A stretch of 36,819 bases of DNA from Deltaproteobacteria bacterium CG03_land_8_20_14_0_80_45_14 (GCA_002780715.1 PEUO01000117.1:1-36819); one strand, 5' to 3'. Shown: positions 1 through 36,819, numbered from the stretch's first letter. The notes: generated by a model not told the origin, from the letters alone. Numbers and translations are program-made.

Positions 1-1
1 G

Positions 2-1768
2 GTAGGGAAGGAAGCATTACTGACGATTTTGAGCGATGAGGAAGATCGCTACTGCCACGGAATCATCAATAAGTTTAAGCAGACAGGGAGCAAAGGGGAG
101 TTCAATATTTATCAGGCAACCGTGGTGCCCTCTCTTTGGCTTCTCTCCTATGAGCAAGATTGCCGTATTTTTCAGAATAAGACCGTTGAGGACATGATCA
201 AGCAGATTTTTCAGGATGCTGGAATAACCAGTGACCGTTTTGACTTCCGGCTTCAGAATAAACCTCCCCAAAGAGAATATTGTGTTCAATACCGGGAGAC
301 CGATCTGAATTTTATCTCTCGCCTTCTTGAGGAAGAGGGCATCTTTTACTTCTTTGAACACTCCAAGAGTAAGCATGTCCTGGTTTTCGGCGATAGCACA
401 GTGGCCTATCAGTCGTTTATAAAAGGAAAGGCGGATGTGACATTTAACCCTGCGGGGATGGTGGCGAAAGAGGAATCGGTTTATGGTTTTTCCTTTTCTC
501 AAAGAGTCTTTTCTGGGAAGATCACTCAGAGGGATTTTAATTTTGAGAAACCCTCCTTGGATTTAAAAGCCGAGGAGCAGGATAAATCCTATCAGAAGTT
601 AGAGGTCTACGATTACCCGGGGAGATATTTAGATCAGGGGAGGGGAAAGAAGCTGTCAAAGATTCGCCTTGAAGAGTCAATAACCTTTAAGGAAAAGGCT
701 GAAGGGCAGAGTGTTTGTCCCCGCTTTACACCTGGCTTCAAGTTCAAGTTGACCGACCATGATCGAAAAAGTTTCAATCAAGAATACCTTCTGGGAGAAG
801 TTCGTCACACAGGAGCCCAACCCCAAGTGTTTAAGGAATGGGCGGATTCCAGCATCGGCTTAAGTTATTCGAACTACTTTGTTGGCATTCCTTCTTCCGT
901 AACCTACAGGCCCTGGAGAAAGACACCCAAACCCTTTGTGGAAGGTCTCCAGACAGCTATGGTCACCGGGCCAAAAGGTGAAGAGATTTATACGGACGAA
1001 TATGGTCGAGTAAAGGTGCAGTTTCACTGGGATCGGGAGGGGAAGAAGGATGAAAAAACTACCTGCTGGATAAGGGTGGCTTACCCTTATGCAGGCGAGA
1101 AACATGGAGCCCAGTTTACCCCCCTCGTTGGAGATGAGGTCTTGGTCGATTTTCTGGAAGGCGATCCGGATAAGCCGGTTATTACAGGTTCTCTCTTTAA
1201 GGGAGAGCATAAAGCATTAATCCCTGAAAAGGAAATGATTAAGAATGAAATCCTTACCCCTTATCAACACCGGCTCCTTTTCAATGATAAGGGCGGCAGT
1301 ATCACTCTTAACACCGGTGGGGGAGAGCGGCTCTACATGGGGGACGGCAAAGAAGATAAGACCGACCATGGAAACAATATTAAGATATCGACTGCGGATG
1401 GTCATTATATTCACTTAGCTCAAGGCAATACTTTTAAAGGAATTGAGTTTATGACAAAGAACTACCACTACGCCAGAATGATGGGCATGACCGGCCAATC
1501 AGAGATAACCCTTATTACGGAGAAGGGGCATTGGATCCTTCTCGATGATACAGGTGATCGAATTAGAATTGCGGATCGGAGTAATACACTAACAGTCGAG
1601 ATGAACTCAAGTAGCGGCCAGATCAAGGTTGAAAATAATGCTACGGGTGGCGGTTGGATTTTGCTTGAATGTCCCAATGGAAAGATCAGCCTTAAAGCAA
1701 ACCAAATTGAACTGATCGGGACCACCATCACTGATATCAAAGGGGGTATGGTAAAGATCAATTGTTAA
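2..1768 (+). CDS. vgrG: Type VI secretion tip protein VgrG/TssI, 5'-truncated by window edge
   Basis: The frame stays open upstream of the listed TTG at 29 to the window edge (..GKEALLTILSDEEDRYCHGIINKFKQTG). VgrG core motifs: YCVQYRETDLNFISRLLEEEGIFYFFEH, EEIYTDEYGRVKVQFHWDREGKKDEKTTCWIRVAYPYAG, GDEVLVDFLEGDPDKPVITGSLF. Confidence 0.95.
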   Translation, partial: VGKEALLTILSDEEDRYCHGIINKFKQTGSKGEFNIYQATVVPSLWLLSYEQDCRIFQNKTVEDMIKQIFQDAGITSDRFDFRLQNKPPQREYCVQYRETDLNFISRLLEEEGIFYFFEHSKSKHVLVFGDSTVAYQSFIKGKADVTFNPAGMVAKEESVYGFSFSQRVFSGKITQRDFNFEKPSLDLKAEEQDKSYQKLEVYDYPGRYLDQGRGKKLSKIRLEESITFKEKAEGQSVCPRFTPGFKFKLTDHDRKSFNQEYLLGEVRHTGAQPQVFKEWADSSIGLSYSNYFVGIPSSVTYRPWRKTPKPFVEGLQTAMVTGPKGEEIYTDEYGRVKVQFHWDREGKKDEKTTCWIRVAYPYAGEKHGAQFTPLVGDEVLVDFLEGDPDKPVITGSLFKGEHKALIPEKEMIKNEILTPYQHRLLFNDKGGSITLNTGGGERLYMGDGKEDKTDHGNNIKISTADGHYIHLAQGNTFKGIEFMTKNYHYARMMGMTGQSEITLITEKGHWILLDDTGDRIRIADRSNTLTVEMNSSSGQIKVENNATGGGWILLECPNGKISLKANQIELIGTTITDIKGGMVKINC

Positions 1769-1838
1769 TCAAACAACAATTTGGCAGGCGCTGATTGAAA
1801 TCGAAGTGAAATGAAAAATATACAGAGGGGTTGAAATC

Positions 1839-2729
1839 ATGTTTCCAGCTGCTCGTATCGGTGATCCAATTACACATGATCAAACGGCACCAAGTGGTGT
1901 GGTAGGGCCGCCCCAACCAGGGGCGATCCCAAATGTCATGATCGAGGGACTCCCCGCCGCTACGGTAGGAGATTATGTGACTTGTACTGGTGCAACCTCC
2001 GCTGGTCCGGCTCATCCGCCTCAGGCAGGTCCTCCGCCGTCAGTCCCTCCTTCTGTTCCTATCATCACGGGCCTTCCAAGGGTAATGATCGGAGGCAAGC
2101 CGGCAGCCCGTTGGACCCCGAGTGGGGACACCAGTGCCTGCGGTGTTTTCTTGGGTGATCCAAAACTGGCGGCTATACGCACCGTCTTTATTGGAGGGGG
2201 TTTGATTGTGGGAAATCTCTTCGCTACATTAGCCGTTTTCCCGGGCCAACAAAATGCACAGAACTGTGGGGTTGAATCTTCTCGTCAGCTTATGCTTGCC
2301 TCTGGGGGCAATATTTCGGAGAATGATCTTTTGAACTGGGCGTTGAATCAGGGCCTTGCTGAAAATGACCCCGACCCTGCAGAGCGGGGAGGCACGGGCC
2401 CAGAGGATAGGGAAAAGATTCTTGACCAGAACGGGGTCCCTTCTCATCGGGAGCCCCAAAACATGAATAACATCACTCAGGCCGTGAGAGAGGGCAGAGG
2501 AGTTATCACAAGTCATGATGCTGGCACCCTTTGGAATCAACCCGGTGTCAATGGAGGCCATGCTGTCACCGTCACCGGGCTTGAGTATGATTCCAATGGA
2601 AATCTCCAGAATGTTATTATTAACGATACGGGTACTGGTCAGGGGGCTCAATCGATACCTGCCGACCGATTTCAAAATTCTTTGAGACCGGGTCGTGATA
2701 TTAATGTAACGGATTCTCCTATCTGGTAG
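1839..2729 (+). CDS. PAAR-domain protein with C-terminal papain/C39-like cysteine peptidase domain (putative T6SS effector)
   Basis: N-term MFPAARIGDPITHDQ...IPNVMIEGLPAATVGD...VMIGGKPAAR (PAAR pattern). C-term has QNCGVESSRQLML (Cys), GVNGGHAVTVTGLEYD (His) and VIINDTGTG (Asn/Asp), the order of a papain-like triad. Directly follows vgrG. Confidence 0.85.
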   Translation: MFPAARIGDPITHDQTAPSGVVGPPQPGAIPNVMIEGLPAATVGDYVTCTGATSAGPAHPPQAGPPPSVPPSVPIITGLPRVMIGGKPAARWTPSGDTSACGVFLGDPKLAAIRTVFIGGGLIVGNLFATLAVFPGQQNAQNCGVESSRQLMLASGGNISENDLLNWALNQGLAENDPDPAERGGTGPEDREKILDQNGVPSHREPQNMNNITQAVREGRGVITSHDAGTLWNQPGVNGGHAVTVTGLEYDSNGNLQNVIINDTGTGQGAQSIPADRFQNSLRPGRDINVTDSPIW

Positions 2730-2746
2730 AATGCAACTTTTAAAAA

Positions 2747-3406
2747 ATGGAGACGGCACCGAATTGCAAAAAGTTGGTTATTCTCCCTCTTATTTTCTTC
2801 TTAACGCTGTCCCTGCCATTTCTGCAAAAGGAAGGTAAAGGTATGAATTCAATGTCTTCTATAGAAAGTTTTGTGCAGGCCATAGATGGTCATCCTGATC
2901 TGGTTAAAAAAATTCCTGATGAGCTTGCTCTCTCCATTCCAATCCCTGTAATCCAAAACAAGGGTGAAAAGAAACCAAAGATTCTAATGGCATTTTTCTA
3001 TTATTATATGCGTGGGATCCCTCCAGGACCTTACCGTATATCTGTACCCAGGTATCGGTTGTTGGTAGACCTAAACACGATGAATATTATATCCTTTTCT
3101 CCAGTGAAAGATAAAGATTTCGGCATCGAATGGCCGGAGCGTAAACCAGTCGGAGAGTATACCCCTGCTCCTGGCCTAACGATGGATGCTTACAAAAAGA
3201 AGAAAGCCAGGTTTTATCAACTTTACGAACAGATACTCCCATACTTCCAAGAAGACAAATCCCATTTACCCGATGACCAAGCGGATGCAATCATTGAATT
3301 TAAAACCCTTTTTGAAGAACTGGCTCATAAGCCTTTACACCCTTTCTATAAGGCATTGAACCCTGCCTTTTTCCAATGGCTTGATCATTTCAGGCAAAAA
3401 CAATGA
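2747..3406 (+). CDS. Hypothetical protein with N-terminal hydrophobic/signal segment; candidate cognate immunity protein
   Basis: 18-bp gap after the PAAR-peptidase gene; N-term CKKLVILPLIFFLTLSLPFL hydrophobic stretch. Immunity role inferred only from position. Confidence 0.5.
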   Translation: METAPNCKKLVILPLIFFLTLSLPFLQKEGKGMNSMSSIESFVQAIDGHPDLVKKIPDELALSIPIPVIQNKGEKKPKILMAFFYYYMRGIPPGPYRISVPRYRLLVDLNTMNIISFSPVKDKDFGIEWPERKPVGEYTPAPGLTMDAYKKKKARFYQLYEQILPYFQEDKSHLPDDQADAIIEFKTLFEELAHKPLHPFYKALNPAFFQWLDHFRQKQ

Positions 3407-3504
3407 TTATCAATCGCCCATGTGGGTATAAGAAGAATAAAGGTCGAATAATATGGTTGAGCAAAATTTGTGATTTCAATCAAATGAATTGAGGGAGGGT
3501 AACG

Positions 3505-3741
3505 ATGCCAAATTCCATGAATCAGTTGGTAGCTTCGAATATGGCAGAGATCACACAGCTAAGAACAGAGCTTATGCTCATTAAGCAGCAGCGCATTTTG
3601 GAAAAAATGGCGTTCAGGGAAATCGCAAAGGCTCTACTACATTTACATCAGGTCCTTATGGAAAAGGAAATCCTTAACACATCGGATCATGCGATCGGTG
3701 ACGCTGTTGCAATTATTCAGAGTTGCGCCCTAACTCCCTAA
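3505..3741 (+). CDS. Small helical hypothetical protein (78 aa)
   Basis: ORF with GGAGGG-like RBS (gagggagggtaacgATG) in the same-strand cluster. Confidence 0.5.
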   Translation: MPNSMNQLVASNMAEITQLRTELMLIKQQRILEKMAFREIAKALLHLHQVLMEKEILNTSDHAIGDAVAIIQSCALTP

Positions 3742-3855
3742 TCTCAAATTCTGACGAGGCTGAGGATCAGGGGATCTTATTTCTTATAAATAATATGGTT
3801 TTGGCTTTGCTCTGATCACTTTTAGAATGAGGGCAACAAAAGATAGAAAGGAGGA

Positions 3856-4074
3856 ATGAAAATGCCAAGAATCGGTCAAACTAACCCAAGCCGATTATCA
3901 AGGGTCGCTGGGAACATCGCAAGGGGAGCGGCACAAGGGGCAGGATCAACAAGACTATTTGGGGCTGACCTCTATTGCAGAAAGGAACTTTACGGCGCCG
4001 ACCTCTACAATAGAAAACCACCCTTTGGTTCTGAGTTCTATTGTAACATCAACAGTGAATTAATTTATCAATGA
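3856..4074 (+). CDS. 72-aa peptide with three tandem 11-aa repeats ([LP][FY]G[AS][DE][LF]Y[CN])
   Basis: Strong RBS (aaaggaggaATG). LFGADLYCRKE / LYGADLYNRKP / PFGSEFYCNIN. Stop overlaps the next gene's start (ATGA). Confidence 0.7.
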   Translation: MKMPRIGQTNPSRLSRVAGNIARGAAQGAGSTRLFGADLYCRKELYGADLYNRKPPFGSEFYCNINSELIYQ

Positions 4075-4760
4075 TGATTTCTGCATCTGATATCACCGTG
4101 AAGGATGGCAAAAAAAATGGACTGAAAGAACGGAGATTTGACTGTCAGAGGTGTGGCTATTGCTGCTCCCAAAAGACGCTCATTTACCCGAGCCTGGAGG
4201 AGATCCGAAATCTGTCCGGATATTTAAGCATTTCCGAATGCTCCTTTGCCCTCCGTTATCTTCAAGAGGTTTATGACCCCCAAATAAACACCTATGCAGT
4301 AGCCTTCAAAACCAATCACCCTGACGATCCGATGACGGGATGTATCTTCTGTCATGACAATCTTTGTGTGATCCATAATTCTCCTCGGACTGACCTGTGC
4401 AATGTGTTTCCATGGAATCATTTCGATCTTGAACGAGAAGAGTGGGAAGAAAATTTCGTATCTTACGATGGCACATTCTGGTGTCCGGGCATTGGCAGGG
4501 GCCGTCTTTGGACATTGGAGGAGATTCGAAGAGTGAAGGAGCTTTATCCAAAGGTAGGGGAGAAAATCAAGCGCCTCTATAATCCGCCTCCACCGTCTGG
4601 TCCCCAAGGTACAGATAGGGTGCGTCCTTCGGGGTTCAACCTGACCATGTCCGAGGAACGTCTTATCCACAAATTAAGATTCCTCTCCATAGACAAAATC
4701 AGAGAAGTAGAAAATATGGTAGACTGCACCTATCACGGCGGACACGTTTCTCATTACTGA
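4071..4760 (+). CDS. YkgJ-family CxxCxxCC (Zn/Fe-chelating domain, PF03692-like) protein
   Basis: FDCQRCGYCCSQK ... GCIFCHDNLCVIHNSPRTDLCNVFPW ... FWCPGIGRG. Confidence 0.85.
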   Translation: MMISASDITVKDGKKNGLKERRFDCQRCGYCCSQKTLIYPSLEEIRNLSGYLSISECSFALRYLQEVYDPQINTYAVAFKTNHPDDPMTGCIFCHDNLCVIHNSPRTDLCNVFPWNHFDLEREEWEENFVSYDGTFWCPGIGRGRLWTLEEIRRVKELYPKVGEKIKRLYNPPPPSGPQGTDRVRPSGFNLTMSEERLIHKLRFLSIDKIREVENMVDCTYHGGHVSHY

Positions 4761-4783
4761 ATCGTTTAGGAAGGACATAGCGG

Positions 4784-5572
4784 ATGACCTCAGAGGCCGT
4801 TCAACCCCAAGTAAAATTGATCACCATCACGATTGAAACGCCAGATGGAAAGCTTCCTCCTGCGAGGGTAGGCATTCCAGATATTCCAATGAGAATGGCA
4901 AATCTGATCCCACCCATGCAGCAACTCTGTAACGGCATTGTCGAGTTGGCGATCCGCAGAGAAGTGAGTCAAGGTGCAACGATCTCATGTCACAAGGGGT
5001 GTGGTGTCTGTTGCAGTCAGCTTGTACCCCTCTCATCCCCAGAAGTATTCTTTCTCTTGGACTTTGTCTATGCATTACCATCCGAACGCCGAAACCAAAT
5101 CGAAGCGCGTTTTCGAGCAGTAAAAGAAGCCATGGAAGCTAAAGGGCTTGTTGAAAGGCTAAGAAAGATCGAAGATACGCAGGAACATCAAATGCTTGCT
5201 TGGGACTATTTTCGGATGGGAATGCCATGTCCCTTCCTTGAAGAAAATGCATGTAGCATCCACCCCCACAGGCCTTTTGCCTGCCGGGAATATAATGTCA
5301 TTTCACCTCCTGAACTATGCACCGATCCCTTCAACAAAGGAATAAAAAAGATCCGGATCCCTAAAAATATGACAACGGCAACAGCCAGGCTCGCAGCCGA
5401 GCTATTCGAATTACCCGCCATGCTTATCCCTATGACATCGGCTCTCGAATGGGCTACTGAACATGAAACCTACAACCGACGAACATGGCCTGGCGTCTGG
5501 CTCTTTAACCGAATGATGGAATATGCCACCGGCGCTGATCTGGAAAGTCTTAATCCCGAAATGAACAAATAG
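4784..5572 (+). CDS. YkgJ-family CxxCxxCC protein (second paralogue)
   Basis: SCHKGCGVCCSQLVPLSSPEV ... CPFLEENACSIHPHRPFACREYNV. Confidence 0.87.
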   Translation: MTSEAVQPQVKLITITIETPDGKLPPARVGIPDIPMRMANLIPPMQQLCNGIVELAIRREVSQGATISCHKGCGVCCSQLVPLSSPEVFFLLDFVYALPSERRNQIEARFRAVKEAMEAKGLVERLRKIEDTQEHQMLAWDYFRMGMPCPFLEENACSIHPHRPFACREYNVISPPELCTDPFNKGIKKIRIPKNMTTATARLAAELFELPAMLIPMTSALEWATEHETYNRRTWPGVWLFNRMMEYATGADLESLNPEMNK

Positions 5573-5577
5573 CCACC

Positions 5578-7098
5578 ATGATTAAACACATTGCTCTTCA
5601 AGAAATGGGTTCAGGAAGAAGTTATCGAATAAGCTTACCGTGTTTGATTGGCCGCAGTGCAGAAGCTGATCTGTCCCTTTCAGATCCCACCCTTTCGCGC
5701 CGGCATGCTCTCATTGGGGAAACAAACAATGAGCTATGGATTGAGGATCTTCAAAGCTCAAACGGAGTCTTTGTGAACGGCGAGAAGATCAATGACAAAG
5801 CCTTTCTTAAACAAGGCGATTCAATACAATTGGGCCAAATGAAGTTTCTGGTCTCCCAGGCAGAAGAAGGGGCTTTGGAACAAACCGTTATCCTACACTC
5901 CCTTGACGCCAAAGCGGACTGGCCCTTGGATCATCAGAGGCTTGAACTGATCTACGATATCACAACCGAATTGTCTGAAAATCAGAACTTGGCAGCTTTC
6001 GGCGAAAGGATTTTTTCAAGATTGAAAAAAATTTTCAACCAAAATCGAGGATATATAGCCCTATTCCAGGAAGACGGCTCTCTCAAACCGATATGCATGG
6101 ACCCTGCTTTGGATTCGGTTCCACTCAGCAGGAGCATCCTTAACCGATTATTCCAGAATGGGGAATCATTCCTGCTGGCGGACGCACTGAGTGAGGTTTC
6201 TCTAAAGGAACAAGAAAGCGTCATAGGACTAAGGATCCGGTCTGCTTTATGCGCTCCGCTGATCTACCGTAATCAGATCTATGGTCTTATCTATTTGGAT
6301 TGCAACATCCCCGGAGCTTATCAGGAAGGCGACCTGGCGTTCCTAAAAGGCATCGCCTCAATCCTTGCTCCTATTATCGAGAATAGTCGCCTTTGGTCAG
6401 ACCTGAAAAAGCAGTACTCCCGTGCGATGGACAGCTTGAGGGAGACACAAGCACGGCTGATTGGTATGGAGCGGGCAGCGGCTTACGGTCGCCTGGCTCA
6501 AGCCATGGCTCATGAGATCAGAAATCCGGTGATGGTCATAGGAGGGTTCGTCAGAAGGATGACACCATCCGAATCAGAAAGTGTAAAGGGCAATCATTTT
6601 AAGGCGATCATGACGTCGGTAGAAAGAATAGAAATGGTTTTAAAAGAGGTGGACAATTTTGTGAACCTTCCGCTGCCTCAAAGGAAACTGGTAAAAATGG
6701 ATCGGCTCATCCAGGAAGAAATCGAAAAAGTCGGTCTTCCTCCCCTCCTGACGATAAATACCCCCCATTTAATGGTCCCCCTCGATTCTGATCTCTTTAA
6801 AAAGGCCCTTTCTTTAATCTTTAAGGAAATCCTCTCGAGCGGTTTTCAAGCTTCCGGCTTGGAAATAGTCATGCAGGACTCAGAGAATGAGCTTGAGATT
6901 GTCATCGGAAAAACTGAAAGCAGACATTTCTGTCAACTTTTCGATTCCGAGCTGCAATGGAAGCCATGGAGTCTCAGTCTTTATCTGAACGTCGCCCATA
7001 AGATTATATCGGACCACGGAGGGAAACTTCTTTTAGACCCATCGGCACATTCTGCGTTTCCGATCATTATTAGAATACCAAGGACGATTAAAGCATGA
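5578..7098 (+). CDS. FHA-GAF-HisKA protein with degenerate HATPase domain
   Basis: FHA: IGRSAEADLSLSDPTLSRRHALI..DLQSSNGVFVNGEKI. GAF-like: LRIRSALCAPLIYRNQIYGLIYLDC. H-box: LAQAMAHEIRNPVMVIGGFVRRM. Canonical N and G1 boxes not recognisable. Confidence 0.85.
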   Translation: MIKHIALQEMGSGRSYRISLPCLIGRSAEADLSLSDPTLSRRHALIGETNNELWIEDLQSSNGVFVNGEKINDKAFLKQGDSIQLGQMKFLVSQAEEGALEQTVILHSLDAKADWPLDHQRLELIYDITTELSENQNLAAFGERIFSRLKKIFNQNRGYIALFQEDGSLKPICMDPALDSVPLSRSILNRLFQNGESFLLADALSEVSLKEQESVIGLRIRSALCAPLIYRNQIYGLIYLDCNIPGAYQEGDLAFLKGIASILAPIIENSRLWSDLKKQYSRAMDSLRETQARLIGMERAAAYGRLAQAMAHEIRNPVMVIGGFVRRMTPSESESVKGNHFKAIMTSVERIEMVLKEVDNFVNLPLPQRKLVKMDRLIQEEIEKVGLPPLLTINTPHLMVPLDSDLFKKALSLIFKEILSSGFQASGLEIVMQDSENELEIVIGKTESRHFCQLFDSELQWKPWSLSLYLNVAHKIISDHGGKLLLDPSAHSAFPIIIRIPRTIKA

Positions 7099-7178
7099 AG
7101 CTTGGGATAGGCATTTGAGGTCAATTGTATCGTTTGTCTCTCGGATGGACAGGAACGAAATAAATAAGGGAGGATGAA

Positions 7179-7958
7179 ATGGTGAAAACAGTATGGCTTT
7201 CTTCATTAGTCTCTTCAGAAAATACGGTTAAGAATTTGATTTCTCAACTCAAAACCTATGGCCTTGAGGTCAAGGGGCATTTCTGGGAGGATGATCTGGA
7301 GAAAATGGCATGGGCAAAGGCCAGGGAGGAACTGATCAAGCCCGATGTCACCCTTTGGCTCATTTTATCATCTCAAGAGAATCTGTCGAATCCTTCGATT
7401 CGATATGGACTTTCGCTCCTCACCATCACTCTCCAGGCCCACAAAGGACTTTCCTTTCCACTGGTGATTCTTCTTCCCCAGGGAGAACCCCCCTCAGTGG
7501 AAACCCTTCCCACTCCCCTTAGAGGGGTTGATTTTTTATCTCTTAACGATCCAAGTATGGCAGCCAAACTCGTGGTGAAAGTTCATGCTGCCGTTAAAGA
7601 AATCTTTTCAGAATATCGTTTGGACGTCTATGGAAATCCACAAATCGGGCAGTGGTTTGAAATCGGGCCGCAAAATGTCTCTTGGCCTGGGGTCATGTTC
7701 GGCGTAGCAGGGGGTGAGATCACCTTCCATGCCGTCGGCCCAAAGGGAAGCCTTCCCGACCAATCAGTCCTTCATTACCCATTAAAGGGTTTGAAATTGA
7801 GTCTAGGCGAAAAAGAGTATGTGGCCTGGGCTGCCCAAAACGAACTGAACTCCCAGACTTCCTATTTTGTTAAGGTGAAGGGATTTCCAGAATCGATTAT
7901 CTTTGGCCCCTATTCAACCCAGGAAGAGGCGGATGTCTATGTTCTGAAAACAAAATGA
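7179..7958 (+). CDS. Hypothetical protein; N-terminal half TIR-like by pattern
   Basis: RBS gggaggatgaaATG. N-term alternation TVWLSSLVSSENTVKNLISQLKTYGLEVKG...PDVTLWLILSSQENLSNPSIRYG...FPLVILLPQG...LPTPLRGVDFLSL resembles a TIR-like fold. Confidence 0.5.
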   Translation: MVKTVWLSSLVSSENTVKNLISQLKTYGLEVKGHFWEDDLEKMAWAKAREELIKPDVTLWLILSSQENLSNPSIRYGLSLLTITLQAHKGLSFPLVILLPQGEPPSVETLPTPLRGVDFLSLNDPSMAAKLVVKVHAAVKEIFSEYRLDVYGNPQIGQWFEIGPQNVSWPGVMFGVAGGEITFHAVGPKGSLPDQSVLHYPLKGLKLSLGEKEYVAWAAQNELNSQTSYFVKVKGFPESIIFGPYSTQEEADVYVLKTK

Positions 7959-8067
7959 TCATCTCGTTCTTTGCCTCACCGTCTTCTATCTCAGGAAGGC
8001 AGGAATTCCTGAATTACGACGAAACCTGATCTGAGTGCTGGAACTCCGATATAAGGATCAAAGATAG

Positions 8068-8472
8068 TTAGGCAGTGTATGGTGGTTTTTGTGCGCTGTT
8101 CACTAAGAAATTTTTCAACTCAGCCATATGTTCTGGAGGGATGTCCACAAATCGCACTCCGGTTCGATAATCCCATGTCCAATCCTTCCTCAGATGAATA
8201 TCCTTCCAAACCACCTGGACGAACGTCTCAAGGGTATTGAATTCAGAACGAGAATGACAAAATAGTTTCAACGCTAAACGTTGACCAATTCCCATTTCCT
8301 CCGGAAGGTAGACAAGTAATCCCCCTTCACTGGCATTGACAGCTCGACCGTATCTGAAGAATAAGTTGGCTCTACTATACTTAACTGGCAAATCGACATT
8401 GATTCTTGGATATTTTCTTTTTTCTGTAGCAAGGGTTTTTTCCATTAACTCCATCGGATTGCTCCTAACCAA
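8068..8472 (-). CDS. PilZ-domain protein (putative c-di-GMP binding)
   Basis: RKYPRINVDLPVKYS ... VNASEGGLLVYLPEEMGIGQRLALKL ... YRTGVRFVDIPPEHMAELKNFL. Confidence 0.85.
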   Translation of the reverse strand: MVRSNPMELMEKTLATEKRKYPRINVDLPVKYSRANLFFRYGRAVNASEGGLLVYLPEEMGIGQRLALKLFCHSRSEFNTLETFVQVVWKDIHLRKDWTWDYRTGVRFVDIPPEHMAELKNFLVNSAQKPPYTA

Positions 8473-8701
8473 TTTGATTTTGTTGGATTTAACAGCAAAA
8501 ATTATGCCAGAGGGAGGTTAACCGCTTTAGTCTCGTAACTGGCTGGAGTTTAAGGTTGGAATTGAATTATAAAAAAGATTTAAGCTGGAATATTCCCTAA
8601 CAGGAAGTGACATGTTGTCAATGATTCTTGACAAAATATCTGCTTTCTATTCCAACATTTCGGGGTGGGCAGGCAATCGTAATAAGAGCGGATGGGCAGT
8701 T

Positions 8702-9088
8702 TCATCTCGGAGCCACGAGAGTCAGGATGCAAAACACCCCAAGCATCACATAGTAGACCGCTCCCGACATAGGGTCTCGGCTTGCAAGATACTCACTGAT
8801 CGAGAGACCCCGAAGCCAGAGCACAAGTGTAAATTCCGCGACCAGCATGAGGCCAAGGCCGACGCAACCCATCCCAAGTCGGCTTGACAGTTTGGGCGAC
8901 ACAGCGAGACGCCGAACAATCCACCGCGCTGCCAAAATGGCGACCCCGAACATGATGGGCGTTTCCATTAGCTCAGCTATTCTCGTGGCAAAACGCGGGA
9001 CGACCCACAGGATGCGTATTGCTCCAAGCGCGAAGCCCGCTCCGAATACGAGCGCGAAATAGAGTGCGCCAGCTTTCAGAATCTGCAC
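8702..9088 (-). CDS. Small multi-pass membrane protein
   Basis: Hydrophobic segments GALYFALVFGAGFALGAIRILWV, MFGVAILAARWIV, MGCVGLGLMLVAEFTLVLWL, AVYYVMLGVFCILTLV. Confidence 0.65.
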   Translation of the reverse strand: MQILKAGALYFALVFGAGFALGAIRILWVVPRFATRIAELMETPIMFGVAILAARWIVRRLAVSPKLSSRLGMGCVGLGLMLVAEFTLVLWLRGLSISEYLASRDPMSGAVYYVMLGVFCILTLVAPR

Positions 9089-9137
9089 AGCGGCTTTTTG
9101 CCTCCCGGGACGTATTGTCTCGCCCTCCTCAGATCTT

Positions 9138-9530
9138 CTATTTGATGGGCCACTCCCCTCTTTCCTTCAAGACATCCCGATAAACCTGAAGGGCCTCATT
9201 CACAGCAGGCATTCCCGCATAGGGTGCCAACTGGAAAAAGATCTCAGTAATTTTTCTTGGGTCACAGCCGACATTCAAAGCTGCATTCACATGGAGTTTC
9301 AATTCATCCGTGGCGCGTAGCGCAGCCAGCATGGCACACGCAACCATCTGCCTTTCGGGCAAAGTCAAAACAGTTCTGGAATAGAGCTTGCCGGTGATAA
9401 ACAGGGATAAATCATTGGCGAGGTCTTTGTCAAATTCCTTCCACGTCAGATAAGGGGGATCCATCTTGATCCCTTTACCGAATAGTTGATTGGCTGTATC
9501 TTGAGTCTTTTTTCTTAATTCGTCATTCAT
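9138..9530 (-). CDS. Carboxymuconolactone decarboxylase (AhpD-like) family protein
   Basis: LTLPERQMVACAMLAALRATDELKLHVNAALNVGCDPRKITEIFFQLAPYAGMPAVNEALQVYRDV. Confidence 0.85.
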   Translation of the reverse strand: MNDELRKKTQDTANQLFGKGIKMDPPYLTWKEFDKDLANDLSLFITGKLYSRTVLTLPERQMVACAMLAALRATDELKLHVNAALNVGCDPRKITEIFFQLAPYAGMPAVNEALQVYRDVLKERGEWPIK

Positions 9531-9616
9531 GATAGGAGTCCTCCTTCAATCGTTGCTCTTTGGCATTGGAAATATGGTTTTTTGTCTGAATTCAAACTTA
9601 TGAATAAGGGACGCCC

Positions 9617-9823
9617 CTATTTATACCAAACTCCTTCTAATTCTCGATATATTTTTTTCGTCGTTGGAGTGGGGATGCCCAATTTTTTTCCGAGATTAAT
9701 AATCGTGCCACCGAAAAGTTCCAATTCACTTTTACCTTTCTTCTGGTGGATATCTCTTGGTTAACTTCCGAAATAGCCTCCAACACCACCAACACCAAGT
9801 ATGGAAACATTTAACTTGCCCAT
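9617..9823 (-). pseudogene. panE: Internally deleted 2-dehydropantoate 2-reductase (panE-like) remnant
   Basis: Minus strand MGKLNVSILGVGGVGGYFGS* (Rossmann N-terminus), then in the same frame KGKSELELFGGTIINLGKKLGIPTPTTKKIYRELEGVWYK* (KPR C-terminal pattern). The middle of the gene is missing. Confidence 0.75.
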
Positions 9824-9856
9824 CGTCTATTCACCCTGAAAAATAATACGCCTGTT

Positions 9857-10291
9857 TTACTTTCGCAACAGGATCTGTTCCAAACGAATCTCAAATCGCC
9901 GGTCATCTTCTAATTGCCTCTTCTTCGGACCTTTTGTTCTACCACCCTCCCGACGGAATTTCGCCTTGACCTCGCGCTCCTCCAATAAGAACCCGATCTT
10001 TTCTGGACGAAACTCCCTACCCATTGGGCTCAGACACTTTGCCCCCTTCCCCAGCACAATAGCTGCCAACCCCCAATCACCCGTTATGACTACATCTCCT
10101 GTTTCCGTTAGATTCATGATTTTCATATCCGCTTCCTGAGAATCGTCTCCCACCACAATAGGATGATCTGATTCTATATCGTGATTGAAATTGGCCACTG
10201 TCCAGACTGGGATATAGTATTTTCGTCCAAGTCTCATGCAGATATGCAACACAGATCTGGGACAGGCATCTGCGTCTACCAAAATCTTCAT
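9857..10291 (-). CDS. YaiI/YqxD family (DUF188) protein
   Basis: [11 protein letters not shown]...VANFNHDI...[49 protein letters not shown]. Start moved from 10327 (which lies in a terminator-like hairpin) to 10291. Confidence 0.87.
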
Positions 10292-10305
10292 AGAATCCAT
10301 ATTAT

Positions 10306-10340
10306 CAAGAAAAAAGGGCAGAACCATTTAGCTCTGCCCT
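10306..10340 (-). terminator. Intrinsic terminator between the nfn operon and the DUF188 gene
   Basis: Minus strand AGGGCAGA-gctaaatgg-TTCTGCCCTTTTTTCTT: 7-bp stem (10316-10322 with 10333-10339) followed by a T-tract. Confidence 0.65.
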
Positions 10341-10350
10341 TTCGTTTATT

Positions 10351-10429
10351 GTAGCGCCCCCATTTATTGCCTGCCTGCGGTAGGCAGGGGGGCGAATGAA
10401 TTCCGTTCCGACAACCGCCGGAACGCTAC
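10351..10429. repeat. Palindromic intergenic repeat with GTAGCG...CGCTAC ends
   Basis: Outer GTAGCG/CGCTAC; inner CCTGCCTgcggtAGGCAGG and GTTCCGacaaccgCCGGAAC hairpins; right end contains the gltA-like stop codon. Confidence 0.65.
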
Positions 10430-11844
10430 TTATTCTCATTCATCAAATACTCATGAATCGAATTGGCTGCCTTTCTTCCTGCACCCATGGCCAAAATGAC
10501 AGTGGCTGAACCTGTTACGATATCTCCTCCTGCCCAAACTCCAGGCTTGGTGGTCTTTCCTGTTTCAAGGTCAGCAACGATATAACCTCTCTTATTAAGC
10601 TCCAGACCTTGTGTCTGCGCAGGAAGAAGTGGATTGGGACCGGCGCCAATGGCCACCACCGCCATATCACACTCCAATTGAAACTCCGAACCCTTGATGG
10701 GAACCGGTCTGCGCCTTCCTGAGTCATCGGGCTCTCCCAACTCCATCTGGAGACATTCCACACCGGTTACCCAACCATTATCATCTCCTAAAAATTTTGT
10801 GGGAGCCGTGAGTAGATAAAACTGGACTCCCTCTTCCTCTGCGTGGTGAACCTCTTCAATACGGGCAGGCATCTCATCTCTTGATCGGCGGTAGATGATT
10901 CGAACGGTGTCTGCACCTAATCGAAGAGCTGTCCTGGCTGAATCCATTGCCACATTTCCAGCTCCAAAGACTGCCACATTTTTCCCTCGGGCGATGGGTG
11001 TATCATATTTAGGGAAGAGGTATGCCTTCATCAAATTGGATCGTGTCAAATATTCGTTGGCTGAATAAATGCCGCAGTAGTTCTCCCCTGGGACATTTAA
11101 AAACTGGGGAAGACCTGCGCCCAAACCTAAGAATACAACATTATATTCCTTGAGGAGCTCATCAACAGTCTCAATTCTTCCGATGACACAGTCACACTCT
11201 ACCTTCACCCCTAAACGCTCTAAATAGTTGACCTCTGCCTGAACAATCGCCTTGGGAAGACGGAATTCTGGAATACCATAGATCAGAACGCCCCCGGTTT
11301 TATGGAGGGCTTCAAAAATGGTGACCTCATGTCCTTTAAGAATAAGATCCCCTGCCAGGGTCAGACCTGCTGGTCCTGATCCCACGACCGCCACTTTCTT
11401 ACCAGTTGGTGGCGCCTTCTCTGGAATGGTAATTTCTCCTTTAGTTCTCTCCCAATCCGCAGCAAATCGCTCCAATCTGCCGATGGCAACGGGTTGGTCC
11501 TTCTTCCCAACGATGCACACCTTTTCACACTGGTCCTCTTGAGGGCAGACGCGTCCACAAACGGCAGGAAGGCTGTTTCGTTCCTTCAATTTCCGTGCCG
11601 ACCCGGCAAAATCCCCATCCAAAATAAGTTTGACAAAAGCCGGGATATAGACTTCTACTGGGCATCCCTCAATACATTTTGGTTTCTTGCATTGAAGGCA
11701 ACGACTCGCCTCCAACTGGGCCAATTCAGGTGTGTATCCAAAGGGGACCTCATCAAAATTCCTCGCCCTCACCTTAGGGTCCTGCTCAGGCATCTTTTGC
11801 CTTGGGACTTTTGGTTTTTTCTCTTTTTCTTCTTTCTCTGCCAT
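10426..11844 (-). CDS. gltA: NADPH-dependent glutamate synthase small-subunit-like flavoprotein (GltA/SudA/NfnB type)
   Basis: RNFDEVPFGYTPELAQLEASRCLQCKKPKCIEGCPVEVYIP; GKKVAVVGSGPAGLTLAGDLILKGHEVTIFEALHKTGGVLIYGIPEFRLPK; KNVAVFGAGNVAMDSARTALRLGA. Confidence 0.95.
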   Translation of the reverse strand: MAEKEEKEKKPKVPRQKMPEQDPKVRARNFDEVPFGYTPELAQLEASRCLQCKKPKCIEGCPVEVYIPAFVKLILDGDFAGSARKLKERNSLPAVCGRVCPQEDQCEKVCIVGKKDQPVAIGRLERFAADWERTKGEITIPEKAPPTGKKVAVVGSGPAGLTLAGDLILKGHEVTIFEALHKTGGVLIYGIPEFRLPKAIVQAEVNYLERLGVKVECDCVIGRIETVDELLKEYNVVFLGLGAGLPQFLNVPGENYCGIYSANEYLTRSNLMKAYLFPKYDTPIARGKNVAVFGAGNVAMDSARTALRLGADTVRIIYRRSRDEMPARIEEVHHAEEEGVQFYLLTAPTKFLGDDNGWVTGVECLQMELGEPDDSGRRRPVPIKGSEFQLECDMAVVAIGAGPNPLLPAQTQGLELNKRGYIVADLETGKTTKPGVWAGGDIVTGSATVILAMGAGRKAANSIHEYLMNENK

Positions 11845-11855
11845 CTCAACCCCCC

Positions 11856-12689
11856 CTATTTTACTGCCGCCGTAAATTGTTCCATGGATGCCTTCTCCTC
11901 TTTGAGATAGGCCCTTTGCCGTTTTACCAGTTCATCATAGTCGACCTGATGGCCATCAAATTCCGGGCCATCCACACAACAAAATCTCGTCTTACCTCCC
12001 ACTGTGACCCGGCAGGCTCCGCACATTCCTGTTGCATCCACCATGATGGGATTTAGACTCACCATCGTCTTGACCCCATATTCCTTTGTCAGCTTGCATA
12101 AAAACTTCATCATGGGCACAGGGCCAATCCCCACGATCAATTTCACATCCTTCTGTTCATCTAAAATCTTGCGAAGGACATCCGTCACAAATCCGTGATG
12201 ACCATAACTCCCGTCATCCGTCGTCACCCTCAAATCGTGACTGGCCGCCTTCATCTCATCCTCTAAGATTAGGAGGTCTTTCGTTCGAGAACCGATGATA
12301 GCAATCACATTGTTCCCCGCTTCTTTGTAGGCTTTGGTAATCGGGTACATGACGGCAACGCCTGTCCCACCTCCGACACAGATCACCGTTCCAATCTTTT
12401 CGACATGGGTCGGCTTACCCAATGGTCCGATAATATCGGTGATGGAATCGCCGACATTGAGGGTTCTCAGGAGAGCAGTGGACTTTCCAACGACCTGAAA
12501 GATCAAGTCGATCATCCCTGTAGCTGGATCGGTCCCTCCCATAGTCAAAGGAATTCTCTCCCCAGTTTCATTGACCCGTAAAACGACAAATTGTCCTGGC
12601 TTTGCCTTACGAGCAATTCTGGGGGCCTCCACTTTAAAGTGGCACACCGTTTTCTCAGCCATTTCCCTTTTATATGTAATCTTATACAA
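11856..12689 (-). CDS. Sulfide/dihydroorotate dehydrogenase-like FAD/NAD-binding subunit (NfnA/SudB type)
   Basis: PGQFVVLRVNETGERIPLTM; GTVICVGGGTGVAVMYPITKAYKEAGN; MVDATGMCGACRVTVGGKTRFCCVDGPEFDGHQVDYDEL. Confidence 0.93.
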   Translation of the reverse strand: MYKITYKREMAEKTVCHFKVEAPRIARKAKPGQFVVLRVNETGERIPLTMGGTDPATGMIDLIFQVVGKSTALLRTLNVGDSITDIIGPLGKPTHVEKIGTVICVGGGTGVAVMYPITKAYKEAGNNVIAIIGSRTKDLLILEDEMKAASHDLRVTTDDGSYGHHGFVTDVLRKILDEQKDVKLIVGIGPVPMMKFLCKLTKEYGVKTMVSLNPIMVDATGMCGACRVTVGGKTRFCCVDGPEFDGHQVDYDELVKRQRAYLKEEKASMEQFTAAVK

Positions 12690-12734
12690 TCTTCCCCCCT
12701 CCTTTCTGATAAATTTTTCACAAAGTTCGTCCTA

Positions 12735-12763
12735 TATATAAATGAAGTAAAAATAAATGTCAA
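12735..12763 (-). promoter_or_regulatory. Sigma70-type promoter of the nfn operon
   Basis: Minus strand TTGACA (12763-12758), 17-nt spacer, TATATA (12740-12735). Confidence 0.6.
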
Positions 12764-12812
12764 ACTTTTATTACATTGATAAAAAATAATATACCCTTGC
12801 TACACGATCAAG

Positions 12813-12954
12813 AAGAGATTTCTGAAAAAGTCAACCCTTCGACTCCCCGGCCTGAAGGCCGTGGCTTGCTCAGGGTTGACCCTGAGCGGCGCTTCTTTAC
12901 CCCGCCTTCAAAGGCGGGGCTTGGTGCCGCCGAATGGGTCAAGAAATCTCTGTA
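12813..12954. repeat. MITE-like palindromic element with direct ATCAAG flanks
   Basis: Ends AAGAGATTTCTgaaaaagtcaACCCTTCG / CGAATGGGTcaAGAAATCTCT are imperfect inverted repeats. Internal hairpins GGCCtgaaGGCC, TCAGGGTtgACCCTGA, CCCCGCCttcaaaGGCGGGG. ATCAAG at 12807-12812 and 12955-12960. Confidence 0.6.
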
Positions 12955-12989
12955 ATCAAGAGAGCGTATAGTAGTTTTTCAGGGCTCTC
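12954..12989 (+). promoter_or_regulatory. Conserved upstream element, copy 1 (RRM gene)
   Basis: aaTCAAGAGAGCGTATAGTAGTTTTTCAGGGCTCTC; 32/36 identical to 19111-19146; GAGAGC...GCTCTC arms; 11 nt before TTGACA. Confidence 0.75.
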
Positions 12990-13000
12990 AAGAATTTATC

Positions 13001-13029
13001 TTGACAGATGATGAAATTTAGACGATAAA
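13001..13029 (+). promoter_or_regulatory. Sigma70-type promoter of RRM gene
   Basis: TTGACA (13001-13006), 17 nt, GATAAA (13024-13029). Confidence 0.6.
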
Positions 13030-13120
13030 TATAAATATCGAACTTTATATAAGGTTTTTGGGGAACCCCAGAGACTCTTCAGAAAGTCCTAGGGGTTTTA
13101 AATTAATGGAGGAGAAAAAG

Positions 13121-13414
13121 ATGAATTTAAAACTTTATGTTGGAAACCTTTCCTTTGGAGCTTCAGAGGAGGACCTAAAGAAACTCTTCTCTGAAGCAGG
13201 AACAGTTCAGTCCGTCAAAATTGTTATTGATTCATATTCGGGAAGATCCAGAGGATTTGGTTTCGTGGAGATGGCCTCAAAGGAGGAGGCAGAGAAGGCA
13301 ATCTCCCAAATCAACGGAAAGACTTTTATGGACCGGGCCTTGATTGTGAGTGAGGCCAGACCTCAGAAAAAAGGGGGGGGCGAGTTCCAGGACAGAAGGG
13401 ATAGGAACAGGTAA
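13121..13414 (+). CDS. RRM-type RNA-binding protein
   Basis: KLYVGNLSFGASEEDLKKLF (RNP2) and SRGFGFVEM (RNP1). RBS ggaggagaaaaag before ATG 13121; the longer ORF from 13058 is less likely. Confidence 0.92.
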   Translation: MNLKLYVGNLSFGASEEDLKKLFSEAGTVQSVKIVIDSYSGRSRGFGFVEMASKEEAEKAISQINGKTFMDRALIVSEARPQKKGGGEFQDRRDRNR

Positions 13415-13433
13415 CCCGATTTACGAAAGATAA

Positions 13434-13538
13434 ACCCTGTTAGAAATGACGGGGTTCAAAACCCTGTTTTTTATAAAAGGTATTTCAATTCTGAATATTA
13501 TTCATCCACGCTTTAAAAACGCGGCTTTCTAACGGGGT
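13434..13538. repeat. Small palindromic element, copy 1 (TIR ACCCYGTTAGAAA), upstream of rpsU
   Basis: ACCCTGTTAGAAA (13434-13446) versus TTTCTAACGGGGT (13526-13538); related to 36073-36170. Confidence 0.6.
13449..13472 (+). terminator. Intrinsic terminator after RRM gene
   Basis: ACGGGGTTcaaAACCCTGTTTTTT: 8-bp stem with one G-U, then T6. Confidence 0.6.
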
Positions 13539-13551
13539 AAAGGAGAAGGCG

Positions 13552-13743
13552 TTGGAAGTTAAAGTTCAAAACAACCAGATCGAGAATGCGATCAAAACCT
13601 TGAAGCGCCAACTCGCCAGGGATGGAATCTTAAAGGAATTGAAGAAAAGAAGGTCCTACGAGAAACCTTCCGTGAAAAAGAAAAGAAAGCAACAGGAGGC
13701 GAGAAGGAGAAGACAGAGGGCAGCCCGCAGATTTTCAAGATAA
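13552..13743 (+). CDS. rpsU: 30S ribosomal protein S21
   Basis: MEVKVQNNQIENAIKTLKRQLARDGILKELKKRRSYEKPSVKKKRKQQEARRRRQRAARR; TTG start after aaaggag. Confidence 0.95.
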   Translation: MEVKVQNNQIENAIKTLKRQLARDGILKELKKRRSYEKPSVKKKRKQQEARRRRQRAARRFSR

Positions 13744-13784
13744 GGACATTTTCTCTTTTGTTTCTCAATAGGCAGATAGGGGAA

Positions 13785-15473
13785 CTAACTACTGGTGCCC
13801 GGTATGTTCACGGCGATCCAGAGTTTTCCTTCTTCTGTCTGGAGAAGGCCTTTTCTGGAGAGCAGGGCGATCGCTTCTGAGGAAAATGCTCTAACATCTT
13901 TAAAGTCAAGGATGACTTTTTGGATTTCGACATTTAAAACCCCTCTGAGCCTCTTGGTCAATTCCTTTGCTCCCTCCCGATCAATTGATCCCTCGAGTCT
14001 GACAAAAAGCGTTTTAAGGCGTTCGTTGTAAACAGAATAGAGTTTGAGCGTATCCGTTGCTTTTTGGCCAATCAGAAGTTTCTTCTCTGCAATCTTCTCC
14101 CCCATCCGCTGAATCAAGTCCCGAGTATTCTGGAGAGGGATAGTATCGTTCATTCTCTGCAAAATTCGTGAAAGACTTGGGAGATAACCCTCGGGGGTCC
14201 TCTGTGCAATGCTCCGATAGGCAATATTTGAAAGGACTCGAGTGAAGAATCGTTGTTGTGGATGGAAAACCCTCTTAAAGATGGAATTCCAAGAATAGGC
14301 CTCTTTGCATGCCCAATTAAATCCACGCTGAAGAGTCTCTTCGGTCATCAACCTCGGCTTGAAAACGACGGTGGCTCCATTATATTGAGCCCAATCCTTA
14401 TGCAGGAGCCTGCCCTCTGGCTCCATTCTTTGAAATAAGGCAGTCCCAGGCAAGGGGGTGAGAATGAAGAAACTGGGCAATTCAATTCGATTCCGTTCAC
14501 AGAATCGAAGCGTTCTTTCAAAGACCCCTTCATCATCATGATCCAATCCGAAGATCAATCCAGCCACGATCATGATGTCGTGATCATGAAGGGCTTTCAT
14601 GGCTTCCTCAAATTGGTAGGCTCGATTAAAGGTTTTATTCACATCTTTTAAGTTTTCCGAAGAGAGGGATTCTACACCGATGAACAAAGAGACGCATCCA
14701 CTCTCCGCAGCAAGTTTCAGAAGCTCGGGGTCCCGGGTCAAGGTCATACTGGCCTGGCTGGCCCATTTCTTTTTTAAGGGCTTTAATCGGGTGAAGAGCT
14801 CTTTGGCATAATGGCGGTTCCCGGCGATATTATCGTCAATGAAGACGAGAAAATCCCCTTCTAACCGTTTCACCTCTTCAATCACTTCATCCACCGGCCG
14901 ACAGCGGTAAGTCTTTCCAAAAAAATGCGTGACATGACAGAAATCACATTGGTGAGGACAGCCCCGGGTCGTTTGGACACAGTTGACCGTCATATATTCA
15001 TCTTTACGAAGAAGATCAAGCCTCGGAAAGGGGAGTTTTTCCATCGAGCAAAAACCATCCGCTTTATAGAAAGGTTTCAGGCATCCATTCTTAAAGTCTT
15101 CGACCAATCCTTCCCAGACATTCTCCGCTTCACCGATTACCACAACATCTACATGCTCCTTGGCTTCGAGGGGAAGGCTCGAGGCATGAGGCCCGCCCAT
15201 GACGACCGGGATCCCTCTCTGACGAAATCTCTGTGCAATCTGATAAGCCCTGGGGGCATGCATCACCATTCCGGTCACGCCGACCAGATCCACATCTTCT
15301 TCAAAATTGATCGGCTCTACATTCTCATCCGTGATCTTCACTTCAATATCCGGAGGGGTGAGTGCGGCCAGCGTTGTCAGCGTGAGGTGGGCAAACCAAA
15401 TGTTCTTAATCACTTTTTGCGAGTGGCTGAGGTAAGGGTGTTTATAGGCTGGATCGATTAATCGAATTTTCAA
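13785..15473 (-). CDS. B12-binding-domain radical SAM protein with C-terminal STAS-like extension
   Basis: CVQTTRGCPHQCDFCHVTHFFGKTYRCRPVDEVIEEV; N-term VDLVGVTGMVMHAPRAYQIAQRFRQRGIPVVMGGPHAS; C-term VQKVILDFKDVRAFSSEAIALLSR-like segment (IQKVILDFKDVRAFSSEAIALLSRKG). Confidence 0.9.
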   Translation of the reverse strand: MKIRLIDPAYKHPYLSHSQKVIKNIWFAHLTLTTLAALTPPDIEVKITDENVEPINFEEDVDLVGVTGMVMHAPRAYQIAQRFRQRGIPVVMGGPHASSLPLEAKEHVDVVVIGEAENVWEGLVEDFKNGCLKPFYKADGFCSMEKLPFPRLDLLRKDEYMTVNCVQTTRGCPHQCDFCHVTHFFGKTYRCRPVDEVIEEVKRLEGDFLVFIDDNIAGNRHYAKELFTRLKPLKKKWASQASMTLTRDPELLKLAAESGCVSLFIGVESLSSENLKDVNKTFNRAYQFEEAMKALHDHDIMIVAGLIFGLDHDDEGVFERTLRFCERNRIELPSFFILTPLPGTALFQRMEPEGRLLHKDWAQYNGATVVFKPRLMTEETLQRGFNWACKEAYSWNSIFKRVFHPQQRFFTRVLSNIAYRSIAQRTPEGYLPSLSRILQRMNDTIPLQNTRDLIQRMGEKIAEKKLLIGQKATDTLKLYSVYNERLKTLFVRLEGSIDREGAKELTKRLRGVLNVEIQKVILDFKDVRAFSSEAIALLSRKGLLQTEEGKLWIAVNIPGTSS

Positions 15474-15602
15474 ATAGGTTCCCCCATGAAATGATCCCTT
15501 CTGTGTGGAACAGATACCGAGAGGGGATAAATGGCGAGTAGTTATGTAGTCTATTGGTGTATCTTATAACTGAATTACTGGAGGATGTCAATAATTTTCT
15601 AT

Positions 15603-16418
15603 TTATTTAGGCCTCTCCGACAGGTTGTAGTAATCCGCTTTACAGGAATCTCTCAAAAAGGTGAGAGATTCTCTGACTTCATTAAAGGATTTCTTCAAGG
15701 TTTCGTACTTTTTCTCCAGATCTAAATTCTGGGCGAGGGCCTCCTCCAGTTTGGACTGGAGTTCTCGGTTCTCCTCGGAGAAAAGGGAGGCCTCTCTCTC
15801 CTTTAACTTTCCTTTGATTTTCACCACCTCATTCTGTTCCATCTGAGATTCCAAGTCATCCATCCGGTCTAAAGCTCCCTCCTTCTCCAGGGTGACCCTG
15901 GTCAAGGCTTCCCTCGCCTCTCTCAATTCCTGTTGAAACTCTTTAATTCTCTCCAGAGCGTCTGTATTCTCCTCCTGGAGATAGATCGATTCGGACTGGA
16001 ACTCTTTGAGCTTTCGATGTTCTCTGCTCAGGGCCTCCAGTTGGCGCCGTAATTCTTGATTGTCTTGGGTCAATTGATGATTGGTTTTCTGGTAGGAAGT
16101 CAGATCCATCTCCAGAGCCCTCTTTGTCTGGGCCGAGGCGAGAAGCTGAGCATGGAGGTCTTCGATCAATTTCAGGACATCCAGGCCTTGTTCTGTCTCG
16201 ATTCCTTTCTTGGGAGACTCGAAGATCACCTTCCTCTCTGTCTGCTTCTCCGGGGATTTAATCCCCGGAATAGGTTGGTGAGGATCTTTTTCCAGCAACT
16301 GGGGTTCCTCCTCCAGAGATGAAGGAAGGGGTTCTTCCAGCTTTCTGATCTTCGGCATCTTTTCGGCGACATTCGTATCGAATCCATCAGCCGTGACCAC
16401 CTGACTTCTTGGCTTCAT
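15603..16418 (-). CDS. Coiled-coil protein 1 of ParA cluster
   Basis: Long heptad-like E/K/L-rich region; N-term DGFDTNVAEKMPKIRKLEEP. Confidence 0.8.
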   Translation of the reverse strand: MKPRSQVVTADGFDTNVAEKMPKIRKLEEPLPSSLEEEPQLLEKDPHQPIPGIKSPEKQTERKVIFESPKKGIETEQGLDVLKLIEDLHAQLLASAQTKRALEMDLTSYQKTNHQLTQDNQELRRQLEALSREHRKLKEFQSESIYLQEENTDALERIKEFQQELREAREALTRVTLEKEGALDRMDDLESQMEQNEVVKIKGKLKEREASLFSEENRELQSKLEEALAQNLDLEKKYETLKKSFNEVRESLTFLRDSCKADYYNLSERPK

Positions 16419-16491
16419 CCTGTACCCTCCTCAGCCACTCGGCCTCTTCCCCCTTCCCCTTTCCCGTCTCCGGGAAAGGGAGGGAAGGAGA

Positions 16492-16824
16492 TTATTTGAT
16501 TCGTTCTTTCATGTATTCATCCATCACCCTTAACATCTCGACAATCTTTTCCACTTCCGCTTTGACCCGGTTCACCTCTTCAAGCATTCGATTGGCCTTC
16601 TTCAGATCGAATTCCAGGGCAGATCGCACCGTTAAAGAGGAACGGAGTTCAGAATAAAGCGTATCGATTCGCTCCGTTAAATCATCCTTTTTTGATTCTT
16701 CCACAGATCTCTTCAACGGAGAGACGGAACGGGGTTCCGCAACATCCCAAGGCCTTTCAATCGGCTCTTTGTTCAGTGTGTTGGGAAATTTCTGTGCGAC
16801 GTTGTTGGTAAATTCATCCGACAT
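16492..16824 (-). CDS. Coiled-coil protein 2 of ParA cluster
   Basis: N-term DEFTNNVAQKFPNTLNKEP matches coiled-coil protein 1; C-term heptad-like. Overlaps the ParA gene by 11 nt (16814-16824). Confidence 0.78.
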   Translation of the reverse strand: MSDEFTNNVAQKFPNTLNKEPIERPWDVAEPRSVSPLKRSVEESKKDDLTERIDTLYSELRSSLTVRSALEFDLKKANRMLEEVNRVKAEVEKIVEMLRVMDEYMKERIK

Positions 16825-17824
16825 GATCAGCTCCTTTCAGTCCGATTATTTCATCGATCAGGCTCTGGATATCCGCCGCACCTTTTGACGATTGGGCGAA
16901 TAGAAAGATCGGAGTCCCTTGGCTGGTTGCCTCTGCAATCTTTGTATCCTGGCGGATCACTGTGCTGAGGAGGTATTTTTCATAGTGGGTTTCCAGCGCC
17001 TTCTTCGAACGTTTGCAGATTCGATGGGACTCATTGTAACGGTTAAGGAAGATGAAGATGTTTTCAAAGACAAAAGAAAAATCCTCCTCGATCGTGGAGA
17101 GGGTCTCGAAGAGAATCTTGAGTCCGTGATAGGAGAGGAAATCGGCTAAGACGGGGATGATGAGATCGTTGGAGGCAAGGATCGCATTCAGGTTTAAGAG
17201 TCCGATGCTGGGAGAGGCGTCCATTACAATCAGTTCGTAGTTCTTCTCCACGGAACTGATGAGCCTCCGCAATCGGAACTCTCTTGAATTCATGGAAAAG
17301 AGCGAGAGCTCCACTGGTGAGAGATTCAGGTTCGAGGGAATGATATCCAATGTGGGGAGATCCGTTTTGACGATAATCTTTTCGATCTCTTCCTTTTCGA
17401 TTAGGGCATGGAACAGGGTCTTGGAAAACTGTTGACTGTTGAGGCCCAGGCATTGGGTCAGATGGCCTTGTGGATCCAGATCGATCAAGAGTGTCCGAAC
17501 CCCCATCTGGGCAAGACGAAAACCATAAGAGGCAGAGATGGTGCTTTTCCCTGTCCCCCCTTTAAAGTTGAGGAAGAGTTGTTTCCGGATGGATTTGAGG
17601 AGGGAAGGAAATCCCAGGTAGTTCCGATACTTGCTGACATCCTCCGGCTTATAATAGCGGCCCTGATTGGAATTCCTTTTGGCAGAAGGAAGGATTCCTT
17701 TCACCTCCTTCTCAAGGAGTTCGTGTTTTGAAATTCCGAGGAGCTTGGCAAAGGCCATCGGCGAGTAGACCGTGTCTCCTAAAATCTGGGGCTTTTGAAT
17801 AAGGGGTAGCGATTGAGTCGCCAT
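16814..17824 (-). CDS. parA: ParA/MinD-family ATPase with N-terminal MerR-like HTH
   Basis: LFLNFKGGTGKSTISASYGFRLAQMGVRTLLIDLDPQGHLTQCL; N-term YSPMAFAKLLGISKHELLEKEVKGILPSAKRNSNQGRYYKPEDVSKYRNYLG. Start at 17824 avoids overlap with HEAT; 17920 is the longest ORF. Confidence 0.92.
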   Translation of the reverse strand: MATQSLPLIQKPQILGDTVYSPMAFAKLLGISKHELLEKEVKGILPSAKRNSNQGRYYKPEDVSKYRNYLGFPSLLKSIRKQLFLNFKGGTGKSTISASYGFRLAQMGVRTLLIDLDPQGHLTQCLGLNSQQFSKTLFHALIEKEEIEKIIVKTDLPTLDIIPSNLNLSPVELSLFSMNSREFRLRRLISSVEKNYELIVMDASPSIGLLNLNAILASNDLIIPVLADFLSYHGLKILFETLSTIEEDFSFVFENIFIFLNRYNESHRICKRSKKALETHYEKYLLSTVIRQDTKIAEATSQGTPIFLFAQSSKGAADIQSLIDEIIGLKGADHVG

Positions 17825-17841
17825 AGTTACTTTTTCTTTCT

Positions 17842-18504
17842 TCAAACTTGACTCCTTAGGAAAGCCATTCTCCTTTTCAACGGTCTCGCCACGATTTTCT
17901 CTAAAGTCATCTTCGCCCATTTTCGAAGGCCTGGGTCTGAATCGGTCATCGCCTCCATCATGTAATTCTCGCTCTCGTCAGGATAAAGGGCGGCAAGGGA
18001 AAAGAGAGCTGCTTTTCTCACCATCGTATCCTGATCCCTCGACAACTCCATTAGGATCGGTAAGGCGCCCTCTATTTGTGTCCACCCTAATAAGGTCGCA
18101 ACTTTCCGTCTCACCCAAGTAGATTCATCGCTCAAGAATTGAAGGAGGATATTTAGATCGATTTTTTCCTGATATTGGAACATCCCTCGGAGGGCAGCGA
18201 TCCTGACTCTCGGATCGCTATCTTTAAGATATTTTTTTAATAAAGGGGAGACGATGGGACTTCGAAATTTAATAAGAGAACGAAGCGCCTGAGCTCTGAC
18301 GTCTGGGTCTTGATCAGACAAAATCTCTTGGAGGAGAGACATGGGGATGGAGGGATAAGATTTTTCTAAATAATATTTTATTGACAAAATTCTTACCTGC
18401 GGATCGGGATGTTTTAGATCAGTTTTTGCCTGTTTTAGAATGGCTTCGGATGAAAAGGTCTTTGGAAGATTATATTCTGCGGGGGGAGAGGGAGGACTCG
18501 TCAT
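17842..18504 (-). CDS. HEAT-repeat protein
   Basis: Repeats such as LKHPDPQVRILSIKYYLE, LSDQDPDVRAQALRSLIKF, LKDSDPRVRIAALRGMFQY, SDESTWVRRKVATLLG, RDQDTMVRKAALFSLAAL. Start may be 18504 or up to 18615. Confidence 0.9.
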   Translation of the reverse strand: MTSPPSPPAEYNLPKTFSSEAILKQAKTDLKHPDPQVRILSIKYYLEKSYPSIPMSLLQEILSDQDPDVRAQALRSLIKFRSPIVSPLLKKYLKDSDPRVRIAALRGMFQYQEKIDLNILLQFLSDESTWVRRKVATLLGWTQIEGALPILMELSRDQDTMVRKAALFSLAALYPDESENYMMEAMTDSDPGLRKWAKMTLEKIVARPLKRRMAFLRSQV

Positions 18505-18637
18505 TTTTTCGTAATCCTGAGAATAAAAAGATTTATCAAAGTCTGAATTTCCTAATCCTGTCGATTTTAAGTAAATCAATCGGAAACGATCTGCCACGTT
18601 ACCTTCCCGCTCCAAATCTGAGATGCTTTAAAAGAGA

Positions 18638-18820
18638 TTATCCTTTAAAATACTCTTTAAATTCGAATTTCAACTGCTCAGAATATTTTTCCAAAAGCAT
18701 ATCCAAAGCCTCCCTCACATAAACCGACTGGGGAACCTTGGTCTTCTCGGATAACCTCTTCAAAGCCTCCATTTGTTCATCTTTAATATAAATGGTACGG
18801 GCAACCTTTTTCTGTGCCAA
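18638..18820 (-). CDS. Ribbon-helix-helix (CopG-like) regulator
   Basis: KKVARTIYIKDEQMEALKRLSEKTKVPQSVYVREALDMLLEKY; TTG start 18820 preceded by gaggggg RBS. Confidence 0.82.
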   Translation of the reverse strand: MAQKKVARTIYIKDEQMEALKRLSEKTKVPQSVYVREALDMLLEKYSEQLKFEFKEYFKG

Positions 18821-18844
18821 AAAACCCCCTCTAACCAATTTGAA

Positions 18845-18877
18845 ACACAATATAATACAATATGTTTATTGTGTCAA
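18845..18877 (-). promoter_or_regulatory. Promoter and candidate operator of RHH-HEAT-ParA operon
   Basis: Minus strand TTGACA (18877-18872), 17 nt, TATATT (18854-18849). Perfect inverted repeat ACACAATA (18845-18852) / TATTGTGT (18867-18874), 14-nt gap. Confidence 0.7.
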
Positions 18878-19110
18878 GAAAAAAATTTTCAAATTTCTCT
18901 TTTAATTTCAATAAATTATACTTTTTAATAGACTCCTCATTAATTGAGAAAGGTTCTCTTGAACTCTATTTATTTCAGCCTGGATGGCATCAAATGGGGA
19001 ATATGAAGAAAAATAGTGATTATAATGGACCGCAAATAGTTGGCCTTAAAAAACATACGTCTCCCTCCTTTTCTTTATCTTAAATTATGCACCAACCACC
19101 TCATTCAGCA

Positions 19111-19146
19111 AATCAAGAGAGCATATAGTAATTTCTCAGAGCTCTC
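19111..19146 (+). promoter_or_regulatory. Conserved upstream element, copy 2 (csp gene)
   Basis: aaTCAAGAGAGCATATAGTAATTTCTCAGAGCTCTC; 32/36 identical to 12954-12989; 11 nt before TTGACT. Confidence 0.75.
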
Positions 19147-19157
19147 TGAAAAAACAC

Positions 19158-19186
19158 TTGACTTTTAAAAAAGAATTTTCAATAAT
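19158..19186 (+). promoter_or_regulatory. Sigma70-type promoter of csp
   Basis: TTGACT (19158-19163), 17 nt, AATAAT (19181-19186). Confidence 0.6.
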
Positions 19187-19195
19187 GTTTTCATT

Positions 19196-19301
19196 GTAAG
19201 TTGTAAGGAGTAGTTGTTTGGATCATAAAAAAGGCCACAAAAGCTTGAACCCCATACTTTTGTGGCCTTTTTAGTTAGGACCAAAGGCGATTACAACTTA
19301 C
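19196..19301 (+). ncRNA. Structured 5' leader of csp (candidate regulatory RNA)
   Basis: Outer perfect 11-bp pair GTAAGTTGTAA (19196-19206)/TTACAACTTAC (19291-19301). Inner perfect 16-bp pair AAAAAGGCCACAAAAG (19228-19243)/CTTTTGTGGCCTTTTT (19257-19272). Confidence 0.65.
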
Positions 19302-19332
19302 GTCAGTTCAGAAAGAGAGGAGGTGAGTCGTA

Positions 19333-19536
19333 GTGGCCAAAGGTCGTGTTAAATGGTTTAACGAGAAGAAGGGCTTCGGATTCATTTCCAGAGATGACGG
19401 AAGTGATGTATTCGTTCACTTCTCAGCCATCAAGAAGGAGGGATTCAAAACCCTTTACGAAGGCGATGAGGTAGAGTTCGAGATCTCAGAAGGTCCGAAG
19501 GGTCCACAGGCGACGGACGTGACGGTTCTGGCCTAA
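19333..19536 (+). CDS. cspA: CspA-family cold-shock protein
   Basis: [63 protein letters not shown] start. Confidence 0.96.
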
Positions 19537-19560
19537 GTGGAAACTCGTTAGGCTAAAAGA

Positions 19561-19601
19561 GAAAGAGACCCCAGGTTTTTATCCTGGGGTTTCTTTTTTT
19601 C
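19561..19601 (+). terminator. Intrinsic terminator of csp
   Basis: GAGACCCCAGGtttttatCCTGGGGTTTCTTTTTTT. Confidence 0.85.
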
Positions 19602-19721
19602 TTTGCTTAAGTGTGAATGTGGTGTCAGTTAAGGATCCTGAGATTCAATTTGTTGAAGTTAGATTTACGCTATGCGCTATGCTCTATGCGCAGGGCTTCT
19701 AGTGTGAGGATAGGTTCATCC

Positions 19722-20264
19722 ATGGGAGAGATTAAATCCACCTTGGAATTGGCAATGGAAAGAACAAAAAAGGTTGCCATCTCCGAAAAGGAAAAAGAAG
19801 AGATCAAGCAAAAGGAAGTCTTACAGAAGGCCACCAGCCTCTTTCACCGATATCGGGAAGGACACCTCTCCTTGAATGAAATTCTGAAGCAGATTGAGAA
19901 AATGGAGAAGAAGACAGCGGCGACGGTGAAAGAACTCCTTTTCTCCCAATGGATCGACGCGCTCTCTCTGGATGATGATGACGAAAGGATCCTCAAAGGG
20001 ATTGAATCATTGAAGCAACGCAATATCAACGAGGTAAAAAAGCAATTTCACCATCTGCTATCCCAGTATCAAAGAGAAAAGGAAAAGATTAAAGAAGAGG
20101 TGAAGGTTCAATTCACAGAGGCTTTGAGGAAAGACGGCATCTACGGGAGTGCGGTGGAGCCCAAACTCGAAGGGGGCGAACTCTGGAAAATAGAAAATGA
20201 GAAATTAGATCTGTCCTACAAGGCCAAATTGGGAGAGATCAAAGAACAACTGAGGGTTTTATAA
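19722..20264 (+). CDS. Hypothetical helical protein
   Basis: MGEIKSTLELAMERTKKVAISEKEKEEIKQKEVLQKATSLFHRYREG...; the longer ORF starts at 19617. 3' end overlaps the MBL gene by 6 nt (convergent). Confidence 0.7.
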   Translation: MGEIKSTLELAMERTKKVAISEKEKEEIKQKEVLQKATSLFHRYREGHLSLNEILKQIEKMEKKTAATVKELLFSQWIDALSLDDDDERILKGIESLKQRNINEVKKQFHHLLSQYQREKEKIKEEVKVQFTEALRKDGIYGSAVEPKLEGGELWKIENEKLDLSYKAKLGEIKEQLRVL

Positions 20265-20924
20265 ATAGGCATAAAAATTTTGGCGTATGAATTCGAAGTT
20301 CTGAAGCACCATCTCTCTCCCCATCACTACCTCTCCATGGCCTGGCAACAAGATCTCCGTATCCAAACGGGACATCCTCTCAATGCTTTCCTTTATTAAT
20401 TTGGAATCCCCTTCCAGAAAGTCTGTCCTTCCAATGCCGCCATGAAAAACGAGATCGCCGGTTAAGAGGACCTTCCTCTCCGGCCAATGGATCGTAAGGG
20501 AGCCAGGGGAATGGCCCGGGGTCTGGTAGATATAAAAAATCTCTTTTCCAAAATGGAGTTCTCCTTCTTTCAGGTAGAAGTCGACTCGAAATTCAGGCAT
20601 AGGTTGTCCCATCATTTCAAAGAGGAGTTTCCCGCTCTTGAGAAGGTAGCGTTCCTCCTCTTGGTTCATCGCTATCTTGACCGGTTTATTCAAAAAGGCT
20701 TCAAGGCCTTCGAAATGGTCTGGATGAGAATGGGTCAGGATGATTAGATCGATCTCCTCCGGAGAAATCCCATCTCCCTCCATCTGATGAAAGAGATTGG
20801 GGACATGACGGGAATGACCTGGATCGATGAGAACCGTTACTTCTCCCCGGATCAAATAAGTGTTGCAATTATTCTCATAGGGATTCTGCCACAGATAGGC
20901 GTAAAGATCCTTTTCCAGTTTCAT
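20259..20924 (-). CDS. MBL-fold metallohydrolase
   Basis: LTHSHPDHFEG, QTPGHSPGSLTIHWPERKVLLTGDLVFHGGIGR, LLPGHGEVV. Confidence 0.93.
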   Translation of the reverse strand: MKLEKDLYAYLWQNPYENNCNTYLIRGEVTVLIDPGHSRHVPNLFHQMEGDGISPEEIDLIILTHSHPDHFEGLEAFLNKPVKIAMNQEEERYLLKSGKLLFEMMGQPMPEFRVDFYLKEGELHFGKEIFYIYQTPGHSPGSLTIHWPERKVLLTGDLVFHGGIGRTDFLEGDSKLIKESIERMSRLDTEILLPGHGEVVMGREMVLQNFEFIRQNFYAYL

Positions 20925-21186
20925 AAGATTTCCTTTTATGCGGCTGATAAAATCCTTTAAACATTAAAATGAAGATTCCCACTTTGCAAGAAGAGGAGAT
21001 CAAGCCTTCAATTCTATTGATTTTTTTCTCAAATCTGATAAACTCCTAACGAAGCTAAACCTCTCATCAATAGCCTATCGTACTTAAATTTGAAGAATAG
21101 CTTGACAAAGCATTCAAGCTTTTTTGAAATTGCTCTTTGTTCAGACACAAATTTTGCTTTAATCACACAGTGAACGAATAATCCAA

Positions 21187-24100
21187 ATGAGTATCTTCGA
21201 CCTTCGCCAATCAGTGATCGATGAATACAGTAAGTACGTTCAGAGCTTCCTTTCTATTGCTGATGACCGAATAAGAGCATTTATTGAGGAATCGCTCTTA
21301 AAAAACCAAGCCCTTTGGCCAGATGCGCTACTGCAATTAAATCCATCTTACGAGATGGCTTCGACAGTAAAAGACCTTGTTATAGAGGGAAAACTCCATC
21401 CTCTATGCGCCGACATTTTCTGTGCGGATGGTGGGGATCCTATACGATTATATCTTCATCAACAAGAAGCGATTGAAAAGGCTTTAAACCACAAACATTT
21501 CATAGTAACGAGCGGCACCGGGTCTGGAAAAACCCTTACCTATTTCGTTCCCATTTTTGACGCTATTCTTCGCACTAATCCTGAAGAGGCCAAGACTCGG
21601 GCAATCATTGTTTACCCGATGAATGCCCTGGTTAATTCACAGGAAGAGGCTTTAAGAAGACTTCTTACTCAATATAAAAATCTTACTGGGAAAGAGTGCC
21701 CAATTCGATTCTCGAAATATACCGGTCAAGAAAGGGAGCAGGAAAAACACAATATCCAGAAGAATCCTCCTCATATCCTGTTAACCAATTATGTCATGTT
21801 AGAACTCATGCTGATTCGTCCAGAAGAACATAATTTTGTGGATAGAAGCACCGCAGACCTGCAATTCTTAGTCATTGATGAATTACATACCTACCGCGGT
21901 AGGCAGGGGGCAGATGTTGGCCTCTTGATTCGCCGATTGCGCGAGCGGTCAGGAAACCAAAATCTCCAATGTATTGGAACAAGCGCAACCATGGTGGCAG
22001 GGAAAACCACTTCCAAAAAGGAAAGGCAAGAAGGAGTAGCCCAATTCGCAAGTAAAATTTTTGGAGTCGCCATCGAACCTGACAGCATTATCGAAGAATC
22101 CTTGAAAAGGATCACATCGAATCCAGACATTCCATCCGCAGAGATCTTGCATAGCACCCTGGATTCACCCGTTCCCCAGACGGTCGAGGAAATGATTAAT
22201 AACCCCCTCACAGCCTGGATTGAGCTTACCTTTGGCATCGAGGAGGAGCCGGACGGGCAATTACGTCGCAAACCACCTGTGAGTCTATTAGAGGGAGCTC
22301 AAAAACTTTCGGAGTTAACAGGGATTGAGGTTCAACATTGTCAGGAAAGGTTGAGGGAAAGTTTTCTCTTGGGAAGCCAGTTGAAAATGGCCGATGGAAG
22401 CTCCCCCTTTGCCTTTAAGCTCCATCAGTTTGTTGGTCAAGGCCGAACGGTTTATGCGACCCTTCAGCCACGGTCAAAAAGGTTTCTCACCCTCGAAGGC
22501 CAATACTTCGCGCCTGAACAAAAAGAAGAGCATATCCTCTATCCTTTACTATTCTGCCGGGTATGTGGACAAGATTATTATGTGGTAGCCAGGGATGTTG
22601 AGAGTGGACGTTTCCTGCCTTTAGATCCGCAAAGTGAGCAGTCGTCTGCCGCCGGATTTACCAGGGGATATTTCATGTTGTCACCCGAAGGGAATGGCTC
22701 TGATTGGAGTGAAGAACATCTTCCCCCTGAATGGTACGGTCAGAATGGAAAGGTCAAGAGGGATTATCGTCAACATGTTCCTGTGTCTACTTGGGTATTC
22801 CCGGATGGAACCTTGAAAACCGAACCAGACGCAGAGGCTGCAAAAGGATGGTATCAACCAACTCCGTTTATGCTCTGCCTCAACTGCGGTGAATTTTACA
22901 CAAGGCGTGATAGGCTCGATTTTCGCAAGATTGCAGGACTTTCGAGCGAGGGGCGAAGCACTTCAACTACCGTATTATCGATTTCTGCATTGCAGCATGT
23001 TGAAGAGGGTGGAATTAAAGAGGGGGCAAGAAAGATTCTCAGTTTTACGGACAACCGGCAGGATGCCTCCCTTCAGGCTGGACATTTCAACGATTTCGTT
23101 CAGATTTCTATTTTAAGGGCAGCCATTCTAATTGCCCTTAAAATGCATCGTCAGCTCAGATTTGATAATGCTGCTCAGAATGTCGTCGAATCTATAGGTT
23201 TGTCTCTTTCAGGTGTAGCTAAAAATAAAGATCTCAGAGAGGATACTACACAAGGTCGGGAAGTCTGGAACACATTCCGCGATTTGGTTGAATATCGACT
23301 CTTTGAAGATCTTCGACGAGGGTGGAGAGTTGTTCAACCTAATCTCGAACAGTGCGGTTTATTATGCATCGAATATAGAGGGTTAGAAGAGCTTTGTAAG
23401 GATGACAAGAACTGGGATAGCCTACCCCCTTTTAAGATCCTGTCACCCAAAACGCGAAAAGAGATCCTTACACCAGTTCTCGACCATTTCCGAAAGAAAC
23501 TTGCAATTTCCACTGGCTGCCTTAAAGAGCAGTACCAGCAACAGCTCCGGAAGCGTGCCCTGGAGCAAATTAATGAAAGATGGTCTTTTGATGAAAAAGA
23601 AATGCTCCATACCGCATTGAGGTTCTTACCCCCCGGACAACCCACTCGGCCCATCGAAGGCTTGAGTTTGGGAGAGAACAGTTTGATCGGTCGTTATCTC
23701 CGAAGAACTCTTGCCATTTCAGAATCGTATCCAAGCTTCATCCAAAAGCTGACAGATCTTCTCTCCTCCCACGGGTTAATGAAGAAAGATTCTGAAAGGG
23801 GTGTTTCATTCATCCAATTGGATGGAACATGCCTCTTATGGAACAAATGCATGACAGGATTGCCTCCATCCGATCCGATCTACACTCGACGGGTGCAAAG
23901 TGAAGCCTATTTGGAAACAGAGCGAAAAGCAAACGAATACTTTCGCAATTTCTACAAAGGAGGGGCGGCAACTTTACGCGACATAGAAGGTCGGGAGCAT
24001 ACTGCCCAGATTACTTATGAGAGCAGGCAGGAGAGGGAACAAAGATTTCGAGATGGAGATCTGGCTTGCCTCTTCTGCTCCCCCACTATGGAACTTGGAA

Positions 24101-26274
24101 TTGATATTGCTGATCTTCAACTGGTCCATTTAAGAAACGTACCGCCCACCCCTGCAAACTATGCACAGCGGAGTGGGCGGGCAGGCCGAAGGGGCGATCC
24201 AGCTCTTATTCTCACCTATTGTGCAGCCGGAAGCGGGCATGACCAGTACTTCTTCCGTCATCGCCAGGAGATGATATCGGGTGTGGTTCGTCCTCCGCGG
24301 ATCGATTTAGGTAGCGAAGATCTGATCAAAGCCCATATTCATGCTCTTTGGCTCTCCAAGGTCCGATTTTCCCTTGGCGACTCCATAACCGATATCCTGG
24401 AAGTGAGCTTAGATACTTACCCTTTAAAAGAAAACACTCTTGCACAGATTCATCTTTCAGAAGCAAGGCTGAGAGAATGTTACGAAGAGGCAGAGCACAT
24501 CCTTAATACCTGCGGGGCGGATTTATATGTAACAGGTTGGTACTCGAAGGAATGGTTGGAAAGTGTGCTTAAGAGGGCTCCAGATGAATTCAATGAAGCC
24601 TTCGAGCGATGGCGTGAACTCTACCGGTCTGCCGATCAACAATGGCAGGAGGCAAATGAAGTTCTGAGGCACCCTGTTAGGGACAGAAGCCAGCGCGTCA
24701 AGGCTGAGATTCAAAGAAGAGAAGCAGAACGGCAGAAGAATCTCCTTTGCAATCTCGGAACAACCCGTGAAGAATCTGATTTCTATCCTTATCGGTATCT
24801 TGCGAGTGAAGGATTTTTACCAGGTTATAACTTTCCCCGTTTGCCTATCCGTGCTTTCATTCCAAGGAAAGATGGAGAATTTATCAGCCGGCCTCGTTTC
24901 CTCGGTATTACGGAATTCGGCCCCAAGAATATTGTTTACCATGAGGGTGCGAAGTATGAGGCTGGAAGGCTCATCGTACCCCCTGGTGGTCTTTCGTCAA
25001 GACGGGTTCAAGGGAAATTATGCAAAGTCTGCGGATATTTTCAGAAGGAAGCGACTGTGGACCTCTGCGAGAATTGCAACACTCGTCTCGATGCAACGAC
25101 CAGTGAAGTCCTGCCCCTTCTCGAATTATCCAATGTCAAGACATGGCGGAGAGAACGTATCACCTCTGATGAAGAGGAGCGCCGCCGTTTCGGTTATGAG
25201 GTAACCACCCATTTTCGTTTTGCTCCTTCTCCGGGAGGTCAAAAGCGAATCCTTGAAGCAATGGTTCAAGATGAAAACAATGCACCACTGATTCGAATGG
25301 TCTTTGCGCCAACTGCTGAACTTTATCGTGTCAATCACGGATGGCGAAACAGAAGAGAAAAAGGGTTTCTTATTGATATTGAAGAGGGTAACTGGCTGAA
25401 AGGGTCTGACATGGATGAAGAGGATTCTGGCCCAGAGTCCTCAAAGCATCCTGAAATCGTCCAGCTCTTTGTCCGTGATTCTCATAATCTTTTTCTTCTC
25501 TATCCACTCGAACCTACACTCGCACAAAATGAGGATCTTCAGGCAACTCTCCAGTATTGCCTGCAGAGGGGGATAGAGCAAGTTTTTCAGATCGAAGAGT
25601 CTGAGCTTGCTTCAGAGCGAATTGGCTCAGGTTCAAATAGAGCAATCCTTTTCTGGGAAGCCTCCGAGGGAGGGGTGGGCGTCTTAAGAAGGCTGATCGA
25701 GGAACGGGATGCCCTCTCTAAGATTGCTATGGCTGCCCTGGAACGTTGCCATTTCAATCCGGAAACCCTGGACGATCTAAAATCGGATTGTTTCCGGGCC
25801 TGCTATGAATGTTTGCTCTCCTATGGCAATCAGCGGGACTATCCCAGGTTAAACAGACATATTGTTAGAGATCTCCTTGTCAAGCTTTCGAAAGGATCTG
25901 TTCTTTCCCGGAAAGCTGGCCGAGATTACGAGGATCATTATCGTTGGCTTCGTTCGCTAACAGATAGCCGGTCTGAACTTGAACGAAAATTCATCGATCA
26001 TCTTTACCAAACCAAACGCAGATTGCCCGATGAAGGACAAAAATTCTTAAAAGATTATTACAGCAATCCCGATTTCTTCTACGAACCCAATGTTTGCATC
26101 TTTTGTGATGGCTCTGTCCATGATGAGCCAACACAAAAGGAAAAGGATCGTATAACAAGGCAAGAATTAAAAGAGCTTGGTTATCGAGTCATTGTCATTC
26201 GCTACGATCAGGATCTTGCAGAGCAGATTCGCCGATACCCTGACGTTTTTGGTGAAGAAAAGGCCACCAAATGA
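21187..26274 (+). CDS. YprA/DruE-like SF2 helicase with zinc-finger/DUF1998-like region and C-terminal Vsr-like nuclease domain
   Basis: [16 protein letters not shown] (Walker A), [64 protein letters not shown]. Cys pairs [32 protein letters not shown]...[22 protein letters not shown] (DUF1998 pattern). C-term [22 protein letters not shown]...[17 protein letters not shown]. Confidence 0.9.
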   Translation: [1695 protein letters not shown]

Positions 26275-29108
26275 ATGGTTTATCCATTGGCTCCATCGTT
26301 CGTTGCCGTAACCGTGAATGGATCATCCTCCCATCCCCAGATGAAAACCTGCTATTACTCCGTCCACTGACAGGAAGTGATAGAGAAGTTTGCGGGATTT
26401 ACAGACCCCTTGCCAACCTGGGCTTCGACAGGATCGAATCAGCCACTTTTCCATTGCCTAAATCAGAGGATTCGAGTGACTCTGTAAGCACAGAGCTTCT
26501 CTGGAATGCTGCCCGTCTATCTCTAAGAGATGGCGCAGGGCCCTTCCGTTCCTTGGGTCGTGTTTCTGTTCGCCCCCGTCCATACCAATTTGTTCCTCTC
26601 TTGATGGCTTTACGGCTTCAGCCAATACGCCTTCTCGTTGCCGATGATGTGGGTATAGGGAAAACCATTGAGGCATTGCTGATTGTAAGTGAACTTCTTG
26701 ACCGGGGCGAAATCCAGCGTCTCTGTGTTCTCTGTCCTCCTTATCTTTGTGACCAATGGAAAAAAGAACTTTCCGAAAAGTTCCACATTGATGCAGTTGT
26801 CATTCGCTCAGGAACTGTAAGTAATTTGGAACGCAATCTTCCTTCGGGCGATCACAGTATTTTCGGCTACTATCCTTACATCGTGGTCAGCATTGATTAT
26901 GCTAAATCAGAAAGCCACCGTCCAAATTTTCTGCTTTACTGTCCCGAATTTGTCATCGTGGATGAAGCACATGGCGCTGCCGAGCCATCGGGAAAAGCTC
27001 GTTTCCAGCAACAACGCCATGAGCTCCTCCATAAGGTCGCCAAAGATCCAAACCGTCACCTGATTCTACTCACGGCTACCCCCCACAGCGGGGTTGAAGC
27101 ATCCTTTCTTTCCCTTCTTGGTCTTATACAGCCTGATTTTTCACATTTGAATCTTCAGCGCTTGTCTGAAGGGGAGAGAGATTCCTTAGCGCGCTATTTT
27201 GTTCAGCGTAGAAGAGCAGACATTCTTAATTGGCTTGGTGAAGAAACTCCTTTCCCTGACCGTGATCCTTCCGAAGAGACCTATGATTTATCTCCTCCAT
27301 ACCGTGAACTATTTGAGCGTGTCTACAAATTCAGCCGGGAATTAGTTCAGACCGGCGAAACACTTTCAGGTTGGAAAAAACGCATACGTTACTGGACAGC
27401 CCTCGCATTGCTTCGGTGTGTCATGTCGAGTCCGGCGGCTGCTTTCTCTGCCCTTCGGAAAAGAGAAAGAGGGATTCTGATCGACGAGGAAATCACCGAC
27501 GAGTCATACTCTCCATATGTCTACGATCCCACCGATCAAGAGACCCTGGACGTTCAACCAGGCCATATCCTGGATGAAGGTGAGAGCGATTTGAGCGAAG
27601 GGGACCGCAAACGTCTCCGTGAATTCGGGCGACTGGCTGAACAAATCCGCAGCGGAGAAAATGATCTCAAGGTTAAAAAATGCTGTGAAATCATCCGTAA
27701 CCTCTTACGCGAAGGCTATCGGCCAATTGTCTGGTGCCGTTACATCGCTACAAGCGATTATGTAGCCGATGAGTTACAGCGCCGCCTTGGAAAGGAATTC
27801 CCGGATCTGCGAGTCATCTCTGTTACAGGTAAAGACTCTGAAGATGAGCGCCGTTCCCGCGTGGAAGAATTATCCCTTCATCCTCGCCATGTTCTCGTGG
27901 CTACCGATTGCCTGAGCGAAGGCATCAACCTTCAAGAGTCATTCACCGCCGCTCTTCATTACGACCTTCCCTGGAACCCCAACCGCCTTGAGCAGCGCGA
28001 AGGAAGGGTTGACCGTTTTGGTCAATTTTCAAAAAAAGTTAAAACGGTCCTGTTCTATGGTCGTGATAATCCAGTGGATGGCGCTGTCCTGGATGTCCTA
28101 TTGAGAAAAGCTAAAGAGATTCACCATGACCTGGGCATAACGGTTCCTGTACCCACGGATAGCGAAACGATCATGGAGGCTGTATTGAAGACCCTCTTCT
28201 TTCGGGCTCCCCAGGTGCAGCAACTTAACCTTTTTACTGAACCAATTGTCCAGGATGTCCACCGCCGATGGGAGGAAGTTGCCGCCCGCGAAAAAGAAAG
28301 CCGCACACGCTTTGCCCAACGGGCAATCAAACCCGATGAAGTAGATCGTGAACTTAGAGAGAGCGACTCTGTGTTAGGCGATCCCGGAGCAGTTAAAGAT
28401 TTTGTCCTGAACACCTGTCAGCGCCTCGGAGTTACGGTACAGTCAAAATCAAAAGGGGTATTTACGATTCTCACACTGGATCGATTTCCTGATATGGTTC
28501 GAACTGTTCTTCCTGCTAAGAATGAGTGGAGAGTTACCTTTACGACCCCCGCGCCTGAGAATGTGACTTATTTGGGGCGCAATCATCCATTTGTTACGAC
28601 ACTGGCCCAATACCTGCTTGAGGAGGCTCTCACCTTTGGAGAGAAAGCCCATGCAGCCCGATGTGGCGCTATTCGCACCCAGAGGGTAGATCGGCGAACG
28701 GTTATGTTCCTCTTGAGACTCCGCTCCACTCTCGAAGAACCAGACAAGAGGCCATTACTAGCAGAAGAAGTTCTTGTTTGTGGATTGCGAGGATCCCCCC
28801 CTGACAAGTTAGAACGGGTTCCCGATCACGAGGTCCTCGAACTGCTTCAGAGGGCCAAACCCGATGCCAATATCTCCATCCAAGAGCGGCAAGAAGTCCT
28901 GAGGGAGGTTCTGGGATGGTGGTCTGATCTCCAATCTTTTCTCCAATCCATCATCCAGGAGAGGGCTAAAAACCTCTATGAAAGTCATCGTCGTATTCGT
29001 TCAGCGGCTCATATTGCCCGTCGTGGACTATCAGTTCAACCGCACTTTCCTCCTGATCTCCTTGGTACCCTCGTGCTATTGCCTGTGCCGAAGGGAGTAA
29101 TCAGATGA
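26271..29108 (+). CDS. SNF2-family (DrmD-like) helicase
   Basis: LLVADDVGIGKTIEALLIVSELLDRGEIQRLCVLCPPYLCDQWKKEL; FVIVDEAHGAA; LILLTATPHSG; HVLVATDCLSEGINLQESFTAALHYDLPWNPNRLEQREGRVDRFGQ. Confidence 0.92.
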   Translation: MNGLSIGSIVRCRNREWIILPSPDENLLLLRPLTGSDREVCGIYRPLANLGFDRIESATFPLPKSEDSSDSVSTELLWNAARLSLRDGAGPFRSLGRVSVRPRPYQFVPLLMALRLQPIRLLVADDVGIGKTIEALLIVSELLDRGEIQRLCVLCPPYLCDQWKKELSEKFHIDAVVIRSGTVSNLERNLPSGDHSIFGYYPYIVVSIDYAKSESHRPNFLLYCPEFVIVDEAHGAAEPSGKARFQQQRHELLHKVAKDPNRHLILLTATPHSGVEASFLSLLGLIQPDFSHLNLQRLSEGERDSLARYFVQRRRADILNWLGEETPFPDRDPSEETYDLSPPYRELFERVYKFSRELVQTGETLSGWKKRIRYWTALALLRCVMSSPAAAFSALRKRERGILIDEEITDESYSPYVYDPTDQETLDVQPGHILDEGESDLSEGDRKRLREFGRLAEQIRSGENDLKVKKCCEIIRNLLREGYRPIVWCRYIATSDYVADELQRRLGKEFPDLRVISVTGKDSEDERRSRVEELSLHPRHVLVATDCLSEGINLQESFTAALHYDLPWNPNRLEQREGRVDRFGQFSKKVKTVLFYGRDNPVDGAVLDVLLRKAKEIHHDLGITVPVPTDSETIMEAVLKTLFFRAPQVQQLNLFTEPIVQDVHRRWEEVAAREKESRTRFAQRAIKPDEVDRELRESDSVLGDPGAVKDFVLNTCQRLGVTVQSKSKGVFTILTLDRFPDMVRTVLPAKNEWRVTFTTPAPENVTYLGRNHPFVTTLAQYLLEEALTFGEKAHAARCGAIRTQRVDRRTVMFLLRLRSTLEEPDKRPLLAEEVLVCGLRGSPPDKLERVPDHEVLELLQRAKPDANISIQERQEVLREVLGWWSDLQSFLQSIIQERAKNLYESHRRIRSAAHIARRGLSVQPHFPPDLLGTLVLLPVPKGVIR

Positions 29109-32100
29109 CCACACGGTTTCCATGCTTGAATATTGAGGGTGGTCTATTTGCTGGGGATTTAATTGACCAGATCGGCGATGGAACTGTACAGGGACAAAAA
29201 CCTGCTGACTTTAAGCTTTCTCCTCGAACTTATCTCACTGACGAAATCGCTGCTGCTTGGACGGATGCCCGTTCTTTCTGGACCGCTTTTCAGCATCGTC
29301 TGGAACGTCTGCCCCAGGAGGACACTGCAACGAGTATTACTCGCGACCAGTGGATGATTCCTCTTCTGAGCCTCCTTGGCTACGAGCTTACCTATGCTTC
29401 CCGGGCCGCTGAAGTAGATGGACAGACATACGCCATCTCCCATAGAGCCGGTCAGGATGAAAATTCGCCTCCGGTCCACATTGTCGGTTGCCGCCAGTCC
29501 CTTGACCGTCGGCCTGAATCGGGGAGACCCCGCCTAGCTCCCCACTCCCTTCTTCAGGAATATATCAACCGCACCGAGCATCTCTGGGGGATTGCCACCA
29601 ATGGTTATACACTGCGGCTCCTCAGAGATTCACAACTCATACGCCGCCAGGCTTATATTGAATTCGATCTCAAACAGACGATGGAGAGCGAAAAGTTTGC
29701 TGACTTCGCCCTTCTTTACCGTCTGGTTCATCGTACCCGTCTACCTTGCGGCGTTGAGGACGCATCTGAATGTTTATTGGAACGATACCACTCAATAACC
29801 ATCGAACAGGGTGGCCGTGTCAGGGATCATTTAAGGGACGGTGTCGAAGAGGCGCTGAAAATCCTTGCAAACGGACTTCTTCATCATCCAAAAAACCAAC
29901 ATCTACGTGAGAGGTCCAAAAACGGAGAACTGAATCCTTATTCCTCCTATCAACAACTTCTACGCCTCATTTACCGGTTCCTCTTTCTGATGGTAGCAGA
30001 GGAGCGGAATCTCATCACCGAAAATCAGGCTTACCGCGATCACTACAGTATCAGCCGACTGCGTTACTTCTCGGAACTCAGGCCTGCCTATTCAGATCAC
30101 GAAGACCTATGGATTGGTTTGCAAACCACTTTCCGTCTCTTTCAAGATGAGGAATTAGGTAAGATGCTTGGAGTGCCACCTCTTAACGGTGATCTCTTCA
30201 ATACTGCTCAAACTCCCGATCTTCAAGGCCTATCGATTACGAATCGTGAATTCCTGACTGCCATATGGGATCTCTCAATGTACCGTGAAAACGAACGAAC
30301 ACCATGGCGCCGGATCAACTATGCTGCCCTCGATGTGGAGGAACTTGGAAGCGTCTATGAAAGTCTTCTCGATTTCCAGCCTGTTTTCACAGAGCGAGAT
30401 GGGAAACCTACCTTCGAACTCGCCTATGGGATGGAACGCAAATCGACGGGTTCCTACTACACTCCACCCGAACTGGTAAACGAACTTATCAAAAGTGCGC
30501 TTGTGCCTGTCCTTGAAGAACGTCTAAAAGAGGTAAAAACTCCTCAGGAGAAAGAAAAATCAATTCTAAATCTTAAGGTGTGTGATCCCGCTTCAGGGAG
30601 CGGGCATTTTCTCCTGGCAGCGGCAAGAAGGCTTGGAAGAGAACTTGCGAAGATTCGAACCGGTGACGATGAACCTGCCCCCGAACAAATGCGCCTTGCT
30701 ATAAGGGATGCCATTACTCACTGCATCTATGCTGTGGACAAAAATCCTTTGGCAGTTGACCTGTGCAAAGTTGCCCTGTGGATGGAGGGTCATGCCAAAG
30801 GGAAACCCCTCACCTTTCTGGACCATCGAATCCGCTGCGGGGATTCCTTGATTGGAGTGCTGGACCTTAAAGTCTTGGAACAGGGGATACCCGATGAAGC
30901 TTTGGATCCAGTGACTGGTGATGATAAACAAGTGGCTCGGTCATTAAAAAAGCAAAACCGTTCCGAGCGTGAAGGACAGCGTTCACTACCTTTTGAAGCG
31001 AAAAAAGAAATCACGAGCCTGCTTGACGCTTATCAACCTCTACGTGAACTACCCGATGACACCCCTGAGCAAATCCGAAGGAAAGTCGAAGCCTATCAAA
31101 AAATCCAGAGCCATGGTTCAAAATGGTGGCATGACAACACTGCTTGTCACCTTTGGACAGCAGCCTTTTTTGCTGAACTCACCCAAGAAAACAACAAAAA
31201 TAATCGAATTCCTACTACCGAAACCTTGCGCCGTTATCTTGAGACACATGCCATTGATGGCAGACAGATTGGCAATGCTTGGGCTCTTGCCCAGAAACAT
31301 CATTTATTCCATTGGCCACTTGAGTTTCCGGATGTATTTGCTTCTGCTACTCCCTCTCCCTTGATGGGACAGAAGTCTCCTCCTTCCACTTCCCGCTCGA
31401 CAGGGGATTCCCTTTTTCTTCCCTCCCCCTTGATGGGGGAGGGTGCGGGTGGGGGTGTAGGAGGCTTCGACGTTGTCCTCGGAAATCCCCCATGGGAGCG
31501 GATCAAATTGCAGGAGCAGGAATTTTTTGCATCCAGAGACCCTGAAATTGCACGCGTACCAAACAAAGCAGCTCGGGAGCGCTTGATCCGGCAATTGCCA
31601 GACCAGAATCCAAGTCTCTGGCACGAATTCAAAGATGCGAAGCATTCTGCTGAGGCACAGAGCAAGTTTATGCGACATTCTGGCCGCTACCCTCTAACTG
31701 CCCGAGGTGACATCAACACCTATGCCGTCTTTGCCGAATTAGCCCGAAACCTAATTAATCCTAAGGGGCGAGTGGGAATCATTGTACCCACTGGAATAGC
31801 CACGGATGATACATGCAAACATTTCTTCGGAGACCTGGTTGAAAAGAATAACCTGTTGAGCCTATTCGACTTTGAAAATAGGGATGCGCTTTTTCCCTCA
31901 GTACATCGGTCCTATAAATTCTGTCTTTTCACCCTGAAGGGGAAAACAGACAAAGTCATGCAACTTTCAGAGTTTGTCTTCTTCGCCACTCGTGCTGAAC
32001 AAATAAAAGAAGGAATTCGTCGGTTCACCCTTTCTGCTGAAGATTTCAGGCTTATTAATCCTAACACTCGTACGTGCCCGGTTTTTCGCACGAAGGCAGA

Positions 32101-33181
32101 TGCAGAACTGACAAAAAAGATATACAACAGAGTTCCTGTTTTGGTTAATGAAGTAGAGAACAATAATGCATGGCATATTGACTTCAGACGAGTTTTCGAT
32201 ATGAATAAAGTGGAGATTTTAAAAATCTGTAGTAGGGAACCTGCAAATAATGCCATCCCCATGTATGAAGCCAAGATGATATGGCAGTTCGATCACCGCT
32301 TTGGCACTTACGAAGGCCTCAGTAACCGTTCTAGCACACATTTGCCGACACCTAGACCTGATCAGTACTCAAGTTCATTTTTCGTTATGAAGCCATGGTA
32401 TTGGATTCCTACTGATGAAATGGCAAGCCGTCTCCCCAGTTGGGAGCGGAAGTGGCTGCTAGGCTTCCGCGATATCACGCACGCGGCAAATGAGCGTACG
32501 GCTATTTTCACCATCCTGCCCTTCGTAGGCACAGATTTTACAATTCGTCTTGCATTTCCCAAAGAAACTGCACGATGGATCTCCTGTATTATAGCCAATG
32601 CAAATTCCCTTACCTTTGATTACGTTTGTCGTCAATCGGTGGCTGGAACACATTTGGCTGATTACATAACTAAGCAACTCCCTACATTTCCACCAACCTT
32701 ATACACACCTATTGATTTAGAATTTATTGTTCCACGCGTATTGGAATTGGTCTATACAGCCTGGGATGTCAAACCATTTTCTGATGATGTATGGCGCGAA
32801 GCTGATGATGTGTTCAAGTCCGAGATTAAGAAACAATGGGAAACGAATCGTGTGGCTACCGGTGGGCACATATGGAATCCACCCGAATGGGCTGAAATCG
32901 CCGAAGATGGTATTCCGCTTCCACCTTTTAAATGGGATGAAACCCGCCGCGCCACCCTCCGGGCTCAACTGGACGCATATTATGCCAAACTTTATGGCCT
33001 TACCCGTAATGAACTTCGCTACATTCTCGATCCGAAGGAAGTATATGGCCCTGACTTCCCCGGCGAAACCTTCCGCGTCCTAAAAGAGAAGGAGGAGAAG
33101 CAGTACGGCGATTACCGCACCCGCCGTTTGGTATTACAGGCCTGGGATAGATTGGACGCCAATGGGAAAAGTCAAGGATAA
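29105..33181 (+). CDS. Type IIG/Eco57I-like N6-adenine DNA methyltransferase (DrmMI-like)
   Basis: VCDPASGSGHFLLAAARRLGREL (motif I), FDVVLGNPPWERI (motif IV), RKSTGSYYTPPELVNEL, IYAVDKNPLAVDLCKVALWM, GRVGIIVPTGIATDD. Confidence 0.92.
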   Translation: MTTRFPCLNIEGGLFAGDLIDQIGDGTVQGQKPADFKLSPRTYLTDEIAAAWTDARSFWTAFQHRLERLPQEDTATSITRDQWMIPLLSLLGYELTYASRAAEVDGQTYAISHRAGQDENSPPVHIVGCRQSLDRRPESGRPRLAPHSLLQEYINRTEHLWGIATNGYTLRLLRDSQLIRRQAYIEFDLKQTMESEKFADFALLYRLVHRTRLPCGVEDASECLLERYHSITIEQGGRVRDHLRDGVEEALKILANGLLHHPKNQHLRERSKNGELNPYSSYQQLLRLIYRFLFLMVAEERNLITENQAYRDHYSISRLRYFSELRPAYSDHEDLWIGLQTTFRLFQDEELGKMLGVPPLNGDLFNTAQTPDLQGLSITNREFLTAIWDLSMYRENERTPWRRINYAALDVEELGSVYESLLDFQPVFTERDGKPTFELAYGMERKSTGSYYTPPELVNELIKSALVPVLEERLKEVKTPQEKEKSILNLKVCDPASGSGHFLLAAARRLGRELAKIRTGDDEPAPEQMRLAIRDAITHCIYAVDKNPLAVDLCKVALWMEGHAKGKPLTFLDHRIRCGDSLIGVLDLKVLEQGIPDEALDPVTGDDKQVARSLKKQNRSEREGQRSLPFEAKKEITSLLDAYQPLRELPDDTPEQIRRKVEAYQKIQSHGSKWWHDNTACHLWTAAFFAELTQENNKNNRIPTTETLRRYLETHAIDGRQIGNAWALAQKHHLFHWPLEFPDVFASATPSPLMGQKSPPSTSRSTGDSLFLPSPLMGEGAGGGVGGFDVVLGNPPWERIKLQEQEFFASRDPEIARVPNKAARERLIRQLPDQNPSLWHEFKDAKHSAEAQSKFMRHSGRYPLTARGDINTYAVFAELARNLINPKGRVGIIVPTGIATDDTCKHFFGDLVEKNNLLSLFDFENRDALFPSVHRSYKFCLFTLKGKTDKVMQLSEFVFFATRAEQIKEGIRRFTLSAEDFRLINPNTRTCPVFRTKADAELTKKIYNRVPVLVNEVENNNAWHIDFRRVFDMNKVEILKICSREPANNAIPMYEAKMIWQFDHRFGTYEGLSNRSSTHLPTPRPDQYSSSFFVMKPWYWIPTDEMASRLPSWERKWLLGFRDITHAANERTAIFTILPFVGTDFTIRLAFPKETARWISCIIANANSLTFDYVCRQSVAGTHLADYITKQLPTFPPTLYTPIDLEFIVPRVLELVYTAWDVKPFSDDVWREADDVFKSEIKKQWETNRVATGGHIWNPPEWAEIAEDGIPLPPFKWDETRRATLRAQLDAYYAKLYGLTRNELRYILDPKEVYGPDFPGETFRVLKEKEEKQYGDYRTRRLVLQAWDRLDANGKSQG
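31349..31461. repeat. In-frame repeat insertion inside methylase gene
   Basis: CTCTCCCTTGATGGG...CCTCCCCCTTGATGGGGGAGGGTGCGGGTGGGGGT, encoding TPSPLMGQKSPPSTSRSTGDSLFLPSPLMGEGAGGGVG between FPDVFA and GFDVVLGNPPW. Confidence 0.75.
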
Positions 33182-33256
33182 AGATTTGATGCGTGCTCTT
33201 TGATGGGCGACCCCAATTAATTTGGGAAAGGTTCACGATTCGGTGTCTAAAAAAGT

Positions 33257-33285
33257 TTGACAACGATTATGTAATTATTATATAA
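33257..33285 (+). promoter_or_regulatory. Candidate promoter of downstream three-gene module
   Basis: TTGACA (33257-33262), 17 nt, ATATAA (33280-33285), AT-rich surroundings. Confidence 0.5.
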
Positions 33286-33389
33286 ATCTATAGTCAAATT
33301 AGAAAGGAAATCCAAACCAACAAATGATTTCAACGGGTTACGAATCTGCTTGAAGATTTTTTTAGTTTTTACTCCCCGTTGCAAGATGC

Positions 33390-34154
33390 TTGACAGATCA
33401 CCTATTAGGAAATTCATTTTGGATCAATAACTCCGAGACTGTTATGCCTGCAAATGTGAAAACTTACAAGTTACTGTGTGAATACAGATTTAAGCCAATT
33501 CTTTTGTTTTACGATGCAAAGAACCAAATAGGTCATGCATTGTTTAAAGATTACAAGCACTGGAGTCATGATGGTCTCAGAATAAATCTCAATAATTTTG
33601 AAAACCGAAGTGTTCTTGCTATCGACCATAACCGGTTAGCTTTAGAATTTGACATACCAGATTCTTATGATGAATTCCGCACTGAGTTTGAACGTGCTTT
33701 TAAAGAGTACACTAAAAAAATCAAAATTGAGAATTATCTCAGATGCGGCCTCCGGACCCAAAGTATGATTCCTGTGGAGATGCATTTTAGTGAGTTGACA
33801 AAGATTACTGAGGGAAAGTTTTTATCTCATGAGAAAGACCTCTTACAGATTGTTGGTAACCAAGTAGACGATTATCAGTACAACGTAGTAAGTGAAAGAG
33901 AAGGTTTTAAGATTCATGTGATATGTGGTCCTGTAGTAAAAGAAGAAATAGGACGTTGGTATCAGCCAGCTAAATTAATTCTTGATCCAGGTCAGGAACC
34001 CAAACCAATCAAATATCCTGATGTGGCGTTCTTCATCGATTGTGACTGCTATGTTGAGAATCCGGAATCAGATATGTGGGAAAATTTCTTGGATAGAGCG
34101 ACGCGCCTTATAACTTCCATGAATAATGCAATAAACGAATATATATGGAGGTAA
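33390..34154 (+). CDS. Hypothetical protein, weak resemblance to TIGR04255 family
   Basis: 254-aa ORF (alternative start ATG 33444: MPANVKTYKLLCEYRF). Central YLRCGLRTQSMIP recalls the RxGLRY-type motif; low-certainty assignment. Confidence 0.6.
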   Translation: MTDHLLGNSFWINNSETVMPANVKTYKLLCEYRFKPILLFYDAKNQIGHALFKDYKHWSHDGLRINLNNFENRSVLAIDHNRLALEFDIPDSYDEFRTEFERAFKEYTKKIKIENYLRCGLRTQSMIPVEMHFSELTKITEGKFLSHEKDLLQIVGNQVDDYQYNVVSEREGFKIHVICGPVVKEEIGRWYQPAKLILDPGQEPKPIKYPDVAFFIDCDCYVENPESDMWENFLDRATRLITSMNNAINEYIWR

Positions 34155-34157
34155 ACA

Positions 34158-34769
34158 ATGGTTCCTCAAATTCAATTAACCGCAACTGCTGGAGTTAGTC
34201 CTCTCCAAGATTTTGCAGATTCGATGACTGTCTTTAAACCTTATCTCGCGTCTCTTAAAGAACCACCGCAAGAGAAAGAAGATAGATATTCTGAGTTTCT
34301 TTATCATGGGTTGACACCCCAAATAGTAGAGAAGGGTAACGGTGCATCGCAGGTTATTGATATAACAGCTTCTAGATACTCTGAGAAGCCTTCTAGACAA
34401 TATGCAGAGTTGGTGTTTCAACGCAATATGAGGGAAATTCCACCTCTACTTGAGCAACTAAAAGTGAATTTGGAGAATCCGGAGGGTGCAAAGTTTATGC
34501 AGTGGTTCAGAGAGAGACTACATCGAGTTTGGGAAGTTGCAGATGTTTTGCCAAAAGAGAAGGTTCTTTTTTTAAGTGCCATGGAGGAAACAGTTAGAGC
34601 CAAAAGATGGCGTGATCTTGCAACTGGGCAAGTTCAGATTTTGGAACAAGTAATTAAACAAACCGAAAGTGGTACATTGAATTTAGCTGGCGCGCTGAGA
34701 ACACTTCATCGTAACTTCATAGACATCTATCCATCTGCGTCAATAGACGAAAGCGATGAAAACGAATAA
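34158..34769 (+). CDS. Hypothetical protein
   Basis: 203-aa ORF, RBS ggaggtaaacaATG, 3 nt after the previous gene. Confidence 0.7.
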   Translation: MVPQIQLTATAGVSPLQDFADSMTVFKPYLASLKEPPQEKEDRYSEFLYHGLTPQIVEKGNGASQVIDITASRYSEKPSRQYAELVFQRNMREIPPLLEQLKVNLENPEGAKFMQWFRERLHRVWEVADVLPKEKVLFLSAMEETVRAKRWRDLATGQVQILEQVIKQTESGTLNLAGALRTLHRNFIDIYPSASIDESDENE

Positions 34770-35601
34770 CCACCTGAATGGAGATTGCTTCCTTGAAACC
34801 TCTGTCCCAAGACAAATGTCGTTTGGACATAGCCTTCTTAAAGAAGAAATTCGGAAATATCTTACGAGGTGTTCTCAAAAATGGAGTTCTTTTTACGTTT
34901 TGATGGAATATAAGCGATCCGTGGTCAAGACACTGATTGATCTTTATTTCGTTGCAAAAGAAGAAAAAACTCCAAGTGATGCTCTACATTATTTCCAAGA
35001 AGGATTTAGGACAAGACAAAATAAAATTGTCCTCAGTGCAATTGCGACCTTGTTGGAAGATTCGGAGATCGCTAATGACAAGCTGCGATTCCTTATCAAG
35101 CTGGAAACACTGATTTTCGGATCTTTCCAATATTTTCATGATCTAATAGATAAATATATTGAAAACAAAATAGCCTGTCCCTTGGGAAAGATATCGATAC
35201 AAGAAGGAATCGCAAGAGAAGAAGGCTACAGAAGATTTTTAGAGGAGATAGATTGCATCAGAATGTGCTCGTTAGATAAATTCTTAAAGAGTAAGAAGAG
35301 TCAGCTAAAACGATTAATAGAGGAGGGGGAAAAAGACCCTCATGATAAGAACAAAGGATTTCAAGAAGCTTTATTATTGATCAAATCTGCCATTGGAACT
35401 CTTGACACTCTCAAGGCAAAGAGCAATTGCATGAAGATTGGCGATGTCATTATTGCTTTAGAAGTCCCGAAACGTCTGAAAATATTGACGTTTGACAGAG
35501 GGTTTGAGAGTAGCTGCCAAATTCTAGGCAAAAGATTAATTGTACTTCCCTCCCTTGCAACATTAAGAAAATCAAGAGCACCAGCACCACAACCAAGCTG
35601 A
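34756..35601 (+). CDS. PIN-like domain protein (putative RNase)
   Basis: N-term CFLETSVPRQM, FYVLMEYKRSVVKTLIDLY; C-term MKIGDVIIALEVPKRLKILTFDRGFESSCQILGKRLIVLP resembles PIN C-terminal GDaliaa..lltfDrdF. Overlaps the previous gene by 14 nt. Confidence 0.6.
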   Translation: MKTNNHLNGDCFLETSVPRQMSFGHSLLKEEIRKYLTRCSQKWSSFYVLMEYKRSVVKTLIDLYFVAKEEKTPSDALHYFQEGFRTRQNKIVLSAIATLLEDSEIANDKLRFLIKLETLIFGSFQYFHDLIDKYIENKIACPLGKISIQEGIAREEGYRRFLEEIDCIRMCSLDKFLKSKKSQLKRLIEEGEKDPHDKNKGFQEALLLIKSAIGTLDTLKAKSNCMKIGDVIIALEVPKRLKILTFDRGFESSCQILGKRLIVLPSLATLRKSRAPAPQPS

Positions 35602-36072
35602 GAGTTTGGGGTCACCCATTACAGGTCACCTATCAAAAAAAGGACATGTATGGCCCGGTTCCCCCGGCTAAACTTTCCACACGTCCTCAAAGAAAAAGAA
35701 GAGAATGGGTATGGCGAATACCTTATAAAAGATGATGGTAGAGATTGATTCATGGATGGAGCACATTTGGCTGAAGGTTGTGAAAGAAGAATACGACAGC
35801 AGCAGGATTCTTGTGGAATCCAATTTACATTCGCCGGTTTACTTTCATTTAAATATGCGGGGACGTAGTTGAAAATTAGCACTTTTCAGAAATGCATCTG
35901 GGGCTTGAAAAATTGAGATTTGTTGGCATCCATAAAAAAGTTGGCCCTGCCCTGAAGTGTAGCGCCAAGGGCATAGAGCAGAGCGTCGTTTATATTTATT
36001 CTCTTTTGGAGACAAGAGATTTAATGTATAATGATTTAAAGAAGTGCCATAAATATCGGCTCACTTGGATTT

Positions 36073-36170
36073 ACCCCGTAGAAAGCCCCACCCTTTATGG
36101 TGGGGATGAAGAAAAAAAGTTCATTCCTTATTGAAGGTGGGGTTCAAAGCCCCGCCCTTTCTAACGGGGT
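36073..36170. repeat. Small palindromic element, copy 2 (TIR ACCCCGT(T)AGAAAG), upstream of TA pair
   Basis: ACCCCGTAGAAAG (36073-36085) versus CTTTCTAACGGGGT (36157-36170). Inner GCCCCACCctttatGGTGGGG and GGTGGGGttcaaaGCCCCGCC. Confidence 0.65.
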
Positions 36171-36197
36171 TTACTTGAAATTTCGGGAGGTAAGGAA

Positions 36198-36428
36198 GTG
36201 AAATTTAATCGAATCACAGTCAATCCTAATCAGATGGGAGGGGTCCCCTGCGTCCGCGGATTACGCATTCCGGTAGCCACTGTTATAGGAATGATAGCAG
36301 ATGGCATGACAGAGGAAGAGATTCTGAGGGCATATCCAGATCTTCAGCCTGACGATCTCCAAGAAGCTCTTCGGTATGCTGCTGAAGCGGTGCGAGAACG
36401 GGAGCTCCCACTGGTGACTGGATCATGA
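36198..36428 (+). CDS. DUF433 family antitoxin
   Basis: [60 protein letters not shown]. Confidence 0.93.
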
Positions 36429-36796
36429 AGTTCCTTGTGGACAATGCTCTATCTCCATTGGTGGCCGAGGGCTTAAGGCAAGCTGGTCACGATGCGTTGC
36501 ATATCCGAGATTATGGATTGCAAAAGGCTCAAGACGAAGAGATTTTCTCACTTGCTGAAACTGAAAAGCGAATCCTTATATCGGCGGATACCGACTTTGG
36601 AGCATTCCTGGCATTATGGAGAAAGAGTAAACCCTCCGTTATTTTGTTCAGAAGGGGATCAGATCGCCGGCCCGCTAAGCAGGTCACTCTCTTGTTGTCA
36701 AATCTCTCGAAGATACAGGAGGCGCTGGAGCAGGGGAGTATCGTAGTGCTTGAACAAACCCGTCTACGAATCCATAGCTTGCCAATCAATGATTAG
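36425..36796 (+). CDS. DUF5615 PIN-like toxin
   Basis: [68 protein letters not shown] overlap with DUF433. Confidence 0.93.
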
Positions 36797-36819
36797 TTTG
36801 AAACGTCTACCTGTCATCC

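Follow-up and report, generated by a model that had tools for sequence, protein, structure and literature searches.

A three-gene YprA helicase operon in Deltaproteobacteria bacterium CG03_land_8_20_14_0_80_45_14 is very probably an ARMADA Type I anti-phage system

In the 2025 preprint of Bell et al. (PMC12458937), the YprA helicase family takes in DISARM, Dpd and Druantia together with the newly named ARMADA, BRIGADE and TALON systems. ARMADA Type I is composed of a YprA gene, followed by a BrxHII-like helicase gene and then a PglX-like methylase gene. Type II has the reversed order and carries a fourth gene, ArmD, for a UvrD/GajB-like helicase with a RelE-like domain (PMC12458937). The phage-tested ARMADA type in that work is Type II only. 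With ARMADA II, E. coli withstands many phages with no abortive infection or growth arrest, and this defence needs all four genes, the Walker motifs of both helicases, and the NPPW motif of the methyltransferase (PMC12458937).

The operon described here lies in a 36,819-nucleotide stretch of DNA (the window). It is composed of three ORFs on the same strand:

21187-26274, + strand: gene 1, YprA/DruE-family SF2 helicase-nuclease (ArmC-like), 1695 aa, assigned from Pfam, PADLOC and the tree
26271-29108, + strand: gene 2, BrxHII/RapA-like SNF2 helicase (ArmA-like), 945 aa
29105-33181, + strand: gene 3, PglX-like N6-adenine DNA methyltransferase (ArmB-like), 1358 aa

Both junctions are formed by an ATGA overlap. 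The original prediction had reported ORFs of 1695, 945, and 1358 aa joined by 4-nucleotide ATGA overlaps, and the coordinates, strand and junctions were all reproduced. Its gene identities (a YprA/DruE-like helicase, an SNF2 helicase, and an N6-adenine methylase) are confirmed by Pfam domains. The three ORFs downstream of the operon have no Pfam match, and no UvrD-like gene (ArmD) follows the trio. Promoter and terminator scans gave results at or below chance level and were uninformative.

These genes and their order are those of ARMADA Type I, and the operon is considered an ARMADA Type I anti-phage system with a probability of about 93%. The Type I assignment is drawn from the gene order, the absence of ArmD and the domain layout, the tree described below having been built without the preprint's Type I reference WP_108720193.1. 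The architecture had been called non-canonical, a description that finds no support here. The claim of novelty fails by the refuting condition that the original prediction had set itself, since a system of identical gene order is already catalogued. The operon is an intact, well-conserved example of an already described system and not a new system. Of the two alternatives originally offered, the one that held was a YprA-helicase defence type described only in recent work, namely Type I of ARMADA (PMC12458937). This takes a supposed "new DISARM-Druantia hybrid" off the list of unknowns and adds a well-preserved operon to the ARMADA type other than the phage-tested one of PMC12458937.

The YprA protein can be divided into the following features:

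21457-21993, + strand: RecA1 domain (aa 91-269) with Walker A GTGSGK at 110-115 and DELH at 231-234, from Pfam and motif reading
21994-22551, + strand: helical insert after RecA1 (aa 270-455), modelled as mostly helices, where ARMADA proteins are reported to have a BrxA-like domain
22555-22887, + strand: beta-rich region with CxxC pairs at aa 457/460 and 564/567, a predicted zinc-binding module, from cysteine conservation and modelled strands
23980-24195, + strand: C-terminal part of RecA2 (aa 932-1003) with CSPTMELG and QRSGRAGR motifs, from Pfam and motif reading
24547-24747, + strand: aa 1121-1187, a long helical hairpin that separates RecA2 from the canopy module, modelled as three long helices with pLDDT mostly >80
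25021-25077, + strand: zinc-binding insert in the canopy, with CxxC pairs at aa 1279/1282 and 1294/1297; cysteines kept in 87-88 of 90 homologues
25549-25815, + strand: MZB/DUF1998 module (aa 1455-1543), from Pfam and a fold match
25969-26256, + strand: Vsr/EDxHD-type nuclease domain of the PD-(D/E)xK superfamily (aa 1595-1690), from conservation, model, fold and profile matches

This layout is that of ARMADA Type I, in which the YprA protein has a post-RecA1 insert, CxxC modules, the hairpin, one canopy zinc insert, MZB, and a Vsr-type nuclease. The Pfam matches are DEAD (9e-29), Helicase_C (1.7e-14), and MZB (2.3e-8). Residues K115, D231, and E232 are kept in 90 of 90 homologues. The insert region was modelled with AlphaFold (aa 258-640, mean pLDDT 80.8, pTM 0.55). 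A likeness of the insert to BrxA was not found, with a best E-value of 0.6 and a probability of 0.10 for Foldseek against the PDB, and Pfam and PDB sequence searches of the region also returned no BrxA. The cysteines of the pairs 457/460 and 564/567 are kept in 87 of 90 homologues, and aa 457-567 are predicted to form the ARMADA-type zinc module at the start of RecA2, with a putative barrel fold.

In the model of the C-terminal region (aa 1030-1695, mean pLDDT 86.3), the long hairpin of helices and the canopy module are accompanied by a small domain of alpha/beta type. A DUF1998-like tail had been predicted for this protein. The MZB module is indeed present, but the chain runs about 150 residues further, and the nuclease domain had been overlooked. 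Of 90 homologues, 82-86 retain residues E1599, D1629, D1641, H1645, and D1654 of this domain, and nuclease models match the homologues as well (DUF559 in 26 of 44 and MTES_1575 in 21 of 44). The fold match is to 3r3p, the catalytic domain of I-Bth0305I (probability 0.95, TM 0.63 by target, weak E-value of 0.48). I-Bth0305I is a homing endonuclease and a Vsr-like EDxHD enzyme. This match is supportive of a Vsr-type assignment, though not strong by itself. Since the EDxHD-type residues are conserved, the C-terminal nuclease is probably active.

In PADLOC, the best matches of the YprA protein are the models DruE1 to DruE4 (DruE1, 332 bits). Among solved structures it is closest to the large helicases 9tu7 and 9wae, taken here to be DruE proteins from their size and name. 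Both observations would fit a new subtype of Druantia-type system, and like Druantia Type III the operon has a YprA-family helicase with a nuclease tail. The DruE model matches do not discriminate, however, because ARMADA II ArmC from E. coli reaches just as high a score on them (348 bits). DruE of Type III differs in having PLD domains and the partner DruH, with no SNF2 protein or methyltransferase (PMC13192584). The operon has no DruH or other Druantia partner, and the partners present are those of ARMADA.

The position of the YprA protein was examined in a tree of 47 YprA-family proteins over 714 core columns, rooted on MrfA. The ArmC sequence was taken from the ARMADA II region of E. coli ATCC 8739 (NC_010468.1). 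The window protein belongs to a fully supported clade (31 rows, 100/100). This clade and the ATCC 8739 ArmC group together at 87/98, with one deep branch (L056) lying between them. DruE of Druantia III forms a separate clade (100/100) away from the window protein. As the protein joins ArmC and not DruE, a Druantia subtype is judged highly improbable. The 1695-aa helicase is thus outside both DruE and MrfA and near ArmC. DrmA sits on a very long branch, and its position in the tree is unsure. A DpdJ reference for the tree was sought in two genome samples, without a positive control, and no match was obtained; the tree omits DpdJ.

Class 1 DISARM shares with the operon a homologous SNF2 protein (DrmD), a homologous methyltransferase (DrmMI), and a YprA helicase of the same family. 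The other alternative originally offered was a minimal DISARM variant, with one chain replacing DrmA and DrmB. The SNF2 protein and the methyltransferase reach 292 and 261 bits on DrmD and DrmMI, and the C-terminal YprA model matches the DrmB structure 7s9v_B (1.4e-5). The YprA core, however, scores 332 bits with DruE but 49 at best with the DrmA models, while the true, canonical DrmA of the same genome reaches 750 bits on DrmA models and adjoins a DrmB (235 bits) on a different contig, C69. In DISARM, the helicase and the DUF1998 module are split into DrmA and DrmB, typically with a PLD nuclease, DrmC. DrmC is typical of DISARM but not universal. Here the helicase and DUF1998 module are in one chain, no DrmB or DrmC gene is present, and the nuclease is a fused Vsr-type domain rather than a PLD one. 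The predicted absence of a PLD protein was upheld, a Pfam scan of 23 ORFs of the window having given no PLD domain. A separate DrmC nuclease is missing because the Vsr/EDxHD-type nuclease is fused behind the MZB module. With the YprA protein joining ArmC in the tree and scoring far higher on DruE models than on DrmA in PADLOC, a minimal DISARM variant is hardly credible. The BREX survey PMC12839542 contains no mention of YprA or DISARM.

A third explanation is a housekeeping DNA-repair operon of MrfA type. The YprA protein is a distant homologue of MrfA (6znp, 7.6e-40), and its C-terminal model matches the same structure at 1.9e-8. The genome has its own 783-aa MrfA (L167), though, which groups with other MrfA proteins. 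A repair operon would be expected to show universal vertical conservation across the family, whereas the operon is patchy, present in 0 of 3 congeners sampled and 2 of 9 other family members. The chance of this explanation is practically negligible.

The SNF2 protein has Pfam matches to Helicase_C (1.9e-15) and SNF2-rel_dom (4.8e-11), with DDVGIGKT at position 125 and DEAH at position 231. Its full length is covered by a 654-bit match to PDLC02853, a PADLOC model that carries the label DpdE, and its best DrmD model gives 292. Against NCBIfam, DpdE scores 191 with a cut-off of 500, and DrmD is likewise under its cut-off. We infer that PDLC02853 was built on ARMADA Type I proteins. Dpd systems have a DpdJ-type helicase alongside the 7-deazaguanine pathway. 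The YprA protein does not fit such a helicase, with 72 bits on the NCBIfam DpdJ model (cut-off 800), and the "DpdE" match of the SNF2 protein comes from a single PADLOC model. In a widely used 2023 library of defence genes, the three proteins are labelled DruE, DpdE, and DrmMI. Automatic annotation may therefore call Druantia, Dpd, and DISARM pieces where one ARMADA system stands.

The ARMADA trio recurs in other genomes. A strong YprA relative is present in 26 of 395 genomes of the same phylum. Among 20 regions around these YprA matches, 11 have the YprA gene followed by the SNF2 gene in the same order. Eight of the 11 show the methyltransferase next, and two end at contig ends. At one locus (L057), no methyltransferase match was found within the stretch examined. 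A second set, of named genomes from many phyla, is composed of 80 loci with a YprA identity of 36-82% over nearly the whole protein. The full trio is present in 53 of these loci, with 40 in the exact window order (YprA-SNF2-MTase), 11 in the order SNF2-MTase-YprA, and 2 in other arrangements; many of the named loci without a full trio are short contigs. All four cyanobacterial trio loci (L076, L088, L094, and L098) have the reversed order, as PMC12458937 reports. Plasmids with YprA relatives include those of Deinococcus radiodurans, Thermus, Chroococcidiopsis, and Planktothrix.

When all neighbouring ORFs were clustered, the three families were found in 99, 75, and 68 loci. A recurrent fourth gene was sought among the neighbouring ORFs, and no other family occurred in more than 6 loci. 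Co-occurrence of the three families in dozens of loci excludes a chance association, and the lack of any other neighbour family beyond 6 loci makes the trio a self-contained unit.

ARMADA Type II of E. coli ATCC 8739 (NC_010468.1, L139) has homologous ArmA, ArmB, and ArmC. Pairwise identity between the window proteins and the ARMADA II proteins is 23-35% over matched stretches. The YprA protein of Type II also carries a Vsr-type domain (PMC12458937). Type II differs in its order (SNF2-MTase-YprA) and in having ArmD, which the window operon lacks.

The methyltransferase has Pfam matches to Eco57I (5.3e-18) and N6_Mtase (1.6e-7), and in PADLOC it matches DrmMI (261 bits). Two motifs were located:

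30596-30610, + strand: SAM-binding motif GSGHF (aa 498-502); glycines 498 and 500, the two tested, invariant in 49 homologues
31481-31495, + strand: catalytic motif GNPPW (aa 793-797); N invariant in 49 homologues

No ExK nuclease motif was seen in the aligned N-terminal segment of the methyltransferase, which was checked by inspection only.

The mechanism proposed for the operon draws on ARMADA II and DruE III data for its recognition, 3' loading and cleavage steps. Foreign DNA would be recognised by the methyltransferase and the SNF2 protein, probably because it lacks a host N6-adenine mark, and the SNF2 protein would translocate on, or remodel, the DNA so recognised. The YprA protein would load on exposed 3' single strands and unwind them. 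DruE III is a helicase-nuclease that unwinds 3'-tailed and forked DNA with a preference for 3'-tailed DNA (PMC13192584). The fused Vsr-type nuclease domain would cut the foreign DNA, and the cell would survive without suicide. The full mechanism is given even odds. An ARMADA Type I operon, with this mechanism included, is likely the best explanation as a whole.

Self-marking by methylation is plausible. A competing explanation keeps ARMADA Type I but drops self-marking: the methyltransferase would be the subunit that reads the sequence, within a complex by which phage DNA is stalled or cut. Viable cells lose ARMADA II defence when any one of its genes, the methyltransferase gene among them, is deleted (PMC12458937), and as cells without the methyltransferase still plate phage, the result favours a recognition role. 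A purely protective methylase would be unneeded for restriction, and its loss would be expected to be toxic. According to PMC11842806, PglX/BrxX in BREX is needed for defence as well as for methylation. In ARMADA II, an NPPW mutant of the methyltransferase is dead for defence, while a GxG mutant is only partly impaired (PMC12458937). The tested GSGHF and NPPW residues, however, are invariant in 49 Type I homologues, which suggests that catalysis has been kept, and a recognition subunit without self-marking is possible but on the unlikely side.

In the proposed Type I mechanism, three points are inferred: the system would need no ArmD, self DNA would be marked by methylation, and cutting would fall to the Vsr domain. 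ArmD is essential in the tested four-gene ARMADA Type II (PMC12458937). That the stand-alone three genes of Type I would defend fully without an ArmD-like component, with the Vsr-type nuclease as the sole effector and a mechanism unlike that of Type II, is put at slightly below an even chance. The compactness of the trio, next to which no fourth gene recurs, makes Type I a handy minimal system in which to ask which subunit does the sensing and which the cutting.

One further feature is present in the window methyltransferase:

31346-31465, + strand: in-frame insert in the loop before NPPW, with a dispersed repeat inside, from loop length and genome copies

The loop before NPPW is 63 aa long in the window protein, compared with 26 aa in many homologues. 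The dispersed-repeat insert is a local feature; nothing was found that distinguishes the operon, as a system, from ARMADA Type I. The repeat within the insert has 18 further partial copies in the same genome.

The PglX-like methyltransferase of the ARMADA Type I operon contains an in-frame insert (SPLMGQ...SPLMGEGAGGG) immediately ahead of its NPPW motif:

31346-31465, within the (+) strand methyltransferase gene: repeat insert, spanning residues about 748-787 of the protein.

A genome search identified 18 other sites in the source genome that match part of this insert. Similar SPLMGEG-type inserts are present in the same methyltransferase loop at two homologous loci from other genomes (L054 and L068), and the methyltransferase at a third (L094) contains a repeat-like insert in a different loop. 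The insert looks like a dispersed palindromic repeat that is tolerated within the protein.

The SNF2 helicase of the operon matches PADLOC model PDLC02853 (DpdE) at 654 bits, and ArmB, the ARMADA II methyltransferase of E. coli ATCC 8739, matches PDLC03614 (REase_MTase_IIG) at 922 bits. Because of these scores, both models may have been built from ARMADA proteins, and automatic annotation may mislabel ARMADA genes.

Three ORFs lie 3' of the operon (33390-35601), one of which encodes a TIGR04255 family protein. Family searches returned no match for two of the three, and in a comparison of neighboring ORFs none of them recurred in loci homologous to the operon. At 2-2729, a protein that combines PAAR with a C39-peptidase-like part comes after a Phage_GPD/base_V spike protein, an arrangement like that of contractile injection systems.

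A deep-branching YprA relative of 1783 residues adjoins a 1590-residue methyltransferase-like protein at locus L056 (8872-18884, (-) strand) of another genome. In the YprA tree, this relative joins the Type I clade, whose 31 rows include the window protein, with support of 86/89, and it could be a lineage of its own.

Elsewhere in the source genome, canonical DISARM DrmA and DrmB genes are located close to the end of contig C69 (locus L165, 3741-9095), with a NERD/UvrD-like gene upstream. Contig C196 (locus L166, 1730-5200) encodes a 1156-residue SNF2 helicase, a candidate additional defense gene whose top PADLOC match is HmaA (568 bits).
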